Below, in pieces: positions 1 to 64,000 of a stretch of DNA of 64,000 nucleotides (positions are counted from its first letter, which is position 1; every line of letters begins with the position of its first letter). Position numbers and translations under genes: made by a program. Source of the stretch: Gammaproteobacteria bacterium (GTDB lineage Bacteria; Pseudomonadota; Gammaproteobacteria; Arenicellales; Poriferihabitantaceae); assembly GCA_030432755.1 (NCBI GenBank), contig JAUILZ010000003.1, positions 62,001-126,000 of the forward strand, read 5' to 3'. A model generated the notes under the pieces. The model searched no databases and was not told where the DNA came from. It saw only the letters and a program-made list of their open reading frames with translations.

Positions 1-141
1 ATGGTATATCTCGGCGTGCTCCACGATACCGCTAATGGACTGCGCGTGTACCGGCGACAGGATGGACAGCGCAATGACCCCAAACCAGGCCAGCAGACGG
101 ATCGGGCCCCGGCGGATCCCGGGACAGGCTTCTCGGTTCAT
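1..141 (-). CDS. Secreted protein, 5' part only, probable HlyD-type efflux adaptor
   Basis: Reading leftwards from 141 gives 47 codons, open to the window edge. The N-terminus is a clear Sec signal peptide: basic start, a hydrophobic stretch around LLAWFGVIALSIL, and a likely cleavage after VHA. The ATG overlaps the stop of the TolC-like gene as ATGA, so the two are translationally coupled. In such operons the gene after an outer-membrane efflux protein is commonly the periplasmic adaptor (HlyD/MFP family). That identity is inferred from position only, because too little mature protein is visible to recognise a lipoyl or hairpin domain. Confidence 0.55.
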   Translation of the reverse strand, partial: MNREACPGIRRGPIRLLAWFGVIALSILSPVHAQSISGIVEHAEIYH

Positions 142-1487
142 GGAAATTGCACGGGGTCGTTGTTCATGAGGATGTCCAGGTGGTCCCAGACCAGCGCCCG
201 CTGGTACCGCGCGCTGGCTAGGCGATGGATGGCGCCGGCAACCTCTGCATTGGCGCTGCCGATTCGGGCGCGCACCTCCATCTCGTAGAGCAGGCGCACG
301 CGGTCGAGATCCAGTTCGCTGTACAGCAGGGTCGCCTCGGCGGCAGCGATCTCTGTTTCCAGGTGAGCCAACCTCTGCACCAGGCCGAGCACGCGGACGC
401 GGAGCGCATTCTCAACCTCGGCCTCCACCGCCTCTGTTTCCAGCAGGCGGGCGGAAGCCTCGACAATGGCGCCCTGTTGGAAGCGATCGCCGTCGAGCGG
501 AATGTCGAGGTAGAGCGAGGCGCGGAACTGATCGCGGCTGGCTGGCAACTTCCGCTCATACTCCGCCGCCTGAAAGCGGGCTCCCAGGGTCGGTCGTACC
601 GCCAGCGACCGGGCTTCCAGCGCCTGTCGAGCGGCCGCGGTTTCCAGACGCGCGGCGCGCATCTCCGCGCTGTGCTCCAGCACCCTCGCGAGGGTGTCTT
701 CATAGTCCGGCGTCTCGCGATCAAACGCTTCCAGGTCGGGCTCCACCATGCGATCCGGATAGGCATCGCCACGGTTCAGCGCCAACGCCAGGCGCAGCCG
801 GCTCGCGCGACGCTCGTGTCCCAGCCGGGTGCGTTCCGCGAAGGCGTCGAGGTAGTCCGCCTCGAGCCGGCGCACCTCAACCTCGGGCAATTCACCATGG
901 CGCTCCATGAGCTCGCGCGCATCATCGAATGCGAGGAAGGCCAGGGTCATGACCTCGTCCTGGGCTGCGTAGGCATAGTCTGCGAGTATCACGTTGAAAA
1001 ACGCGCCGATGGCGCGATGGCGGACCTCCGCTGCAGCCAGCTCGGCGCGCGCGCTGAGTGCGTCGCTGCCCGTGTCGATGGACTGATGCAGTCCATCGTC
1101 CGCGCCGAAACGGGTCAGGGGCTTGTCGAGCACCAGGATCACGCTGCTGTCATTGATGAAGTCGTGCCCCGGTATGGCCATCCGGTCTGAGGCCCGCAGG
1201 TCAAAAGCCAGCGAAGACCTCAGCCCGTCACGTTCCGTCAATCGCAGCCGCGCCGCCTCGTTGGCGGCGCTGAGCGCACGCGCGCGGAGCTGCGCCGGAT
1301 CATTCCCGTCCAGCATGGAGAGTGCGGCGCCAAGCGTCAGAGCGCGCGGAAACGGCGGTGGCGCACCAACTTCGCCAGGTTGGTCCTGCGCGCGGGCCGC
1401 GGCAGCGGGCCACGCGGCCGGCAGGAGCGACAAAGCGGCGCCCAGGATCGCGCGTTTCGTCCCGACCATGGACAGGCCCGCGATCAT
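138..1487 (-). CDS. TolC-family outer membrane efflux protein
   Basis: The protein is 449 residues and begins with an Ala-rich signal peptide (about 1-33). It then shows long amphipathic helical stretches rich in Ala, Arg, Glu and Leu in two halves (about 55-240 and 260-445), as in outer-membrane efflux proteins that form a trimeric barrel and periplasmic tunnel. Family members export drugs, metals or secreted products together with a periplasmic adaptor and an inner-membrane pump. The downstream gene is a secreted protein overlapping by four bases, which fits such an operon. The substrate cannot be told from this sequence. Confidence 0.75.
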   Translation of the reverse strand: MIAGLSMVGTKRAILGAALSLLPAAWPAAAARAQDQPGEVGAPPPFPRALTLGAALSMLDGNDPAQLRARALSAANEAARLRLTERDGLRSSLAFDLRASDRMAIPGHDFINDSSVILVLDKPLTRFGADDGLHQSIDTGSDALSARAELAAAEVRHRAIGAFFNVILADYAYAAQDEVMTLAFLAFDDARELMERHGELPEVEVRRLEADYLDAFAERTRLGHERRASRLRLALALNRGDAYPDRMVEPDLEAFDRETPDYEDTLARVLEHSAEMRAARLETAAARQALEARSLAVRPTLGARFQAAEYERKLPASRDQFRASLYLDIPLDGDRFQQGAIVEASARLLETEAVEAEVENALRVRVLGLVQRLAHLETEIAAAEATLLYSELDLDRVRLLYEMEVRARIGSANAEVAGAIHRLASARYQRALVWDHLDILMNNDPVQFP

Positions 1488-1527
1488 CGACGGTCCGGTT
1501 TGTCCATCACCTGATTAGCCAAGCTGT

Positions 1528-2076
1528 TCAACCAGGCTGATTCTCGCGGCGGAACTGGCTGAAGCGGGTATCACGATAGTGCCCATCGACCACGAACCTG
1601 CCAAGCAGCATGAAATCGTGGGCATTCTTCAGCGCGCCGGTGTAGCGCGTGACCAGTTCTCCCCCGGTATCAAAGAACGCGAAAACCGGGGTAGCCCGGA
1701 CTCGCATGGCCTGGAGGGAGAAATCCCTCATCGAGATCTCGTTGCCATCAAAGCCCGTCACCAGCACGTCTCCCTCGGCATCCATGGCAAGGATACGAAA
1801 ATTCTCATGGAAATAGTCCTGCACCGCCTGGCGATTGAGCACCGTCTGCTTCATCCGCAGACACCAGGGGCAGTCGTCGGTCTCGAACATGACGAGAAGC
1901 GCCGATTTGCCCTCGTCGCGGACGATCTCCAGTTCCTCCTGGAGGTCACCGAATGACTGGTCAAAGAAGCCATCGGCGCTGGCTGCCAGAGCGTTGAGAT
2001 CCATGCTGTCCGCGCGGGCCGTGGCCAGCAGCAGAAATACGGGAATTGCCACCAACCAACCGTAAACATTCTTCAT
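1528..2076 (-). CDS. Periplasmic thioredoxin-like protein (SoxW type)
   Basis: This is a 182-residue protein with a signal peptide (about 1-22, ending TARA) and a thioredoxin fold carrying the redox motif CPWC near residue 64 after FETDD. A later ATPVFAFFD segment is the usual cis-proline region. The start at 2076 is chosen because GAGGAAAAC lies just upstream. Exported thioredoxins near sox genes (SoxW) keep the cysteines of the Sox carrier reduced. The protein could equally serve cytochrome c maturation or general disulfide reduction. It is divergent from cysG. Confidence 0.7.
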   Translation of the reverse strand: MKNVYGWLVAIPVFLLLATARADSMDLNALAASADGFFDQSFGDLQEELEIVRDEGKSALLVMFETDDCPWCLRMKQTVLNRQAVQDYFHENFRILAMDAEGDVLVTGFDGNEISMRDFSLQAMRVRATPVFAFFDTGGELVTRYTGALKNAHDFMLLGRFVVDGHYRDTRFSQFRRENQPG

Positions 2077-2100
2077 GATCCGTTTTCCTCGCACTGGAAG

Positions 2101-2132
2101 GGTATTTATATCGCGAATAACTAATATACTCG
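2101..2132. promoter_or_regulatory. AT-rich divergent promoter segment between the thioredoxin gene and cysG
   Basis: The 188-base gap between two divergent genes contains a short AT-rich island with the core TTTATATCGCGAATAACTAA, in an otherwise GC-rich setting. The centre TATCGCGAATA is partly palindromic. It is a candidate promoter or operator; no start site can be assigned from sequence alone. Confidence 0.3.
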
Positions 2133-2264
2133 TCGACCTCTACCCCTGCAACAATACGCCGGGGACGGAACCTGCGCCCACGGGGCGCCATGGCTGCGCC
2201 ATGCGCGAGGTTCCCCGGATAACCGCATCGCCGCGTTATATTTGCCAAGAAAATCACCCGGTTC

Positions 2265-3659
2265 ATGAAGCTCCTTCCCCTGTTTTTCGACCTGCGCGGG
2301 CGCCACTGCCTGGTGGTGGGTGGTGGCCGGATCGCTGCCCGCAGGGTGGAGTCGCTGCTGCAATCGGCGGCGGTACCGGACCTGGTGGCACCGGAAATCG
2401 CGCAGGATCTGGCACGGCCTATCGAAGCCGCGGGAGGAACGATTTCGCGGCGCGAGTGGAAACCGGAAGACGTGCGCCGGGAACACGTCCTGGTGGTGGC
2501 TGCCACCAATGATCCGGACACCAACCGCGCGGTGGCGGCCTGCGCGCGACAACACGGAATCCCGGTCAATCTTGCCACCGATGCGGCAAACTCGGATTTC
2601 ACCTTCCCCGGTGTCATAGAACGTGATCCGTTTACGGTGGCGATTTCCAGCGGCAGCGCATCGCCATTGCTGGCGCGGCTGCTCGGACAGCGCATCAACG
2701 CCCTCGTGCCCGCGAGCTATGGCCAGCTCGCCGAACTCGTGCGACGATATCGTGACGTCGTCCGCACTCGCTTCAACGACCCCGCCGCACGCAACCGGTT
2801 CTGGGAACGCATCCTCACCGGTAGCGTCGCCGAGCACGTGTTCGCCGGCAATGCAGGTGCCGCAGAACGCCTTCTGAAACGCTATCTCGCGGCGGCGCAT
2901 GACGACGAAACCAGGGGAGAGGTGTACCTGATAGGCGCCGGGCCCGGGGACCCGGACCTGCTCACATTTCGCGCATGGCGACTTTTGCAGCAGTCCGACG
3001 TGGTGCTCTACGACCGACTGGTCTCGCAGCGGATTCTCGAATTGATCAACCGGGACGCCGAAATGGTTTATGTGGGCAAGCGCCGGGCAAGCCACGCAGT
3101 GCCCCAGGGAGACATCAACCGGCTACTGATCGAGCATGCCCGCGCCGGTCGGCGCGTGGCCCGGCTGAAAGGTGGAGACCCCTTCATCTTCGGCCGCGGT
3201 GGAGAAGAGATCGAGCGCCTCGCGGAAAACCAGGTACCGTTCCAGGTAGTACCGGGAATCACAGCCGCGTCTGGCTGCGCCAGTTATAGCGGTATCCCGT
3301 TGACCCACCGCGATCATGCGCAGTCAGTGCGCTTCGTCACCGGACAACTGCGCGATGGCAGCGTTGATCTTCCCTGGGAACAGCTGGTGCAACCGCGCCA
3401 GACGGTTGTGATTTACATGGGTCTCAGTGGCCTTCCCCGGATCGCGCAAGGGCTCATGGGCGCGGGCATGGATCCCGACATGCCCGCCGCGCTCATCGAA
3501 CAGGGCACGACGCCATCGCAGAAGGTCCATGCCTCCACTATTTCCGCGCTGCCCTCGGAGGTGGAGCGCCTCGATGTCAGGGCACCAACCCTGGTGATTG
3601 TCGGTTCCGTGGTGCGGCTGCACCATAAACTGTCCTGGTTCGAGCCGCTGCCGGACTAG
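2265..3659 (+). CDS. cysG: Siroheme synthase (trifunctional CysG)
   Basis: At 464 residues it has the full CysG length. The N-terminal third is the precorrin-2 dehydrogenase/sirohydrochlorin ferrochelatase module with the NAD loop VVGGGRIAARR and the conserved SGSASPLLAR segment. From about residue 218 follows the uroporphyrinogen-III C-methyltransferase module with YLIGAGPGDPDLLT, YDRLVS, KGGDPFIFGRGGEE and PGITAA. It makes siroheme from uroporphyrinogen III in the cytoplasm. Siroheme is needed by both sulfite reductases in this window (DsrAB and the CysI-type enzyme). It is transcribed away from the thioredoxin gene. Confidence 0.95.
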   Translation: MKLLPLFFDLRGRHCLVVGGGRIAARRVESLLQSAAVPDLVAPEIAQDLARPIEAAGGTISRREWKPEDVRREHVLVVAATNDPDTNRAVAACARQHGIPVNLATDAANSDFTFPGVIERDPFTVAISSGSASPLLARLLGQRINALVPASYGQLAELVRRYRDVVRTRFNDPAARNRFWERILTGSVAEHVFAGNAGAAERLLKRYLAAAHDDETRGEVYLIGAGPGDPDLLTFRAWRLLQQSDVVLYDRLVSQRILELINRDAEMVYVGKRRASHAVPQGDINRLLIEHARAGRRVARLKGGDPFIFGRGGEEIERLAENQVPFQVVPGITAASGCASYSGIPLTHRDHAQSVRFVTGQLRDGSVDLPWEQLVQPRQTVVIYMGLSGLPRIAQGLMGAGMDPDMPAALIEQGTTPSQKVHASTISALPSEVERLDVRAPTLVIVGSVVRLHHKLSWFEPLPD

Positions 3660-3672
3660 CAGGTCTAGCAGG

Positions 3673-3999
3673 CTAAACCACGCTGCCGAAGGATCGGTCC
3701 ACGCTACCCGGCGGCGGCTCGAGTCCGGCGATAACGCAGCCCTGGGCCACGGGCCCGCCGGGGAACAACTGGTAGAGGTACTTCATCCCGCCCTTGTGGT
3801 GGAACTTCTCCTCCAGCGCATCGCTCAACTCGCGCCGCTTGCCGAAACCGTGGCGGGAGAAATAGTCCTGCAGGCCGGCGATGGCCTCCCAGTGATCGGC
3901 TGTCAGTTCGAGGTTGCTCTTCGCGGCGATGGCGCGTGCGGCGTCGGGACTCCATTGGGCCGGTGCATGGGGAAATTCTGTGGTCTCGGTTTCTTCCAT
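3673..3999 (-). CDS. DsrC/TusE-family paralogue with one conserved cysteine
   Basis: This 108-residue protein has the DsrC fold signature: an acidic N-terminus, LTADHWEAIAGLQDYF, and the LFPGGP turn. DsrC proper ends in a flexible arm with two cysteines ten residues apart. Here only the upstream one is present (Cys88 in VAQGC). The position of the penultimate catalytic cysteine is Ser99, and the tail runs nine residues further (to FGSVV). It therefore cannot form the intramolecular disulfide/trisulfide chemistry of DsrC. A regulatory or single-thiol carrier role is inferred. It is the last gene of the minus-strand run that begins with soxX. Confidence 0.75.
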   Translation of the reverse strand: MEETETTEFPHAPAQWSPDAARAIAAKSNLELTADHWEAIAGLQDYFSRHGFGKRRELSDALEEKFHHKGGMKYLYQLFPGGPVAQGCVIAGLEPPPGSVDRSFGSVV

Positions 4000-4063
4000 T
4001 GGTGCAATTTCCAGGTCGACGTAATGTTGATATTAGCCGCTTTGGCGCGCGTGAACCACGGAA

Positions 4064-4549
4064 TCAGAACTTGGGCGGCAACGCTACCGGCGGCGCATCC
4101 TCGAACACCAGTTCCAGTGGATTGCCGGCGCTGGCGCCGCTGCCCCCGGACTCCCTGCCCCTGACCGTCCCCTTCTGGCGCATGCCCTGCTGCATGCGCT
4201 GGCGCGCGCTGTGCAGCTTTTCATGCAGCAACCGGTCGTAGGGTAGCGTGTAGGCACGGGGCCGGCCATCGCCGGCGACGCGCACCCAGAGGTGGATACC
4301 ACCCGGATCCTCCCGTTGCCGGTCCGGCTCGCGCACGTCCGAGCCGACCAGTTCGAAAACCGCGGGCAACGGATACTCCGACGGCCAGCCCGCGATGCGC
4401 TCCAGGCCCACCCACTGGACCGCGTACGCCACCGGCATCAAAATAAGCACCGCGATACGCAACCCGAGGCGGGGGCGATTCCCGAGCCACAGCCAGGCGA
4501 GCAGCGCCAGCGGTACGACATAGCTGATCGAGAGCGCCAGTTCCATCAT
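4064..4549 (-). CDS. Uncharacterised membrane-anchored protein with soluble C-terminus
   Basis: The protein is 161 residues. Two hydrophobic helices (about 4-22 and 30-48) precede a soluble part containing GIHLWVRVAGDGRPRAYTLPYD and a charged, Gly/Ser-rich tail. No family is recognised. It sits 45 bases after the periplasmic-domain gene of the MotA/ExbB-like pair and is read in the same direction, so it is probably the third component of that membrane complex. Met-2 at 4546 is an equally good start. Confidence 0.55.
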   Translation of the reverse strand: MMELALSISYVVPLALLAWLWLGNRPRLGLRIAVLILMPVAYAVQWVGLERIAGWPSEYPLPAVFELVGSDVREPDRQREDPGGIHLWVRVAGDGRPRAYTLPYDRLLHEKLHSARQRMQQGMRQKGTVRGRESGGSGASAGNPLELVFEDAPPVALPPKF

Positions 4550-4594
4550 TTCACCGGACTTCGATCGCTGGTGCGGGACGCGAACGGGCGTGGG

Positions 4595-5233
4595 CTAGTT
4601 CACCCATGAGGGGAGGTGGTCCAGGGCATAGGGCGTGAGTCTCGCGGGCAGCCTGCTGAACCGGCCGGCTTCTCCGTCGTCGTCGACCGAGAACCGGACC
4701 GCGGTGACTTCGTGGTCTACGCCCTGCAGCAGGTACTCGTCCTGGTACACGGTGTGGAACCGGGGATTCACCCGATCGACGCGGAGTTCGACCGGCACCG
4801 GTCCCGCGGAAACGGCATGGTAGAAATACAGGTTGACGATGTATTCCCCGGGATGCTTCCTGCGCACGGTGATGATTTCCTCGTTTATCGGGTAGATCTT
4901 CTCCTGGCCATCGATGACGATGATGTCATTGATCTCGCCGCGGTCGTCACGGTCAAGATGCAACCAGCCGGCCTCCTTGTTGAGATAGGACGCGATACGG
5001 CCGTCAGGTCCCTTGACCCAGAGATCGATATCGTCAGCCAGGTTGTCCGGCCAGGTGGCGGTGATGACGAATTCCGCCTGTTTTTCCACGTTCGCCTGGC
5101 GCGCCTCGGGATTGATGTACAGCAGGGTCACGAGGTAGAGGAATGAGAAACCCAGCATGCAGTTGAACAGCAGGTCGATGAACGGGTCGGTATTGAGCAC
5201 CACCCGGTGACCGTCGCGGTAGAGGCTGCTCAT
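4595..5233 (-). CDS. Membrane-anchored periplasmic protein with DUF2135/YfaP-like domain, partner of MotA/ExbB-like channel
   Basis: The protein has 212 residues. A short cytoplasmic start containing NTDPFIDLLFN leads into one transmembrane helix (about 20-40), the topology of ExbD/MotB-type stator partners. The periplasmic part contains DIDLWVKGPDGR followed by an acidic region, resembling the DUF2135/YfaP beta-sandwich. The start at 5233 overlaps the stop of the channel gene as ATGA, showing coupled translation. Function is not established. An ion-driven force transmitter with a novel periplasmic end is an inference. Confidence 0.6.
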   Translation of the reverse strand: MSSLYRDGHRVVLNTDPFIDLLFNCMLGFSFLYLVTLLYINPEARQANVEKQAEFVITATWPDNLADDIDLWVKGPDGRIASYLNKEAGWLHLDRDDRGEINDIIVIDGQEKIYPINEEIITVRRKHPGEYIVNLYFYHAVSAGPVPVELRVDRVNPRFHTVYQDEYLLQGVDHEVTAVRFSVDDDGEAGRFSRLPARLTPYALDHLPSWVN

Positions 5234-5901
5234 GGTTCCCGGCGCGCGGCGAGGCCGATGACATCCGCCACCAGGGAATCCGCGTAACGGTCGAGGATCT
5301 TGCAATAGACGCTGAGCAGTAACGACGCGCTGATTCCGCTGAGGGTGGTGTACAGCGCGACCTGCATGCCGGCGCCCATGGTGCCGAGGAGCGCCTTGAA
5401 CCCGCTGATGTCCTCCTCCTTGAGCTGGTACACGGTGCCCAGCATCATGATGAAGCCGATGACGGTGCCGATCAGCCCGAGGCGGATCAGCATGTCCGCC
5501 ACGAACCAGCCTAGATGGTGGCCGCGGTGAACACGTTCCACCAGGCGCGCGTGCAGCGCCTCGCCCAGACCCGTTCCCGGATCCGCCCGCATCTGCGCCA
5601 GGTATTCCCCCACCAGCCCCGGTGTGATTTGCCGGTCTCCGGAACCCTCCGGCAGCGTCGCCACGGCCCTGCGCAGACCCGAGAGGTGCCACGCTGCGCG
5701 ACCGAGCCAGGCAACCACCATCGCAAACAGCACCATGATCACTACCGACAGCCAGGTGCGGTCCGCCTCGACGACGATGTGAAAGAAGCCGAATCGCCAC
5801 AACAGCCCGGCGCCGAACAGCACCAGGCCCGTCACCAGCAACCAGGCATAGAACGGCAGGAAGGGATCATCCTGGCGCGCGGCGGTAACGGAAGGCTTCA
5901 C
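5230..5901 (-). CDS. MotA/TolQ/ExbB-family proton channel protein
   Basis: The protein is 223 residues with hydrophobic helices at about 18-36, 48-66, 135-155 and 178-200. The last two helices and their link (GLIGTVIGFIMMLGTVYQL and KALLGTMGAGMQVALYTT) match the conserved channel region of ExbB/TolQ/MotA. Proteins of this family conduct protons across the inner membrane and move a periplasmic partner. Here the partner is the next gene, not a normal ExbD. The gene follows the DUF255-type protein after 36 bases and appears to belong to the same long transcription unit as the sox genes. Confidence 0.75.
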   Translation of the reverse strand: MKPSVTAARQDDPFLPFYAWLLVTGLVLFGAGLLWRFGFFHIVVEADRTWLSVVIMVLFAMVVAWLGRAAWHLSGLRRAVATLPEGSGDRQITPGLVGEYLAQMRADPGTGLGEALHARLVERVHRGHHLGWFVADMLIRLGLIGTVIGFIMMLGTVYQLKEEDISGFKALLGTMGAGMQVALYTTLSGISASLLLSVYCKILDRYADSLVADVIGLAARREP

Positions 5902-5937
5902 GTAACAGTGGCGTTGCGGATACTCTGGGGCACGATG

Positions 5938-7806
5938 TCAGTGTATGCCAAGAAATCGTCCCGTGACCAGCGCGCTGACCAGGGTGGCGTGGAAAAACGC
6001 CTCCGACGGCAGCGAAGCGGGCCAGGAGGCAGCCATGCGGGCGGAAACGTCCTGCGTCCGCCCGGTCAGGGTAAATCCTGACAGCGCCAGGGCATCGGCG
6101 AGCCGGAGCCACTCCGCGCTGGGCGACGGCAACTGGCTGTCCTGGATAGCGGGGCTCGCCTGCGGATCGGCGAGTATCAGCGTGGCCCCCGTTCGCCAGC
6201 CGGGTTTCCCATGGTAGCGGGCCGCCGCCTGATCCAGCAACAGGGCGGCCCGGCGCGCCGCCACCGCGTCGGCGGAGACCTGCCACCAGTCGAACAGCCC
6301 CCCGGCGACGTACACGTAGGCCGACAGGTCAGCGGGATGGGCGTTACCGTCACCGTCGCCCGTCATCGCGAGGGGAAACACCTCCGTGGCGCCGATCAGG
6401 ACCATTGCGAGCCTTTCCGCCGCATCCCGGTAACGGGCATCCAGTCCAGCACCGTGGGACAGTGCCGAAAGCGCAAGGCCGTTCCAGGACAGGAGGCGCT
6501 TGTCGTCGCGCAGCAGACCGCCGTCACGGCGCAGGCGCACCAGCGTCTCACGCGTGACGCCGGCCAGCGGGCCCACTGGCGCCACCAGCAACCGGTCGTC
6601 CACGCGCAGGCGCGTCTCCACGAGCCGCGACCAGCCATCCCCGAGGTGGGTGGCAATGGCACGCTCCGGCAGCAGGTAATAGGCCCCGTTGACGCCTCCG
6701 CCGCCCACGGCGGAGAGCGAGGAGGCCATCCACCCGTCCGTCCCGGCAAAGCGTTCCAGGAGGTTGTCGAGGATGTGGTCCGCGGCGACGATGAAACGCC
6801 GCTCGCCGAGCGCGTCCGCGGCACGAAGCAGGAGGCGGGCAAACAGCACCTGGGTGTAGAGCATCTGCTCGTAGTGCGGTGAAGTCCAGTCACGGTTCTC
6901 GGTGTAGCGGAATACACCGCCCTCCAGGGGATCCACCAGGCTGGCGGACAGCATGTGGTCCAGGGTAAGACCGAGAAAACCGGCAATGGAATCACTCGGG
7001 TTCTGCTGGTGCAGGTCAAGCATGGCCTGGAGCTGGGGGACATGGGGATACTTCTCCGCGCGGCCGAATCCGCCCGATTCCCAGTCGGAGGCGGCGCCGA
7101 CCTGGGACAGGAAGGCCTCGAGAAATGCCGCGATATCACTGCTCCCGGCCCCCCCAGCCGCGGGGCGCGCGCGGGCGTTGTCCCTGGCCGCCGCCCGGGA
7201 CACCGTGTCCGCGTCAGCTTCCCAGCTTTCGATAAAACGGACCAGCGCAGCACGCAGCGCCCCGGGCGGGAGATAGGACCAGGCATGCACCGGCTCTCCG
7301 TCCGGGGAGACGACCGCAATGACTGGCCAGCCCCCGGCGCCGCGTACCCGCTGCAGGAATGCCTGCAACAGGCGATCATCCCCGGGGTGAAATTCACGGT
7401 CGAGCAGCACCGGCACGAACCGGGCATTGACCAGTTCCGCGAGCGCCTGGTCCCCCAGGGTGTCGGCCTTGAGCCGGTAACACCAGTAGCAGGCGAGGTA
7501 TCCACTGGAGACCAGGATCGGCTTGCCCGATCGCCTGGATTCGCCGACGACGTCCGCTTCCGGGGCCCGCCATTGAATGGCATCCCGTGCATGATCGCGC
7601 AGGTAGGGAGAAGGATGGGTCTGTAAAGCGGAGACCGCTGAAGCGATCGCCGGAAATGCGGCTGCAAACAGCAGCCAGGCCGCGAGCGTTATTCCACGAT
7701 TGGTGGAACGGGATGGCCGCTCGCCAACTCCCGGTGATTGTGGGTTCGAATGTATCGCGCCGCGTCGCGGCGGAGCGGCCGGCCGGCTAGCCGTTGACCA
7801 GGGCAT
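5938..7806 (-). CDS. Exported DUF255/YyaL-type thioredoxin-domain protein
   Basis: The protein is 622 residues. After a basic N-terminus and a hydrophobic signal (about 38-58) comes a DUF255 thioredoxin-like domain: THPSPYLRDHARDAIQW, and CYWC within the stretch GYLACYWCYRLK. A long all-helical alpha/alpha-barrel region follows, with GGFGRAEKYPHVPQL, GGVFRYTENRDWTSPHYEQM and LLSWNGLALSAL. This is the architecture of the spermatogenesis-associated-20/YyaL family, but those are usually cytoplasmic. Export is unusual and fits its place after a thioredoxin in the sox run. The ATG at 7806 overlaps the upstream gene by 20 bases; a later start is possible. Confidence 0.75.
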   Translation of the reverse strand: MPWSTASRPAAPPRRGAIHSNPQSPGVGERPSRSTNRGITLAAWLLFAAAFPAIASAVSALQTHPSPYLRDHARDAIQWRAPEADVVGESRRSGKPILVSSGYLACYWCYRLKADTLGDQALAELVNARFVPVLLDREFHPGDDRLLQAFLQRVRGAGGWPVIAVVSPDGEPVHAWSYLPPGALRAALVRFIESWEADADTVSRAAARDNARARPAAGGAGSSDIAAFLEAFLSQVGAASDWESGGFGRAEKYPHVPQLQAMLDLHQQNPSDSIAGFLGLTLDHMLSASLVDPLEGGVFRYTENRDWTSPHYEQMLYTQVLFARLLLRAADALGERRFIVAADHILDNLLERFAGTDGWMASSLSAVGGGGVNGAYYLLPERAIATHLGDGWSRLVETRLRVDDRLLVAPVGPLAGVTRETLVRLRRDGGLLRDDKRLLSWNGLALSALSHGAGLDARYRDAAERLAMVLIGATEVFPLAMTGDGDGNAHPADLSAYVYVAGGLFDWWQVSADAVAARRAALLLDQAAARYHGKPGWRTGATLILADPQASPAIQDSQLPSPSAEWLRLADALALSGFTLTGRTQDVSARMAASWPASLPSEAFFHATLVSALVTGRFLGIH

Positions 7807-8188
7807 ATGCCTGGCGAATCGACTGTTCCAGGTAGTAGCCGTAGTAGTCCGGGGTGCCGAGACCCACCATCTTTTCCACCAGTTCCTTACCGTCTGCGTC
7901 GAGGAAGAGTACCGTGGGAGTCAGGCCGGTCCGGTAACCCAGAAGGAAATCCCGCGTGCTCACCCGGCTTCCGTCAGCCGTGTTGATCGACTCTCCGGCA
8001 TCGAGGGATATCTTGCCGAACAGCGCCTTGCCGGAGAACTCGCCCCCGGCCAGAATGGCGGCGAAATACTCGCCTTCCACCCGCCGGCAATAGGGGCAAT
8101 CGGCCTGGTCCACGAGTACGACCACGGGTACCCGGTGGTCCCGCGCGCGCCCACTGACCCAGCGCCAGTCGTCAATCTTGTCCATCAT
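7787..8188 (-). CDS. Thioredoxin-like protein
   Basis: The protein has 133 residues, with thioredoxin fold features: VVVLVDQADCPYC carrying the redox motif CPYC, and TPTVLFLDADGKE as the cis-proline strand. No signal peptide is visible, although the other thioredoxins in this region are exported, so it may act in the cytoplasm. It lies between soxK and the exported DUF255 protein and overlaps the latter. A role in supplying reducing power to Sox proteins is inferred from position. Met-2 (8185) could also be the start. Confidence 0.7.
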   Translation of the reverse strand: MMDKIDDWRWVSGRARDHRVPVVVLVDQADCPYCRRVEGEYFAAILAGGEFSGKALFGKISLDAGESINTADGSRVSTRDFLLGYRTGLTPTVLFLDADGKELVEKMVGLGTPDYYGYYLEQSIRQAYALVNG

Positions 8189-8238
8189 TGCCGGGAACTG
8201 GAAATGTCATGGTCCGGAGGCACCCGGATCGAATGACA

Positions 8239-8280
8239 CCCGGCGGGCTGGCGGAACTGAAATCTCCGCTGCCCGCCGGG
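8239..8280 (-). other. Strong hairpin between soxK and the thioredoxin gene
   Basis: A perfect ten-base stem (CCCGGCGGGC at 8239-8248 with GCCCGCCGGG at 8271-8280) encloses a second five-base stem (GCGGA with TCCGC). No T-run follows on the minus strand, so it is not a classical terminator. It may be a partial terminator or an mRNA-stability element separating soxXYZAK from the downstream genes. Confidence 0.55.
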
Positions 8281-8334
8281 GCCGTTGTCAAAAGAGATAA
8301 CCGGGAGTGGTCTTCTCCCGGCCACCTACCCGTC

Positions 8335-8637
8335 CTATTGCGGCACCCGGTTCGACCAGGCGTCGCTCTCGCGGTGATACTGGGCGATGGCGTCCTCGGA
8401 CTCTTCCATCGCCTGCATCACCAGTTTCATTGCCGCGTCGGTATTACCCGCGGCTTGTTCCTCCTTGGCCTTGTCCAGCATCTTGCCGGTATCACGCCAC
8501 TCGTAGCCCAGGGAGGCCGCCTCCATGCGCTTCGCGTCCGCCTGGTCCCAGGCAGAAGCGAAATCGTCCTTGGCGGCGGAGGCGCAGGATACGAGAAACA
8601 AAGCGGCGAGGGGAACGGTAAGCAGTTGCTTGATCAT
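8335..8637 (-). CDS. soxK: SoxAX-binding protein SoxK-like lipoprotein
   Basis: The protein has 100 residues and begins with a lipoprotein signal (hydrophobic 5-16 and lipobox LVSC, Cys18). The remainder is short and helical, rich in Ala, Glu and Lys (DKAKEEQAAGNTDAAMK). AGGAG sits just before the ATG at 8637. In sulfur-storing gammaproteobacteria a small protein encoded after soxA (SoxK) binds SoxAX and raises its activity. Position directly after soxA, size and secretion all agree. The family is poorly conserved, so the name rests mainly on context. Confidence 0.65.
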   Translation of the reverse strand: MIKQLLTVPLAALFLVSCASAAKDDFASAWDQADAKRMEAASLGYEWRDTGKMLDKAKEEQAAGNTDAAMKLVMQAMEESEDAIAQYHRESDAWSNRVPQ

Positions 8638-8648
8638 GTCGATTCTCC

Positions 8649-9482
8649 TCACTTGCGTGCGCTGGGGCCGTTGAACTCGAGGCCATTGCTCATGTAGGTC
8701 AGGAAAAACTCGAGCTCACGGTATTCCTGGCCCTGGGATTTGAACGACGCGGCGCGTACCTGGCGATTGCAGCCTCCGAAACGACGATGCAGCGTACCCA
8801 TGTTACCCCACTTGGAGCGATACACCGGCCAACCCGTCGCGTGCCCAAGGGCCGGACTCAGGATGTCCGCGCGCACGTAGCTGCCGGAACCGATACCATG
8901 GCAGTCGAAGCAGGAGAAATTGAGCTGGCCACGCTTGCGATAGTAGAACTCCTTGCCCCGTTCGTAGGCGGCAAGTGCATCGGCATCCCCCTCGGGGATG
9001 ACGACGTTGACTTTCTGTCCCCGGGAGATGAAAGACATGTAGGACGAGATATCCGCCATCGTGCCCCGGCTGTACTTGAGCGGTTCCTCTCCGTTTGCCT
9101 CGCGACATTCGTTGATCGCCAGTTCCATGGTGATCACCTCCTTGCGCTCGGAGTCCCAGTAGGGATACTGCCCGCGCACGGCGCCGCCGTTTCCGAAACA
9201 GTCCGCGTACCCCTTGCCATTGGCAAACGGCTTCTCGAACTCCGCCTTGCCCGCGTCGATTGCGAGTTCGTAGGGGGGAAACTCCTCGATTTCCACCCAT
9301 TGGGCCCGGGAAGCAGGATCGATGGAATAGACCCCGTTGTTGAAGTCCTCCAGCGGGGTGCTCGGGAACTTGTTGGTGAAGTATTTCTCGAAGGCAGCTC
9401 GATCCGATTCGGGACTGGCCTGGGCGGACAGCCCGCCAACCGACATCGATGCCGCTACGAGTGCTACCATGAGATTTCTCAT
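8649..9482 (-). CDS. soxA: L-cysteine S-thiosulfotransferase subunit SoxA (cytochrome c)
   Basis: The protein has 277 residues with a signal peptide (about 1-22). One haem-binding motif is visible (CFDCH). The first-haem region found in dihaem SoxA has no CxxCH, only DCFGNGG, so this is a single-haem SoxA. A C-terminal FGGCNRQVRA provides the cysteine that is the haem ligand and persulfide site in SoxA. With SoxX it joins thiosulfate oxidatively to the SoxYZ carrier in the periplasm. It lies in the run X-Y-Z-A-K. Confidence 0.95.
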   Translation of the reverse strand: MRNLMVALVAASMSVGGLSAQASPESDRAAFEKYFTNKFPSTPLEDFNNGVYSIDPASRAQWVEIEEFPPYELAIDAGKAEFEKPFANGKGYADCFGNGGAVRGQYPYWDSERKEVITMELAINECREANGEEPLKYSRGTMADISSYMSFISRGQKVNVVIPEGDADALAAYERGKEFYYRKRGQLNFSCFDCHGIGSGSYVRADILSPALGHATGWPVYRSKWGNMGTLHRRFGGCNRQVRAASFKSQGQEYRELEFFLTYMSNGLEFNGPSARK

Positions 9483-9536
9483 TGTCGCGCTCCGATTGGT
9501 GTTGGGATTGTATTTATCGGGATGTAGGCCCCGGGA

Positions 9537-9845
9537 TCAGCTGACCGCGGTCTCGCCGGTATCGGTCTCGCCCTTGTTGTCCACGGAGTTGATCACCAGC
9601 GTATCCCCGGCCGCGGGACCGCTTACCGTGAACGCCAGGTAGGGGTTCTTGGAGATCGCCGGGCCCATGTTGCAGTGAAATATCTCGCTGCCGTTGTGGA
9701 GGCAGGTGACCTCAGTGATGTGATGGGCCGGGATCGGTTCACCAGTCTTGCTGTCCTTGCGCAGGCCGGTTTCCATCTCGTGCTTCATCAGCACCTTGAC
9801 CTCGACCGCTCCACCTTCTGCTTTCGCTTTGCACTTGATTGCCAT
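9537..9845 (-). CDS. soxZ: Thiosulfate oxidation carrier subunit SoxZ
   Basis: The protein has 102 residues and an all-beta pattern: IKCKAKAEGGAVEVKVLMKHEMETG cut by a turn, PAHHITEVTC and NPYLAFTVSGPAAGD. This is the immunoglobulin-like SoxZ fold and length. It has no signal peptide, as expected, because it is exported bound to the Tat substrate SoxY. SoxYZ carries sulfur intermediates in the periplasm. It follows soxY after 18 bases. Confidence 0.95.
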   Translation of the reverse strand: MAIKCKAKAEGGAVEVKVLMKHEMETGLRKDSKTGEPIPAHHITEVTCLHNGSEIFHCNMGPAISKNPYLAFTVSGPAAGDTLVINSVDNKGETDTGETAVS

Positions 9846-9863
9846 GTTCGTTTCCTCGTTGAC

Positions 9864-10319
9864 TTAACCGCCGCAGCCACCAATGGTGACCTTGATCTCT
9901 TTACTGGTGGCCGTGTACAACTTGCCGCCGGCGCGCACATAACCGACCAACGGAGACGACTTGCCCATCTTTATCCGGGTGCTCGCCGCGGTGGCGCCGC
10001 CGTCAAACGTGGCGACCAGCGGAGACGGGTTGTTGGCTGCCAGGAGCGCAATGCTGTCTACGCCTTCAATGGTGGTCGAAATGGAAACGGGCACCACGGC
10101 GCCGTTCTCTGCGATATCCGGTCCCTCGATAACGATCGCGTCGGAGACTTCTGCGTCGGCAGAGCCAAACAGCGCGGTAACCGCTCCTTCCACGGAGTCC
10201 GCGCCAAACGCGTCCTTGGGCCAGGCGGCCAGTGCCTTGAGGGGTATGGCGCTCAAGGTCGCCCCGGCGCTCATGCCGGTTAGCAAGACAAGGGTCTTGT
10301 TGAAATCTCTTCTGTTCAT
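9864..10319 (-). CDS. soxY: Thiosulfate oxidation carrier subunit SoxY
   Basis: The protein has 151 residues. The N-terminus carries a twin-arginine signal (MNRRDFNKTL, then a weakly hydrophobic stretch). The C-terminus ends in IGGCGG, the swinging-arm motif whose cysteine holds the substrate sulfane or sulfonate. The mature domain is the beta-sandwich expected for SoxY. It pairs with SoxZ in the next gene. The arm motif makes the assignment essentially certain. Confidence 0.96.
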   Translation of the reverse strand: MNRRDFNKTLVLLTGMSAGATLSAIPLKALAAWPKDAFGADSVEGAVTALFGSADAEVSDAIVIEGPDIAENGAVVPVSISTTIEGVDSIALLAANNPSPLVATFDGGATAASTRIKMGKSSPLVGYVRAGGKLYTATSKEIKVTIGGCGG

Positions 10320-10345
10320 ATTTGCTACCGTTGGTGTGGCTTGAA

Positions 10346-10708
10346 TTAGAGTGAATAGACGTACTCGACGATAGCGTCGAGTTCCTCGTCGCTGACTATG
10401 TTATGCAGGCCAAAAGGCGGCATCAGGGAGTTGGGGTTCTTCTCCAGCGGATTGTAGATCTGCGCCCTGAGGTCTTCCTTGTCGGGGAAGCGGAGTTGCA
10501 TCGAGACCAGGGGCGGCCCCTGGTTACCGGGCAGTTCACCGTTGCCCATCATGTGGCACGCCAGGCAATTGCCCTTGCGCCGATCCTCCGCCACCTGCTT
10601 TCCCTTTTCGAGCATGGCTTCGTCTGCGCTGCCCGTGATCGGCGCCAGGAAGACCATCGACCACATCGCCATGAGTACGCGCCGAGTGGTAATATTTATC
10701 ATTATCAT
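10346..10708 (-). CDS. soxX: Sulfur oxidation c-type cytochrome SoxX
   Basis: The protein is about 120 residues with a signal peptide ending near SADEA, a single haem motif CLACH, and a downstream methionine in NSLMPPFG as the axial ligand. The C-terminus has the usual EELDAIVEYVYSL helix. GGAGG ten bases upstream favours the ATG at 10708; ATGs at 10717 and 10702 are alternatives. SoxX pairs with SoxA. This is the first gene of the soxXYZAK run, and it faces the ArsR-type regulator across a 246-base divergent region. Confidence 0.93.
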   Translation of the reverse strand: MIMINITTRRVLMAMWSMVFLAPITGSADEAMLEKGKQVAEDRRKGNCLACHMMGNGELPGNQGPPLVSMQLRFPDKEDLRAQIYNPLEKNPNSLMPPFGLHNIVSDEELDAIVEYVYSL

Positions 10709-10954
10709 TTGAGTCATGCCTCCAGAATTGGTGTTTCTGTTACAGCGGGAAATCGTGGAATTTCCCACCAGTCAATACTAAATTATGTAAATCAAATGTA
10801 CAACTTGACGAGCGTGAAACGCGGGACCAATTGACCAGCTTATCGCTGGTAGTATAGAAACTGCTTATGTAGATATCTCTCATGCGATAGGAATCCGCCG
10901 TTCACGGGGTATCCCCGGCTCCGCGCGGACATGTTCCGCATCCCGACGGTAATT
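10709..10954. promoter_or_regulatory. Divergent control region between soxX and an SqrR/BigR-like repressor
   Basis: This gap holds promoters for both soxX (minus) and the regulator gene (plus). Two AT-rich stretches stand out (10781-10806 and 10851-10880), as does an inverted repeat GGGGTATCCCC at 10906-10916, shortly before the regulator. A repressor gene placed divergently from its target operon commonly binds the shared region. The exact operator cannot be assigned by eye. Confidence 0.45.
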
Positions 10955-11308
10955 ATGGCAACCAGTTCCCGACATTCCGTGACCAACGCCCCCGCGGAGG
11001 ACGGCGTCAGCCTGACCGCCATGCGCCAGGCGGCCTGCGCCGCCTCCGAGCTGTTGAAGATACTCGCCAACGACCATCGGCTGCTCATCCTTTGCATGCT
11101 CGCGGAGCGGGAGATGTCGGTGGGAGAAATCAGCCAGCATATCGACCTCGGCCAGTCTCCGCTCTCCCAGCATCTCGCCCGGCTGCGCGCGGACGGGCTG
11201 GTGAAGACCCGCAAGGTCGCCCAGCACGTCTTCTATTCTCTCGACAGCGAAGAGGCCAAGGCGGTCATCCAGACGCTATATCGGCTGTACTGCGGCGGCC
11301 CGAAGTAG
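10955..11308 (+). CDS. ArsR-family regulator of SqrR/BigR (persulfide-sensing) type
   Basis: The protein has 117 residues and a winged-helix ArsR fold: LLKILANDHRLLILCML, then VGEISQHIDLGQSPLSQHLARLR as two helices of the HTH, and DGLVKTRKVAQHVFYSL as the wing. Cysteines lie in LLILCML and in the C-terminal LYRLYC. This spacing matches the cysteine pair that forms a polysulfide bridge in SqrR/BigR repressors; a third lies near the N-terminus. It therefore probably represses sox genes until sulfane sulfur appears. An in-frame start at 10931 would add eight residues. Confidence 0.75.
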   Translation: MATSSRHSVTNAPAEDGVSLTAMRQAACAASELLKILANDHRLLILCMLAEREMSVGEISQHIDLGQSPLSQHLARLRADGLVKTRKVAQHVFYSLDSEEAKAVIQTLYRLYCGGPK

Positions 11309-11339
11309 TCGCAGACGACGATCCATTGCGGAAGTCAGG

Positions 11340-13253
11340 TCAGACGATCTTCCCATCGTAGTCCGCAATACCGGGGTTGTCTTCCACCCCCACCAGGGTG
11401 GGGTGATTCATTCGCGGTATGGTGATCCTGTTGTCATCGTCTCTCCGGGTCAACAGGTAATCCCGCACCACGTCCCAGATCAGCCGCCCGTCGGGATGCG
11501 GTCCCACCACCGCCCATCCCGCCACCCGGTAGGTTCCGTCCGGCTCGATGGCCTCCCCGGTATCCAGACGGGCGTCGGAGATCCGCTGCAGCAGCGGCTT
11601 CTCGGGATCGATGGTGTAGTCCATCCCGCCAACCCGCACCATGTCGCCGCCGGACTGGAGATACGGATCCGGGTCAAACAGGTTGTCGGCCACGCCCTCG
11701 AGTATCTCCAGCAGGGTCTTGCCGTCCATCTCCTGGACGTAGGTCTCGCCGTAGGTCATGCTGGTCTGCGTCATCACGTCCTCCATCGTGATCCACTCCC
11801 CGGTGAGAACGCTGGTGCCCCAGCGAAATCCCGGTGACAGCGTCACCTGGGCGTCGAATTCATGCTTCATCGCATCGCAGATCAACTGGTCCCAGGTGCC
11901 CATGAAGTTACCCCGCCGGTACAGTGCGCGGTCGGCGATGGCGAGCTTCTCGTCCAGGATTTCCCCGTAGGTCCGCCCCATCCTTCCCGGGTTGGTCCGG
12001 AATGCCTCGGCGCGGGACTCGACCACGTTGTCGTCGTATACCGTGGCGCGTAAACCGGCGATGAATGCGGCCATCTCCTCGTCCGCGGACAACAGGTTTT
12101 CAAACACCGGGACGAGATGGTATTCCATGCCATTGACCCCGCCCTCACCGATATCCATGTCCATGACGCCGACAAACTTGCCGTTGGTGCCGGCGTTTGT
12201 CACCAGGCACAGCCCACCGTCGGGACGGGTCACCTCGACGGGAACGGGAATGCCGTCGTGGGTATGTCCGCCGAATATCGCGTCCACCCCTGGCACCCGC
12301 GCCGCCATCTTGATGTCCACGTCCATCCCGTTATGCGACAGAACGACGATGGCGTCCGGTGAATCCTCGGCCTGGATGGTTTCCACCAGTTCGATCATGT
12401 CCTCCTCGCGGATCCCGAAGGTCCAGTCCGGAATGAATCCCTGGGGGTTGGCATTGGCGGTGCGCGGAAACGCCTGTCCGATCACCGCGACGCTGCGACC
12501 GCCGATTTCGCGCAGCGTATAGGGCTTGAAGGCCAGCCCCTCGTCCTCGTCATAGAGTCCCAGGCCGCCGAACTTTTCCACCATTTCGAAATAGGAGTCC
12601 TCGAACAGGCTGGTTTCCTTGACGCGCACGTTCTGACACAGGAACTCGCCCTGGAAACGCTCCACGTTGGCCAGCAACTCGGCCTCGTGGTAGGTGAACT
12701 CCCAGTGACCGGTCATGAGGTCGACACCGAGCAGGTTGGAGGCTTCCACCATGTCCCTGCCGCGGGACCACAGGGAAATACCCGAACCCTGCCAGAGGTC
12801 GCCGCCATCCATGGTCAGGGTGTGTTCCCGGCCACCCGCCTGTTCCCGCAGCATCCGCACCAGCGTCGCGATATGCGCGAAGCCGCCCATGCGACCGTAC
12901 TGGCGCGCATTGTTCTCGAAATCGAGATTGGTATAGGCATAAGCCTCGATCGAATCCTCGCTGAACCCGGTACGCTCGAGCAGCGCCCTGCCTACCAGGT
13001 GGGGCAGTTTGCCCTTGGCGGGACCGACGCCCAGGTTGACGTTGGGTTCGCGGTAGTAGACCGGAAACAGTTGCGCGTGAATGTCCGTCGTGTGAATGAA
13101 ACGCGCATTCCCGCGAAACGGGAGGTCGTAGAGCCCGTCCACCCCGGCAGCCTCGGTGTGGCGCACCAGTGACTCCAGGGACTTTGGCGCGAGCGATCCG
13201 GTGGTGGCGAATCCGATCAGCTTGAGCAGGGTGCGGCGGTTCAACTGGGGCAT
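11340..13253 (-). CDS. soxB: Thiosulfohydrolase SoxB
   Basis: The protein has 637 residues. A Tat signal (NRRTLLKLIGFATTG) is followed by a calcineurin-like metallophosphoesterase domain with HTTDIHAQLFPVYYREPN, DGGDLWQGSG, LSHNGMDVD and GGHTHDGIP as dimanganese ligands. A C-terminal 5'-nucleotidase-like domain follows (YGETYVQEMDGKTLLEILEG). It hydrolyses the terminal sulfone from SoxYZ-bound thiosulfate to release sulfate in the periplasm. GAGGAAAG before 13253 supports this start. It is separated from soxXYZAK by the regulator gene, so it is probably a unit of its own. Confidence 0.95.
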   Translation of the reverse strand: MPQLNRRTLLKLIGFATTGSLAPKSLESLVRHTEAAGVDGLYDLPFRGNARFIHTTDIHAQLFPVYYREPNVNLGVGPAKGKLPHLVGRALLERTGFSEDSIEAYAYTNLDFENNARQYGRMGGFAHIATLVRMLREQAGGREHTLTMDGGDLWQGSGISLWSRGRDMVEASNLLGVDLMTGHWEFTYHEAELLANVERFQGEFLCQNVRVKETSLFEDSYFEMVEKFGGLGLYDEDEGLAFKPYTLREIGGRSVAVIGQAFPRTANANPQGFIPDWTFGIREEDMIELVETIQAEDSPDAIVVLSHNGMDVDIKMAARVPGVDAIFGGHTHDGIPVPVEVTRPDGGLCLVTNAGTNGKFVGVMDMDIGEGGVNGMEYHLVPVFENLLSADEEMAAFIAGLRATVYDDNVVESRAEAFRTNPGRMGRTYGEILDEKLAIADRALYRRGNFMGTWDQLICDAMKHEFDAQVTLSPGFRWGTSVLTGEWITMEDVMTQTSMTYGETYVQEMDGKTLLEILEGVADNLFDPDPYLQSGGDMVRVGGMDYTIDPEKPLLQRISDARLDTGEAIEPDGTYRVAGWAVVGPHPDGRLIWDVVRDYLLTRRDDDNRITIPRMNHPTLVGVEDNPGIADYDGKIV

Positions 13254-13598
13254 GGTGCTTTCCTCGTCTATGGTGGCCATCGTTGCCGCCACCCATGACA
13301 GGTGTTGTTTATATTAGATACTTGATATATAAAGCCTGTCGAATATATTGCCATGGTGACGGACGGATTGGTACATACCCCGTCCGGTAAGCACGCGGGC
13401 CCCGGGCATCTGCCAATCGGGGTATGGGTATTGTGTCGCCATTATCCCCGCGGGGTATCGCCCGCCCGCGCCGATGGCCCTACAATTTCAGGGCTGCATC
13501 CAGCCGTGGGTCCATACCACGGCAATCCGCAGCGGAGACAACCCGCGTCCGCGTGACGGCCGCCGACAAGTACACCTACCGGAACCCGACAAGAACCC
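13254..13598. promoter_or_regulatory. 345-base divergent region between soxB and tusA, with palindrome at 13443-13458
   Basis: Next to soxB is an AT-rich island with TATATTAGATACTTGATATA (13307-13326), a candidate soxB promoter or operator. On the tusA side lies the palindrome TATCCCCGCGGGGTAT (13443-13458). Two CATACCCC-type words are also present: direct near 13374-13381, and on the reverse strand at 13419-13426. A similar CCCC-N2-GGGG element with TAT flanks occurs upstream of dsrA, suggesting common control. No protein-coding frame in this gap looks real. Confidence 0.4.
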
Positions 13599-13829
13599 AT
13601 GACCACTCCCGACCAAGAACTCGACGCGCGCAACCTGAACTGCCCCCTGCCGATCCTGCGGGCGAAAAAGGCGCTGAACGGCATGGATGCCGGCAAGGTG
13701 CTGAAGATCATGGCCACCGACCCGGGATCGGTCAAGGACTTCGCGGCGTTCGCCAACCAGACCGGCAACGAACTGCTGGAGTCCACCGAGGTTGGCAACG
13801 AGTTCCACTTCCTGTTGCGCAAGTCCTGA
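13599..13829 (+). CDS. tusA: TusA-family sulfur carrier protein
   Basis: The protein has 76 residues with the signature LDARNLNCPLPILRAKKAL, the CPxP motif whose cysteine carries persulfide sulfur. The beta-alpha-beta-alpha fold pattern and length are typical. In sulfur oxidisers TusA passes sulfur from the membrane or rhodaneses to DsrEFH and DsrC. Here it precedes a YeeE-type transporter, implying that it takes over imported sulfur. Its ATG has only a weak ribosome site. Confidence 0.92.
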   Translation: MTTPDQELDARNLNCPLPILRAKKALNGMDAGKVLKIMATDPGSVKDFAAFANQTGNELLESTEVGNEFHFLLRKS

Positions 13830-13923
13830 GCGCCATCCCGGGCGTTTCCTGTCCGTGACGGCATCACCCGCCGGACGCGCGCCGCGAACCTTCGCCCCCG
13901 GCATCAACTGAGGATTAACCGCG

Positions 13924-15048
13924 GTGGAACTAGAACATTACCAGCAGATCGCGCTCTACGGGTTCCTCGTGGCGATGGTATTCGGCGCGATCGCCAACCG
14001 AACCCATTTCTGCACCATGGGTGCCATCAGTGACTGGGTCAACATGGGGTCGAAGACCCGCTTCCGCGTCTGGCTGCTCGCCATGGGAGTAGCCATCATC
14101 GGCACCCAAGCATTGACCCTCACCGGCCGGGTGGATCTCGGCGACACTATCTACCACACCACCCAGTTTTCCTGGCTCGGCTACGTACTGGGCGGTTTCC
14201 TGTTCGGTATCGGAATGACGATCGGCTCGGGCTGCGGCCAGCGTACCCTGGTGCGCGTGGGATCCGGCAATCTCAAGTCGCTGGTGTTGCTGCTGGTGCT
14301 GGCGATCTCCGCGTACATGACCTTGCGTGGGCTTCTCGCCCTGCTACGCCTGGAGATCACCGGGCCAACCACCATCGACCTCGCCGAGAAGGGGCTGCCC
14401 AGCCAGAGCTTCGCGGACCTCCTGAGCGCCGCCAGTGGCCTGTCCCCCAGCCTTCTCGGGATCGGGCTCACATTGCTGGTGGGCGGTGGTGCAGTGATCT
14501 ACGCGCTGCGCGACCCCAAGGTTCGAACGGGATTCGACAGCCTGCTCGCGGGCGTCGGCGTGGGGCTCGTCGTCGTGGCGGCATGGTACATCACCGGCGT
14601 GCTGGGCTTCGATGACTTTGAGCCGATTCCGCCGGAGGGACTGAGTTTCATCAGCCCGGTGGGCAACACCCTCACCTACCTGATGACCTATACCGGCTCG
14701 GCGATCAATTTCGGTATCGCCCTGGTACTTGGCACCATTGCCGGCTCTTTTCTCTACGGCCTGGTGACAGGCACCCTGCGGGTGGAAACGTTCAATGATC
14801 GCGCGGATCTGCTCAATCACCTCTATGGCGGTGTCCTGATGGGATTCGGAGGGGTGCTGTCACTCGGCTGCACCATCGGCCAGGGTATCACCGGCATGTC
14901 CACGCTGGCCCCCGGTTCCCTGCTGGCGCTCCTGTCCATCATCGCCGGTTGCGTGGTCACGCTGAAGATGCAATACCATCTGTACGACGACCAGGGCTGG
15001 TGGCACGCGATGAAGTGCACCGTGGCGGACTTCCTGCCCTCCCGCTGA
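13924..15048 (+). CDS. YeeE/YedE-family sulfur/thiosulfate transporter
   Basis: The protein has 374 residues and about ten hydrophobic helices with three cysteine-containing signatures: THFCTMG (near 35), GSGCGQRT (near 105) and LGCTIGQG (near 320). These match the thiosulfate-guiding cysteines of YeeE. The start is GTG with GAGGATT upstream. YeeE-type proteins import thiosulfate or sulfane sulfur and work with TusA-like partners. The tusA gene lies 94 bases upstream in the same direction, which supports a sulfur import pair that feeds the Dsr pathway. Confidence 0.88.
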   Translation: MELEHYQQIALYGFLVAMVFGAIANRTHFCTMGAISDWVNMGSKTRFRVWLLAMGVAIIGTQALTLTGRVDLGDTIYHTTQFSWLGYVLGGFLFGIGMTIGSGCGQRTLVRVGSGNLKSLVLLLVLAISAYMTLRGLLALLRLEITGPTTIDLAEKGLPSQSFADLLSAASGLSPSLLGIGLTLLVGGGAVIYALRDPKVRTGFDSLLAGVGVGLVVVAAWYITGVLGFDDFEPIPPEGLSFISPVGNTLTYLMTYTGSAINFGIALVLGTIAGSFLYGLVTGTLRVETFNDRADLLNHLYGGVLMGFGGVLSLGCTIGQGITGMSTLAPGSLLALLSIIAGCVVTLKMQYHLYDDQGWWHAMKCTVADFLPSR

Positions 15049-15051
15049 TAT

Positions 15052-15068
15052 CCCGGCTGCCGGGCCTT
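15052..15068 (+). terminator. Short hairpin after the YeeE gene
   Basis: CCCGG-CTG-CCGGG immediately after the stop codon is followed by CCTTTT. The stem is only five pairs, but its place between convergent genes and the short T-run make it a plausible weak terminator. Confidence 0.4.
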
Positions 15069-15134
15069 TTGTCCCGCTATCCCCCCGGTTCCGCGTTGCC
15101 CGGACGACCCGTGGCCCGGCCCTCTGGCCAGGCC

Positions 15135-15608
15135 TCAGCCGATAACACTCCCCGGGGGCAGCTCGTCGTCGGAGAAGCCGGCCCTGCGATACCATTCCCG
15201 CGCCCTGTCGGGATCGGCTTCCACGCCGTTGCCGGTCTCGTACATCATCCCGAGCGTGGCGCAGGAACCCGCCATACCCTGCTCCGCCGCGCGCGTGAAC
15301 CATTCCACCGCCTTGTCGGGATTGCGTCCCACGCAGTCACCCTCGAGGTACATGAAACCCAGTCCGTGTTGCGCCATGGGAAACGCCTGGTTCGCCGCGG
15401 CAACCATCCACTTCATCGCCAGGAGTTCATTACGGACCACGCCGAGCCCGTTCTGGTACATGATCCCGAGCCGGTACTGGGAGTCGGGATCGCCCCGTTC
15501 CGCCAGCGGACCGAGCAGGGCCAGCGCCTGGGCGAAGTTCTTTGCCTCGAATGCCGCGATACCACTGGAGAGGTCGACGTCGTCGCGGCTGGTGTGCTGG
15601 TCGGTCAT
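15135..15608 (-). CDS. Sel1-like repeat (TPR) protein
   Basis: The protein has 157 residues with three or four Sel1-type repeats of about 36 residues: SQYRLGIMYQNGLGV, AQHGLGFMYLEGDCVG and SCATLGMMYETGNGVE, each followed by an AxxWxxxAA-type helix. Such repeats form a protein-binding solenoid. There is no signal peptide. It is the last gene of the run dsrN-dsrR-sensor kinase-regulator-Sel1, so a role in that signalling unit is possible. No partner can be named. Confidence 0.75.
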   Translation of the reverse strand: MTDQHTSRDDVDLSSGIAAFEAKNFAQALALLGPLAERGDPDSQYRLGIMYQNGLGVVRNELLAMKWMVAAANQAFPMAQHGLGFMYLEGDCVGRNPDKAVEWFTRAAEQGMAGSCATLGMMYETGNGVEADPDRAREWYRRAGFSDDELPPGSVIG

Positions 15609-15648
15609 GGCGAAATGGCTGGAGTCACCGGGAAACCCCGGCGCGGTT

Positions 15649-16299
15649 TCAGCGCTTGTGGGCGAACAGGCGCTCGTTGGCAGCGAGTACCGCGGCCTCG
15701 ACACGGGAGTGGAGCCCGAGTTTCTTCAGGATCGACTTCACGTGCAACTTGACGGTACCGTCGGATATGCCGAGATGGCGCGCAATGACCTTGTTGCTCT
15801 GACCCTCGGTGAGATGACTCAGGATCTCCATCTCCCGTGGTGACAGACTGGAGAAGATCGACTTGCTGTCCTCGACGACGTCCTCGTCGCGATTGCGGAT
15901 GATGGTCGCCAGCTTGCTGGCGAGTTCAGGCGCAACCACCATCTCACCGGCGATCACCTTGCGCAGGGCCAGCACCAGGTCGTCAGGGTCCATGTCCTTC
16001 AGGAGGTAACCGCTGGCGTCGTGGCGCAGGCATTCCTTGAGGTCGCCGGCGTCGTCGCTGGTGGTCAGGATCAGGACCGGGAGTTCAGCATCGCGTTCGC
16101 GCAACAGGTTGAGTGTCTGCACCCCGTTCACGTCCGGCATTCTCAGGTCCACCATCACCACGTCCGGGGACACCGCCATCGCGGCTTCCACCCCCTCGTG
16201 TCCGTTGGAACAGGACGTCACCTCCACCCCGCGACGCCTGAGCAGCGCCTCCAGCCCCTCGCGAAACAACGCGTGGTCATCGATCAGGACGACTTTCAT
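15649..16299 (-). CDS. NarL/FixJ-family response regulator
   Basis: The protein has 216 residues. The receiver domain has acidic pocket IDDH, phospho-acceptor Asp51 in VMVDLRMPD, and Lys in GYLLKDMD. The C-terminal LuxR-type HTH is LSPREMEILSHLTEGQSNK then IARHLGISDGTVKLHVKSIL. The ATG at 16299 is preferred; the upstream in-frame TTG (16311) would add four residues. Its kinase gene lies immediately upstream with a 14-base gap. The position after dsrR suggests that it regulates sulfur or respiratory genes. Confidence 0.9.
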   Translation of the reverse strand: MKVVLIDDHALFREGLEALLRRRGVEVTSCSNGHEGVEAAMAVSPDVVMVDLRMPDVNGVQTLNLLRERDAELPVLILTTSDDAGDLKECLRHDASGYLLKDMDPDDLVLALRKVIAGEMVVAPELASKLATIIRNRDEDVVEDSKSIFSSLSPREMEILSHLTEGQSNKVIARHLGISDGTVKLHVKSILKKLGLHSRVEAAVLAANERLFAHKR

Positions 16300-16313
16300 C
16301 GCGTCGCCCAACC

Positions 16314-18023
16314 CTAGCCGGTGGCCGCCACCGGCCCGGCTTCGTCGGCATTGTCTTCATCCTCGCCGGCAGCTTCGATGACGGGCGCATAGTCGAACTC
16401 CAGCACCACCCTGCTACCCTCGCCGGTCTCGGACTCGAGCTTCAGCGTCGCTCCCAGGTTTTCCGCCCGTTCGAGCATGATCTGGCGCCCAATGTGCTCA
16501 CCCGCGGCGCCCGCGACGAGTCGGTGTTCATCGTAACCGACGCCGTCATCCTCGACCACGATCCGGTGGCGCTTGCCGTGATGGCGCAGCAATACCCTTA
16601 CCGTGTCCGCGTCGGCGTGTTTCTTGGCATTGGCCAGTGCCTCCTGAACGATACGGACCACGTCGGTTCGCATCTCGGGGGTGAGCTGGTCCTCGCTCCA
16701 TTCGTTCTGGAAGAAAACCGCGGTACCGGTATCGCCGCGGAACTTGCGAATCAGTTTTTCCACCGACATCACCACGCCACGGGATTTCAGCGGCGCGCGG
16801 AATTGCGCGATCAGCGAACGGAGTTCGCGATTCGCCTCCTCCACCTGGGTTTCCAGTTTTTCGAGTTGCTCCCATACCTGGCGCTCGTCGTCGTGATGCA
16901 GTGTTTCGTCCAGGATCCGCACCTGGAACCGCAGGCTGGCCATGGTCTGGGCCAGGGAGTCATGCAGTTCGTTGGCCAGTCGGGCGCGCTCCTCCACCAG
17001 CAGCAGCTTGCCGGCTTCCTGGTCGAGCCGCGACTGTTCCAGCGCAACGCCGAGGTGACGGCCGATACCGGCGAGCAATTCCCTGGTGTCATCTGTCAGT
17101 TCGGCGGAAGATCGGATGAACAACTGGTAACACCCCAGGATCGAATCCCGGTACTGGAGTGGCACCGACACGATCTGCCGTATCGAGAGCCCATCGACGC
17201 CAGTGGCTTCCCCCGCCCCCAGCACCTCGCTGATGGTCTCCGAGCGGACCTCGATGGCGCCCTTGCCGAACAGGTTGTTGCGCCAGACGAAACGGATCGG
17301 CACGCTGGGCTCGAGAAAGTGGCTGTCTCCGTCGAGGCCGTAGCTGTCCAGCAGCACCAGGCGCGACTTGTCCAGCACCCGCAACACCGCGGCCTCGGCG
17401 TCGAATACGTCGCCCAGCCGACGCAGGAAATGCGACAGGAGATCATCCACCTCGTAGGCCGAGTTCACCGAGGTGACCGCCTCGTACAACAGTTCCAGCG
17501 CCTGGGTCTTGCGCTTCAGGTTGAGGGTATGGGCATGCACCTGGGCCTCGAGATCGTCGTGCAATGCCTGCACGACGTCGGCGAGTCCGTTGATATCGCC
17601 GGCGAGTTCGTTGAATTCACCATTATCGAGCCGTGGCATGCGCGCGCCGAGATCCCCGCCACGAACCCGCGAGACCCAGTGGCGGACATGGGCGAGGGGA
17701 TTGATCAGCGACCGGCGCACGAACAGGATCGATTTGATCACCAGCGCCAGCATGAAGGCTGGCACCAGGAAATAACCCCATTCCAGCAGGCTCTGACCGC
17801 CGCTCCGCACCAGCGACACACCCTGCACCAGGACCATCGCGAACAGCAGGGCGCCCACGACCAGCAGCGGTAGCATGATCTGGCGGCAGGTGAATCCCTG
17901 GCCGGGTCGGTACCAGCGGGATTCGGGCGTGATCAGGCAGCGCGGCTCACCATCCAGCGGACAGTTATCCGTCGCCTGGGTCCGTGAATCGGGCAATTGT
18001 TCTGGCTCCACGGGCGTTTTCAC
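16314..18023 (-). CDS. NarX-like sensor histidine kinase without nitrate-sensor P-box
   Basis: The protein has 569 residues. Two transmembrane helices (about 49-70 and 81-103) are separated by only about ten residues, so no periplasmic sensor exists. A HAMP segment (about 105-160), a GAF-like domain (about 190-335) and a HisKA_3 box with His354 in NELHDSLAQTM follow. The ATPase has EALANAKKHA and EDDGVGYD. In NarX the nitrate-binding P-box lies between the helices and is missing here, so the signal is probably cytoplasmic, through GAF. The start is GTG, 34 bases after dsrR. Confidence 0.88.
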   Translation of the reverse strand: MKTPVEPEQLPDSRTQATDNCPLDGEPRCLITPESRWYRPGQGFTCRQIMLPLLVVGALLFAMVLVQGVSLVRSGGQSLLEWGYFLVPAFMLALVIKSILFVRRSLINPLAHVRHWVSRVRGGDLGARMPRLDNGEFNELAGDINGLADVVQALHDDLEAQVHAHTLNLKRKTQALELLYEAVTSVNSAYEVDDLLSHFLRRLGDVFDAEAAVLRVLDKSRLVLLDSYGLDGDSHFLEPSVPIRFVWRNNLFGKGAIEVRSETISEVLGAGEATGVDGLSIRQIVSVPLQYRDSILGCYQLFIRSSAELTDDTRELLAGIGRHLGVALEQSRLDQEAGKLLLVEERARLANELHDSLAQTMASLRFQVRILDETLHHDDERQVWEQLEKLETQVEEANRELRSLIAQFRAPLKSRGVVMSVEKLIRKFRGDTGTAVFFQNEWSEDQLTPEMRTDVVRIVQEALANAKKHADADTVRVLLRHHGKRHRIVVEDDGVGYDEHRLVAGAAGEHIGRQIMLERAENLGATLKLESETGEGSRVVLEFDYAPVIEAAGEDEDNADEAGPVAATG

Positions 18024-18057
18024 TCAATATATAGGCATTGCGCAGGATTTGCCAGCG

Positions 18058-18384
18058 CTAGTCTTCGACCTCGTCCTGCGCGGGTTTCCGGTGTGCGGGA
18101 TCGTTGGGGTTGATGAAGATGAAGCGGTACCCGTCGTCCTCCATCCGGACGTAGTCGAGCTCCGCATTGCGCAGCAGCTCGGTACTGGTGGGGCCCACGA
18201 TCACGTCGATCCCGTTGCTGCGCGCATGGCTGTCGTTGTGATCGGCGTGATCGAAGCCCATCGCGTAGTCCAGGCTGCCGTCGGCCAGGCGGCGGGCAGC
18301 CACCCTGAGCGACATGCCCTCGTTGTCCGGCTGTTTCAGGGACTCCCTGATCTGGCGCGCGGCGCGTTCGCTGATATTGATCAT
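18058..18384 (-). CDS. dsrR: DsrR, IscA-like protein of the dsr operon
   Basis: The protein has 108 residues with the A-type scaffold pattern ISERAARQIRESLKQ and GMSLRVAARR, but it lacks the three iron-binding cysteines of IscA (there is no cysteine at all). This is the hallmark described for DsrR of Allochromatium, which affects expression of dsr genes after transcription rather than building clusters. The ATG overlaps the dsrN stop as ATGA. Confidence 0.88.
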   Translation of the reverse strand: MINISERAARQIRESLKQPDNEGMSLRVAARRLADGSLDYAMGFDHADHNDSHARSNGIDVIVGPTSTELLRNAELDYVRMEDDGYRFIFINPNDPAHRKPAQDEVED

Positions 18385-19799
18385 GCCGTCGCCGTCCGTC
18401 TCTTCAGGCAGGCATCCCGGTCTGCGCGCACCTGCTCCACGTGGTCCAGGTAGGCCGTTATCCAGGGGTTGCGCCGGGTATGTCGCTGGTGCGCGTACGC
18501 GGCGAACAGGTTGTCCTGGACCAGCCCGTCCCGTTGCCCGTCGATGCCCACTCCACGGGTGACCCGCAGCCCGAAACGGGCGCCCGGCGGCACCGCCTCG
18601 AGGCGGGAGAAGTGGAACTCGTGAGCGGGAATCGCGCCGGACACCGACCAGGGATGATCCTCGGTAGGCTCCAGCACCACGTATCCCCGGCCTACCGGGC
18701 GGTCTTCCATGCGGGTGTCCGCGGCTACTGCGCCCACCATCTCGTGGCGTCGGCCGCGCCAGTGAATCGCCCGGCTGAGATACATCAGCCCACCGCATTC
18801 TGCGTATACCGGGCCGCCGTCGCGGACAAAGCGACGCACCGCGGCGCGCATGGCGCGATTGGCTTCCAGCGCCACCGCCTGGGTCTCGGGAAAGCCACCA
18901 CCGATGAAGAGCCCGTCGACCTGCGGTAACGCCGTATCTCTCAGGGCGTCGAAGAACACGGGTTCCGCCCCCTGCCGGCACAATTCGTCCAGGTCGTCGG
19001 GATAATAGAAGCAGAACGCCTCGTCCCGGGGGATGCCGATACGCAGGCCGCGATGCCGTTCCGGCGCGACCGGGGATGGCGGCTGGGAAAGGGGGTACAC
19101 CGCGCGGGCGCTGGCCACGATCGCGTCGACGTTCACGCTCTCCGCCACCCGGCACGCGATCCGCTCGATCAACCGCTCTGCATCCCCGGTTTCCTGACGC
19201 GTGGTGAGACCCAGGTGGCGCTCGGTAATGGCGAGATCGGCGCTGCGTGGTACCGCGCCCACGACGGCGACATCGGTGTACGCTTCGATCACCGAACGCA
19301 GCTTGGCCAGATGGCGTTCACCGGCATAGTTATTGAGTACAACGCCGGCATAGTGCAGTCCGGAATCGAAGGCACGGTAGCCGTTGATCAGCGGCGCCAC
19401 CCCGCGGGTCATGCCCTCGACATCGATCACCAGCAATACCGGCGCGCCGAGCAGCGTCGCCAGAGCGGCGTTGCAGTCCGCGCCACCGGGGTCGAGGCCG
19501 TCGAACAACCCCTTGTTACCCTCCACGAGAGAGATATCGGTGACGGCCGCGTGGCGTCCGAACAGGGACAGGATCTCGTCCCGTTCCATGGTGTTGAAGT
19601 CGAGGTTGTAGCATGGCCTGCGGGCGGCGGCGGAGAGCCAGATCGGATCGATATAGTCCGGCCCTTTCTTGAATGGTTGCACCCGGTCGCCACGGGCCGC
19701 GAGGGCCCTGCACAACCCGAGCGTCAACAGGGTCTTGCCGGAGGATTTCCGCGTGGCGGAGACCAGCAGGCGATTCATGGCAGGCACGTTCCGGTTCAT
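18381..19799 (-). CDS. dsrN: DsrN, cobyrinate a,c-diamide synthase-like siroheme amidase
   Basis: The protein has about 472 residues. The N-terminal ATPase (dethiobiotin-synthetase fold) has SATRKSSGKTLLTLGLCRAL and VQPFKKGPDYIDP. The C-terminal glutamine amidotransferase has GGGFPETQA, YAECGGLMYL with the catalytic cysteine, and PAHEFHFS. In dsr operons this CbiA homologue amidates siroheme for DsrAB. The start at 19799 gives an ATGA overlap with dsrP; the ATG at 19778 is an alternative. Confidence 0.92.
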   Translation of the reverse strand: MNRNVPAMNRLLVSATRKSSGKTLLTLGLCRALAARGDRVQPFKKGPDYIDPIWLSAAARRPCYNLDFNTMERDEILSLFGRHAAVTDISLVEGNKGLFDGLDPGGADCNAALATLLGAPVLLVIDVEGMTRGVAPLINGYRAFDSGLHYAGVVLNNYAGERHLAKLRSVIEAYTDVAVVGAVPRSADLAITERHLGLTTRQETGDAERLIERIACRVAESVNVDAIVASARAVYPLSQPPSPVAPERHRGLRIGIPRDEAFCFYYPDDLDELCRQGAEPVFFDALRDTALPQVDGLFIGGGFPETQAVALEANRAMRAAVRRFVRDGGPVYAECGGLMYLSRAIHWRGRRHEMVGAVAADTRMEDRPVGRGYVVLEPTEDHPWSVSGAIPAHEFHFSRLEAVPPGARFGLRVTRGVGIDGQRDGLVQDNLFAAYAHQRHTRRNPWITAYLDHVEQVRADRDACLKRRTATA

Positions 19800-20995
19800 G
19801 CCGGGGAGCGGAAGTGGCGGTTGTCGGGCAGGAACGGAAGCACGCGGATGGCCAGCAGCACCAGCAGCAGCGCCAGCGCCACGCCTCCCACGCCCAGCAG
19901 CCACTCCGGCGTCGCCGGGAGATAGCTTGCCGCCTCCCCGTCGTGAAAGCTGCTCGTCACCCGCTTGCCCGGGAACAGCACCAGGGGATACGACTGTCCG
20001 CCGATGATAACGACGTACAGTTGCGCAAGGCCGCCGACGATCGCCAGCATCGCGGCGGCGACCACGCCACCGACGAGGCGACCCGCGGGCATGAGGAACA
20101 GGAGCCCGAGCGGCAGGAGCGCGCCGACGATCACCTGCCCGCCCCAGAACAGTGCCGTGATTGCACCGCCACCCAGCAGGATGAAACGTTCCACGCCATG
20201 GTGTTCGGCGGCATAAAGATTGGTGAGGTGAAACGCGGCCACGAGGAAGAGTTCCGCGGCGATGAAGATACCCATCAGCCGTCCCAGGCGAACCACGAAA
20301 TCCGCACCCGGGCCATCCTCGAACCATCTTCCCAACAACACGCTCACCAGCAGGAAAATCGCGCTGCCCAGAAGCAGGGACAGTACGATGAACATCGGGA
20401 TCAGGATCGCCGCATCGTAGAACTGGCGCGCCACCAGGAAACCGAAGATGGCGCCGGTGCCGCTGGTGAGGACGAATCGCCAGGCAAACGCGAGCAGTCC
20501 GACCCTGCCCGTCCATTCAGAGAGGTTCCGCTGGAACTGGGTCCATAGGTAGACAGCCACTACCAGGAGAAAGCCCGTGTAGAGGAAGATGTTCCAGGCG
20601 AAGATGGAGCGGAAGTTGTAGTGGGTCATCGCTACCACCAGGCGTTCCGGCCTGCCGAGGTCCAGCACCAGCACGATCAGTCCCCCGACCAGCAGGCAGA
20701 TCGCCAGCAGGCCGGAAAGACGCGCCCAGGGACCGTATTCGGGGTGTCCGAATACCGAACTCAGGGAGGCCACGTTGAGCGCGCCAGAGGCGGAAACGAT
20801 AAGGAAAATGGCGAACACGTGTGGCAGTCCCCAGACCACCTGGTTGTTCATCCCGGTGATCCAGTGCCCCTCGGTCTCCATGGCATGGGCGGCAGCGTAT
20901 CCCGCCGCCACCAGGACGCCCAGCATGGCGATGGCGAGCCAGTACGCGCCCCTGTTCGTCTTCAGGGTGCGGAAGTGGCCGTTGGATGAACCCAT
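19796..20995 (-). CDS. dsrP: DsrP, NrfD-family membrane subunit of the DsrMKJOP complex
   Basis: The protein has 399 residues and about ten transmembrane helices, e.g. AYWLAIAMLGVLVAAGYAAA and VFAIFLIVSASGALNVASL. The NrfD-type signature LDLGRPERLVVAM is near residue 110. It is a quinone-reactive integral membrane protein that passes electrons between the periplasmic DsrJ/DsrO and the quinone pool. It follows dsrO after 17 bases and overlaps dsrN. Confidence 0.93.
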   Translation of the reverse strand: MGSSNGHFRTLKTNRGAYWLAIAMLGVLVAAGYAAAHAMETEGHWITGMNNQVVWGLPHVFAIFLIVSASGALNVASLSSVFGHPEYGPWARLSGLLAICLLVGGLIVLVLDLGRPERLVVAMTHYNFRSIFAWNIFLYTGFLLVVAVYLWTQFQRNLSEWTGRVGLLAFAWRFVLTSGTGAIFGFLVARQFYDAAILIPMFIVLSLLLGSAIFLLVSVLLGRWFEDGPGADFVVRLGRLMGIFIAAELFLVAAFHLTNLYAAEHHGVERFILLGGGAITALFWGGQVIVGALLPLGLLFLMPAGRLVGGVVAAAMLAIVGGLAQLYVVIIGGQSYPLVLFPGKRVTSSFHDGEAASYLPATPEWLLGVGGVALALLLVLLAIRVLPFLPDNRHFRSPA

Positions 20996-21012
20996 GACGA
21001 TGTTCTCCGGGC

Positions 21013-21762
21013 TCAGAGGTTGCGATACCGCACCCCGGTATTCAGGCCGAGGTCGGCACGTACCTGGGTGCTGGGGCCCGCGCGAAGCTGCGTGGCGATT
21101 TCGCTGTCCGGGTCACTGATGTCGCCGAAAAGCATGGCGTCGCCGCCATCGGTGGCGCAGGCCTCGACGCAGGCCGGGATGCGCCCCTTGTCGACCCGGT
21201 GGACACAGAGATTGCAGCTCTCCACCGTCCCCTTCCCGCGGGGCGACCACGGCCTCTGGTTGTGCAATGCCTCGTGAATGAAGGAGCGCGCCTTGTAGGG
21301 GCACGCCATCACGCAGTACCGGCAGCCGATGCAGGTATGCTTGTCCACCAGCACGATGCCATCTTCACGGCGGAAGGACGCGCCGGTGGGACAGACGTCC
21401 ACGCAGGGGGGATGTTCGCAATGCTGGCACAGCATCGGTAGCGAGGTGACATGCCCGGTCTCGGTGTCCTCGAGGTCGACCTTACGGATCCACTGGGCAT
21501 CGGTGAGTGGACGCCCGAGATCCTCCAGGTTGTGCTCGGTGTCGCATGCAGTGACACAGGCATCGCAACCGGTAGCGCACCTGGCGGTATCGATCAGCAG
21601 CCCCCAGCGGACGAGGCTGGACACCGCCTCGTCGTCGTCTTTCGCGCGCGCCAGTTCGACGATGCTGAAGCCACCGCCCCCGAGCGCGGCGAGCCCCGCG
21701 GCGCCGGCCAGCAGCCGGCGCCGGCCGCGGTCGGGATGATCTCGGGAGCAGGACGCCGTCAT
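21013..21762 (-). CDS. dsrO: DsrO, periplasmic iron-sulfur protein
   Basis: The protein has 249 residues. The N-terminus shows a Tat-type signal (GRRRLLAGAAG). Four cysteine groups for [4Fe-4S] clusters are visible: CATGCDACVTACD, CQHCEHPPCVDVCP, CIGCRYCVMACP and CNLCVHRV with a later CVEAC. This matches the electron-transfer subunit of DsrMKJOP and is related to NrfC/HybA. It is exported folded to the periplasm. The start is chosen just after the dsrJ stop. Confidence 0.94.
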   Translation of the reverse strand: MTASCSRDHPDRGRRRLLAGAAGLAALGGGGFSIVELARAKDDDEAVSSLVRWGLLIDTARCATGCDACVTACDTEHNLEDLGRPLTDAQWIRKVDLEDTETGHVTSLPMLCQHCEHPPCVDVCPTGASFRREDGIVLVDKHTCIGCRYCVMACPYKARSFIHEALHNQRPWSPRGKGTVESCNLCVHRVDKGRIPACVEACATDGGDAMLFGDISDPDSEIATQLRAGPSTQVRADLGLNTGVRYRNL

Positions 21763-21769
21763 CCGGTGA

Positions 21770-22210
21770 TTACTCGCCCGCCGGCCGGGGACGCGGTCCC
21801 CCGCCGAACGAAAGGATGCCGGCGAAATCCCTGGCGCCGGGCGCCAGCGCGGAGAGGCCCGTCGACGGCGTTGTGGCATGGCATTCGAAACAGTCCAGCT
21901 TCACGCTGGCGTAGCGGTGGCAGGTGTCGCAGAACTGTTCCGGCGCGTCCACAGGAATGTAGGATCCGTCGACGTTCTGTTGCACGTGGCAGTCGACACA
22001 TCCCGAGAGACTGAATCGCGCTGTCCGGATGCCTTCGTGGACGGTCCGGTCGCGCTGGTGGAGCAGGAAATCCATGTGTTCCCGGCGCATGACATCGGTG
22101 GGCGCCACGCAGGCATCGCCCCTGCCCCGCGGGAGTTCGGGCGGGTCCGCGAGCGCCGCGGCCACCGCCATGATGGCGCCGAGTCCTGTCACTGCGAGTC
22201 GCAAGATCAT
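21770..22210 (-). CDS. dsrJ: DsrJ, triheme cytochrome c
   Basis: The protein has 146 residues with a signal anchor (about 1-22) and exactly three haem motifs: CVDCH, CDTCH and CFECH. The length and haem count match DsrJ, the periplasmic triheme subunit whose haems show unusual ligation, including cysteine. In sulfur oxidisers it has been proposed to oxidise a sulfur substrate and feed electrons to DsrMKOP. It lies between dsrL and dsrO. Confidence 0.93.
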   Translation of the reverse strand: MILRLAVTGLGAIMAVAAALADPPELPRGRGDACVAPTDVMRREHMDFLLHQRDRTVHEGIRTARFSLSGCVDCHVQQNVDGSYIPVDAPEQFCDTCHRYASVKLDCFECHATTPSTGLSALAPGARDFAGILSFGGGPRPRPAGE

Positions 22211-22228
22211 GGCAGGCCGGGGCCGGCG

Positions 22229-24181
22229 TTACTCGCCCATCCCCATGTCGATGTAACCCGTGGGGCAGACGTCGGCGCAGATGTGGCAGCCGATGCAACG
22301 GGTGTAGTCGGTATCCACGTAGCGCCCGAGGGTGGACTGGTCCTTCTTCACCCGGAACACGGCGTCCTGGGGGCAGTAGATCACGCAGTTGTCGCATTCG
22401 AAGCACATCCCGCAGCTCATGCAGCGATCGGCTTCCTTGCGCGCCGTGTCCGCGTCGAAACTCACCTGGCGCTCCTCGAAATGCCCCAGCACTTCTTCCG
22501 CGTTCGGCCCATGGCTCTCGCGCCGGTTGCGCGGGGTATAGGCGAAGTGGCCCAGGAAAAGCTTGCCGGAAGGAATGATTTCGTGGGCGCTGCGATCCTC
22601 GTAGTTGTGGATCGCGAAATTTGCGGCGTTGGTGCCCCAGGTGGGCTGGTGATCGTAGCCCTCCGGTTCCAGGCGTGCCTCGCGGAGCTTCTCGAGCAGG
22701 CTGAAGTGATGCACGTCGACCTTGGGACGTTTCACCAACTCGTCGTGACGCAGGTAGTGATCGACGCTGTCGGCGGCAATGGAAGCCTGGCCGATCGCGG
22801 TGGTCAGCAGGTGTGGCCGGACGATGTCGCCGGCGACGAAATGACCCTTGCGACCGGTATGCTGGAAAAACCGGTCGGCCTCGATCAGCCCACGCCCATT
22901 ATCGAGTTCCGCGAGATCGGAAAGGTCTCCACCCTGGCCGATAGCGGAAACGATGAGATCGCATTCGATCTCGAACTCTGTGCCCTCCACCGGGACCGGG
23001 CGGCCGTCATCCTCTATCCTGCATTCCGCCATGCGCAGAGCCGTCGCCATACCGTCGTCGCCCGTGACCACTTCAACCGGGATCACGCCGTAGCGGATGT
23101 CCACGCCTTCGTACAGCGCATCTTCCACCTCGTGTTCGGCGGCGGTCATCTGCTCCCGTGGAAACAGTGATGTCAGCGTGACCTCGGCGCCCTCGCGGCT
23201 GGCCGCGTAGGCCGCGTCGTGGGCGACGAATCCACCGATCACCGCTTCCGGCCGCAGCGACTTGTTGATGTTGCTGATCTTGCCGAGACGACGCGCCACG
23301 GAGACCACGTCGATGGAGGTATCACCACCACCCACGCAGACAACCCGGTCGGCAGTCGCCAGCAGCTTGCCCTGGTTGAAGGCTTCCAGGAACTTCACCC
23401 CGCTGACGCAGTTTGGCGCATCCGCTCCCGGGACCGGCAACGGGCGGCCGGACTGGCAGCCGATGCACCAGACGACGGCGTCGAATTCCGCGTCCAGTTC
23501 CTCGATGGCAATGTCCCTGCCGATTCGCACCCCGTTGCGCGCCTCGATCCCGCCCATGTCGAGAATTCGCTGGATCTCGTGGTCGAGATAGTCCCGAGGG
23601 GTACGATATCCCGGGATGCCGTAGCGCATCATGCCGCCCAGTTCGTCGTGCTCCTCGAAGATGACGCAACGATGACCCTTGCGCCGGAGCTGATAGGCCG
23701 CGGCAAGTCCCGCCGGCCCGCCGCCGACGATGGCGACGCGGCGTTCACCAGGCTCGGGTGCGGTGAAGGCGTATTTCTTCGCGAAGGCATTGTCGCCGAT
23801 GAACTGCTCCACCGCGTTGATGCCGACGAAGTCCTCGACGTCGTTGCGGTTGCAGCCGCTCTCGCAGGGCGCGGGACAGACCCGGCCCATCATCGACGGG
23901 AACGGGTTGGCGTCGGTGCTGCGGAGAAACGCATACTGTTCCCACTCCATGTCCGCGGGCGGCTTCTCGATGCCACGCACGATCTGCAACCAGCCGCGAA
24001 CGTCCTCGCCGGACGGGCAGCTGCCCTGGCACGGCGGGGTGCGGTGCACGTAGGTCGGGCACTTGTGAGAGTGATCCGCGCTGAAGATCGCCTCCTGCCA
24101 ATCCTCCCACTGATGCTCACCGTCCCGGAACGCGCGCAGGGTCAGTTTCTGTTCCGGTTTCAGTTCTTTGTTTACCGACAT
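22229..24181 (-). CDS. dsrL: DsrL, NAD(P)H:acceptor oxidoreductase of the reverse Dsr pathway
   Basis: The protein has 650 residues. Order of parts: N-terminal cysteine cluster (PPCQGSCPSGEDVRGWL), FAD-binding RVAIVGGGPAGLAAAYQLR, a second nucleotide loop CVGGGDTSIDVVSVARRL, and a C-terminal ferredoxin domain with CMSCGMCFECDNCVIYCP and CIGCHICADVCP. This is the GltD-like DsrL architecture, required for sulfur oxidation in Allochromatium, where it takes electrons from DsrAB to NAD. Its presence, with dsrEFH, marks the operon as oxidative. Confidence 0.95.
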   Translation of the reverse strand: MSVNKELKPEQKLTLRAFRDGEHQWEDWQEAIFSADHSHKCPTYVHRTPPCQGSCPSGEDVRGWLQIVRGIEKPPADMEWEQYAFLRSTDANPFPSMMGRVCPAPCESGCNRNDVEDFVGINAVEQFIGDNAFAKKYAFTAPEPGERRVAIVGGGPAGLAAAYQLRRKGHRCVIFEEHDELGGMMRYGIPGYRTPRDYLDHEIQRILDMGGIEARNGVRIGRDIAIEELDAEFDAVVWCIGCQSGRPLPVPGADAPNCVSGVKFLEAFNQGKLLATADRVVCVGGGDTSIDVVSVARRLGKISNINKSLRPEAVIGGFVAHDAAYAASREGAEVTLTSLFPREQMTAAEHEVEDALYEGVDIRYGVIPVEVVTGDDGMATALRMAECRIEDDGRPVPVEGTEFEIECDLIVSAIGQGGDLSDLAELDNGRGLIEADRFFQHTGRKGHFVAGDIVRPHLLTTAIGQASIAADSVDHYLRHDELVKRPKVDVHHFSLLEKLREARLEPEGYDHQPTWGTNAANFAIHNYEDRSAHEIIPSGKLFLGHFAYTPRNRRESHGPNAEEVLGHFEERQVSFDADTARKEADRCMSCGMCFECDNCVIYCPQDAVFRVKKDQSTLGRYVDTDYTRCIGCHICADVCPTGYIDMGMGE

Positions 24182-24257
24182 GGTCCAGTCTCCAGAGGTT
24201 CAGAATTTGGAGCGCCGGGGACGCCCCTTGCGGTGTCATCGCGCTCGAGGGTCCGGG

Positions 24258-25757
24258 TCATCGCTCGACACCCAGTTCCAGCGCATCTCCCACCAGTTGG
24301 TGAATGCTGATGATCATGTCCATCCCCAGGTCATAGTACGGCAGCACCTTGGTGAACTGGCTCTTGCAGATGGCGCAGATGGCGGCCATGTGGGTCACGC
24401 CGTGCTGCTCGATGACCTCGTGCAGTGCCTGCATCCGCGGCAATGCGCCCTTGACGCGCAGTTCCACCAGGTCATCGGTGAGCAGACCGCCGCCGCCGCC
24501 GCAGCAGAAAGTCCCCTCGTGGATCGTTTCCTGGCGCATGTCGACGAAGTGATTGCAGGCGGCGCGGATCAGTTCCCGCGGAATCAGGAACTGGCCACCG
24601 GGCATGCTGCCCATGCGCGAGGCACGGGATACGTTGCAGGAATCGTGGAACGTCACGACCTTGTCATCGTTGTTCTCCCGGTTGAAACGCAGCGCGCCCT
24701 GTTGAACGAGGTCCCAGGTGGCCTCGCATACATGTTGCGGTGCGGGGTAGTCCGGGTCGAGAAAGTCGAACGGGCCGATCAGGGTGTTCCAGTAACTGTA
24801 GGCCACGCGCCACGCATGACCGCATTCGCCCACCACGATACGCTTGACACCGAGTTCCAGCGCCGCCTCGCGGATACGCATGGCGACCCGCTGCATGTTG
24901 CCCTGGCTGCCGATGAAAAGCCCGAAGTTGGCCGCCTCCGAGGCATGCGAACTCAGCGTCCAGCGGATGCCCGCCTGGTGGAATACCTTGGCATAGCCGA
25001 TGAGGCCGTCGACATGGGGTTCGGCGAAGAAATCGGCGGACGGCGTGACCAGCAGGACATCGGCGCCCTGTTCGTCCAGTGGGAAGCGGACGTCCACGTC
25101 GGTATCTTCCTTGACCTCTTCTTCGAGCCCCTCCAGGGTATCCGCCAGCGCGGGTTCCGGCAGGCCGAGATTGTTACCGATCTTGTAAACCTTGCCGATG
25201 ATCTCGTTGGAATATTTCTGACCGATGCCCACGCTCGCGAGGATTTCCCGGCCGGCCATGGTCACCTCGGCGGTGTCGATGCCGTAGGGGCAATACACCG
25301 AGCAGCGGCGGCACTCGGAGCACTGGTGGTAGTAGCTGTACCACTCCCCGAGCACTTCCTCGGTCAGGTCCACCGCCCCCACCAGCCTGGGAAAGAACTT
25401 GCCGGCGAAGGTAAAGTAACGGCGGTACACCTTGCGCATCAGGTCCTGGCGCGCCACCGGCATGTTCTTCGGGTCAGCGGTACCGAGATAGTAGTGACAC
25501 TTGTCGGTACAGGCACCGCACTTGACGCAGGCATCCATGAACACCTGGAGTGAACGGTACTCGCCCAACAGTTCACCCATCCGGCCAATCGCGCGGTCGT
25601 GCCAGTCTTCCACCAGTTCACCGGGGAAACCGAGTGGCTCCTGGTGATCCGCCTTGGCGACGAACGGCCGGCTGTGCGCCATCGCTCCCTCCCGCAGTCC
25701 GGGTGTCCGCGGGACATTAGTGATGACGGGAATGTCGAACTCGGCCTTGACCGCCAT
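24258..25757 (-). CDS. dsrK: DsrK, HdrD-like iron-sulfur catalytic subunit
   Basis: The protein has 499 residues. Two N-terminal cluster motifs (CVKCGACTDKCHYY and CSECRRCSVYCPYGID) precede two CCG-type regions, the second with FCCGGGGG and a later CAICK. This is the heterodisulfide-reductase D-like pattern of DsrK, which handles the DsrC thiols/trisulfide on the cytoplasmic face. The ATG shares one base with the dsrM stop. It works with DsrM as a membrane module. Confidence 0.95.
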   Translation of the reverse strand: MAVKAEFDIPVITNVPRTPGLREGAMAHSRPFVAKADHQEPLGFPGELVEDWHDRAIGRMGELLGEYRSLQVFMDACVKCGACTDKCHYYLGTADPKNMPVARQDLMRKVYRRYFTFAGKFFPRLVGAVDLTEEVLGEWYSYYHQCSECRRCSVYCPYGIDTAEVTMAGREILASVGIGQKYSNEIIGKVYKIGNNLGLPEPALADTLEGLEEEVKEDTDVDVRFPLDEQGADVLLVTPSADFFAEPHVDGLIGYAKVFHQAGIRWTLSSHASEAANFGLFIGSQGNMQRVAMRIREAALELGVKRIVVGECGHAWRVAYSYWNTLIGPFDFLDPDYPAPQHVCEATWDLVQQGALRFNRENNDDKVVTFHDSCNVSRASRMGSMPGGQFLIPRELIRAACNHFVDMRQETIHEGTFCCGGGGGLLTDDLVELRVKGALPRMQALHEVIEQHGVTHMAAICAICKSQFTKVLPYYDLGMDMIISIHQLVGDALELGVER

Positions 25758-26470
25758 CACGCGCCCCCGGGCAGGTGACGGCGTTCCCTGGGATCGTCCG
25801 CCTGATTGCGCGTCGGGCTGAAGAACAGGCCGGGGGCGTGCAGCAACTTGCTGATGGGAAACACCAGCATCAGGCAGATGACCAGCAACAGGTGAATCAC
25901 CAGGACCGGGTCCGCGGGCAGTTCCCCGGGCCGGAACCGCATCCACCCCTGGACGAACGCCTTCAGCGCGACGATATCGGTATGCCAGACATAGGTCATC
26001 AGCAAACCGGAGCCGCCGATGCCCAGCAACAGCGCCAGCATCAGGTGATCCGACGGCGCCGATATGTAGCGCACCCGGTCCACCAGCATGCGCCGCGCCC
26101 ATAACCCGGCGAGCCCGATGACCATGGCGAAGCCGGCATAGATGCCCGCCGACTGGATCCACGCAACCCAGCCCCAGACCGGATCGGTGAAGTAGCGCAG
26201 GTGCCTGAGCAGCGCGACGAACATGCCGAAATGAAACAGCCAGCCGAACAGCCAGGTCCACTTGCTGGCCTTGAACAGGCTCTCGAAGAGGACCACCTCG
26301 CGCAGTAACCGGGCCGCCACCCCTGCCCGTGAGGTGGGCGCGGGGGTGGTGGGAATCTTCAGCGGCGCCGGGGTACGGGCGTACACCAGGATCTTACGCG
26401 CGAGCCCGATGGTCAGCGTCGCCGTTGCCAGGTAGAAAAGCCCGGCGATCAACGCCGTCAACATGGTCAT
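25757..26470 (-). CDS. dsrM: DsrM, NarI-like membrane cytochrome b subunit
   Basis: The protein has 237 residues and five or six hydrophobic helices with histidines in FGWLFHFGMFVALLRHLRY, SDHLMLALLLG and VLVIHLLLVICLM, the haem b ligands expected in a NarI-like subunit. It anchors DsrK and exchanges electrons with quinone. The order dsrC-dsrM-dsrK is the standard one. Confidence 0.93.
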   Translation of the reverse strand: MTMLTALIAGLFYLATATLTIGLARKILVYARTPAPLKIPTTPAPTSRAGVAARLLREVVLFESLFKASKWTWLFGWLFHFGMFVALLRHLRYFTDPVWGWVAWIQSAGIYAGFAMVIGLAGLWARRMLVDRVRYISAPSDHLMLALLLGIGGSGLLMTYVWHTDIVALKAFVQGWMRFRPGELPADPVLVIHLLLVICLMLVFPISKLLHAPGLFFSPTRNQADDPRERRHLPGGA

Positions 26471-26515
26471 GCTCTTTTCTGCCCGGGCGGCGAGCGCCGT
26501 TCCCGGGCAAGAGGC

Positions 26516-26848
26516 CTACACGCAGCCGGTGGGTTTCGGCAGACCGGCGTACTTGCACGCCTGCTTGGCGGGACCGTAGGGAAACAGTTCGTAGAGATAC
26601 TTGCTGTTGCCCTTGTCCTTGCCGAGACGCTTGCCGATGGCCTTGGTCAGGACGCGCACGGCAGGCGCGATCTGGTACTCGTCGTAGTACTCGCGCAGGA
26701 AGTTCACCACTTCCCAGTGGTTCTCCGACAGGTCGCAGCCGTCCTCGCGGGCCATGGCCTCGGCCACTTCCAGGCTCCAGTCGCCCAGGTTGGCGAGGTA
26801 ACCTTCCTCGTCGGTTTCGTAGGTCTTGCCGTTGACTTCGATGCTCAT
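26516..26848 (-). CDS. dsrC: DsrC sulfur carrier
   Basis: The protein has 110 residues. It has the complete DsrC pattern: LSENHWEVVNFLREYYDEY, LFPYGPAKQACKYAGLPKP, and the C-terminal GCV. Both redox cysteines are present (Cys98 and penultimate Cys109), ten residues apart. DsrC receives sulfur from DsrEFH, carries it to DsrAB and is the DsrK substrate as trisulfide. It is one of three DsrC-family genes in this window and the only one with both cysteines. Confidence 0.97.
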   Translation of the reverse strand: MSIEVNGKTYETDEEGYLANLGDWSLEVAEAMAREDGCDLSENHWEVVNFLREYYDEYQIAPAVRVLTKAIGKRLGKDKGNSKYLYELFPYGPAKQACKYAGLPKPTGCV

Positions 26849-26892
26849 TTGGTTGACTCCAGGATGGAATTGAGATTGGTTGATACGATTGA

Positions 26893-27204
26893 CTACATCC
26901 AGGACTGGACCTTGGCGGATGCCGCCGCAAGGCGCACAAAACCGTCGTAGTCCACGATCTCGATGCCGTCCATGATCCGGTCTTCGGCGATACCGCGCGC
27001 CCTGAGATCCGGGCCCAGCACCGCCACCGAACGGTCCTGCATGGCGGCGGCCAGGCCGGCGGCCGCGTCTCCGCCGGCCAGCGCGGCGTAGACCCCGTCC
27101 TCGATCAGCAGGATGCTGCTGCCCGGCAGCGACATCCGCAGGCAGGTTTGCAGGCTGTTCTTCTCGAACGGCGACTTGTTGACGGTATGCAGTATGGCTC
27201 CCAT
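26893..27204 (-). CDS. dsrH: DsrH, subunit of the DsrEFH sulfurtransferase
   Basis: The protein has 103 residues of the TusB/DsrH type, beginning with ILHTVNKSPF and containing one cysteine (Cys20, LQTCLRM) as in family members. It forms a hexamer with DsrE and DsrF in the cytoplasm and helps move sulfur to DsrC. Two bases separate it from dsrF. Confidence 0.93.
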   Translation of the reverse strand: MGAILHTVNKSPFEKNSLQTCLRMSLPGSSILLIEDGVYAALAGGDAAAGLAAAMQDRSVAVLGPDLRARGIAEDRIMDGIEIVDYDGFVRLAAASAKVQSWM

Positions 27205-27206
27205 GC

Positions 27207-27635
27207 TCAGAAATTCAGTATGACATCGGCCTGGTCGATGATGTCTCGCATTTCCGCCGCGCTCACCACGCTGACCAGCGGCTTTTCCTCCCAGTCGTCG
27301 TCCTCGTCCTCGTAGACCAGGGGCATGAGGTCTTCCTCGCCGATTCCGCGGCTTTCCAGGGACTCGCGCTCGACGTAGACCTTGCGCACGTCATAGTCAC
27401 CGAGGGCGCGAAACGTGGCGCTGAAATTCTTGCTGCCGATGGCCGAGGTGTCCTGGTCGCGCTTGAGCTGGAAGACGCCGTCATCGATATAGGCCATGGC
27501 CACGTCCTGTTCGAACGCGGCGCCAATGAGCGCGACCTCGAGCCCCTCCTGCGCGTAATTGGAACCGTGCGGGGCGCGGCGGTTGATGTAGAGAAACTTC
27601 TTGACGGTACCGCCGGTGTTCTGCTGCTCGGTCAT
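27207..27635 (-). CDS. dsrF: DsrF, subunit of the DsrEFH sulfurtransferase
   Basis: The protein has 142 residues of the TusC/DsrF type (KFLYINRRAPHGSNYAQEGL, LMPLVYEDED). No cysteine is present, in line with DsrF being the non-catalytic subunit. It lies between dsrE and dsrH. A GTG ten residues in (before KKFLYI) is a possible alternative start. Confidence 0.92.
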   Translation of the reverse strand: MTEQQNTGGTVKKFLYINRRAPHGSNYAQEGLEVALIGAAFEQDVAMAYIDDGVFQLKRDQDTSAIGSKNFSATFRALGDYDVRKVYVERESLESRGIGEEDLMPLVYEDEDDDWEEKPLVSVVSAAEMRDIIDQADVILNF

Positions 27636-27665
27636 TGCTGGTCGCGTACTGGAATCGATAGCCGT

Positions 27666-28058
27666 TCAGTCGCCGAACGAGACCAGGCGATCCGCCTGGA
27701 TGCCGGCCTCGATCAGCTGGCCGAGTCCGGAAATACGGAAACCTTCAGCGAGATTGTTGCCATCCTTGCCGTTGCGCTTCTGTTCGTCGGCATCCACTAT
27801 GCCGCGCCGCTGGGCGGCCGCAACGCATACCACGAGATCGAGATCGTGCTCGCCAGCCAGCTCGGACCATCGTTCGACCACGTTGCGGTCATCCTGCGGC
27901 GGCGTCGTCAGGCGGGTGCCGTTGTTGACCCCGTCGTGGTAGAAGAACACGCGGGTTACCTCGTGACCCTGTCCCAGGGCCGCGTGGACGAAGTGATAGG
28001 CGGTGTCGCTGGCCTGGTGGGTGTATGGACCCTCGTTGACCAGCACGGCGAATTTCAT
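27666..28058 (-). CDS. dsrE: DsrE, catalytic subunit of the DsrEFH sulfurtransferase
   Basis: The protein has 130 residues of the TusD/DsrE type: FAVLVNEGPYTHQASDTAYHF at the start and LDLVVCVAAAQRRG, whose cysteine corresponds to the persulfide-carrying Cys of DsrE. It transfers sulfur to the C-terminal cysteine of DsrC. Only three bases separate it from dsrB. Confidence 0.94.
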   Translation of the reverse strand: MKFAVLVNEGPYTHQASDTAYHFVHAALGQGHEVTRVFFYHDGVNNGTRLTTPPQDDRNVVERWSELAGEHDLDLVVCVAAAQRRGIVDADEQKRNGKDGNNLAEGFRISGLGQLIEAGIQADRLVSFGD

Positions 28059-28061
28059 CGG

Positions 28062-29147
28062 TTACAGCCGGATGTAAGTCGACGAGTTCAGGCTCTTGCG
28101 GGAGCCGCGCCAGTTGTCGATATGGTAGCGGGTGAACGGCAGCCCGGTGAGCTCGAAGAATCGCGGCCAGCCGATGCGGTCGATCCAGTCGTTCATCCGC
28201 TCCCAGTCCCGGGCATCGCTCTGGTAGGCCTTGAGAATACGCTTGACGATGGCGGTGGCTTCCGGCCAGCGCGGCGGATTGTTGGGCACACCGCCAGCCA
28301 CCAGCTTCTGGAAGCTCGGCTTGCTGCGCGCGTTGGAATGGTTGCCGCCCACCCAGATGGCGAGCTTGGAATGCTCGGGATCGTTGATCTGCATCGGCGG
28401 ACACGGCGGGTAGCACGCGCCGCAACAGATACACTTCTTCTCGTCCACCTCCAGGCTGGGCTTGCCGTTGACCATCGCCGGGCGGATCGCCGCCACGGGG
28501 CAACGCGCCACCACCGAGGGCCGCTCACAGACATTGGCCACCAGGTCGTGATTGATCCGTGGAGGCTTGGTGTGCTGGACATTGATGGCGATATCACCCT
28601 GGCCGCCGCAGTTGATCTGGCAACAGGAGGTGGTGATATGAACCCGGTTCGGCATCCGGCAGTTGCGGAACTCGTCGATCAACTCGTCCATCATCGCCTT
28701 CACCACGCCGGAGGCGTCGGTGCCGGGGATGTCGCAGTGCAGCCAACCCTGGGTATGGGATATGGCAGTCACCGAATTGGCGGTACCACCCACGACGAAA
28801 CCCTCGCGCTCGAGCGCCTCGATCAGCGGCTCGACCTTTGTCTCGTCGTCTACCATGTACTCGATGTTGCTTCGAATCGTGAAGCGCACGTGACCATCGG
28901 CGTAGCGATCGCCGATTTCGCATAGCTTGCGCAGCGTGTATACGTCCAGGATCCGCTGGGTACCGGCCTTCACCGTCCACACCGACTCACCGCTGAAGGC
29001 ATGGTGCACCAGCACCCCGGGTCGCGGGTGCTCATGGTACTTCCACTGGCCGAAGTTTCGGAGCATCACCGGGTGCATGTACTGCATGCCATCGGGACAG
29101 CCCGATTCGATCGGGCGGCGCATTTCCTGGAGGTTGGGTGTTGCCAT
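28062..29147 (-). CDS. dsrB: Reverse dissimilatory sulfite reductase beta subunit
   Basis: The protein has 361 residues. Siroheme/[4Fe-4S] region TTSCCQINCGGQGD and a ferredoxin insert CICCGACYPPCPPM are visible. The N-terminus has the DsrB pattern GCPDGMQYMHPVMLRNFG. The start is set at 29147 because upstream in-frame sequence overlaps dsrA. With DsrA it oxidises DsrC-bound or globule-derived sulfur to sulfite in the cytoplasm. Confidence 0.96.
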   Translation of the reverse strand: MATPNLQEMRRPIESGCPDGMQYMHPVMLRNFGQWKYHEHPRPGVLVHHAFSGESVWTVKAGTQRILDVYTLRKLCEIGDRYADGHVRFTIRSNIEYMVDDETKVEPLIEALEREGFVVGGTANSVTAISHTQGWLHCDIPGTDASGVVKAMMDELIDEFRNCRMPNRVHITTSCCQINCGGQGDIAINVQHTKPPRINHDLVANVCERPSVVARCPVAAIRPAMVNGKPSLEVDEKKCICCGACYPPCPPMQINDPEHSKLAIWVGGNHSNARSKPSFQKLVAGGVPNNPPRWPEATAIVKRILKAYQSDARDWERMNDWIDRIGWPRFFELTGLPFTRYHIDNWRGSRKSLNSSTYIRL

Positions 29148-29199
29148 TGGTCGAATTGCCTGTCGTATGGGTGGCGTCAGTTGACGGGGGCGGTGGGAC

Positions 29200-30459
29200 T
29201 CAGCTCGCCAGTTTTTCTTCGCGCTTGCGGTCGTACCACTTGCGTGCCTCCTCGTCCCAGCCATCCATACGGACGTAGGAACTCTCCCTTGGGTGGCTGA
29301 CCATGTTCGGATCCACGTCGATGCCGATCCCCTCGAGGAAGTTGACCAGCCCGATGCGTTCGATCATCTCGCCGCAGCGTTCGTGCTCGAGCCCGTTTTC
29401 CGCCCAGAAGTCGATGGCCTCCTCGGCGATCTCGACGATCCGCTCGTAATCCTCCTCGGAATCCATCTTCATGAACGGCACGATGACGGTACCCATGAGG
29501 TCGCCTATCTTCAGCGTCCGCTTGCCACCGATGAGCAGGGTCACGCCCTTGTCGTCTCCGGGATGGAGGGCCTTGTTCATCACGTTGAGGCAGTGCATGC
29601 ACTTGACACAGTTGCGATCGTCGATCTCGATCCGGTCGTCGTCGGTCAGGGTGATGCAATGGGTCGGGCAGCGGGTCACGACGTTGTCTATGACGTGCTG
29701 ACGGCCCTTGGCGGCGAGGTACTCGCCAACCGCGTCCTGGTCCACCTTGATCTCGTCGCGCCAGGTGCCGATCACCGCGAAGTCGGCTCGCTCGATGGAG
29801 TTGGTGCAGTCGTTGGGGCAGCCGGAGATCTTGAACTTGAACTTGTATGGCAGGGCCGGCCGGTGGACGTCGTCGGTGAAGTTGTTGACCAGTTCCCGGT
29901 GCAGTCGCTGCTCATTGGCGCAGGACATCTCGCAGCGCGCCGCACCAACACAGGACATCGCGGTGCGCACACAGGGGCCCGCGCCTCCGAGATCGAAACC
30001 GTATTCGTTGATCTCGTCAAAAAAGTGCTGGGTATTTTCCGTGGAGGTGCCGATGAACATGATGTTGCCGGTCTGGCCGTGGAAGGTCACCAGTCCGGAC
30101 CCCCATTTCTCCCAGCTGTCCGCGAGCTGGCGCAACATGTCCGTGGTGTAGTGGTTGCCCGCTGGCGGTTGCACCCGCAGCGTGTGAAACTCTTTCGAGT
30201 CCGGGAACTGCTTGCCGACCTCGGAAAACCGCGGAATGATTCCGCCGCCGTAGCCGAACACACTGACCGTGCCACCCTTCCAGTATCCCTTGCGCGTTTC
30301 GTAGGAGTGCTCGAGTTGTCCCAGCAGGTCGTTGGCCACGCCATTGATCCGCTGGTCGGGGTGGTCGTCACGCAGTCGCTTGATACCGGATATGAAGCTC
30401 GGCCAGGGGCCGTTCTCCAGTTCATCCAGCATCGGGGTATCGTGCTTGCTCTCGCTCAT
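29200..30459 (-). CDS. dsrA: Reverse dissimilatory sulfite reductase alpha subunit
   Basis: The protein has 419 residues. Siroheme-linked cluster cysteines lie in SCVGAARCEMSC and SGCPNDC; the ferredoxin domain has RCPTHC and CVKCMHCLNVM. AGGAGA lies just before the ATG at 30459. This is the first gene of the fourteen-gene dsr operon on the minus strand. The oxidative direction is inferred from co-occurring dsrEFH, dsrL and sox genes rather than from this subunit alone. Confidence 0.97.
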   Translation of the reverse strand: MSESKHDTPMLDELENGPWPSFISGIKRLRDDHPDQRINGVANDLLGQLEHSYETRKGYWKGGTVSVFGYGGGIIPRFSEVGKQFPDSKEFHTLRVQPPAGNHYTTDMLRQLADSWEKWGSGLVTFHGQTGNIMFIGTSTENTQHFFDEINEYGFDLGGAGPCVRTAMSCVGAARCEMSCANEQRLHRELVNNFTDDVHRPALPYKFKFKISGCPNDCTNSIERADFAVIGTWRDEIKVDQDAVGEYLAAKGRQHVIDNVVTRCPTHCITLTDDDRIEIDDRNCVKCMHCLNVMNKALHPGDDKGVTLLIGGKRTLKIGDLMGTVIVPFMKMDSEEDYERIVEIAEEAIDFWAENGLEHERCGEMIERIGLVNFLEGIGIDVDPNMVSHPRESSYVRMDGWDEEARKWYDRKREEKLAS

Positions 30460-30537
30460 GGTTGCTCTTCTCCTGGAACACGGCGCCGCCACTGGTTCGG
30501 CAAGCGCGCCGGGCAGTATATCCGGTCAGCATTGGTG

Positions 30538-30551
30538 CCCGCTATCGCGGG
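30538..30551. repeat. Short palindromic repeat-like hairpin in the dsrA upstream region
   Basis: CCCGC-TATC-GCGGG followed by ATGACGG has the look of the small palindromic repeats scattered in many proteobacterial intergenic regions. A longer sequence of the same style lies at 45931-46047. Copy number outside the window is unknown. Confidence 0.3.
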
Positions 30552-30668
30552 ATGACGGTGCGCCGGAATAACGCGGTCAACAACCGCAGTTGCCCGGCGC
30601 CTTGCATCATTCTAGTCAAGCGCCCCGATTACTCCAGTTCCCAAAAAGGGTAGCGGGTACAGGGGGTT

Positions 30669-30685
30669 TATCCCCATGGGGGTAT
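30669..30685. promoter_or_regulatory. Palindrome between dsrA and the TauD-like operon
   Basis: TATCCCCATGGGGGTAT has CCCC-AT-GGGG at its centre with TAT on both sides. It lies in the 432-base divergent region between dsrA (minus, start 30459) and the TauD-like gene (plus, start 30892). A matching element (CCCC-GC-GGGG with TAT flanks) occurs before tusA. It is a candidate operator for a shared regulator. Otherwise the region holds only the short repeat at 30538 and a possible N-terminal extension of the TauD-like gene from 30712. Confidence 0.4.
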
Positions 30686-30891
30686 GGACGAAATCGGGGA
30701 CCGCTGGCTGAATGACCAGGATCATCGGCAGGCTGCAGCCGACCATGCAGCCGCGTTCCTTCACCCGCCATCCCTCGCCATTGAAAGCCAGCGTTCATGC
30801 CCCGGATCACGGGACGCAACCAGACGCCGGCGATACCCGGCCGCCAGTTGCGTTGCATTCCACGCCCGCTCACAGGATCGAGCGCGTGCTG

Positions 30892-31800
30892 ATGGATGTG
30901 TCCCGATACCAGGCATGGCGCAGTCGAAAGCTGTCCCGGGGCACCGGCCTGCCGCCGGACCCGGTCATACGGATTCATAATCCCGGCTCGTTGTCCGCCC
31001 GAGAACGCCAGAGTCTGCGGGAGAGCGTGGCGCGCGCCGGTTTTGCGATTTACGCGCTGCCGCAAGACGCGGAAAGCCGTACGGAGGCATGCATTGCGGA
31101 ACGGCTGGTTTCGCTCTGTCGCCAGGTTGGCCTCACCGATGCTGTGTCCAATCCGGCGGCGGACGATGACGGGATCAGCCGGATCGAGGCGGTACCCGCG
31201 ACACCGGTCGCAGGCGCCCGCGACCGCGCGCGCTACATCCCGTATTCCAGCCAGCGCCTCAACTGGCACACCGATGGCTACTACTACCCGGATTCACGCC
31301 GTGTGCGTTCCTTCGCGCTGCACTGCGTGCGCGACGCCGGGAGCGGTGGCGACAACCGGTTGCTGGACGGGGAAATGCTCTATCTCCTGTTACGCGATCA
31401 TTGCCCACGCCTCGCGGCAGCCCTCTGCCATCCCGAGGCGATGACCATTCCCGGCGATCGCGGCGCGGGAGGCAGCGGCAGGGCCACGTTCCGCGGCCCG
31501 GTATTCGAGATCGATCCGCTGACCGGCGCGCTCTATACCCGCTACACTCGCCGGCGTCATCACATTGGCTGGCGTGACGATGCCGCCACGCGCGAAGCGC
31601 TGGCCTTCCTGGGTGAACTGCTGGATTCCGACCACCCCGCCATCACGCGCTGGCGTCTGTCCCCGGGAGAAGGCCTGCTGTGCAACAACGTCCTGCACTG
31701 CCGCACCACGTTCACCGACCGGGAGGAGCCCGGACGGGGACGCCTGTTCTACCGCCTGCGATTCCACCAGCGAATCGATACCGGGGAAGCCGGCTGGTGA
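30892..31800 (+). CDS. TauD/TfdA-family 2-oxoglutarate/Fe(II) dioxygenase
   Basis: The protein has about 302 residues. The facial triad is visible as the H and D of LNWHTDGYYYP and the H of CNNVLHCRTTF; the 2-oxoglutarate arginine is in FYRLRFH. Family members hydroxylate small organic or sulfonated substrates, but the substrate here is unknown. MDVSRYQAWRSRKL resembles the normal family N-terminus, so the start at 30892 is preferred; an in-frame ATG at 30712 would add 60 residues. It is the first gene of an operon divergent from dsrA, and its stop overlaps the GTG of the next gene. Confidence 0.8.
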   Translation: MDVSRYQAWRSRKLSRGTGLPPDPVIRIHNPGSLSARERQSLRESVARAGFAIYALPQDAESRTEACIAERLVSLCRQVGLTDAVSNPAADDDGISRIEAVPATPVAGARDRARYIPYSSQRLNWHTDGYYYPDSRRVRSFALHCVRDAGSGGDNRLLDGEMLYLLLRDHCPRLAAALCHPEAMTIPGDRGAGGSGRATFRGPVFEIDPLTGALYTRYTRRRHHIGWRDDAATREALAFLGELLDSDHPAITRWRLSPGEGLLCNNVLHCRTTFTDREEPGRGRLFYRLRFHQRIDTGEAGW

Positions 31801-32504
31801 GCACCCTGGATTCCGGCCTGGTCGACCTCGGCGCGGAGTGCCAGGAGGACGCGCGCGTATCCCAAGAGGCGCTGGAGCGCCGGGCCTCACAGCTTGCCGC
31901 CCGGATCGGCGGGTTGGACCCGCAACAGGGTGACGAGCGCGCCCGCCTGCTGGCCGAACTCGCGCGGGTGGAGGTGGAACTTTCCCGCGGACCGGCCGCC
32001 TGGAACCATGCGCGGGAAGCCTTCGATCATCATGTCGCGCGACAGGACTGGGAAGCAGCGGTCATGGCCTGCGATATCCTGTTTGCCAGCGGCGAGCCCG
32101 ACGCCCTGGTGGCGCTCGGCCACGGACTGTGGCTGGCGATCACCTACCCTGTGGACCCGGAAGTGACGCTGCGCCAGTTGACCCACGTGATCGAGGACAC
32201 CCCCGAGGATTCCGACGGCGCCGCCGTGGCCGCTGCCGTGGCGGCCTACGTGGTGGAACTGCGTGCCGGGGAGGCGGTCGGCGGCGAACTGACCCTGGCC
32301 GTGGGGAGGATGCTGGGTGACGTCGCGCGCCGCCACGGCGGGACCCGGACCCCCGGGGAATACGACGCCTGGTTCCGCCGGCTGGAACTGGACCGTCCCG
32401 AGAAGTTCCTGGTGCGCATGCGCAACGTGATCGACGTCCTGGTTCAGGACCAATGGTGGATCGATCGCGCGGCGTTGCAGGCCGCCCTGCCGATGGAGCG
32501 CTGA
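31797..32504 (+). CDS. Uncharacterised helical protein in the Cas6-like/DsrC-like operon
   Basis: The protein has 235 residues with a GTG start that overlaps the upstream stop (GTGA). It is soluble and mostly helical, with a charged heptad-like start (about 15-55: EALERRASQLAARI, ERARLLAELARVEVEL) and then WNHAREAFDHHVARQDWEAAVMACD, which resembles a TPR-like pair. No catalytic motif is visible and no family is recognised. It lies between the TauD-like dioxygenase and the Cas6-like gene with a one-base gap to the latter, so it is clearly part of that operon. Confidence 0.65.
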   Translation: MSTLDSGLVDLGAECQEDARVSQEALERRASQLAARIGGLDPQQGDERARLLAELARVEVELSRGPAAWNHAREAFDHHVARQDWEAAVMACDILFASGEPDALVALGHGLWLAITYPVDPEVTLRQLTHVIEDTPEDSDGAAVAAAVAAYVVELRAGEAVGGELTLAVGRMLGDVARRHGGTRTPGEYDAWFRRLELDRPEKFLVRMRNVIDVLVQDQWWIDRAALQAALPMER

Positions 32505-32505
32505 C

Positions 32506-33198
32506 TTGTTCTGGCAGGAAGATCCACGCGAGGAAGGATTCACGGTGCCGCGCAACGTGATCGACCTGTCGTATCAGGTTCGTTGCCGTGAACTGCCGGT
32601 TGACCACGCCTGGGACCTGCGCCGCGAAATCGCCAGGGAACTGCCCTGGATCGAGGATGAGGCGCGAAGCGCGATCCATTCCATACATGGCGCGTCGTCC
32701 GGCAACGGCTGGGTCCGCCCGCCGACGGATGCGGGCAGCCTGCTGCAACTTTCACGCCGCACCCGGCTCTATCTCCGCGTACCGGCGTCGCGGGAGGCCG
32801 ACGCGCGCCGTCTCTGCGGTAGATCGCTCTCGCTGGGGGAGCACCGGCTCGAGATCGGCGACTGCCAGGCGCGACTGATGGTGCCCGCGGACACCGTGTT
32901 CGCACGCTCCGTGGCCGGCGACGACGTCGACGACGAGGAAGCATTCACCCGCCGGCTGGCGGCCCAACTGGGAGAGCGCGGTATCGCCGTGCGCAAATTG
33001 CTGTGCGGGCTGCGTCACCTGATCCACACGCCGGACGGGGAGATCGCCGCGCGCAGCGTGTTGCTGTCCGACCTCGAGCCTGCGGAATCCGTTCGCCTGC
33101 AGGAAGACGGATTCGGTCCCGGGCGTACCCTCGGCTGCGGAATCTTTCTGCCGCACAAGAGCCTGGCCGCGGTGGGCAGCCGGCAGGAAGGCGCGTGA
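32506..33198 (+). CDS. Cas6/Cmx6-like RNA endoribonuclease family protein, no CRISPR array nearby
   Basis: The protein has 230 residues with a TTG start eight bases after GGAG. The pattern recalls the MYXAN-type Cas6 (Cmx6) family: NVIDLSYQVRC, LPVDHAWDL, IHGASSGNGWVRPP with His61, LSRRTRLYLRVP, RKLLCG. The C-terminal glycine-rich loop (202-218: GFG, then GCG, then PHK) is typical of Cas6 RAMP folds. Cas6 cuts CRISPR precursor RNA, but no array or other cas gene is visible in the window. It is followed by a DsrC-family gene. Another RNA substrate or a non-nuclease role is inferred. The match is from memory of the family. Confidence 0.65.
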   Translation: MFWQEDPREEGFTVPRNVIDLSYQVRCRELPVDHAWDLRREIARELPWIEDEARSAIHSIHGASSGNGWVRPPTDAGSLLQLSRRTRLYLRVPASREADARRLCGRSLSLGEHRLEIGDCQARLMVPADTVFARSVAGDDVDDEEAFTRRLAAQLGERGIAVRKLLCGLRHLIHTPDGEIAARSVLLSDLEPAESVRLQEDGFGPGRTLGCGIFLPHKSLAAVGSRQEGA

Positions 33199-33250
33199 CC
33201 AGGATGTTCGGTGCGCCCGTGAAGTCAATTCAGTAAACAGAGAAACATCC

Positions 33251-33592
33251 ATGAGCATTACCGTAAATGGCCGGGAAATCGAGACAACCGACGAGGGCTT
33301 CCTCGTCCAACCCGAGGACTGGAACGAAGACGTCGCCGGGGCGATCGCGATCGAAGAAGGACTGACCCTGACCGAACGGCACTGGGATGTGATCCACTAC
33401 CTGCGCGAGGAATTCTTCAACAACAACGGCAATCAACCGAACAACCGGGTCATGGCAAAAGCAATGGCCGAACGGTGGTCGGGTGAAAAGGTCAGCGCGA
33501 GCACCCTGTTCGACCTGTTCCCCGGCACTCCCAGCAAGCAGGCGGGTCACATCGGCGGCCTGCCGGAAAGCAAACGCAAGGGTGGTTACTGA
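33251..33592 (+). CDS. DsrC-family paralogue without cysteines
   Basis: The protein has 113 residues. The DsrC fold is clear: VNGREIETTDEGFLVQPEDW, LTERHWDVIHYLREEF, LFPGTPSKQAGHIGGLP. Both conserved cysteine positions are replaced (Gly in KQAGHI, and a KGGY end), and the protein has no cysteine at all. It therefore cannot carry sulfur like DsrC. Proteins of this type have been grouped as regulatory DsrC relatives (RspA). It follows the Cas6-like gene after 52 bases in the same direction. Confidence 0.85.
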   Translation: MSITVNGREIETTDEGFLVQPEDWNEDVAGAIAIEEGLTLTERHWDVIHYLREEFFNNNGNQPNNRVMAKAMAERWSGEKVSASTLFDLFPGTPSKQAGHIGGLPESKRKGGY

Positions 33593-33637
33593 CAGCCTTC
33601 CCGCATCACCACAACACCTACCAGATCGACGAAAACC

Positions 33638-33841
33638 ATGAGCGAAAAACAGGAAATCATCCGCCAGATTCTGGCGCTACAGAAGAAGTTCATCGCCCGG
33701 GAGCAAGCGGGTGGACTCGAGCCAAAGGCGTACTACGACCCGGAATCGGGAAGCGAACTGGACGGCTACGAGGCTTCCTTCAACGAACTGGCCAACCGGC
33801 TGGTGGATATCGCCCACGAGGAAAAGGGCTCGCGCCGCTGA
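33638..33841 (+). CDS. Small uncharacterised protein (67 residues)
   Basis: This is a short acidic/basic helical protein (KQEIIRQILALQKKFIAREQ at its start, NELANRLVDIAHEE near the end) with a central YYDPESGSELDGY. No family is recognised and there is no signal peptide. It lies 45 bases after the cysteine-free DsrC paralogue and is probably the last gene of that operon. Confidence 0.6.
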   Translation: MSEKQEIIRQILALQKKFIAREQAGGLEPKAYYDPESGSELDGYEASFNELANRLVDIAHEEKGSRR

Positions 33842-33898
33842 ACCTCCACGCCGGGGGTAGCCTGCCCGTCCCTGCCGGGTAACCCCGCGGCGACCTGT

Positions 33899-34831
33899 TC
33901 AGGCCGGGTCCCGGCGCAGCGGCTGGCACATGCAATGCACGCCGCCGCCCGCGCGGGTGAACTGGGTCATGTCAGGGTCGTAGACATGGAAGCCCGCAGC
34001 GCGCATCCTGGCGTTTAGATCGGTAGCCGCCGCGGTGGACAGGACGCGATCATTGCCAAGCGCCACGACGTTGCAGCCGAGGTTCATGGTTTCCTCGAAG
34101 GTGGCGGGGATGATCTCGATGCCGAGGCCGCGTAGCCAGGCGACGATATCCGCATCGGTGGTATCCAGGCAGACCGCGGCGCAGTGCTCGCTCAGCATGC
34201 ACACCATGAGGTCGATATGCACGTAGAACGGATCGATGGGAGCAAAACGGATTTCCCAGCCCTCGGCCGTGAACCAGTCCGCGACCTGGCGCGCCGCCGC
34301 GCCCTCAGAGCGATGGTCGGTATAACCTACCAGCGCGACGCCCGGGCGGATGATGTTGAAATCACCGCCCTCGAAGCTGCCGGCGGACACCATGTCGTAC
34401 ACCGGGATGTCGTTGGCGAGATAGAAACGTAACGCCGCGGCATATTCACCCCGGCGGCGGGGATTGGCCATCTGGCAGATCACCGCACCATAGGGCGTCA
34501 TGAACGACGAGTCACGGGCATAGACCTGCATCACGGTGGACGGATCTTCGGGCAGGAAGTGGCAGGTTACCCCAGCATCTTCGTAGGCCGATACCATTTC
34601 CCGGTGCTGACGCAGCGCCAGCTCGCGATCAAATCGGTACCCGCGCCGCAGGGAGTCCCTTACCAGGGAACTGTACTCGGCATTCTCCATACCCAGCCAG
34701 CCGAAGGTTTCCGCGGGCCCGAGTAGCACGTCGCGCAGAGGGCCTGCCTCTGACTTCAGGTACCAGCCCGTCATCTCCGGCGTGTTGCCGCCATCGCGGC
34801 GGGCGCGCAGCGGCGTGGATTGCGTCGTCAT
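33899..34831 (-). CDS. Amidinohydrolase/amidinotransferase-superfamily protein (arginine deiminase/DDAH-like)
   Basis: The protein has 310 residues. Conserved features are ARDSSFMTPYGAVI (acidic substrate contacts), SFEGGDFNII, FYVHIDLMVCML with the catalytic histidine, and GGGVHCMCQPL with the nucleophilic cysteine near the C-terminus. The superfamily hydrolyses or transfers guanidino groups of arginine derivatives. The exact substrate (arginine, dimethylarginine or another) cannot be read here. It follows the PKHD-type hydroxylase gene after 42 bases and faces the small-protein gene convergently. Confidence 0.8.
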   Translation of the reverse strand: MTTQSTPLRARRDGGNTPEMTGWYLKSEAGPLRDVLLGPAETFGWLGMENAEYSSLVRDSLRRGYRFDRELALRQHREMVSAYEDAGVTCHFLPEDPSTVMQVYARDSSFMTPYGAVICQMANPRRRGEYAAALRFYLANDIPVYDMVSAGSFEGGDFNIIRPGVALVGYTDHRSEGAAARQVADWFTAEGWEIRFAPIDPFYVHIDLMVCMLSEHCAAVCLDTTDADIVAWLRGLGIEIIPATFEETMNLGCNVVALGNDRVLSTAAATDLNARMRAAGFHVYDPDMTQFTRAGGGVHCMCQPLRRDPA

Positions 34832-34873
34832 GGGTAATCTCGAATTGTCGTGTTGCTGTTAAGGAATCGGAAG

Positions 34874-35557
34874 TCAGACCCGGGACCACATCCGCACCAG
34901 GTTGAGGTAGCTCTGGTCCACCTGGCGCGTGGCAGGCGCGTCCGGTTGCTCCGCGCGCAGTGTTTCCCGGGCCTCCCAGAGACTGTACAGCAGTTCGCGC
35001 CTTTCCGCCTCCGGCACCATGCTCTGCATCCACGTGACCGCGGCAAGGCGCTCGCCACGGGTTACCTCATCGACCTCGTGTAGCGACGACGCAGGGTACA
35101 TCACCCCGTCGCCCGCCGGCAGTTTCACCCGTTGCGGCCCGAAGCGGGTGTGGATCACCAGCTCGCCGCCGTCATACTCCGTCGGTTCGTTGAGGAACAG
35201 CGTGATGGCGACGTCACAGCGATAGCGCGACCGGGGATCGGGTCCCTGGCCCATCACCGGGTCGTCCACGTGCGCGCCGTAGCGCATTCCGCGCCGATAG
35301 CGCGAGTAGTATGGCGCCGCGATGCGATGCGGCAAGCCGGCGTTGAGATACACCGCGTGACGCACCAGGGCGCCCATCACCAGGTTGTTCAGGGCCTCGC
35401 TGGTCCCGGCGTCCGCGACCAGCTCTTCGTTGTGCTTCTGGCGCCGGGCGATCTCCCCCGCTGAACCGCGTCCATCGTGGAACGCACCGCTCTCGAGCAG
35501 CGAACGCACCATCGCAAGTTGAGGCACGTCGAGCACCCCTGGCAGGGTGACCAGCAT
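34874..35557 (-). CDS. PKHD-type Fe(II)/2-oxoglutarate hydroxylase (PiuC/YbiX family)
   Basis: The protein has 227 residues. HxD is in RYGAHVDDPVM, a distal His in SSLHEVDEVTRGERL, and the 2-oxoglutarate arginine in the same segment. The N-terminus MLVTLPGVLDVPQLAMVR is typical of the YbiX/PiuC family, often linked to iron uptake. No TonB receptor is next to it here. Its ATG shares one base with the stop of the upstream gene, so the two are coupled. Confidence 0.88.
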   Translation of the reverse strand: MLVTLPGVLDVPQLAMVRSLLESGAFHDGRGSAGEIARRQKHNEELVADAGTSEALNNLVMGALVRHAVYLNAGLPHRIAAPYYSRYRRGMRYGAHVDDPVMGQGPDPRSRYRCDVAITLFLNEPTEYDGGELVIHTRFGPQRVKLPAGDGVMYPASSLHEVDEVTRGERLAAVTWMQSMVPEAERRELLYSLWEARETLRAEQPDAPATRQVDQSYLNLVRMWSRV

Positions 35558-36627
35558 CAGAACGCGCAGCGCCCCAACAGGCCATCCAGCGCGTCCGGCG
35601 CGCAGCGGGGTAGTTGCCGGCTGACCGCGAGCCAGTGCTCGCGCGCGCTGGCGATCACGGGCGCCAGGGAACGGTAGTGCCCGCTTGCGCGTGCGGCTCG
35701 ATAGGCATTGCAGAACCCGGGAAACAGTTCCCTGCGCAAAGGCGTCATGTTGGCGTAGTAAAAGTCCAGCGACGGCCAGTTCTCCAGGGTGACGCAGGCA
35801 GGCAGCGAAGCCAGGCAGTCGGCGAGGATGTCCCGTACGGCGCGGATCTTCAGTTCGGTGAGTGGATCATCCGTACGCCGCAGCATCGACTGCCAGCCGT
35901 CGCCGATGAGCGCACCGGCGATGCGCTCACCGATCTCGTGCAGGATCACATTCTCCTGTTCCGTTTCCAGCAGCTTTTCCAGCGCGGCCTCCGGATCGCG
36001 GTCAAATCCGTAGTACGACACCACCCGCCCCATGGCATTGTCCTCTCGCTTCCAGTTCCACTCCTCCACCATTCCGGCGAGATATCTCGCGAGCGCATCC
36101 CGGCGCACGAATATCCATCCCGGCGCCGACATCGCCGGGGGTGCGTCAAGGGAACGGGCAAGTTCCTCCCCGGATACGATGAGCCTGAGCGGAGCCCCGC
36201 CCTTCCCGGGTTCCTCCGGATTGTCCACGGCCTCGGAATGCTTCAGGCGGGCGAGAAAGAAAACCGGGGCTCCGGCGCGACCATAGCCCGCCGCGTACGC
36301 GTAGCCGAGGGGATTCAGCACCGCGTTGATGGCTGTGCAGTCGAAGCAGTCCAGTGGTCCGCAGGGAAGCGGCAGGTCGACGGGTTCCCCCGCATTCTCG
36401 TCGAGTCGCTCCCAGTGTTCCTCCATCGCGGGTATCCATTTGCCGAGCGCTTCCCGGTCCAGCGGATCATTGAACCCGACACCCTTCCACCAGCGATAGA
36501 AATCACGCAGTTTCATCAGGTACACGCATAATGGGTAGCCGCCGGCATGGCGGGCGTCGGAAACGTCCGCATTGTGCTGTACCGCGTCGACCAGGGCGGC
36601 GAGTTGGCGGGGAGAGAGTGCCGTCAT
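35557..36627 (-). CDS. Uncharacterised protein, possibly Sfum_1244-like family
   Basis: The protein has 356 residues and is soluble, with many Trp/Tyr and a conserved-looking LPCGPLDCFDCTAINAVLN (paired cysteines), FYRWWKGVGFNDPL and ILHEIGERIAGALIG. A histidine-glutamate helix (VILHEIGERI) might bind a metal, but no known catalytic motif is evident. I faintly associate the cysteine region with the uncharacterised Sfum_1244-type family; treat that as unverified. The start is 36627; the longer frame to 36708 has a Pro-rich, unlikely N-terminus. It is coupled to the PKHD hydroxylase gene. Confidence 0.6.
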   Translation of the reverse strand: MTALSPRQLAALVDAVQHNADVSDARHAGGYPLCVYLMKLRDFYRWWKGVGFNDPLDREALGKWIPAMEEHWERLDENAGEPVDLPLPCGPLDCFDCTAINAVLNPLGYAYAAGYGRAGAPVFFLARLKHSEAVDNPEEPGKGGAPLRLIVSGEELARSLDAPPAMSAPGWIFVRRDALARYLAGMVEEWNWKREDNAMGRVVSYYGFDRDPEAALEKLLETEQENVILHEIGERIAGALIGDGWQSMLRRTDDPLTELKIRAVRDILADCLASLPACVTLENWPSLDFYYANMTPLRRELFPGFCNAYRAARASGHYRSLAPVIASAREHWLAVSRQLPRCAPDALDGLLGRCAF

Positions 36628-36746
36628 GTGGACATGTGTACGTGGCGGGGGGATTGGCGTCCGGGAAGCCGGTGATGAAATTACACTGGTATCATGCGCC
36701 CTTGTCAACGCGCCTGTCCGCGACGGTTCTCACACACCACGATTCC

Positions 36747-37328
36747 ATGGAAAAAGCCCGCATTCGCACCGGTTGGAAGAATACCGGCCGCACGATAACG
36801 GTCGAAGAACTGGCCAACACGGTGTCCAGCGTGTGCTGGCGCATGTCACTGAATGCGGCGCGCAACCTGCACCAGCAGGACTTCGTCTACAGCGATGATC
36901 ACCAGCGGCTAGGCGTGATCCGGGAATACCTGGCTTTCCTCGTGCATTGTGCGGACCGGTTGATGTTCGAGGTGCTCGACCAGGATCAGCGGCAGCGTTT
37001 CATGGAGGCGCTGGTAGAGGACTGCCGCCGCCACTTCCGCGCCAATGCCCAGGAACTCGTTGGCGGTGAACCCGGCGGCGGAGATTTCATCCAGCACCTG
37101 AATGCCCGCATGTCCGCCTATGCCGGCACGCGCTTCGATGGACGCCAGCCCGGCTACGACATGCTGCGCCTGCTCGGATCCGCGGTGCAGGACTGGATGG
37201 GTTCTGATCAGACCAATCGATGGGTCATCGACCAGGTCATGGAAATCGATGGCCCCGAGGTGTTCGGCGTATTCCTGCGCTCCGTCGACAAGCTGCGGCG
37301 AAACGCGGGTTTCCCCGATCCGTCATGA
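36747..37328 (+). CDS. Uncharacterised soluble helical protein
   Basis: The protein has 193 residues, all-helical, with LANTVSSVCWRMSLNAARNL, LAFLVHCADRLMFEVL and a C-terminal VFGVFLRSVDKLRRN. No motif or family is recognised. It is transcribed divergently from the 356-residue gene. An in-frame ATG at 36675 would add 24 residues. Confidence 0.6.
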   Translation: MEKARIRTGWKNTGRTITVEELANTVSSVCWRMSLNAARNLHQQDFVYSDDHQRLGVIREYLAFLVHCADRLMFEVLDQDQRQRFMEALVEDCRRHFRANAQELVGGEPGGGDFIQHLNARMSAYAGTRFDGRQPGYDMLRLLGSAVQDWMGSDQTNRWVIDQVMEIDGPEVFGVFLRSVDKLRRNAGFPDPS

Positions 37329-37391
37329 GAAGATGGGCTTTGGGCCCCTTTCCAGGTTACCCGACGTTGCCGAAGTCCGTGCCCGACGTTC

Positions 37392-37583
37392 TCATTTCCA
37401 CTTGTCGGCGTGGGCGGTGGATTTCTCCTGCCCGTCAGCATACCCGTCCTCGTAGGGTTCCGTGATACGCTGCTCCTCCAGCTTGGGATTGCCAAGGAAC
37501 CCGCATGCCCAACCCAGTATATAGTCGCGGGAAATGTTCCCGGATTCCAGTTCTGTGATGGTCTGGTAGTAGACGTTGGTCAT
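37392..37583 (-). CDS. Small protein (63 residues), conserved-looking
   Basis: This is a short protein with TNVYYQTITELESGNISRDY then ILGWACGFLGNPKLEEQR and an acidic tail (EPYEDGYADGQ). The start at 37583 has AAGGGTGGGG upstream; the open frame runs to 37673. The pattern looks like a defined small-protein family rather than a chance frame, but I cannot name it. Confidence 0.5.
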   Translation of the reverse strand: MTNVYYQTITELESGNISRDYILGWACGFLGNPKLEEQRITEPYEDGYADGQEKSTAHADKWK

Positions 37584-37700
37584 GAGCCCCACCCTTCGAC
37601 ACAGCCAGCAATTGCGCGCGGCCTTGGTGATTGGATCGTCCGCATTGAAACGCCGGACGTCGGATACCCGCAAGTTACCAGACGGGTCACGGCATTGGCA

Positions 37701-37940
37701 CTATCCTTTGGAATAGTGACGTTCTATTTCTTCGGTAATATTCCAGGCACACTCTGTATCGGGCATAACGGTCACCAGGTCGCCGGCGCCGAATCGTATC
37801 GCGGGTTCGTCCGCAACCCGTATGTCGCCCGCACCACGGGTAATGTAGCTGGTCTCGGTGTTCACGCAATACTTGCGGTAGCTCCCGGGCGCCTCCCGCA
37901 CGACCGGCCAGTCGTCCACGCCGATGACCTCCAGTTTCAT
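37701..37940 (-). CDS. Small cupin protein (Cupin_3/DUF861-like)
   Basis: The protein has 79 residues. It shows a single beta-barrel of the Cupin_3 kind: VDDWPVVREAPGSYRKY, TSYITRGAGDIRV and FGAGDLVTVMPDTECAWNI. Metal-binding histidines of catalytic cupins are not evident, so the activity is unknown. The start may be 37940 or 37976. It is divergent from the 2-oxoglutarate oxygenase gene at 38125. Confidence 0.6.
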   Translation of the reverse strand: MKLEVIGVDDWPVVREAPGSYRKYCVNTETSYITRGAGDIRVADEPAIRFGAGDLVTVMPDTECAWNITEEIERHYSKG

Positions 37941-38124
37941 TGGTGAGGGCGAATGCTCGATCAGTACCCTGGACATGCGAATGGGCTTCGTGACGAATCC
38001 GGATGCGATGCGTTCGAGTGTAACATTCGCATTGCCGGTCTCCCCCGGGGACCGGTCGCCGTCCATTGCAACTGTCGCCCTGTGATTCCCCCGGGGCCAG
38101 GGAAACCCGCAGTCCCATCGCACC

Positions 38125-38700
38125 ATGTTCCGAGAACACAAGCCCGGCAGCTTCATCTACTCAATGGACGACGCCCTCTCCGCCGATGAATGCGCTGCGA
38201 TGATCCGCCAGTTCGAGGCGAGCCCGGATCAGCAGGCGGCGGGACGGCTGGGGGGAGACGCCCGACTGGAGGACAGCATCAAGCGCTCCACCGATCTGCG
38301 TATCAGTGGCCGCCCGGACTGGGCGGTGCACGACGGTGTCCTGCGGGAATCTCTCGGCCGCGCCCTGGGACTCGTCGCGGGGCTGCATCCATTCTTCAGG
38401 GTGAACCGGCTGCACGACACCGGTTACAACCTCCAGAAAACCGATGCCGGGGGATACTATCACTGGCACCTGGACTCCGGCCCGGGTGATTTCGCCCGCC
38501 GCCAACTGGTAGCCATCTGGTACCTCAACGATGCGCCGGAGGAAGGCGGCGAAACCGAATTCCATTTCCAGCAGGTCAAGGTCAGGCCGAGCACCGGCAT
38601 GCTGCTGTTGTTCCCGCCGTTCTGGACCCACCTGCACCGCGGTGCGCCGGTGGTTCGCGGTGTAAAATATCTTGCCACCACGTGGGTCTGCGTGGACTGA
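38125..38700 (+). CDS. 2-oxoglutarate/Fe(II) oxygenase (prolyl 4-hydroxylase-like)
   Basis: The protein has 191 residues. HxD is in YYHWHLDSGPG, the distal His in FWTHLHRGAPV and the 2-oxoglutarate-binding Arg/Lys in VVRGVKYLATTW. LVAIWYLNDAPEEGGETEF is the classic strand of this superfamily. It is the third such oxygenase within 8 kb of the dsr operon. The substrate is unknown. Confidence 0.85.
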   Translation: MFREHKPGSFIYSMDDALSADECAAMIRQFEASPDQQAAGRLGGDARLEDSIKRSTDLRISGRPDWAVHDGVLRESLGRALGLVAGLHPFFRVNRLHDTGYNLQKTDAGGYYHWHLDSGPGDFARRQLVAIWYLNDAPEEGGETEFHFQQVKVRPSTGMLLLFPPFWTHLHRGAPVVRGVKYLATTWVCVD

Positions 38701-38776
38701 TCCATGTCAGAGCCAATGTGGAGGGAGACCGGGACAGCGTCCCTGACATCATTGAAAGACAGCCTGGAGGCACACA

Positions 38777-38989
38777 ATGAGTATTGCCAATGTCGGTAGC
38801 ACCGACCGCATCATTCGCATCCTGGGCGGTATCATCCTGATCGCCGCACCCTTGGTAACAAGCTTTGGTCTTTGGGAGAACCAGACCGCACGCATCCTGG
38901 CCATTGTGATCGGCGCGATCCTGGTGCTGACGGGGTTGCTGAGGTTCTGCGGCCTTTACAAGATTCTCGGGATCCGTACCAACGGTTGA
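38777..38989 (+). CDS. DUF2892 (YgaP-like) small membrane protein
   Basis: The protein has 70 residues. NVGSTDRIIRILGGIILIAA opens the protein and a second hydrophobic helix, ARILAIVIGAILVLTGL, is followed by RFCGLYKILGI. This is the two-helix DUF2892 domain, often found alone or fused to rhodanese in sulfur metabolism. The cysteine near the end is conserved in many members. Confidence 0.88.
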   Translation: MSIANVGSTDRIIRILGGIILIAAPLVTSFGLWENQTARILAIVIGAILVLTGLLRFCGLYKILGIRTNG

Positions 38990-38994
38990 ACCGC

Positions 38995-39017
38995 GGGCGG
39001 CCTTTATCCGGCCGCCC
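38995..39017 (+). other. Strong hairpin between the DUF2892 and DUF3530 genes
   Basis: GGGCGGCC (38995-39002) pairs perfectly with GGCCGCCC (39010-39017) around a seven-base loop TTTATCC. No T-run follows, so a classical terminator is not supported. It may be a partial terminator or an mRNA end-protection structure just after the DUF2892 stop. Confidence 0.5.
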
Positions 39018-39035
39018 TCCAACCAGGCAATTGAC

Positions 39036-39806
39036 ATGCTCCGCCAGCTTCTCCCCCTGCTTCTGTTCAGCGTCCCCATCCTGGCCGCGGAGGTGCCCGA
39101 TTACGCCCGCGAGCAACGTATCGCGGAGCAGATCGAGCCACAGATCTTCGACGGGGAAGCAGTGTGGCTGACGGCGAACGATCACGACTTCCTGTCCATC
39201 TATATCGCGGCCGATGCTGCCCGCGGTGCGGTACTGATCCTGCACGGGCGTGACGTGAATCCGGAGGACCTCAACGTGGTCGGGCCGATGCGCGTGGGCC
39301 TGTCCGAAGAGGGCTGGTCCACGCTGGCGCTGCAGATGCCGGTGCTCGAGAAGGGACACACCTACTACGACTACCTGCCGATCCTCGGCTTCGCCCACGA
39401 ACGTATCGAGGCTGGCATCACGTGGCTGCGGGATCAGGGCTATTCAACGATCGTCCTCACCGGCCATAGCTGCGGCGCGCATATGGCGAATGACTGGCTG
39501 GGCGCCTACGGTGACGAGCTGATCGACGGCTATGTCGCCATCGGCGTGGGCGCCACCGATCGCGGCCAGGAGTTGCAAACCCCCATTCCCTTTGCCTCGC
39601 TGACCGTTCCCGTTCTGGACATCTACGGCAGCGAGGAGTTTCCACGCCCTCTCGGCATGGTGCCCGAGCGCCAGGAGATGATTCGCCTTGGCGGCAATCC
39701 CGCGTCCGAACAGCGGGTCGTTCCCGGCGCCAACCACTACTTTCACGGTCATGGCGAGGCGCTGACCGCGATGGTGGCCGACTGGCTGCAGACGGCCGGA
39801 TTCTGA
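39036..39806 (+). CDS. DUF3530-family alpha/beta-hydrolase-like secreted protein
   Basis: The protein has 256 residues. A short signal (about 1-17, ending ILA) is followed by GAVLILHGRDVNPEDLN, LALQMPVLEKGHTYYDY and LTGHSCGAHMANDW. In the last, the GHSxG nucleophile elbow has cysteine after serine. A late NHYFHGHG supplies the histidine. DUF3530 proteins have the hydrolase fold but no established function. Confidence 0.8.
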   Translation: MLRQLLPLLLFSVPILAAEVPDYAREQRIAEQIEPQIFDGEAVWLTANDHDFLSIYIAADAARGAVLILHGRDVNPEDLNVVGPMRVGLSEEGWSTLALQMPVLEKGHTYYDYLPILGFAHERIEAGITWLRDQGYSTIVLTGHSCGAHMANDWLGAYGDELIDGYVAIGVGATDRGQELQTPIPFASLTVPVLDIYGSEEFPRPLGMVPERQEMIRLGGNPASEQRVVPGANHYFHGHGEALTAMVADWLQTAGF

Positions 39807-40005
39807 GTCAGTAGCGGTCAATCGGGCCTGATCCCTGCGGCCCGATCCATCTGCCGGCACGCAGCTATCCGCGCACCGGGGCAGACCCCGCGTCCCGCGC
39901 TGCTATACTCCCTGACCATAACGACAGGATACGTCTCCCTGGCCAGGGGTATGGGTTGCGAGGGAGATGGATAGAAGGCATCACAAACAAAACAGGAGAA
40001 GCACC

Positions 40006-41286
40006 ATGAAGCAGAGCGCGCTGCGCTTGTCGCAACTCATCACACCTTGTTGTCTCGTCGCCGCCCTGGCGATTCCCTCTACGGCCCTCGGCGCCGGATT
40101 CCAGATCAGCGAAACCAGCGTGTCCGGCCTCGGCAGGGCCTTCGCAGGTGCCGGGGTCGCGGGAGACGACCTGTCCGACATGTTCTACAACCCGGGCGGA
40201 CTGTTCCTCACGTCGGGACGCGGCTTGCAGGTGGGCGCATCCCTCATAGACACCGAGTCTTCGTTCCAGGGGTCGGGGAGTCCATTCGGCGGTTTCCCCG
40301 ATGACGGCGGCGAGACCGGCGTGGTACCCAACCTGTATTACGCCACCCCGGAAAACGGGTCACTGAAATTCGGTCTTGCAATCACCGCGCCCTTCGGCCT
40401 CGCGACGGAATACGAACCCGGCTGGGCGGGGCGCTACCAGGGCCTTCGCTCCGAACTCACCACCATCGACATCAATCCCGTGCTGGCCTACCGGTTCAGT
40501 AACGCGGTGACCGCGGGCATCGGCCTCAGCGCGCAGTACGCCGACGCCGAACTCGGCCGGGCGGGGTTTCTGGGCCCGGGCGTGCCCGACGGCAAGAGCA
40601 CCGTCTCCGGCGACAACTGGGGCTATGGATTCAACCTGGGCGCCATGTTCACTCCGGCCCCTGCCACCCGCATCGGTATCGGCTATCGCTCGCAGATCGA
40701 GCAGGAACTGGAGGGGGGCCTGGATGTGATATCTCCCACCGGAATGTCCATCCTGTCCACGGGCGCGATCGCGGAAGTGACGCTGCCGGAAACGGCGTAT
40801 CTCAGCTTCGCCCAGGGGCTGGGTGACCGCGCCACGCTGCTGGCCTCCGCCCGCTGGACCCGCTGGAGCCGCTTCCAGGAACTCCGTATCCGGCTGGCCA
40901 ACGGCCTGCCGGACGTGGTGACACCGGAGAACTGGGACGACACCATGACTCTCGGCATCGGTATCAACTACCAGCTCAACGATAGCTGGACGGTGCGCGC
41001 TGGCTATGCCTACGACGAATCCCCCGTGCCGGATGAATTCCGCACCGTGCGCATCCCCGATTCGAACCGCGACTGGTTCACCCTGGGGGGAAGCTACCGC
41101 GCGCCATCAGGCTTCACCGTGGACTTCGGCTATGCCTACCTGAGCAGTGACGACGCGCCCATCAACGAAACCACCGTCATCGCCGGACCGCCCACATCAC
41201 CGGTCGTGGTGCAAAGTAACCTGGCAGGATCCTACGAGGGCAGCGCCAGTATATTCGGCGTGCAGTTGCAGTGGCCGCTGAACTGA
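40006..41286 (+). CDS. FadL/TodX-family outer membrane transporter
   Basis: The protein has 426 residues. A signal peptide (about 1-28, ending ALG) is followed by the FadL-type hatch start AGFQISETSVSGLGRAFAG and DDLSDMFYNPGGLFL. A 14-strand beta-barrel with alternating aromatic residues completes the protein. FadL homologues take up long-chain fatty acids or aromatic hydrocarbons. A CATACCCC-type word (reverse strand) lies 50-60 bases upstream, similar to those near tusA and dsrA. A clear terminator follows. Confidence 0.9.
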   Translation: MKQSALRLSQLITPCCLVAALAIPSTALGAGFQISETSVSGLGRAFAGAGVAGDDLSDMFYNPGGLFLTSGRGLQVGASLIDTESSFQGSGSPFGGFPDDGGETGVVPNLYYATPENGSLKFGLAITAPFGLATEYEPGWAGRYQGLRSELTTIDINPVLAYRFSNAVTAGIGLSAQYADAELGRAGFLGPGVPDGKSTVSGDNWGYGFNLGAMFTPAPATRIGIGYRSQIEQELEGGLDVISPTGMSILSTGAIAEVTLPETAYLSFAQGLGDRATLLASARWTRWSRFQELRIRLANGLPDVVTPENWDDTMTLGIGINYQLNDSWTVRAGYAYDESPVPDEFRTVRIPDSNRDWFTLGGSYRAPSGFTVDFGYAYLSSDDAPINETTVIAGPPTSPVVVQSNLAGSYEGSASIFGVQLQWPLN

Positions 41287-41350
41287 TTTGTCAAACGGCA
41301 CTTGCGTAACACAGCCACGCAAGTATTGGAATTTCGACTATCACGGTCGT

Positions 41351-41386
41351 AAAAAAACCCTGCCGCATAATCCGGCAGGGTCTTCT
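41351..41386. terminator. Bidirectional intrinsic terminator between fadL-like gene and etfA
   Basis: A-run (41351-41357), stem CCCTGCCG (41358-41365), loop, stem CGGCAGGG (41373-41380), then TCTTCT. It works for the plus-strand porin gene and, through the A-run read as T-run on the other strand, for etfA. Confidence 0.85.
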
Positions 41387-41430
41387 ACCTGTATCGCGCC
41401 GCCGCGTCCCGCACGGGATGCGGCGCCCGA

Positions 41431-42366
41431 TCAGCCGTCCAGTTCCGCCTGCAGCGCCGGTACCGCGGTGAACAGGTCCTCGTTCCAGCCGTAGTCGGCG
41501 ACCTGGAAGATGGGGGCTTCCTCGTCGTTGTTGATGGCGACGATGGTCTTGGAGTCCTTCATTCCGGCGAGGTGCTGGATAGCGCCGGAGATGCCCACCG
41601 CGATGTAGAGGTCGGGGGCGACCACCTTGCCGGTCTGGCCGACCTGGTAGTCATTGGGCACGAAGCCGGCGTCAACCGCCGCGCGGGAGGCGCCCACGGC
41701 GCCGCCCAGAGTATCGGCCAGTTTCTCCAGCATAGCGAAGTTCTCGCCGTTCTGCATGCCCCGGCCGCCGGAGACCACGATGCGCGCCGAAGTGAGTTCC
41801 GGGCGTTCGCTCTGGCTCAGGTTCTGGCCCTTGAAGGTCACCACGTCGCTGGCGCCGGCGTCATCGATCGCGGTCACCGTCCCGCTTCCGCCCTCGGCGT
41901 CAGCTGCTTCGAAGGCGGTGGTGCGCACGGTCATCATCTTCACCGCGTCGGACATCTTCACCGTCTGCAGCGCGTTACCGGCGTAGATCGGGCGCACGAA
42001 GGTGTCTTCGGACACCACGTCGCTGATGTCGGAGATCGGCTGCGCGTCGCAGAGCGCCGCGAGGTAGGGAATCAGCGCCTTGCCAAAAGTCGAGGCAGGC
42101 GCCAGCACGTGGCTCACGCCGTCGAGGTTCGCTTTCACCAGATGCGCGGTGTTCTCGGTGATCTCGTGGGCATAGGTATCGAAGTCGGCGCAGAGGACCT
42201 CGGACACGCCGGCGATCTTTGCGCAGGCCGCGGCCACGTCGCCGCAGCCACTACCGGCTACCAGGACACGAAGTTCAGCGCCGATCTTCGCCGCGGCGGC
42301 GACGGTGTTCAGCGTCCCAGGGGAAAGCTGGCTGTTGTCGTGTTCAGCAATGACCAGGATGCTCAT
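41431..42366 (-). CDS. etfA: Electron transfer flavoprotein alpha subunit
   Basis: The protein has 311 residues. The N-terminal [20 protein letters not shown] and the C-terminal FAD domain with [36 protein letters not shown] and [17 protein letters not shown] are diagnostic of EtfA. The EtfAB dimer collects electrons from acyl-CoA and other dehydrogenases and passes them to quinone through ETF-QO. It is one base after etfB. Confidence 0.96.
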
Positions 42367-42367
42367 G

Positions 42368-43117
42368 TCAAATCACCTTCGCTTCGTTTTTCAGTTTGTC
42401 CACCAGTTCGCTGGCGCCGGATACCATCACCCCGGCCTCCCGTGCCGGCGGGTCTTCCACTTTCAACACCTCGAGCCGGTTTTTCACTTCCACGCCGAGG
42501 TCGGCGGGCGAGAGTGCGTCGATAGGCTTCTTCTTCGCCTTCATGATATTGGGCAGCGAGGCGTAGCGCGGCTCGTTGAGGCGCAGGTCGGCGGTAACCA
42601 CGGCGGGTGACGCGATCTGCAGGTCCTCCAGGCCGGCGTCGATCTCGCGGGTGATGGCGAAGCCGCCGTCGTTCTTCTCGATCTTCGAGATGTAGCTGCC
42701 GAGGGGACGGCCCATCAGCGCGGCCAGCATCTGCCCGGTCTGGTTGTTGTCGTCGTCGATGGACTGCTTGCCCAGGATCACCAGGTCCGCGCCTTCCTTC
42801 TCCGCGACCGCCTTGATCAGCTGTGCGATCACGAGGGGCTCGAGGCTCTCTTCGGTGTTCACGTGCACACCGCGGTCGGCGCCCATGGCGAGGCCGGTGC
42901 GGATGGTCTCCGCGGCCTTGTCCGGGCCCGCGGACATCACGATGACCTCTTCGGCATTGCCCGCTTCCTTGATTCGCAGGGCTTCTTCCACGGCGATCTC
43001 GCAGAACGGGTTCATCGCCATCTTGACATTCGCGGTTTCCACGCCGGTGTTGTCCGACTTGACCCGGACCCGGATATTGGCGTCGATCACGCGCTTGACA
43101 GGTACCAGCACTTTCAT
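42368..43117 (-). CDS. etfB: Electron transfer flavoprotein beta subunit
   Basis: The protein has 249 residues. MKVLVPVKRVIDANIRVRV, MNPFCEIAVEEALRIKE and ILGKQSIDDDNNQTGQMLA (AMP-site region) are EtfB signatures. CAGGAGA before 43117 fixes the start. It works with EtfA encoded immediately downstream. Confidence 0.96.
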   Translation of the reverse strand: MKVLVPVKRVIDANIRVRVKSDNTGVETANVKMAMNPFCEIAVEEALRIKEAGNAEEVIVMSAGPDKAAETIRTGLAMGADRGVHVNTEESLEPLVIAQLIKAVAEKEGADLVILGKQSIDDDNNQTGQMLAALMGRPLGSYISKIEKNDGGFAITREIDAGLEDLQIASPAVVTADLRLNEPRYASLPNIMKAKKKPIDALSPADLGVEVKNRLEVLKVEDPPAREAGVMVSGASELVDKLKNEAKVI

Positions 43118-43389
43118 GGGGAACAATCTCCTGGGGAACTTGTGAGCGGGCTCAGGTTCCGCCGCGTGAAAGCGTACGGTGACGTTGCGAGCCTTGAAAA
43201 AACAGGGCCCGGATTCTAACCCGCCACCTGTCGCGGGAGAACCCGTGGGCCGCGAATTTAAGGGTATTCGCGCGCCCGGGGATTGTCGGAAAACGACCAT
43301 CCGTGGCCATTTTCGGAAACAGGGATGACGCAACGTCCGGCAGGTCGCGCTCGGTTAGAATAGCGCCGCCAAAAAAATCCCCTCGCCCA

Positions 43390-44166
43390 ATGACAGACGC
43401 CATCGACAGCTTCCTCGACACCGCCCTTGCCGCGGCCGACCTGGCGCGCGAAATAACCGGACGCTACTTCCGCACACGGCTCGCGGTGGACAACAAGGCC
43501 GACCAGAGCCCGGTGACCGTGGCGGACAGGGAAACCGAGGAGGCCATCCGTGCGCTGATCGACGAGCGCCACCCGGACCATGGCGTCTTCGGCGAGGAGG
43601 GCGGCAACCAGACCAGCGGGCAGCGCTTCCGCTGGATCGTGGATCCCATCGACGGCACCAAGAGCTTCGCCACCGGCCGCGCCACGTTCGGCACCCTGCT
43701 CGCGCTGCTGGACGGCGAGACGCCGGTTCTCGGCGTCATCGACCAGGGCATCCTCGACGAGCGCTGGGTCGGCGTTCGCGGCCGCGTGACCACCTTTAAC
43801 GGCGAACCCTGCGCCACGCGACAGGAATCCCGCCTGGACCGCTGCTCGATCTACGCCACCACCCTGGACATGTTCGACGACCACACCCTGCCCCGTTTTC
43901 GCAAACTGGCCGACGCCTGCCAGTTCCGTATCTGGGGCGGCGACTGCTACAGCTACGGGCTGCTCGCCTCGGGCTTTACCGACCTCGTCTGCGAAGCGGA
44001 CCTGTTTCCTTACGACTACCTCGCCCTGGCGCCGGTGATCGAGGGCGCCGGTGGTATCATCACCGACTGGAACGGCAAGCCGCTCGGCCTGGATTCCGGC
44101 GACCGGGTGCTGGCCTCGTCCAATCCTGAACTGCACGCGGTAGCCCTGGATCGGCTCCGTCCCTGA
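43390..44166 (+). CDS. hisN: Inositol-monophosphatase-family phosphatase, probable histidinol-phosphatase HisN
   Basis: The protein has 258 residues. The metal and phosphate site motifs are [27 protein letters not shown] and the C-terminal [15 protein letters not shown]. The lineage-specific features ([28 protein letters not shown]) favour HisN over SuhB. It would then convert L-histidinol phosphate to histidinol. Another substrate cannot be excluded because no his gene is adjacent. The start at 43390 is set by the usual N-terminal length. It is divergent from etfB. Confidence 0.8.
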
Positions 44167-44179
44167 ACCCGAATTTTTC

Positions 44180-44203
44180 GAGCCCTCCCGATCGGGCTCT
44201 TTC
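44180..44203 (+). terminator. Intrinsic terminator after the hisN-like gene
   Basis: GAGCCC (44180-44185) pairs with GGGCTC (44194-44199), followed by TTT. The stem has six pairs; the short T-run makes it moderate in strength. Confidence 0.6.
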
Positions 44204-44227
44204 CATCTACATCAAACCCGCTTTCCC

Positions 44228-45889
<1,662 letters not shown>

Positions 45890-45930
45890 CGGCGATTGAC
45901 CCGCCGGAGCCCATAAGTACCGATCGAAAC

Positions 45931-46047
45931 GCCAGCGAAGCATGCCCCAGCGAAGGCCGGGGGCTGGCGTCCATGTAGCGACTCCACGGCAACAGCCAGG
46001 TCCGCCCGCCTGGGACCGTTGAAATGGATCCCAGCCTGCGCTGGGAT
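45931..46047. repeat. Palindromic dispersed-repeat-like element
   Basis: The 224-base gap after ettA contains CCCCAGCGAAGGCCGGGGGC and, further on, a perfect hairpin ATCCCAGC-CTGC-GCTGGGAT (46028-46047) after AAATGG. This style (GGATCCCAGC, GCTGGGAT) is common among small intergenic palindromic repeats in proteobacteria. Nothing else is seen in this gap apart from the weakly marked start of the following gene. Confidence 0.5.
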
Positions 46048-46113
46048 TGCGTCGTAGTGGAACGGCACCCATGTCGGACGGGGCTCGTGTTCCGGGTTAA
46101 TATTCCGTCCCCG

Positions 46114-49077
46114 ATGGATACCGGCATCAACAGCACACTGCCCGACACTGCCAGCCTGGCGGATCTCCGTGAGTCATTGATCGCGCGAGGTTGCGAGCGC
46201 ATCTTACTGATATCCGGAGAATCTTCACGATTCAATGCCCTGGTGCTGCCTGCCCTGGAGGGCTTTGCCGTGACGCCATTCACCGGGGCGCGCGTGCATG
46301 TGCCCCGGGAGGAGGTGGACGCCGCACTCGCGGCGCTGGATGCCCACGGCGCGGATACCGTGATCTCGCTGGGCGGCGGATCCGCCACCGGTCTCGGCAA
46401 GGCATTGCGCCTCGAGCGCGATATCCGCTTTATTGCCATCCCCACCACGTATGCCGGATCCGAGTACACGGATATCTACGGCATCACCGAGGCTGGAGAA
46501 AAACGCAATGGCCGCGATCCACGGGTGCGCCCGGACCTCGTGATCCGGGAACCCGCGCTCTACGAAGGCATCCCGAAGGACCTCTCCACCGCCAGCCTGC
46601 TGAACGCGCTCGCGCATCCGCTCAGCCTGTTGGCGGGCGGCAGCCTTTCCGAGGAGGACACGGACGAGGCGCTCGTGGTGACAGGACGCCTCGCCCGGGT
46701 GATGGAATGGCTGGCGAAGTCCCCGGACTCCGTCGCTGCCCGCCAGGAATCTCTAGACGCCGCGGCCCGCGCCGCGAGCCTGATGGGGCGCGGCGAGTAC
46801 GGTGTGCAACATCGTCTCGCGCATTTTCTCGGCGGACATTTCGAACTGCCACATGCCCCGCTGCATGCCACGCTGTTGCCTCACTTTATCCAGTATTTTC
46901 AATCAGATAATCCTGAATTATTCAACCAGATTGTGAATCACACAGGGTGGTCTGATCCTGCCGCGGAGCTGTTCGACCTGCTGCGCCGGGGCGGCGCACC
47001 GCTGTCCCTGCAGCAACTGGGCGTCGGTCCCGCAGACCTGGAGAGAGCGCTCGTGGAACGTCCCGAGCTGAATCTCCCCTGGCTGTGTAACGCCCTGCTC
47101 GGCCGGAGGCCGTCGCTGGCGCTGCATCGATTCGACGCCGGAATGCGTGATCCGGCGGTACGGCTGGGGCCGGCGGTGGCGGACGCGGAGCGGGTTGTGG
47201 TAACACTCCATGGGCGGCGATCCAATGCCGAGCGCGCGCTCGAACTGGCACGTCACGTCGTGGGCAGCGACCCCGGCACCACGCTGATCGCACCACAGGC
47301 CGAAGACAACGAGTGGTTATCGGAACGATATTTCGCATCCCTGGATACCCACGGCGAAGCGCTCGAGCGGGCACTCACCGACATTGCCCGCCTGGTCGAC
47401 GCCCTGCTCGCCGAGACTACGCCGGAACGACTGATCCTGTTCGGCTTTTCCCAGGGCGGATGCCTGGCGATCGAGCTGGTGGCCCGTGGCTTGGTGAAGC
47501 CCACCATGCTGCTCGCTCCCGGAGCCGCGCGCATGGGCCTGGAATCCGAGTGGCCGCGTGTCGGCGTGGATCTCTCGGGCGTCCGGGTATTTCTCGGCGT
47601 CAGCGAACATGATCCCTGGATCCGGCGCGGGGACGTCTGCGCAAGCCGGGCATGGTTTGAATCCGCCGGCGCCGGGGTGGAACGCCTCGATGACCCGGGA
47701 GACCTGCACGCGATCTCCATGCAACAACGCTGGCGCATGCGACGCATGGCGCTCGGGTCCGCCCTGGCCGCGGCGCCCACCGGATACGGCAACGCCGTTT
47801 CCCTGGAAGCCCTGCCAGGCGCGCTGCCTGCCATCCAGAACTCCCCGCGCCACGCGCCCTACGGCCTGTCCGCGGAGCAGGTGAACGGCAGCGCGTTCAC
47901 CACGCGGCGCGGGGAGAACCTGCGCAGCTGGCTGTATCGCATCCGCCCCGGGCCGCAACATGGCAGCCTGCGGCCAATCCAGCATGCCAACTTTGGCGCG
48001 GCAGCCCCGCGCGATCTTGCCGAGCCCAACCTCTCCGGTTTCCGCGCCCCGGCCGCCCCGGACCTGCCGATGGATTTCATCGACGGCCTCGTGACCCTGG
48101 GAGGGGCCGGCGATGTCGATCAACGCCGCGGCTACGCGGTGCATGCCTACAGCGCCGATCGCAGCATGGAGAACCGCGCGTTCTCCAACGCCGACGGCGA
48201 TCTCCTGCTGGTGCCGGTGCAGGGCGAACTGCTGATCATGACCGAATGCGGCGCGCTCACCGCGGGACCCGGGCGCGTCGCGTTGCTCCCGCGCGGCATA
48301 CGCTTCTCCGTCTGCCTGGCGGACTGGTCTCCGGGCCGGCACGTGAGCGGCTATCTTGCGGAAGTCTACGGGCGGCATTTCACCCTCCCCGAACGTGGGC
48401 CCGTGGGCGCCAACGGGCTGGCCGACGCGCGCCACTTCCGCGGCCCTGCGCCCTGGTACGAGGACCGATTCGCCCCCGGCTACCGCGTCACCCTGAAGTC
48501 CGGCGACCGGCTGTTCGAAGCGACCCAGGACTTCTCTCCCCACGATGTCGTGGCCTGGCACGGCAACTACCTGCCCTGGAGCTACGACCTGTCGCTGTTC
48601 TCACCGGTGGGCAATGTCCGCTTCGATCACCCGGACCCGTCGATTCACACCGTGCTATCGGCCCCGCTGGACGAGGCCGGCGTCAACGCGCTGGACTTCG
48701 TGATCTTTGCGCCGCGCTGGGATCCCACGGAGCACACCTTCCGCCCGCCCTACTTCCATCGCAACGCGACGACGGAGATCAACGGCATCATCCACAACCC
48801 GGCGCCGGCGGACAGCCCGTTCCAGCCGGGTTGCCTGTTCGTCACCCCGGCGATGACGCCGCATGGCGTGCGCGCGAGCGGGGTGGAGGGTTTTCTCGCG
48901 CTGGACGATGCCGAGGCCAACCGGCCGGCGCCGCCGGACGAGGACGCGCTGTGGTGCCAGTTCGAGACCGCGCTGCCCTTCCATCCCGCGCGTCATGCCG
49001 CCGCGACGGCGCTACGCATCGACGACTGGCCCCACACCTGGGGCAGTTACCGCTCGTCGTTCAGGGAGTCGCCGTAA
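46114..49077 (+). CDS. Three-domain fusion: maleylacetate-reductase-like, alpha/beta hydrolase, homogentisate-1,2-dioxygenase-like
   Basis: This is one uninterrupted frame of 987 residues. About 1-350 is a maleylacetate reductase/iron-alcohol-dehydrogenase domain with SLGGGSATGLGKAL, IPTTYAGSEYTDIYG and AHFLGGHFELPHA-type metal histidines. About 365-560 is a phospholipase/carboxylesterase-type hydrolase with Ser446 in FGFSQGGC, an Asp in SEHDPW and a His in DLHAIS. About 585-985 is a homogentisate dioxygenase domain with His839, His882, Glu888 and His917. The spacing of these (43, 6 and 29) matches the human enzyme base and Fe ligands (292, 335, 341, 371). It probably cleaves a hydroquinone-type ring and then processes the product. 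The upstream in-frame ATG at 46024 lies in repeat sequence and is unlikely. The overlap with the convergent peroxidase gene is 17 bases. Confidence 0.88.
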   Translation: MDTGINSTLPDTASLADLRESLIARGCERILLISGESSRFNALVLPALEGFAVTPFTGARVHVPREEVDAALAALDAHGADTVISLGGGSATGLGKALRLERDIRFIAIPTTYAGSEYTDIYGITEAGEKRNGRDPRVRPDLVIREPALYEGIPKDLSTASLLNALAHPLSLLAGGSLSEEDTDEALVVTGRLARVMEWLAKSPDSVAARQESLDAAARAASLMGRGEYGVQHRLAHFLGGHFELPHAPLHATLLPHFIQYFQSDNPELFNQIVNHTGWSDPAAELFDLLRRGGAPLSLQQLGVGPADLERALVERPELNLPWLCNALLGRRPSLALHRFDAGMRDPAVRLGPAVADAERVVVTLHGRRSNAERALELARHVVGSDPGTTLIAPQAEDNEWLSERYFASLDTHGEALERALTDIARLVDALLAETTPERLILFGFSQGGCLAIELVARGLVKPTMLLAPGAARMGLESEWPRVGVDLSGVRVFLGVSEHDPWIRRGDVCASRAWFESAGAGVERLDDPGDLHAISMQQRWRMRRMALGSALAAAPTGYGNAVSLEALPGALPAIQNSPRHAPYGLSAEQVNGSAFTTRRGENLRSWLYRIRPGPQHGSLRPIQHANFGAAAPRDLAEPNLSGFRAPAAPDLPMDFIDGLVTLGGAGDVDQRRGYAVHAYSADRSMENRAFSNADGDLLLVPVQGELLIMTECGALTAGPGRVALLPRGIRFSVCLADWSPGRHVSGYLAEVYGRHFTLPERGPVGANGLADARHFRGPAPWYEDRFAPGYRVTLKSGDRLFEATQDFSPHDVVAWHGNYLPWSYDLSLFSPVGNVRFDHPDPSIHTVLSAPLDEAGVNALDFVIFAPRWDPTEHTFRPPYFHRNATTEINGIIHNPAPADSPFQPGCLFVTPAMTPHGVRASGVEGFLALDDAEANRPAPPDEDALWCQFETALPFHPARHAAATALRIDDWPHTWGSYRSSFRESP

Positions 49078-50278
49078 CGGGATCCCCGGTCAGCGTCCGG
49101 AGAAAGGCTTCCAGGTCCGCCCGCCCGGTGGCGTCGAGGCCGAGAGGGCGAAGCAACGACTCGCCGTCCTCGTGGAAGAGGTTCATGTTTATCTCGTCGT
49201 AGTGGCGTACCACCGCCGGGAGGTCGGCAACCGAACCGTCGTGCATATACGGCGCTGTAGCCGCCACGTTGCGCAGCGAGGGTACGCGGAAGCGGCCCCA
49301 GTCGTCGTGGCTTCGGACGACGAAGTTCCCCGGCGCCCGCGCGGCGCTCTCCGGGTCCTCGTCGCTGAACTTCCCGGTGCGCCGGTAGGGGCTCGCACGG
49401 TACTTGCCGATACCGCCGTGGCGGCCGGGATCCACGCTACCGTTGCGGGTAAAGTGGGGTACCCCCGCGTGGTGAAACTCGTCGTTGGAAAAATTGGGAC
49501 CGAAGTGGCACAGGCTGCATCGGCCCTCTCCGACGAACAGCTTCAGGCCGCGGCGCGCGGACCGGGAAAACACGTTGTCCGGCACGTCGCGGTCCTCCGC
49601 AAGCGCATCACGAAATCGGTCGAAGGCGGTGCGCGGCGTCACCAGTGTTTCCTGCCAGGCCGCCAGACTCTTGGCAATATTCACCAGCACCTCCCTTGGT
49701 GGATCGTCGACAGGGGAGCGCCCTGTAACCTCCAGGTAAGTTCGCGCGAGATCCGCTTCCTCGATGATGCGCCGCGCCAGGGAATTCTCGTCCTGGGCCA
49801 GTTCGTCCGGGTTCAGGATCGGGTGGATGCTCTGCGCCCACAGATTGTCGGATCGCCCGTCCCAGCCGAACCAGCGCCGTCCCGAAAGGTTGGCGAGGGC
49901 CGGTGTATTGCGATCGAGTTCTCGCCGGCCCAGGGCACGGGGCTTGCCGTCTCCCATGGCATGGCGCGCCTCGTGACAGGTGGCGCATTGCATCGAACCG
50001 TCTGCCGACAGGCGCGCATCGTGAAACAGCGCGCGACCGAAACGTATCGCGTCGTCATCGCCGGAAAAGCGGTTGCTGATATCCGGGTCGGGCGCCGGGG
50101 GCCACGGCCCGTGAGCGATGATCATGGCGCGCTCCGCCCCGGAAAATGTTACGCCGGCCGAAAACTGCGCGAACGCTGGCTGGAAAAACCAACCAAGGAA
50201 CGCCAGCGCGATGAGAGGCCTCAGGGCGTTGCGGCCGGATGCCACCGGCCACGTATCAGGGATCCAGCGCCAGTTCAC
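49061..50278 (-). CDS. Exported dihaem cytochrome c peroxidase/MauG-like protein
   Basis: The protein has 405 residues with a GTG start, a signal peptide ending near AFAQ, and two haem motifs: CATCH (about 95) and CSLCH (about 255). Later methionine and histidine ligand regions are ATAPYMHDGSVADLP and HYDEINMN. The length and haem pair fit the bacterial cytochrome c peroxidase/MauG superfamily, which acts in the periplasm on peroxide or on a protein substrate. It follows two other exported-protein genes. Confidence 0.85.
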   Translation of the reverse strand: MNWRWIPDTWPVASGRNALRPLIALAFLGWFFQPAFAQFSAGVTFSGAERAMIIAHGPWPPAPDPDISNRFSGDDDAIRFGRALFHDARLSADGSMQCATCHEARHAMGDGKPRALGRRELDRNTPALANLSGRRWFGWDGRSDNLWAQSIHPILNPDELAQDENSLARRIIEEADLARTYLEVTGRSPVDDPPREVLVNIAKSLAAWQETLVTPRTAFDRFRDALAEDRDVPDNVFSRSARRGLKLFVGEGRCSLCHFGPNFSNDEFHHAGVPHFTRNGSVDPGRHGGIGKYRASPYRRTGKFSDEDPESAARAPGNFVVRSHDDWGRFRVPSLRNVAATAPYMHDGSVADLPAVVRHYDEINMNLFHEDGESLLRPLGLDATGRADLEAFLRTLTGDPVTATP

Positions 50279-50669
50279 GTTCCATGTCGCGCGGTCCCTC
50301 GGTGGTATTCACCGAGACGCGGATGTTCCAGTGGCCGGGCATGTGAAGGAGGAAGCCGTTAGCCAGGGCTGTGCCGTTTTCGCCATGGGTCAGTTCGGGC
50401 TTGTAATTCATTCCGTGGCCGTGATCCGGCATGGTGGCGTCCACGCCGAGGATCGTCGCGTCGTCCACGCAGGGTGTGAGATGCAGGTCGAACGGTTCCC
50501 CGACGCGTGGCTCCTCGGACAGGGCAACATGAACGATGGGCTCCCCCTCGTGATGCAGCAGGTTCGGATCATCCGGATCGAAATGCGCGCATCGATCCTG
50601 GGCGCCAACGGGCAGGGAAAACAGGCAGGCGAGGGCCAGGAAACTCGTGACGATCGTCCTGGAAGGCAT
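50256..50669 (-). CDS. Small exported beta-sandwich protein (YtkA/FixH-like)
   Basis: The protein has 137 residues. A signal peptide (about 1-23, ending VGA) is followed by a beta-rich domain: HVALSEEPRVGEPFDL, DATMPDHGHGMNYKP and LHMPGHWNIRVSV. The MPDHGHGM and HMPGHW histidine/methionine stretches recall YtkA-like domains that may bind copper. It lies 11 bases after the amidohydrolase gene and overlaps the peroxidase gene. Confidence 0.65.
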   Translation of the reverse strand: MPSRTIVTSFLALACLFSLPVGAQDRCAHFDPDDPNLLHHEGEPIVHVALSEEPRVGEPFDLHLTPCVDDATILGVDATMPDHGHGMNYKPELTHGENGTALANGFLLHMPGHWNIRVSVNTTEGPRDMERELALDP

Positions 50670-50680
50670 GTTCAATGGTT

Positions 50681-51529
50681 TCAATTTTCTCGAGACTTTG
50701 CTGACTGGATAAGGTTCTCGGCATTGCGCCAGGCGATGTTCTCCACGAGTTCGGGCGGCAGATCCTTCAGCCATTCGCGGGTCCAGGCCGCCTGTTCGCG
50801 AACATAGTACCAGCGCTCCGGCGTGAAGGTATCGGTGCCGGGCATGAAGCGGTCGGGAAATTCCTCGAACAGCGCGCGCCACTCCGGGTCCACCACGCCA
50901 TTGCGCGCATGCTCGGAGCGGAAGGCAAGGTCCGCCCACAGGTTGGGATAGCTTGATAGCATGCGGCGGATCTCCTCCACCCCCGTGAATCCGCTGTGCG
51001 CCCAGAGCACGCGCGCGTCCGGGTCGGTGGCGAAGATCCGTTCCACCGCGTCGGCGTCGGAATGGGCATGCAGAAAAAGCCTGTGCTCCCGCGCGAGTCG
51101 GATCACCGCCTGCATCACGTCCGTCTCCACGTCGTCGCCGAAGGCATGGAACTCGCCGATGCCGACGTAGATCCCCGCTGCCAGGCGCTCCTCCAGGTAG
51201 GGGATCACGCTGGCATCGCCGGTCCAGGTGGATATCTCCCCGCGCGAGCGATAGGGCCTGAGCACCGGCACCACCAGTTCCGGCGCGAGCGCGTAGAGCT
51301 TGAGCGTACCGTCGTCACTGGAACTGGAGACGAAGGCCATGCGCAGGCCGGCATCGCGCAGGATGCCCACCGCCTCCTCCGGGGGATAGACAGACCACGC
51401 GTCGTGGCTGTAGTGGATGTGGGCGTCAACGATCGCCGTCTTCACATCCTGCGCCATCGAATACGGTGCAAAGCTTGTGAAGAGCAGCGGCAAGGCGCGG
51501 ACAAGGATCGGTGTCATCCTCATTGACAT
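50681..51529 (-). CDS. Exported amidohydrolase-family (Amidohydro_2) protein
   Basis: The protein has 282 residues. A signal peptide (about 1-27, ending SMAQ) precedes a TIM-barrel hydrolase with IVDAHIHYSHD (metal HxH), GIGEFHAFG, LFLHAHSDAD, LWAHSGF and PGTDTFTPERW with the catalytic Asp. PF04909-type enzymes hydrolyse or decarboxylate lactones and aromatic acids. Export is uncommon in that group. It heads the three-gene exported-protein operon. Confidence 0.75.
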   Translation of the reverse strand: MSMRMTPILVRALPLLFTSFAPYSMAQDVKTAIVDAHIHYSHDAWSVYPPEEAVGILRDAGLRMAFVSSSSDDGTLKLYALAPELVVPVLRPYRSRGEISTWTGDASVIPYLEERLAAGIYVGIGEFHAFGDDVETDVMQAVIRLAREHRLFLHAHSDADAVERIFATDPDARVLWAHSGFTGVEEIRRMLSSYPNLWADLAFRSEHARNGVVDPEWRALFEEFPDRFMPGTDTFTPERWYYVREQAAWTREWLKDLPPELVENIAWRNAENLIQSAKSREN

Positions 51530-51609
51530 GGTAACAATCTGGTTGCGCGATCAATGATACACGGGCCACGCGGGTGGCTGCAGGTCCCGCGCCACCGGGA
51601 GGTTTCGAT

Positions 51610-51963
51610 TCAGTCCGAAGGGACGACGCAGAAGCGGTGTCCCGAGGGAGCTTCCATGACCCACCAGTCGCGCACGGACTCCACGCGTCGAGCGCCGAGC
51701 TTTTCGAGACGGTCGACTTCGGCAGTCACATCATCGGCGGCGATATCGAGATGCACGCGCGGCTCGTGCGTCACGCGCTGGAGCTCGATATGGGGCTCGC
51801 CAGCGACGTCTTCGAGCACCACGTAGCCTGCGTCTTCCGATGCATCCGAGGGCGTGATCGCACGGCCGAGGACCTGGCTCCAGAAACACGCCGCATCGTC
51901 CAGGTCGGTGGTGGCCTGGCAGTCGATGATGAATCCGGCCAGTCGACCACGGTGTTGACTCAT
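51610..51963 (-). CDS. VOC-family (glyoxalase-like) protein
   Basis: The protein has 117 residues. One VOC repeat pair is seen: FIIDCQATTDLDDAACFWSQ, GEPHIELQRV, HLDIAADDVTAEVDRLEKLG and VMEAPSGHRFCVVP with glyoxalase-type metal positions. The ATG overlaps the stop of the beta-keto acid cleavage enzyme gene as ATGA. Its role is unknown, perhaps an isomerase or epimerase in that pathway. Confidence 0.8.
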   Translation of the reverse strand: MSQHRGRLAGFIIDCQATTDLDDAACFWSQVLGRAITPSDASEDAGYVVLEDVAGEPHIELQRVTHEPRVHLDIAADDVTAEVDRLEKLGARRVESVRDWWVMEAPSGHRFCVVPSD

Positions 51964-52784
51964 GGCAACGCGACGCCGAGGAGTTCCGCCGCCTGCGTGG
52001 TATCCGCAATGCGGACGCCATCCGCCTCGGCGGCTTCCCTGAGCGCGGTCACCTGGTCCGCGGTGTAACGTGCCTGCGAACCATCCGGCCGGAGCAGGTT
52101 GTTCTCGAATCCCACCCGCGCGTGACCACCCCGGTGAATCGCGGACAACGCGCAGTCATGTTCGTGACTACCGAAAGCGCAGACGAACCAGTCCAGCGGG
52201 CGCTCGCCCCTGGCATCGAGAAACGGGTCGATGTCCGAAGGTACCGACTCGCGGTTTTCGAGGTAACGCCCGAGGACGAACAGCGCGCACAGTCGTCCCT
52301 GCGGAACAACTCCCTGTTCCTGCAACACGAACAGGCGCTCGAGGTCGGCGCCGTCGTAGACGATGTGTTGCACATGCACGCCGCGTTCACGGCTCCAGTG
52401 GTAGAACTCCGTGGCCAGTGCCAGGTCGGCGCCCTCCCCCGCCATCTCCCGCACCGCCATGCTGATCAGGCGCGGCGTCAACGCATAGACGCAGTCCGCC
52501 TGCTCGCTGGGGGTGTAGCGACCCACCGCCTCGGTGGTCATCTGCAGCAACATGCCGGGCACCGCTTCTTCCATGGCGGCAAACAACTGGCGATAGCGCG
52601 CGGGATCGAGGACATGTTCACCCTGGTCGCCACGCACGTGGGCGTGGAGGATGGTGGCGCCGGCGGCATGGCAGCGCGCCGCCTCGTCCACGGTCTCGGC
52701 GATGCTCACCGGCAGGTTGGGATGGTCGGCATGGGTCTTGCGCGCGCCGTTGGGCGCGGCCATGAGAATGGCGGTATGGGTCAT
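51960..52784 (-). CDS. Beta-keto acid cleavage enzyme (BKACE, DUF849)
   Basis: The protein has 274 residues. The TIM-barrel signatures TILHAHVRGDQGEH (zinc-binding HxH) and HRGGHARVGFENNL match the BKACE family. Members condense a beta-keto acid with acetyl-CoA and release acetoacetate and a CoA ester. The overlapping upstream gene is a class III aminotransferase, which could make the beta-keto acid from a beta-amino acid. The substrate is inferred only. Confidence 0.88.
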   Translation of the reverse strand: MTHTAILMAAPNGARKTHADHPNLPVSIAETVDEAARCHAAGATILHAHVRGDQGEHVLDPARYRQLFAAMEEAVPGMLLQMTTEAVGRYTPSEQADCVYALTPRLISMAVREMAGEGADLALATEFYHWSRERGVHVQHIVYDGADLERLFVLQEQGVVPQGRLCALFVLGRYLENRESVPSDIDPFLDARGERPLDWFVCAFGSHEHDCALSAIHRGGHARVGFENNLLRPDGSQARYTADQVTALREAAEADGVRIADTTQAAELLGVALP

Positions 52785-54109
52785 GTTCCCGTGGTCGCCT
52801 GATCGACGGCGATAGCGAGCTTGTCCACCAGTTCGTCAATCTGCTCGTCGCTGATGATGAAAGGCGGGGCGACGAGGACGTGATCCCCCGCCTGGCCATC
52901 GATGGTCCCGCCCATGGGGTAGCAGATCAGGCCGGCATCGAAGGCGGCTTTCTTGATCCCCGCATGCACCTTGCGACCGGGATCGAACGGCGTCTTGTGC
53001 ACGCGGTCTTCAACGATTTCCAGGCCGCGAAACAGACCCCGGCCACGGATGTCGCCGACATGTGGATGGGCGTCGAAACGGGTTCGCAACGCCCTGTCGA
53101 GTTTATTACCCTGCTGCTGGCAGCGGTCCACCAGTTTGCGCTCGAGCAATGCCTGCACCACCGCGCGCCCCGCGGCGCAGGCCACGGGATGGCCGATATA
53201 GGTATGGCCGTGCTGGAAGAAACCGCTGCCCTCGGACACCGCGCGGTAGATCTCCGCGCTGCAGAGCGTGGCGCCGATGGGCTGGTACCCCGCGCCGAGG
53301 CCCTTGGCGATGGTGACGATGTCCGGCGCGACGCCGTCCTGCTCGCAGGCGAACAGGGTGCCGGTGCGCCCCATGCCGCACATCACCTCGTCGAGGATGA
53401 GGAGTACACCATGGCGGTCGCAGATCTCGCGGACGCGGCGAAAATAGCCCGGTACCGCCGGCACCGCGCCCAGCGTCGCGCCGACCACCGGCTCGGCGAT
53501 GAACGCCATCACCGATTCGGGGCCGAGACGCAGGATCTCGGCCTCCAGTTCGTCCGCGACCCGATGTCCATATTCCTCGAGACTCTCGCCATCCTGCTGC
53601 CCACGCCAGGCATAGCACGGGCTGATATGGGTGGTATCCATCAACAGCGGAGCAAAGGGTTCGCGGCGCCACATGTTGCCCCCTGCCGCCAAAGCTCCCA
53701 GGGTATTGCCGTGATAACTCTGCTTGCGCGCGATCAGGCGATGACGGCCCGGTTCACCCTTCTCGAGAAAATACTGTCGCGCGAGCTTGATCGCCGCCTC
53801 CACGGCCTCCGAGCCGCCGGAGACGAAGTACACCCGCACAAGGTCGCCGGGCGCATTCGCGATCAGCAGGTCCGCCAGCGCTTCCGCCGGCTCGCTGGTG
53901 AAGAACCCGGTATGGGCGAAGGCAAGGGTATCGAGCTGCGTCTTGATCGCCGCGATGACGGCGGCGTCGCCGTGGCCGAGGCAGGAAACCGCGGCGCCAC
54001 CGGAGCCATCCAGGTAGGCCTTGCCACCGGCGTCGTAGAGATAGCAACCCTCGGCGCGCACGGCGAGCGGTGGAACCGCGCGGGTATGACGGGGAAAGAC
54101 GTGATCCAT
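52781..54109 (-). CDS. Class III pyridoxal-phosphate aminotransferase
   Basis: The protein has 442 residues. The PLP site lysine is in TIAKGLGAGYQPIGA, the cofactor aspartate region in LLILDEVMCGMGRTG, and YFVSGGSEAVEAAIKLARQ is the class III substrate loop. It transfers an amino group from an omega- or beta-amino compound to pyruvate or a keto acid. It overlaps the BKACE gene as ATGA and follows the ABC transporter ATPase gene. Confidence 0.9.
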   Translation of the reverse strand: MDHVFPRHTRAVPPLAVRAEGCYLYDAGGKAYLDGSGGAAVSCLGHGDAAVIAAIKTQLDTLAFAHTGFFTSEPAEALADLLIANAPGDLVRVYFVSGGSEAVEAAIKLARQYFLEKGEPGRHRLIARKQSYHGNTLGALAAGGNMWRREPFAPLLMDTTHISPCYAWRGQQDGESLEEYGHRVADELEAEILRLGPESVMAFIAEPVVGATLGAVPAVPGYFRRVREICDRHGVLLILDEVMCGMGRTGTLFACEQDGVAPDIVTIAKGLGAGYQPIGATLCSAEIYRAVSEGSGFFQHGHTYIGHPVACAAGRAVVQALLERKLVDRCQQQGNKLDRALRTRFDAHPHVGDIRGRGLFRGLEIVEDRVHKTPFDPGRKVHAGIKKAAFDAGLICYPMGGTIDGQAGDHVLVAPPFIISDEQIDELVDKLAIAVDQATTGT

Positions 54110-54164
54110 GGCGTGGTGAAGACGAAGCGTGAACGGGACAGACTATACCGCCGCCACGGCCAAA

Positions 54165-54920
54165 CTACAGTATCTGGCTGAGGAATTCCCGCGTGCGCGG
54201 ATCGCTGGATTCGGTAAAGAACGTGGCCGGTGGACCGTGCTCGACGATCACGCCGCGATCGGTGAAATAGATGTGATCGGCGACCTCGCGCGCGAATCCC
54301 ATCTCGTGGGTGACCAGGATGCACGTCATGCCGCTCTGCGCCAGGTCCTTGATCGCCACGAGCACCTCTTTCACCGTCTCCGGATCGAGGGCGGCGGTGA
54401 CCTCGTCGAACAGCATCACGTCGGGATTCATGGCGAGGGAACGCGCGATGGCGACGCGCTGCTGCTGGCCACCGGACAATTCTCCGGGATAACTGTCCTC
54501 CTTGCCCTCCAAGTTGACCCGGGTGAGCAGCGCGCGGGCGCGTTTCTCGACCTCGCCGCGCGGCTGTTTCAGCACCTTGAGCGGGGCCATCATGACGTTC
54601 TGCAAGGCGGTCTTGTGCGGAAACAGGTTGTACTGCTGGAACACCATGCCGACCTTCTTGCGCAAAGCCAGCTTGTCCACCGCCGGATCGTTGACCTCCT
54701 GCCCCTCCACCAGGATCGAGCCGGAATCGACGGGATTGAGCGCGTTGATACAACGGATCAGTGTCGACTTGCCGGATCCCGAGGGTCCGATGATGCAGAT
54801 CACCTCGCCCTTCATGACTTCCAGGGATACGCCCTTCAACACCTCGAGCGCGCCGAAGGACTTGTGCAGGTCATGGATGGCGACGATGGGCTGGTCCGGT
54901 GTCCAGGAATTGGCGGGCAT
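54165..54920 (-). CDS. Polar amino-acid ABC transporter ATP-binding protein (GlnQ/GltL type)
   Basis: The protein has 251 residues. Walker A GPSGSGKSTLIRCIN, Q-loop MVFQQYNLFPH, signature LSGGQQQRVAIARSLAM and Walker B VMLFDEVTAALDP are typical of the PAAT subfamily. It energises the two permeases and the binding protein encoded just upstream. Confidence 0.94.
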   Translation of the reverse strand: MPANSWTPDQPIVAIHDLHKSFGALEVLKGVSLEVMKGEVICIIGPSGSGKSTLIRCINALNPVDSGSILVEGQEVNDPAVDKLALRKKVGMVFQQYNLFPHKTALQNVMMAPLKVLKQPRGEVEKRARALLTRVNLEGKEDSYPGELSGGQQQRVAIARSLAMNPDVMLFDEVTAALDPETVKEVLVAIKDLAQSGMTCILVTHEMGFAREVADHIYFTDRGVIVEHGPPATFFTESSDPRTREFLSQIL

Positions 54921-54938
54921 GGTTTTGACTCCGGTGCG

Positions 54939-55847
54939 TTACTGCCTGACGGCGAAGCGGCGCTCGAGACGCAGCGTCCAGCGGGCAATCGGATAACAGT
55001 AGAGGAAGAAGATCACCAGGGCAAAGCCGAAAAACGGCATCAAAAGCTCCGGATGGTTGTCCTCCGCTTCCATCGCCTGGCGTGAAAGGGTAACCAGTTC
55101 CTCCACACCCAGCAGGGAAACCAGCGGTGTCGCCATGGTGAGGATGGCGTACCAGTTCATCCACGGAGGAATCATGCGCTTGAAGCACTGCGGGAGGATG
55201 ATCTGCCAGAGCGTCTGCCCACGGGTGAACGCAAGCGACTCGGCGGCCTCCCATTGCCCCGTGGGCACGGACTGGATACCGCCACGCACGATCTCCGAGA
55301 TATTCGCCATGATCGGCAGGGCGAGTCCAAAGACCGCCTTGGTCCAGTCCGGGATCAGGTAGACCGTGCCGGCGATCTCGATCTCGAACGGAAACGCCAG
55401 CATGACGATGAACAGCAGCACCAGCCACGGTGAATTGCGGAAGAGCTGCGTCACGAACCAGCACGTTGCCGCGAGCGGACGCAGTGGAGAGACCTGCCCC
55501 AGGCCCAGCAGCACCCCGGCGACGGTTCCCGTCAGCATGGTGAAAAAACTGATCAGGATATTGAGCGCGAATCCCTTGCTCACCAGGAACGGCATCCATC
55601 GCCACAACGCATCGAAGGCCTGGGCGGTGGTGAAATTTCCCTGGGCCGCGGCAACGATGGGCCAGGCACAAGCGAGGAAAGCGAACCCGAGAAGCGCGAT
55701 GGGAGGCATTTCAGCGAGCCAGCGGCTGAAACCGAGATCCGCGGGGCCACCACGGGCAACGGGCCGGAACGGACGCAGCACCGGCAGGTCGGTCGTCGCC
55801 CCCTCCATGGAATCAACGCCGGGAATATTGCGCCGGGCAGGCCTCAT
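54939..55847 (-). CDS. Polar amino-acid ABC transporter permease (second)
   Basis: The protein has 302 residues and about six transmembrane helices with the EAA loop EAAESLAFTRGQTLWQIILPQ. The start at 55847 overlaps the first permease stop as ATGA; upstream in-frame sequence is not coding in this frame. It is an inner-membrane channel half with the other permease. Confidence 0.92.
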   Translation of the reverse strand: MRPARRNIPGVDSMEGATTDLPVLRPFRPVARGGPADLGFSRWLAEMPPIALLGFAFLACAWPIVAAAQGNFTTAQAFDALWRWMPFLVSKGFALNILISFFTMLTGTVAGVLLGLGQVSPLRPLAATCWFVTQLFRNSPWLVLLFIVMLAFPFEIEIAGTVYLIPDWTKAVFGLALPIMANISEIVRGGIQSVPTGQWEAAESLAFTRGQTLWQIILPQCFKRMIPPWMNWYAILTMATPLVSLLGVEELVTLSRQAMEAEDNHPELLMPFFGFALVIFFLYCYPIARWTLRLERRFAVRQ

Positions 55848-56596
55848 TGACCATACCCCGGAACACGCGCAGCCCGCTCCCAGGCATTCATGCCCGTAAC
55901 GAGAATGCCGACGAGTCCGATGTAGACGACGAACAATACCACCATGCAGGCGTTCTGCGCGGTGGAATAGTCGTTGTAGATACTGACCATCTGGTACAAC
56001 AGTTCCGGCACCGCGATCGCCAGCGCCTGGGTGGTGGTCTTCACCAGGTTGACCAGGTTGTTGTTCAGCGCCGGCAGACTCACCCGGAAGGCCAGTGGAA
56101 ACACCACGTAAATGAAGGCCTGCAGGCGATTCATCCCGAGGGATTCGGCGGCTTCCCTGGTGGATTCCGGTACTGCCTCGATACCGGCACGGAATATCTC
56201 CACGTTGAAGGCGCCGGCAAAGAACGACAGCGAAATGATCGCCCAGCCGACGTTGGAGATGATGGGCACTTCGAGCCAGCCGTCTGGCGAATAGGTCGGG
56301 GTGAACTGGCCCAGGGCGAAGTAGAAGAACAGGAGCTGGATCAGGGGTGGCGTGTTGCGGAAAAACTGGATGTAACCCTGGACCACTGCGCGCACCAGCC
56401 GCGAATGCGCACCCTGCAGCCAGGCGCCCACCAGGCCGATCAGCACGCTCAGGATCACGCACACCACTGACAACTGGATCGTCATCCAGAGACCCGAGAG
56501 CACGCGCTCGGTCTGCACCGGATCGTAGAAAAAAATGAAATTCCAGCGCGGGTGCTCCTCCGAGAGATCGAAGAAAAACTGCTGAAACGCGTTCAT
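55844..56596 (-). CDS. Polar amino-acid ABC transporter permease (first)
   Basis: The protein has 250 residues and about five transmembrane helices. The EAA loop is REAAESLGMNRLQAFIYVVFP, here cut short by the preceding segment EIFRAGIEAVPEST. It is of the HisM/GlnP type. It lies 89 bases after the binding-protein gene and is coupled to the second permease. Confidence 0.92.
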   Translation of the reverse strand: MNAFQQFFFDLSEEHPRWNFIFFYDPVQTERVLSGLWMTIQLSVVCVILSVLIGLVGAWLQGAHSRLVRAVVQGYIQFFRNTPPLIQLLFFYFALGQFTPTYSPDGWLEVPIISNVGWAIISLSFFAGAFNVEIFRAGIEAVPESTREAAESLGMNRLQAFIYVVFPLAFRVSLPALNNNLVNLVKTTTQALAIAVPELLYQMVSIYNDYSTAQNACMVVLFVVYIGLVGILVTGMNAWERAARVPGYGQ

Positions 56597-56685
56597 TTCC
56601 GGTACCCGCGGGGTGGACGATCAGGGTCCCGGGAGCATGCCTTGCCGGCCACGCTCCCGGTTTCCTTCAGCGAATCGCCGTCAGG

Positions 56686-57528
56686 TTACTCCTGGATCCA
56701 GTCGGCGAAGCGTTCGTGCTGGTCCGCCAGGTACTGCGTTGGCTGGATGCCCCACTTCTCCTCCCAGGCGATGAGCTGGCCTGACTGGTGCCAACTGTAG
56801 GTAAGCCCGGCCATGAAGTTACCGAAAACGCAGTCTTTCTCGGCGAGCGGCACCGCCAGGCCCCAGGGATTGTCGTCCTCGCTGCTGAGCGGCATCTCGT
56901 ATTCATCCCAGTTGCCGGAAGCGAGATCCGACATGATCGAGGAATCGTCGTACACCCAGGCGATGCATTTCTTGTCGCGCAGCGCCTGCTTGGCTTCGGC
57001 GTTACCGGTAAACGCGATGATCTCGGCGCCGTAGCGCTCGTTCACGATCTTGTTGTAGAAGGCGCCCTGCTTGCCACAGACCGGCTTGCCTGTCAGGTCT
57101 TCCCAGGATGTGAGTCCCAGCGCCTTGGGCGACATGATATTGGTGCCGGAGGTGTAGTAGTTGGGCTGCGCAATACCGACGATCTTGCGCCGGTCCGGGC
57201 GATCGGACATGGTCGCGATCATCAGGTCGATCTTGCCCTGCTCGAGGAACTGCATCCGGTTCGATGACTGCACCGCCACGGTTTCGAGTTCCACGCCCAT
57301 GACATCCGCCACCGCCTGGGCCATGTCCACCTCCATGCCGACGATCGCACCACTCTCGTCGCGAAATCCCCAGGGTTTGTAGTCCGCCTTGACGCCGACT
57401 ACGAGCTTGCCACGGTCCATGACCTTGTTCCATGTCTCGTTGGCGCACTCCGCGGCATGCGCGCCCGTCGCCGCGAGCGCCAGGCTTGCGCCGAGAACAG
57501 CGGATAGCGTGGATTGGATTGCTTTCAT
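56686..57528 (-). CDS. Periplasmic amino-acid-binding protein of the ABC transporter
   Basis: The protein has 280 residues. A signal peptide (about 1-25, ending AHA) is followed by the SBP_bac_3 pattern: GKLVVGVKADYKPWGFRDE, GMEVDMAQAVADVMGVELE, DLMIATMSDRPDRRKIVGI and GKQGAFYNKIV. GAGGAG before 57528 fixes the start. It binds a polar amino acid or amino-acid-like compound in the periplasm. It is the first gene of the transporter-aminotransferase-BKACE-VOC operon. Confidence 0.93.
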   Translation of the reverse strand: MKAIQSTLSAVLGASLALAATGAHAAECANETWNKVMDRGKLVVGVKADYKPWGFRDESGAIVGMEVDMAQAVADVMGVELETVAVQSSNRMQFLEQGKIDLMIATMSDRPDRRKIVGIAQPNYYTSGTNIMSPKALGLTSWEDLTGKPVCGKQGAFYNKIVNERYGAEIIAFTGNAEAKQALRDKKCIAWVYDDSSIMSDLASGNWDEYEMPLSSEDDNPWGLAVPLAEKDCVFGNFMAGLTYSWHQSGQLIAWEEKWGIQPTQYLADQHERFADWIQE

Positions 57529-57997
57529 GGGGAACTCCTCGTGATGGTTTTTCATTGCATGAGATCGGGCTGGCCGCCTCCGTTTCGCCGGGCGGCCGGG
57601 ATCCCGATGGGCAAGCCACTATAAGTCAATCCCGGGCGCAGACTCAAACCGGGAGCCGACCCCTCCAGGAAATGAACCGTCCCCCTGGTTCATCACCCCT
57701 GATCGGTGCCTTGACCCGGTCATCGTAAGCGTTGGCAATTTCACCCGAGGGAGCGTCCGCGCCATCCGCAAGGTCCCGTTCCCGAACCCGACTGATCTCC
57801 ACCGTAACCGGGCATGGAAAAACCATGCCCCGAACTGGATAGACGCAGAGTTTTTTTTCGTAAATCGCAAATATTGTAAATAAGATTCTTCCATAGCTCG
57901 ATTTTCATTGAAATAATAGTATTATTTTCTATTTGTGGCTTGCTGGACGCGGGTCTCAACCCTACACTCTACGGTCATCATCCTACGGGGATTTTCC
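57529..57997. promoter_or_regulatory. Divergent 469-base region with a 17-base AT palindrome before the sulfite reductase gene
   Basis: No convincing gene is seen here. The half near 57850-57930 is strikingly AT-rich for this genome. It contains a perfect palindrome AAATAATAGTATTATTT at 57911-57927, about 70 bases before the sulfite reductase start, suitable as an operator or promoter core. The half near the transporter gene is GC-rich and carries the likely leader of the binding-protein gene. Confidence 0.45.
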
Positions 57998-59668
57998 ATG
58001 TACCAGTACCGCCCGGGACAACGATCGCAGCTGGCCCTGCGCGCGCGCCAGTTCGGCACCCAGGTCGACCGTTTCCTCGCGGGCGAACTCGATCCGGCGT
58101 TCTTTCAGCAGCTCCGGCTTCGAAACGGGCTCTACATCGAGCGCCATGCGCCGATGCTGCGGGTGGCGATTCCCTATGGCACGCTGTCTTCCGGGCAACT
58201 GCGCAAGCTCGCCCATATCGCGAGGACCTACGACCGCGGCTACGGTCATTTCACCACGCGCCAGAACATCCAGTTCAACTGGCCGGCGCTGGAATCCGTG
58301 CCGACGATTCTGGCCGATCTCGCCGAGGCAGACATTCACGCCATCCAGACCAGCGGCAGTTGCATCCGCAACATCACCACCGACCATCTCGCCGGCGTCG
58401 CGGAGGATGAACACGAGGATCCCCGCCCCTGGTGCGAGCTGCTGCGCCAGTGGTCCACGCTGCATCCGGAATTCAACTGGCTGCCGCGCAAGTTCAAGAT
58501 CGCGGTGAGCGGCGCGCGCGACGATCGCGCCGTCATCCGGTTGCACGACATCGGTCTGCGGCTGCATCACGATGCGAATGGCGAGAGCGTGTTCGAAGTC
58601 ATCGTCGGTGGCGGCATGGGACGCACCCCGGTGATCGGCAAGACCCTGCGCGAGTCTTTGCCGGGCGATCAGTTGCTGCCCTACCTGCAGAGCATCCTGC
58701 GCATCTACAACCTCAACGGCCGGCGCGACCACAAGTACCGCTCGCGAATCAAGATACTGGTCAACGACCTCGGCCCTGAACGCTTTCAGGAACTCGTGGA
58801 AGAGGATTTCGCGGCCACCGACCTGGCGCCGTTCTCCAATGCACTGGCGGAGCTGGAGTCTTTCCGCGAGATGTTCGCCGCCGTGCGCCCGCGCCCGTTA
58901 GCGACAAGCATCGATGAACCCATCGCGGTGCAATCGCCGGCATGGGCGCAGTGGCTCGAGAACAATACCCTGCCCCATCGCGAGTCCGGTTTCCGCATCG
59001 TCATGCTATCGCTGAAGTCCCCCGGGGAGGAACCCGGCAACCTGGACGATTCCGGCATGGACCTGGTCGCCGACCTTGCGGAGGAATTCGGTAACGGGGA
59101 GATCCGGGTCAGCCATGAACAGAACCTGGTGCTGCCCTGGGTTCCCCGGGAACGGCTTTACGCCCTGTGGCAACGGCTCGACGAGGCCGGCCTGGCCACC
59201 GCGAACATCGGCACCGCCGAGGACATGATCTGCTGCCCCGGCCTCGACTACTGCTCTCTCGCGAATGCTTCCACCATTCCCATCGCCGCGGAGATCCAGC
59301 AGGCGGTGGCGGACTTTCCGGGGCGCGCCGATATCGGTCCGCTGCGGATCAAGATGTCGGGTTGCATGAATGCCTGCGGTCACCATCACGTGGGCGATAT
59401 CGGCATTCTCGGCGTGGACAAGAAAGGCAAGGAGTTCTACCAGGTTACGCTGGGAGGTCGCGCAGGAAACGGCGCGAAGCTTGGTGAACGCCTCGGCCCG
59501 GCCATCGCGCGCGAGGATATCGCCGCCTTCGTCATGCGCATCATCGAACGCCAACTGGAACTGCGCCAGCCGGGCGAGACTCTCGCGGATACCGTGGAGA
59601 GAATCGGTGTCGAACCCTTCAAGGAGAAGCTCTATGCTGATCGACCAGTACGGCGCCAGGCTGCCTGA
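57998..59668 (+). CDS. cysI: Assimilatory nitrite/sulfite reductase hemoprotein (CysI-like)
   Basis: The protein has 556 residues. Two half-repeats of the sulfite-reductase fold are seen; HFTTRQNIQFNWPAL is the first-half signature. The siroheme/[4Fe-4S] cysteines are in ICCPGLDYCSLA and SGCMNACGHHH. It reduces sulfite to sulfide for biosynthesis in the cytoplasm, in contrast to the DsrAB of this window. Start 57998 is chosen at the usual N-terminus (MYQYRPG); the open frame extends to 57935. It overlaps the DUF934 gene by 35 bases. Confidence 0.92.
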   Translation: MYQYRPGQRSQLALRARQFGTQVDRFLAGELDPAFFQQLRLRNGLYIERHAPMLRVAIPYGTLSSGQLRKLAHIARTYDRGYGHFTTRQNIQFNWPALESVPTILADLAEADIHAIQTSGSCIRNITTDHLAGVAEDEHEDPRPWCELLRQWSTLHPEFNWLPRKFKIAVSGARDDRAVIRLHDIGLRLHHDANGESVFEVIVGGGMGRTPVIGKTLRESLPGDQLLPYLQSILRIYNLNGRRDHKYRSRIKILVNDLGPERFQELVEEDFAATDLAPFSNALAELESFREMFAAVRPRPLATSIDEPIAVQSPAWAQWLENNTLPHRESGFRIVMLSLKSPGEEPGNLDDSGMDLVADLAEEFGNGEIRVSHEQNLVLPWVPRERLYALWQRLDEAGLATANIGTAEDMICCPGLDYCSLANASTIPIAAEIQQAVADFPGRADIGPLRIKMSGCMNACGHHHVGDIGILGVDKKGKEFYQVTLGGRAGNGAKLGERLGPAIAREDIAAFVMRIIERQLELRQPGETLADTVERIGVEPFKEKLYADRPVRRQAA

Positions 59669-60128
59669 TCCAGGGGAACAGCGTCTCGCAGAGGACGCGG
59701 AGTCCCGTCCCGACGGCGACGCGTTCGAGGGCGACTGGATACTGCCCGTAGCAGCCTGGCGTGCGAACGCGGATACGATGCGGGCGCGTATCGATGCTGG
59801 CCAGCTGCGGATCATCCTCGAACTTGATGGCGCCGACACGGCCGTCGTAAGCGAATTCGCCACCGACCTGCCGCGCTTCAAGCGCCTCGATATCCGCTTC
59901 CCCGGCTTCGCCGACGGCCGTGGCTACTCGCTTGGCGTCCTGCTGCGCACGCGACATCATTACCGCGGCGGACTGCGCGGCATCGGTGTGGAAGCGGACA
60001 ACCTGCCGGCGTTGCGCCAGTGCGGCTACGACAGCTTCGAACTCGACGCTGAACTCGAGCCCGCACTGATCCGCGAAATCCTGAACAATGCCGGCACGCC
60101 CCATGCGTTGTCGCTGGGGACTGGCTGA
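59634..60128 (+). CDS. DUF934 protein, partner of the sulfite reductase
   Basis: The protein has 164 residues with the DUF934 pattern RLDIRFPGFADGRGYSLGVL, LRTRHHYRGGLRGIGVEADN and QCGYDSFEL. Genes of this family regularly follow ferredoxin-type sulfite reductase genes and are thought to help assembly or electron transfer. The start lies inside the reductase gene with AAGGAGAAG upstream. It ends four bases from the convergent methyltransferase gene. Confidence 0.9.
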   Translation: MLIDQYGARLPDPGEQRLAEDAESRPDGDAFEGDWILPVAAWRANADTMRARIDAGQLRIILELDGADTAVVSEFATDLPRFKRLDIRFPGFADGRGYSLGVLLRTRHHYRGGLRGIGVEADNLPALRQCGYDSFELDAELEPALIREILNNAGTPHALSLGTG

Positions 60129-60132
60129 GTCG

Positions 60133-60852
60133 CTATCCCGATTCTGCCGGTTCCGCCACCAGTAGCAGGTTCTTGCCGATTGGCGGCCGGACAAATCCTT
60201 CCAGTCGCGACATCAGCGGCACCACCAGGTTGTCGTACAGCCCCACGGAGGACGGGATCGTCTCGCGTTTGAGCAGGCGGAAGACGATATACCAGGGAAT
60301 GATCCCGGCGATGTCAAACCAGTGGAGGCTGTTGACGCGAAAGCCGGCCGCCTCCACCACGCCGCGAAGACCGTTGCGATCATAGCGGCGACAGTGCCCA
60401 ACGAGTTCGTCCAGCCGGCCGTAGAGCCACTGGTGCGCGGGCACGAAGATGACCAGCCTGCCTTCCGGCTTCAGGATGCCCCGCGCGAGGCGGAGATCAC
60501 CGACGTCGTCCTCGATATGTTCCAGTACATTGATGTAGATGACGCTGTCGAAGCGTTGCGTCATGGATTCTGCAAAGTCCGACAGGAAGCCCTTCGCGGT
60601 CTCCAGCTGCGGATTGTCTTCGCGTAGCTGATCGAGCACCGGGAACATGTTGGCGGAGGGCTCGAACGCGGACACATGGTAGCTGCCATCGGCCAGCAAC
60701 AGGCGGGTGAAGTTGCCGGTACCGGCGCCAATTTCCGCCACCGCGTGGCCGAGATACGGAGCTATCTCGTAGAGAATCCAGTGGTGATAGCGGGGTGCGA
60801 AAGACAGGGCCTCCAGGTCTTTCCCGTAATATTGAAACCCGTCGTCCGGCAT
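60133..60852 (-). CDS. Class I SAM-dependent methyltransferase
   Basis: The protein has 239 residues. Motif I is VAEIGAGTGNFTRLLL, followed by SAFEPSANM, and INVLEHIEDDVGDL with GRLVIFVPAHQWLYGRLD. The fold is that of type 11/12 small-molecule methyltransferases, with a hydrophobic helix near the C-terminus (GIIPWYIVFRLL). The substrate is not predictable. Genes of this type often act on lipids or glycans. Confidence 0.85.
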   Translation of the reverse strand: MPDDGFQYYGKDLEALSFAPRYHHWILYEIAPYLGHAVAEIGAGTGNFTRLLLADGSYHVSAFEPSANMFPVLDQLREDNPQLETAKGFLSDFAESMTQRFDSVIYINVLEHIEDDVGDLRLARGILKPEGRLVIFVPAHQWLYGRLDELVGHCRRYDRNGLRGVVEAAGFRVNSLHWFDIAGIIPWYIVFRLLKRETIPSSVGLYDNLVVPLMSRLEGFVRPPIGKNLLLVAEPAESG

Positions 60853-60926
60853 GGACCGTATTGTAGCGCGGGCATGCTGGATTGCGGCATCGCCTTGGCC
60901 GGTGGCGCCGCCCCGTCCAGGTATTG

Positions 60927-62459
60927 TCAGGCCTGCGCCTCCCGCGTGATCTCGTTGCGACGCCTGGCGACATAGGCGTCCAGCTCCTCGCGCCGGTCCG
61001 CGGGCAGCACGGGCTCCCGGTAGTCCGCGAGGCGTTTCTGCCAGAGCGCGGTGGCTCGGTCGGTGGCGCTGAGCTCGCCATCCTCCTTCCAGACCTCGTA
61101 ATTGCGCCAGTCTGCGAGCGTGGAGGCATAGAACGCGTCGCGATAGCGACCGAGGGTATGGGGATGATCGAAGAACTGTCCACCGGTGGGCACCTGGGAG
61201 ATCGCCTCCCAGGCCAGCTGTTCGGCATCCATGGCCACCGGCTGAACCACCTCTACCATCATCTGCAGCAGCTCTACGTCGAGAACGAACTTTTCATACG
61301 ACGTGCACAGGCCGCCCTCCATCCAGCCGGCGGCATGGTAGACCATGTTGGTATGCGCGAGGAAGCATGCCCACAGGGACATCTCCGCCTCCCAGGTGGC
61401 CTGGGCATCCACGCAGTTGGCGCTGGCGGAATTGCTGCAGCGGAACGGCAGCCCGTACTTGCGCGCCAGTTGTCCGGAGGCAAGTACCGCGCGGGCGTAC
61501 TCCGGCGTACCGAAAGCCGGCGAGCCGGTACGCATGTCGACGTTGGAGGTATAGCTGCCATACACCACCGGCGCTCCGGGTCGCGCCAGTTGCGTCAGGA
61601 CAATGCCGGACAGGGCTTCGGCGTTCTGCTGCGAAAGGGCGCCCGCCAGGGTGGTGGGCGTCATCGCGCCCATGAGGGTGAACGGCGTCACCACGCTGCA
61701 CTGGCCATATTCCGCGGTGGTCATGAGTCCCTCCGCCATCTCGGAATCGAAGCGACGCGGCGAATTCACCGAGATCACGGTAAGGCAGGACGGTGCGGCG
61801 AGCATTTCTTCCATGCCGATGCCACGCGAGATACGGGAGATCTCGATCCCGTCCAGCGCCCTGGCGGAACCGATGCTGGTATTGAAGAAGCACTTGTCCG
61901 TCAGCGTCGCCGCGGCGTGGTAACAGTCGAGGTGGCGGGTTCCGGCGGGAAGTTCCAGCGGTGGCGCCGGCTGGTTCCCGGTGCAGTGGACGACGTCATG
62001 CACCTGCACCAGCTTGAGAATTTCGTGGTAGTCGGCGAGGCTCGCGTTGCGCTTGCCGCGGACACAATCGTGTACACGCGGCGGGCCACCCACCGACGCG
62101 GTACAGATATGATTGCCGCCGAGCGTCATCCGGCGTTCCGAATTACGCGGCGTCAGGGTGAACTCGGCGGGCGCACTCGCCAGCGCCCTCGTCACCAGTT
62201 CCCGGTCGATCCGCACCCTGCCGGAGTCATCGTCGACTTCCGCCCCTGCATCGCGAAAGGCGGTGCGGGCACGTACGCCCATGAACTCGATACCGATCTC
62301 CTCGAGGATGCGCAGCGATGCTTCGTGGATGGTTTCGAGCTGGTCCGCGCTCAGCAGGTTGACCGGATCGAGGCTCGTGCGCACCTGGCGGTAATCGCGC
62401 TTCGCGCGTTGACTGGCGCTACCAGGGTTGCTCGTGCGGGACCTTTTACGGCGGGACAT
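60927..62459 (-). CDS. MttB-family (trimethylamine methyltransferase-like) protein without pyrrolysine
   Basis: The protein has 510 residues. The MttB-family TIM-barrel signatures LSADQLETIHEASLRILEEI, NSASANCVDAQATWEAEMS and MEGGLCTSYEKFVLDVE are visible. The frame has no internal stop, so no UAG-encoded pyrrolysine is present. Non-pyrrolysine members include MtgB (glycine betaine) and related demethylases of quaternary amines, which pass methyl groups to a corrinoid protein. No corrinoid protein gene is seen here. The start at 62459 follows the normal N-terminus. It lies downstream of a GlxA-type regulator. Confidence 0.85.
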   Translation of the reverse strand: MSRRKRSRTSNPGSASQRAKRDYRQVRTSLDPVNLLSADQLETIHEASLRILEEIGIEFMGVRARTAFRDAGAEVDDDSGRVRIDRELVTRALASAPAEFTLTPRNSERRMTLGGNHICTASVGGPPRVHDCVRGKRNASLADYHEILKLVQVHDVVHCTGNQPAPPLELPAGTRHLDCYHAAATLTDKCFFNTSIGSARALDGIEISRISRGIGMEEMLAAPSCLTVISVNSPRRFDSEMAEGLMTTAEYGQCSVVTPFTLMGAMTPTTLAGALSQQNAEALSGIVLTQLARPGAPVVYGSYTSNVDMRTGSPAFGTPEYARAVLASGQLARKYGLPFRCSNSASANCVDAQATWEAEMSLWACFLAHTNMVYHAAGWMEGGLCTSYEKFVLDVELLQMMVEVVQPVAMDAEQLAWEAISQVPTGGQFFDHPHTLGRYRDAFYASTLADWRNYEVWKEDGELSATDRATALWQKRLADYREPVLPADRREELDAYVARRRNEITREAQA

Positions 62460-62570
62460 GATCGCTGCCACCTCGGGGCAGACGGGCTGGACCATCATTA
62501 GACCGTGCACCCGGTAGCACGGATACCGGCCAGGCGACCCGGGATAACCCTGCCGCGACCGTTACCGCTG

Positions 62571-63572
62571 TCAGCTCAGCCTGGCCATGTCCGACACGCG
62601 TTCCTCGCGCGGTGTGCGGCCGTACACGTCGCGATAGGACTTGATGAAATGGGAATGCGAGGAAAACCCCGATGCGATCGCCACGTCCAGGCCCGATCGC
62701 GAGGTATAGAGCAGCAACTGGCGCGCGTTTTCGAGACGCAACCGCAGGTAGTAGCGCTGGGGCGTGGTGTCACGGTACTTCTTGAACAGGCGCTCGAGCT
62801 GTCGCAGTGACACCCCGACATGAAGCGCCACTTCCTGTGGTGACAACGGATCCTCGATGTTGTTCTGCATCAGGTCGATGGCCTGTGCGAGCTTCGGGGA
62901 GAGCCGGACAAGGTCGTACTTGCCTTCCATGCGCTGCTGGTCATCCGGGGTGCGCAGGCGATCGTGCTGGTACATCTGCGAGATCCTGCGCGTCACCTCG
63001 TGACCGCAATCCATCTCCACCAGGTTGAGCATCATGTCCAGCGCAGCGGTACCCCCGGAACAGGTAGCGCGACGGCGGTCGATCTCGTAGATGTTGCGGG
63101 TGATCTCGAGATGCGGGTAAAGCTCCTGGAATACCGGCAGGTTTTCCCAGTGGATGGTGCATCGGTAGCCGTCCAGCAGCCCCGCCCGGGCGAGCACGAA
63201 ACTTCCCGAACTCGCGCTGCCAAGCATGATGCCCTTGCGGTCCAGCGCCTCCAGCTTGCGCAATGTCCGCTCGTCGTCGAAATACTGCGAATGATTGGTG
63301 GCGATCAGCAATACCTGGTCGCAGGCGCCAACGTCCTGCAGGGATCCTTCCACCGCCACCTGTACTCCGCTACTGGACAACACCGGTACGCCATCCGGTG
63401 ATACGAGATGCCAGCGATAGGCCTGGCCATCCGCGTATCGATTGGCCGTGCGCATGCAATCCACCAGGCAGCTGAACGGAATCAGGGGAAACTGGTCAAA
63501 CAGGACGAGTACCGTCTCACGGGTGTTTACCCGCGCGGTAACCCGGTTTCCGGAAAGCGTTTCAGTGGACAA
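62571..63572 (-). CDS. GlxA/GbdR-type AraC-family regulator
   Basis: The protein has 333 residues. The N-terminal DJ-1/PfpI-like domain (ETVLVLFDQFPLIPFS, GSASSGSFVLARAG, with serine in place of the usual nucleophilic cysteine) is joined to a C-terminal AraC double HTH (LSPQEVALHVGVSLRQLERLF and LDVAIASGFSSHSHFIKSYRD). Such regulators control choline, glycine betaine, carnitine and arginine catabolism. Its place beside the MttB homologue suggests that it controls quaternary-amine use. Confidence 0.9.
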   Translation of the reverse strand: MSTETLSGNRVTARVNTRETVLVLFDQFPLIPFSCLVDCMRTANRYADGQAYRWHLVSPDGVPVLSSSGVQVAVEGSLQDVGACDQVLLIATNHSQYFDDERTLRKLEALDRKGIMLGSASSGSFVLARAGLLDGYRCTIHWENLPVFQELYPHLEITRNIYEIDRRRATCSGGTAALDMMLNLVEMDCGHEVTRRISQMYQHDRLRTPDDQQRMEGKYDLVRLSPKLAQAIDLMQNNIEDPLSPQEVALHVGVSLRQLERLFKKYRDTTPQRYYLRLRLENARQLLLYTSRSGLDVAIASGFSSHSHFIKSYRDVYGRTPREERVSDMARLS

Positions 63573-63684
63573 GTCGGTTCACTGGCAGGTCGGACTTCAG
63601 GGGATCACTATAACCGCGATCGAGTCGTTTCGACAATGGCGGCGCCCTGGGGTAGCCTTGCATACAGATTCACGGGTTATACGC

Positions 63685-64000
63685 ATGCAGAAACAGCATG
63701 TCCTGATCACTGGCGGCAGCGGCCTGATTGGCCGCCCACTGACTACCGCGCTGTTGGCGGACGAGCACGCGGTGACGATCCTGACGCGGTCGCCGGAACG
63801 CTTCAGACACCGGCCGGGAGAGTCGGTGTCGCTATGCGCCGCACTATCCGATGCCGGCGCCAATCGTCCCGTCGATGCGGTGGTCAACCTCGCGGGGGCG
63901 CGTATCGTCGGCGCGCGCTGGACCGCGCGCCGTAAACAGGTGCTGCGCGCCAGCCGAATCGGGTTGACCGAAGGCCTGGTGGACTGGATGCTGCGCCAGG
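63685..64000 (+). CDS. TIGR01777/YfcH-family NAD-dependent epimerase, 5' part
   Basis: The first 105 codons are visible, cut by the window edge. The nucleotide-binding loop is VLITGGSGLIGRPLTTAL, and AVVNLAGARIVGARWTARRK is a signature of the YfcH/TIGR01777 epimerase group, whose physiological substrate is unknown. The ATG at 63685 fits the usual N-terminus. It is divergent from the GlxA-type regulator. Confidence 0.85.
   Translation, partial: MQKQHVLITGGSGLIGRPLTTALLADEHAVTILTRSPERFRHRPGESVSLCAALSDAGANRPVDAVVNLAGARIVGARWTARRKQVLRASRIGLTEGLVDWMLRQ

Follow-up and report, generated by a model that had tools for sequence, protein, structure and literature searches.

A predicted three-domain protein joining maleylacetate reductase, serine hydrolase and a homogentisate-dioxygenase-like cupin in a gammaproteobacterium

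Gene and genomic site

The window analyzed in this work is a stretch of 64,000 nucleotides from a gammaproteobacterium of the order Arenicellales. A frame of 987 residues (P0001) is located at 46114..49077 on the forward strand, its single stop codon being the terminal one; an alternative in-frame ATG at 46024 would give a product of 1017 residues. The encoded protein displays, in this order, a maleylacetate reductase (MAR), a serine hydrolase and a cupin resembling homogentisate 1,2-dioxygenase (HGD), with the catalytic residues named below intact. Pfam models were matched at residues 14-147 (Fe-ADH), 200-311 (ADH_Fe_C), 556-826 (HgmA_N) and 828-982 (HgmA_C), the last two far above cut-off, and a weak Abhydrolase_2 match at 415-456 reached 19.4 bits, below the cut-off of 23 bits. 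The single frame with three readable catalytic sites reported by the initial annotation was confirmed by translation, Pfam and PDB alignments. In the predicted structure of the full-length protein (mean pLDDT 65, pTM 0.62), the MAR and hydrolase parts are good and the HGD part is poor.

The gene is bordered on the left by that of the ABC-F ATPase EttA (44228..45889, forward strand), which is matched in all four congeners, and on the right by a convergent gene for a di-haem cytochrome c peroxidase (CCP_MauG; 49061..50278, reverse strand) overlapping it by 17 bp. The fusion was not found in the four congeners searched. In one of these (G004) the two flanking genes lie side by side: the whole fusion segment, 45891..49060 of the window, is missing, and the flank matches are 71 bp apart. 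An assembly artefact or a chance read-through joining three genes could be suspected, as the genome is a draft of 58 contigs and its congeners lack the fusion. Against this, 15 other genomes carry the same domain order in one full-length frame, both flanking genes belong natively to the genus and the site is empty in G004, which makes the probability of such an artefact negligible; the join is neither accidental nor created by assembly.

Catalytic domains

The MAR domain, of the iron-dependent alcohol dehydrogenase family, covers residues 14-340 (46153..47133, forward strand) according to Pfam, PDB, alignment and Foldseek. Sequence comparison with the PDB returned first 3jzd, named as an iron-containing alcohol dehydrogenase (E 7e-55), followed by two maleylacetate reductases, 3hl0 (E 4e-50) and 3w5s (E 1e-46). 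Foldseek ranked 3hl0 first for the MAR model; of the top five chains, two are from 3hl0 and one from 3w5s, both maleylacetate reductases, and the other two, 3jzd and 3iv7, are iron-containing alcohol dehydrogenases. Asn164, His168, His233, His237, His247, His251 and Gly88 are invariant in the alignment of the 16 full-length fusions; the glycine-rich NAD(P)-binding motif is present, with Gly89 kept in 14 of the 16. Asn164 and the histidine set are shared with the MARs of Deinococcus and Martelella. In contrast to known MARs (GraC 3w5s, 3hl0) and the related dehydrogenase 3jzd, the domain forms the N-terminal part of a fusion. It falls in a subclade of 11 rows with a support of 100/100, where its identity with the other fusion proteins is 43-48%, versus 31-41% with the other MARs compared. 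MARs are dimers, whereas HGD forms hexamers.

The alpha/beta serine hydrolase domain was delimited at residues 351-540 (47164..47733, forward strand) by PDB alignment and by the model, whose pLDDT is mostly about 90 in this region. Its match to 4h0c (E 5e-15, residues 351-537) designates as the catalytic triad Ser446 (47449-47451), Asp500 (47611-47613) and His532 (47707-47709), all on the forward strand and invariant in the 16 fusions; the GxSxG nucleophile motif reads GFSQGG. The Abhydrolase_2 cut-off is passed by the relatives L132 (42.3 bits) and L061 (28.3 bits), and the MhqD-type model NF047577 (cut-off 325) is not reached, with a score of 16.9 bits. The plasmid relatives of this hydrolase (58 matching records) were read in 13 regions, all of which carry a ring-cleaving or VOC dioxygenase beside or fused to it. 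Of these regions, 3 include a MAR, 4 a MarR regulator and 3 WrbA; on Deinococcus plasmids, either a VOC-hydrolase fusion adjoins the MAR gene or the three genes are separate. The grouping of MAR, hydrolase and dioxygenase proposed initially is strengthened by these arrangements.

The HGD-like cupin dioxygenase domain extends over residues 555-984 (47776..49065, forward strand) on the basis of Pfam, PDB, tree and alignment, its match by sequence to human HGD (1ey2) having an E-value of 4e-99. As the structure prediction of this part is poor (mean pLDDT 31 when modelled alone), the claims made on this domain rely on sequence alignment. His839 (48628..48630), His882 and Glu888 (48757..48777) and His917 (48862..48864), all on the forward strand, align with His292, His335, Glu341 and His371 of the human enzyme, the last three of which are its iron ligands. 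The human-HGD spacing noted earlier is respected for the iron ligands and the His292 position.

Substrate-pocket residues of the HGD-like clade

HGD sequences were compared in a set of 75 rows, excluding identical rows and matches shorter than 330 aa in one ORF; L058 was left out of alignment A1 because of a stop within its stretch. The tree was built from the window protein, 29 other clade members (including L113 and L116, placed by sequence and tree) and every third of 45 ordinary HGDs. The HGD-like domains of the 30 rows form a clade of their own with a support of 100/100. Tyr350, Lys353 and His365 (human numbering), presumably involved in substrate binding, are found in all 45 other HGDs compared and in none of the 30 clade rows. 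The loop at the Tyr350/Lys353 position (48790..48828, forward strand) is altered accordingly, the YD[AG]K motif being present in 45/45 of the former and 0/30 of the latter. The Pro373 position is altered in 29 of the 30 members, and in L105 a tyrosine replaces the third iron ligand.

The domain shares the whole two-part HgmA sequence with HGD (1ey2, 3zds/4aq2) and is 39-47% identical over most of its length to the HGDs matched in two genome searches, but belongs to a separate clade, is joined to a MAR and a hydrolase, and scores 417.6 bits with the homogentisate 1,2-dioxygenase equivalog TIGR01015, below the cut-off of 510.75. Judged by its residues, it is not an ordinary homogentisate dioxygenase, and homogentisate is an unlikely substrate since the three pocket positions are changed.

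Alternatively, the cupin could be a genuine homogentisate 1,2-dioxygenase serving tyrosine catabolism, the MAR and the hydrolase replacing the isomerase and the fumarylacetoacetase; this would account for the high HgmA_N and HgmA_C scores. It would also suit the own genome, where the fusion gene is the sole HgmA_C match, and the glutathione S-transferase (GST) genes near 7 of 25 relatives, representatives of which match the maiA model below its cut-off. Besides the TIGR01015 score and the pocket positions altered in all clade members, this explanation is opposed by the own genome, in which neither the HPPD nor the fumarylacetoacetase model found a match. The tyrosine route is therefore not likely to be the function of the fusion gene, although the absence of these genes is weak evidence in a genome that is 83% complete. 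Furthermore, two Myxococcota genomes (G544 and G547) hold, besides the fusion, another HGD that displays the ordinary motif (L091 and L090, respectively). The homogentisate explanation was thus considered improbable. A second HGD match was also obtained in G797 and G915, in a survey where two candidates were scored per genome and weaker copies may escape. The ordinary motif was present in the four HGDs examined (L117, L119-L121) from 17 genomes without a recognized clade member.

Family, distribution and origin

Fifteen further full-length MAR-hydrolase-HGD proteins were identified, 14 of them in Myxococcota, and the listed catalytic residues of all three domains are kept in the 16 proteins. 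The three-domain fusion is thus a real protein family. The initial annotation knew of no described enzyme with this layout, and no description of it was found in a literature search judged by titles and abstract openings and, for broad queries, by the best-ranked part; with 15 other full-length members, among them a homologue in Paraliomyxa miuraensis, the layout is not unique. The activities are also linked outside the complete fusion, as two-domain fusions and neighboring genes of the same domains occur in Myxococcota: MAR-HGD fusions without hydrolase (L073, L108-L112), adjacent MAR and HGD frames (L114, and L115 with a 4 bp overlap) and a MAR-hydrolase gene adjoining an HGD frame (L118). 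The clade members L113 and L116 display no MAR in the called genes of 15 and 17 kb. A draft frameshift could imitate separate genes in L114 and L118.

A single-protein search of genome contigs gave 14 pattern matches and no relative; the family was recovered using a two-row MAR alignment (A2). In three overlapping Pseudomonadota searches (145, 398 and 109 genomes; G000-G538, own genome included), no other match spanning two domains was present among those listed, with at most 5, 2 and 7 candidates scored per genome, so that a weaker second copy may escape. None of 520 matching plasmid records reaches a coverage of 80%, and 28 pattern matches in viral contigs included no relative. A database name exists for MAR fused to hydroxyquinol dioxygenase. 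Long MAR frames from five Pseudomonadota genomes were considered as candidates for known MAR fusions; among the three submitted to Pfam, one is a read-through from an MFS transporter and the other two match MAR alone.

The tree and the empty site in the congener point to a horizontal gain of the fusion gene by the gammaproteobacterium, the donor being most likely a member of the Myxococcota.

Among 25 loci, clusters of called frames near the genes of the family include an acyl-CoA ligase in 10, a GST in 7 and a pirin in 6, counts that stand without a control set. With neighbors that vary and none of the three present near the window's gene, the context gives no guide to the substrate. The concentration of the family in Myxococcota and the acyl-CoA ligases could suggest that the enzyme tailors secondary metabolites of myxobacteria and is not catabolic; with the window's gene standing alone between EttA and the peroxidase, this role seems very improbable.

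Proposed function

The protein probably combines three activities in the catabolism or detoxification of a substituted hydroquinone-type ring, its gene having most likely come from Myxococcota; its substrate and order of reactions are deduced from the chemistry of the related enzymes. The proposed mechanism can be summarized as follows. The HGD-like cupin, with Fe(II) and O2, would cleave the ring beside a hydroxyl to give, by analogy with HGD, a maleylacetone-like 4,6-dioxo-2-enoate. The MAR would then reduce the C=C bond adjoining the ketone at the expense of NAD(P)H, a step that would stand in for the isomerase of the homogentisate route. The Ser-His-Asp hydrolase would finally split the remaining 1,3-diketone into succinate and a ketone, or into an acid and a 4-oxo acid. 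The initial annotation had proposed a one-chain pathway ending at a reduced keto acid. Its first part is retained in that three enzymes of one likely pathway are fused, partly fused or neighboring in Myxococcota, with homogentisate unlikely as the substrate. The proposed end product would leave the hydrolase without a task, and a reduced 1,3-diketone subsequently hydrolyzed would suit all three domains better.

A related scheme would start from hydroxyquinol or a halo- or methoxy-hydroquinone, cleaved to maleylacetate or an acyl derivative; the hydrolase would remove the ester or acyl group and the MAR would produce 3-oxoadipate, in a manner similar to the lin/pcp systems. In the chlorohydroquinone route, LinE/PcpA and LinF/PcpE perform quinol ring cleavage followed by MAR reduction, as proposed for the fusion; unlike it, they involve VOC dioxygenases and separate genes, with no known hydrolase. 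Maleylacetate is a known MAR substrate, and the MAR-HGD fusions devoid of hydrolase would be expected if this domain were needed for some substrates only. However, the hydrolase and its triad are kept in all 16 three-domain proteins, which suggests a regular step, and no recognized neighboring gene marks a halogenated or methoxylated substrate. This scheme was consequently judged unlikely.

On the best reading, the fusion would be a one-chain equivalent of the mhq-type systems that degrade or detoxify quinols, a cupin replacing the VOC dioxygenase. A study of the mhqPOD genes of Paenibacillus B2 (PMC12673573) describes mhqO with an adjoining C-C hydrolase gene, mhqD, notes an mhqO-like gene adjoining a MAR gene and cites 2-methylhydroquinone resistance for the mhq genes of B. 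subtilis. The three functions are brought together in both systems, the MAR only sometimes in the mhq type, with a hydrolase of like kind, and pirin is located beside some loci of the fusion relatives and of the mhq-type plasmid regions. The fusion differs in its HGD-type cupin, of a fold distinct from VOC, and in carrying all three functions in one chain. In the same study, a lignin biphenyl acid is argued to be the substrate of Paenibacillus MhqO and MhqD, opened by extradiol cleavage of the catechol type (PMC12673573), so mhq kinship alone does not imply a quinol substrate.

A bolder proposal, which we hold as tentative, is that of an undescribed, Myxococcota-centred route for substituted hydroquinones in which a single trifunctional protein would combine a cupin of new specificity, a MAR that reduces the ene-dione in place of the isomerase and a serine hydrolase acting on the saturated 1,3-diketone, with channelling of the unstable intermediate.

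Significance

The comparison defines an HGD-like clade that matches the HgmA models even though it differs at three pocket positions from all the ordinary HGDs examined; an annotation as tyrosine catabolism could therefore mislead in genomes where only this clade is present. The gene fusion ties MAR, hydrolase and HGD-type cupin into one pathway, and the protein is a compact candidate enzyme for quinol removal. If the Myxococcota-centred route is real, the succession of separate genes, two-domain and three-domain proteins would provide an example of a pathway condensing into a single enzyme.

The three-domain protein and its family

The gene at 46114-49077 (+) encodes 987 residues in a single frame with zero internal stops, as the initial annotation had read it and translation confirms. 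Pfam models place iron-ADH domains at residues 14-147 and 200-311 and both HgmA halves at residues 556-982. The Abhydrolase_2 match (residues 415-456) is weak, at 19.4 bits against a cut-off of 23 bits, which is passed by the relatives L132 and L061. In sequence searches against solved structures, the protein matched human homogentisate dioxygenase (HGD) at E 4e-99 and its hydrolase matched 4h0c (E 5e-15 over residues 351-537). For the reductase domain alone, the matches were 3jzd (E 7e-55), which bears the name iron-containing alcohol dehydrogenase, followed by two maleylacetate reductases (MARs), 3hl0 (E 4e-50) and 3w5s (E 1e-46); 3hl0 is also the top-ranked Foldseek structure for the predicted model. 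The hydrolase triad consists of Ser446, Asp500 and His532, and the dioxygenase residues first proposed (His839, His882, Glu888 and His917) proved right.

When named genomes were pattern-scanned with a MAR alignment of two rows, 19 loci emerged. In 7 of them (L061-L063, L065-L068), a single frame of 983-1052 codons, counted from the first possible start, encodes MAR, hydrolase and HGD-like domain. These seven are 46-49% identical to the window protein over the full length (alignment A3). In an eighth such locus, L069, the frame runs off the contig, and the apparent remainder of the gene is found on a different contig of that genome. A second search covered 377 genomes belonging to the same phylum as G543 (a MAG of the Sandaracinaceae, Myxococcota), and 46 genomes matched at E 1e-60 or better. 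The three-domain frame is intact in 12 of the 46 (G541, G543, G544, G546, G622, G716, G750, G759, G797, G867, G907, G915) and cut by contig ends in three (G547, G552, G910). Six genomes have a MAR-HGD fusion devoid of hydrolase (G549, G758, G786, G801, G842, G892). In two, MAR and HGD are neighbouring frames (G690, G846), in one a MAR-hydrolase gene adjoins an HGD frame (G768), and in two an HGD-like gene belonging to the clade described below has no MAR nearby (G697, G876). Only HGD matched in 17 genomes, the four examined all being ordinary, and only MAR or MAR-hydrolase in three (G819, G880, G913). Full-length three-domain proteins number 16, namely the 12 intact ones, L061, L062 and L067 from genomes outside the 377, and that of the window; every one of them retains the listed catalytic residues in each domain. 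The three-domain layout is a conserved family, mostly of Myxococcota. It had initially been regarded as undescribed; no description was found in the literature searched, but the layout is recurrent, as these 16 proteins attest.

Divergence of the dioxygenase domain

Maximum-likelihood analysis of 45 HGD domains separates a group of 30, that of the window included, from 15 ordinary HGDs with support 100/100. The window's domain falls within an 11-row subgroup composed of three-domain proteins (100/99), the rest of which is from Myxococcota except for L062, a MAG named 'Proteobacteria bacterium' at NCBI, which sits closest to a Myxococcales MAG in the tree. A 75-row alignment was inspected at the positions of Tyr350, Lys353 and His365 (human numbering), which we take to hold homogentisate. 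They are Y, K and H in 45/45 ordinary HGDs and in 0/30 clade members, the His365 position being occupied by Thr (28/30) or Ser (2/30). The His292, His335 and Glu341 positions are kept in 30/30 clade members and that of His371 in 29/30. The NCBI homogentisate dioxygenase model scores the window protein at 417.6, below its cut-off of 510.75. Because of its separate clade, the changed Tyr350, Lys353 and His365 positions and this score, the domain is, judging from sequence, an HGD relative, most likely acting on another quinol than homogentisate.

The His371 exception is L105, a contig-truncated family member from G910, whose dioxygenase domain may be inactive since Tyr replaces the expected third iron ligand (His917 in the window protein).

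Relatives of the hydrolase

Plasmid relatives of the hydrolase were matched in 58 records, and 13 regions among the best were read. A VOC or ring-cleaving dioxygenase gene adjoins or is fused with the hydrolase in all 13, and a MAR is present in the stretch in three (Deinococcus ficus, Deinococcus sp. D7000 and Martelella AD-3). In D. ficus, a VOC-hydrolase fusion is followed by the MAR, with a MarR regulator and a WrbA quinone reductase alongside; on its plasmid pDFI1 (L054), one gene at 2951-4624, annotated as VOC family protein, spans the hydrolase match. L154 and L156 likewise have a hydrolase of the window protein's kind fused, separately, to a ring-cleaving dioxygenase. Two-domain MAR-hydrolase proteins (L071 in G539, L072 in G545) coexist with the three-domain fusion in the same genomes, and their hydrolase finds its best match in the VOC-hydrolase fusion from Deinococcus.

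The 2025 mhqPOD paper (PMC12673573) pairs the MhqO dioxygenase with MhqD, a C-C hydrolase encoded next to it. It also reports, from Agrobacterium sp. B1, an mhqO-like gene that adjoins one for MAR and whose product, the authors suggest, might cleave hydroxyquinol. Paenibacillus MhqO and MhqD are assigned a biphenyl acid as substrate there, with catechol-type cleavage, which counts against a quinol reading. Given the pairing in 13/13 plasmid regions and the precedent in that paper, the hydrolase with a ring-cleaving dioxygenase, at times with a MAR, is a known working set. The window protein differs from the MhqO-MhqD type in the fold of its dioxygenase and in uniting all three functions in one chain.

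Genomic context

Around 25 loci that carry either a fusion or a clade member, frames were called by a simple composition rule and clustered. An acyl-CoA ligase recurs at 10/25 loci, protein-kinase-like frames (named from their own sequence only) at 7/25, a GST at 7/25, a pirin at 6/25, a citryl-CoA-lyase-like protein at 4/25 and a small VOC protein at 3/25. Kinases apart, the cluster names rest on eight representatives, and the two GSTs scanned matched the maiA model well below its cut-off. As raw counts, these neighbours are no more than leads. The citryl-CoA-lyase-like frame, close to four loci (L130, 3646-4404; L134; L136; L063), occurs with the acyl-CoA ligase, and both could possibly provide further steps of the same pathway.

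None of these recurrent clusters lies beside the window's gene, which sits between EttA and a di-haem peroxidase. Further downstream on the opposite strand, genes for an amidohydrolase, a beta-keto acid cleavage enzyme and a class III aminotransferase stand in a row (50681-54109, -), with a permease and a solute-binding protein beyond them; the arrangement resembles a cluster for the catabolism of amines or amino acids. The own genome, 83% complete, contains one HgmA_C match, the fusion gene itself, and no match to the HPPD and fumarylacetoacetase models, which matched in 8/14 and 5/14 control genomes, respectively.

Origin of the fusion

The fusion is absent from all four congeners compared. 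In G004, the EttA match stops at window position 45890 and the next one starts at 49061, within the peroxidase gene; the two are 71 bp apart in the G004 contig and the fusion-bearing segment is absent. In G003, about 275 bp separate EttA from the following match, to the gene for the keto-acid cleavage enzyme, and fusion, peroxidase and amidohydrolase are all missing. The same two matches are about 2.2 kb apart in G002, and for G001 none downstream of EttA was among the matches listed. Loss in the congeners is possible, gain by horizontal transfer being the simplest reading. On the left side of the acquired segment, 45919-45980 is a dispersed intergenic repeat of about 50-60 bp; the matches listed include at least 16 copies of it, with 81-98% identity, elsewhere in the own genome on other contigs.

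In a tree of 37 MAR domains, the window's MAR belongs to an 11-row subclade (100/100), whose remaining rows are eight other fusions and two single MARs. One of the latter, L016, represents the gene also seen in L060 and comes from Arenicellales, the window's own order within Gammaproteobacteria. Since single MARs nest inside this subclade, either the fusion arose late within it or domains were lost. The MARs of fusions L099-L104 and L106 best match an ordinary MAR among the queries used.

Proposed function

By HGD chemistry, a substituted hydroquinone ring would be cleaved to a 4,6-dioxo-2-enoate, whose 2,3 bond would be saturated by MAR chemistry; the serine hydrolase could then split the resulting 1,3-diketone. 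Such a scheme would employ every domain once and make an isomerase unnecessary. MAR-HGD proteins devoid of hydrolase may serve substrates that yield maleylacetate directly on cleavage. Of the self-contained pathway initially proposed, what stands, as read from sequence, is that every part is intact and that the relatives retain them as a set, but each reaction step is drawn from enzyme families. The three-domain protein is a new arrangement of enzyme families already known, united in one chain, and the specificity of the HGD-like dioxygenase is probably new as well.
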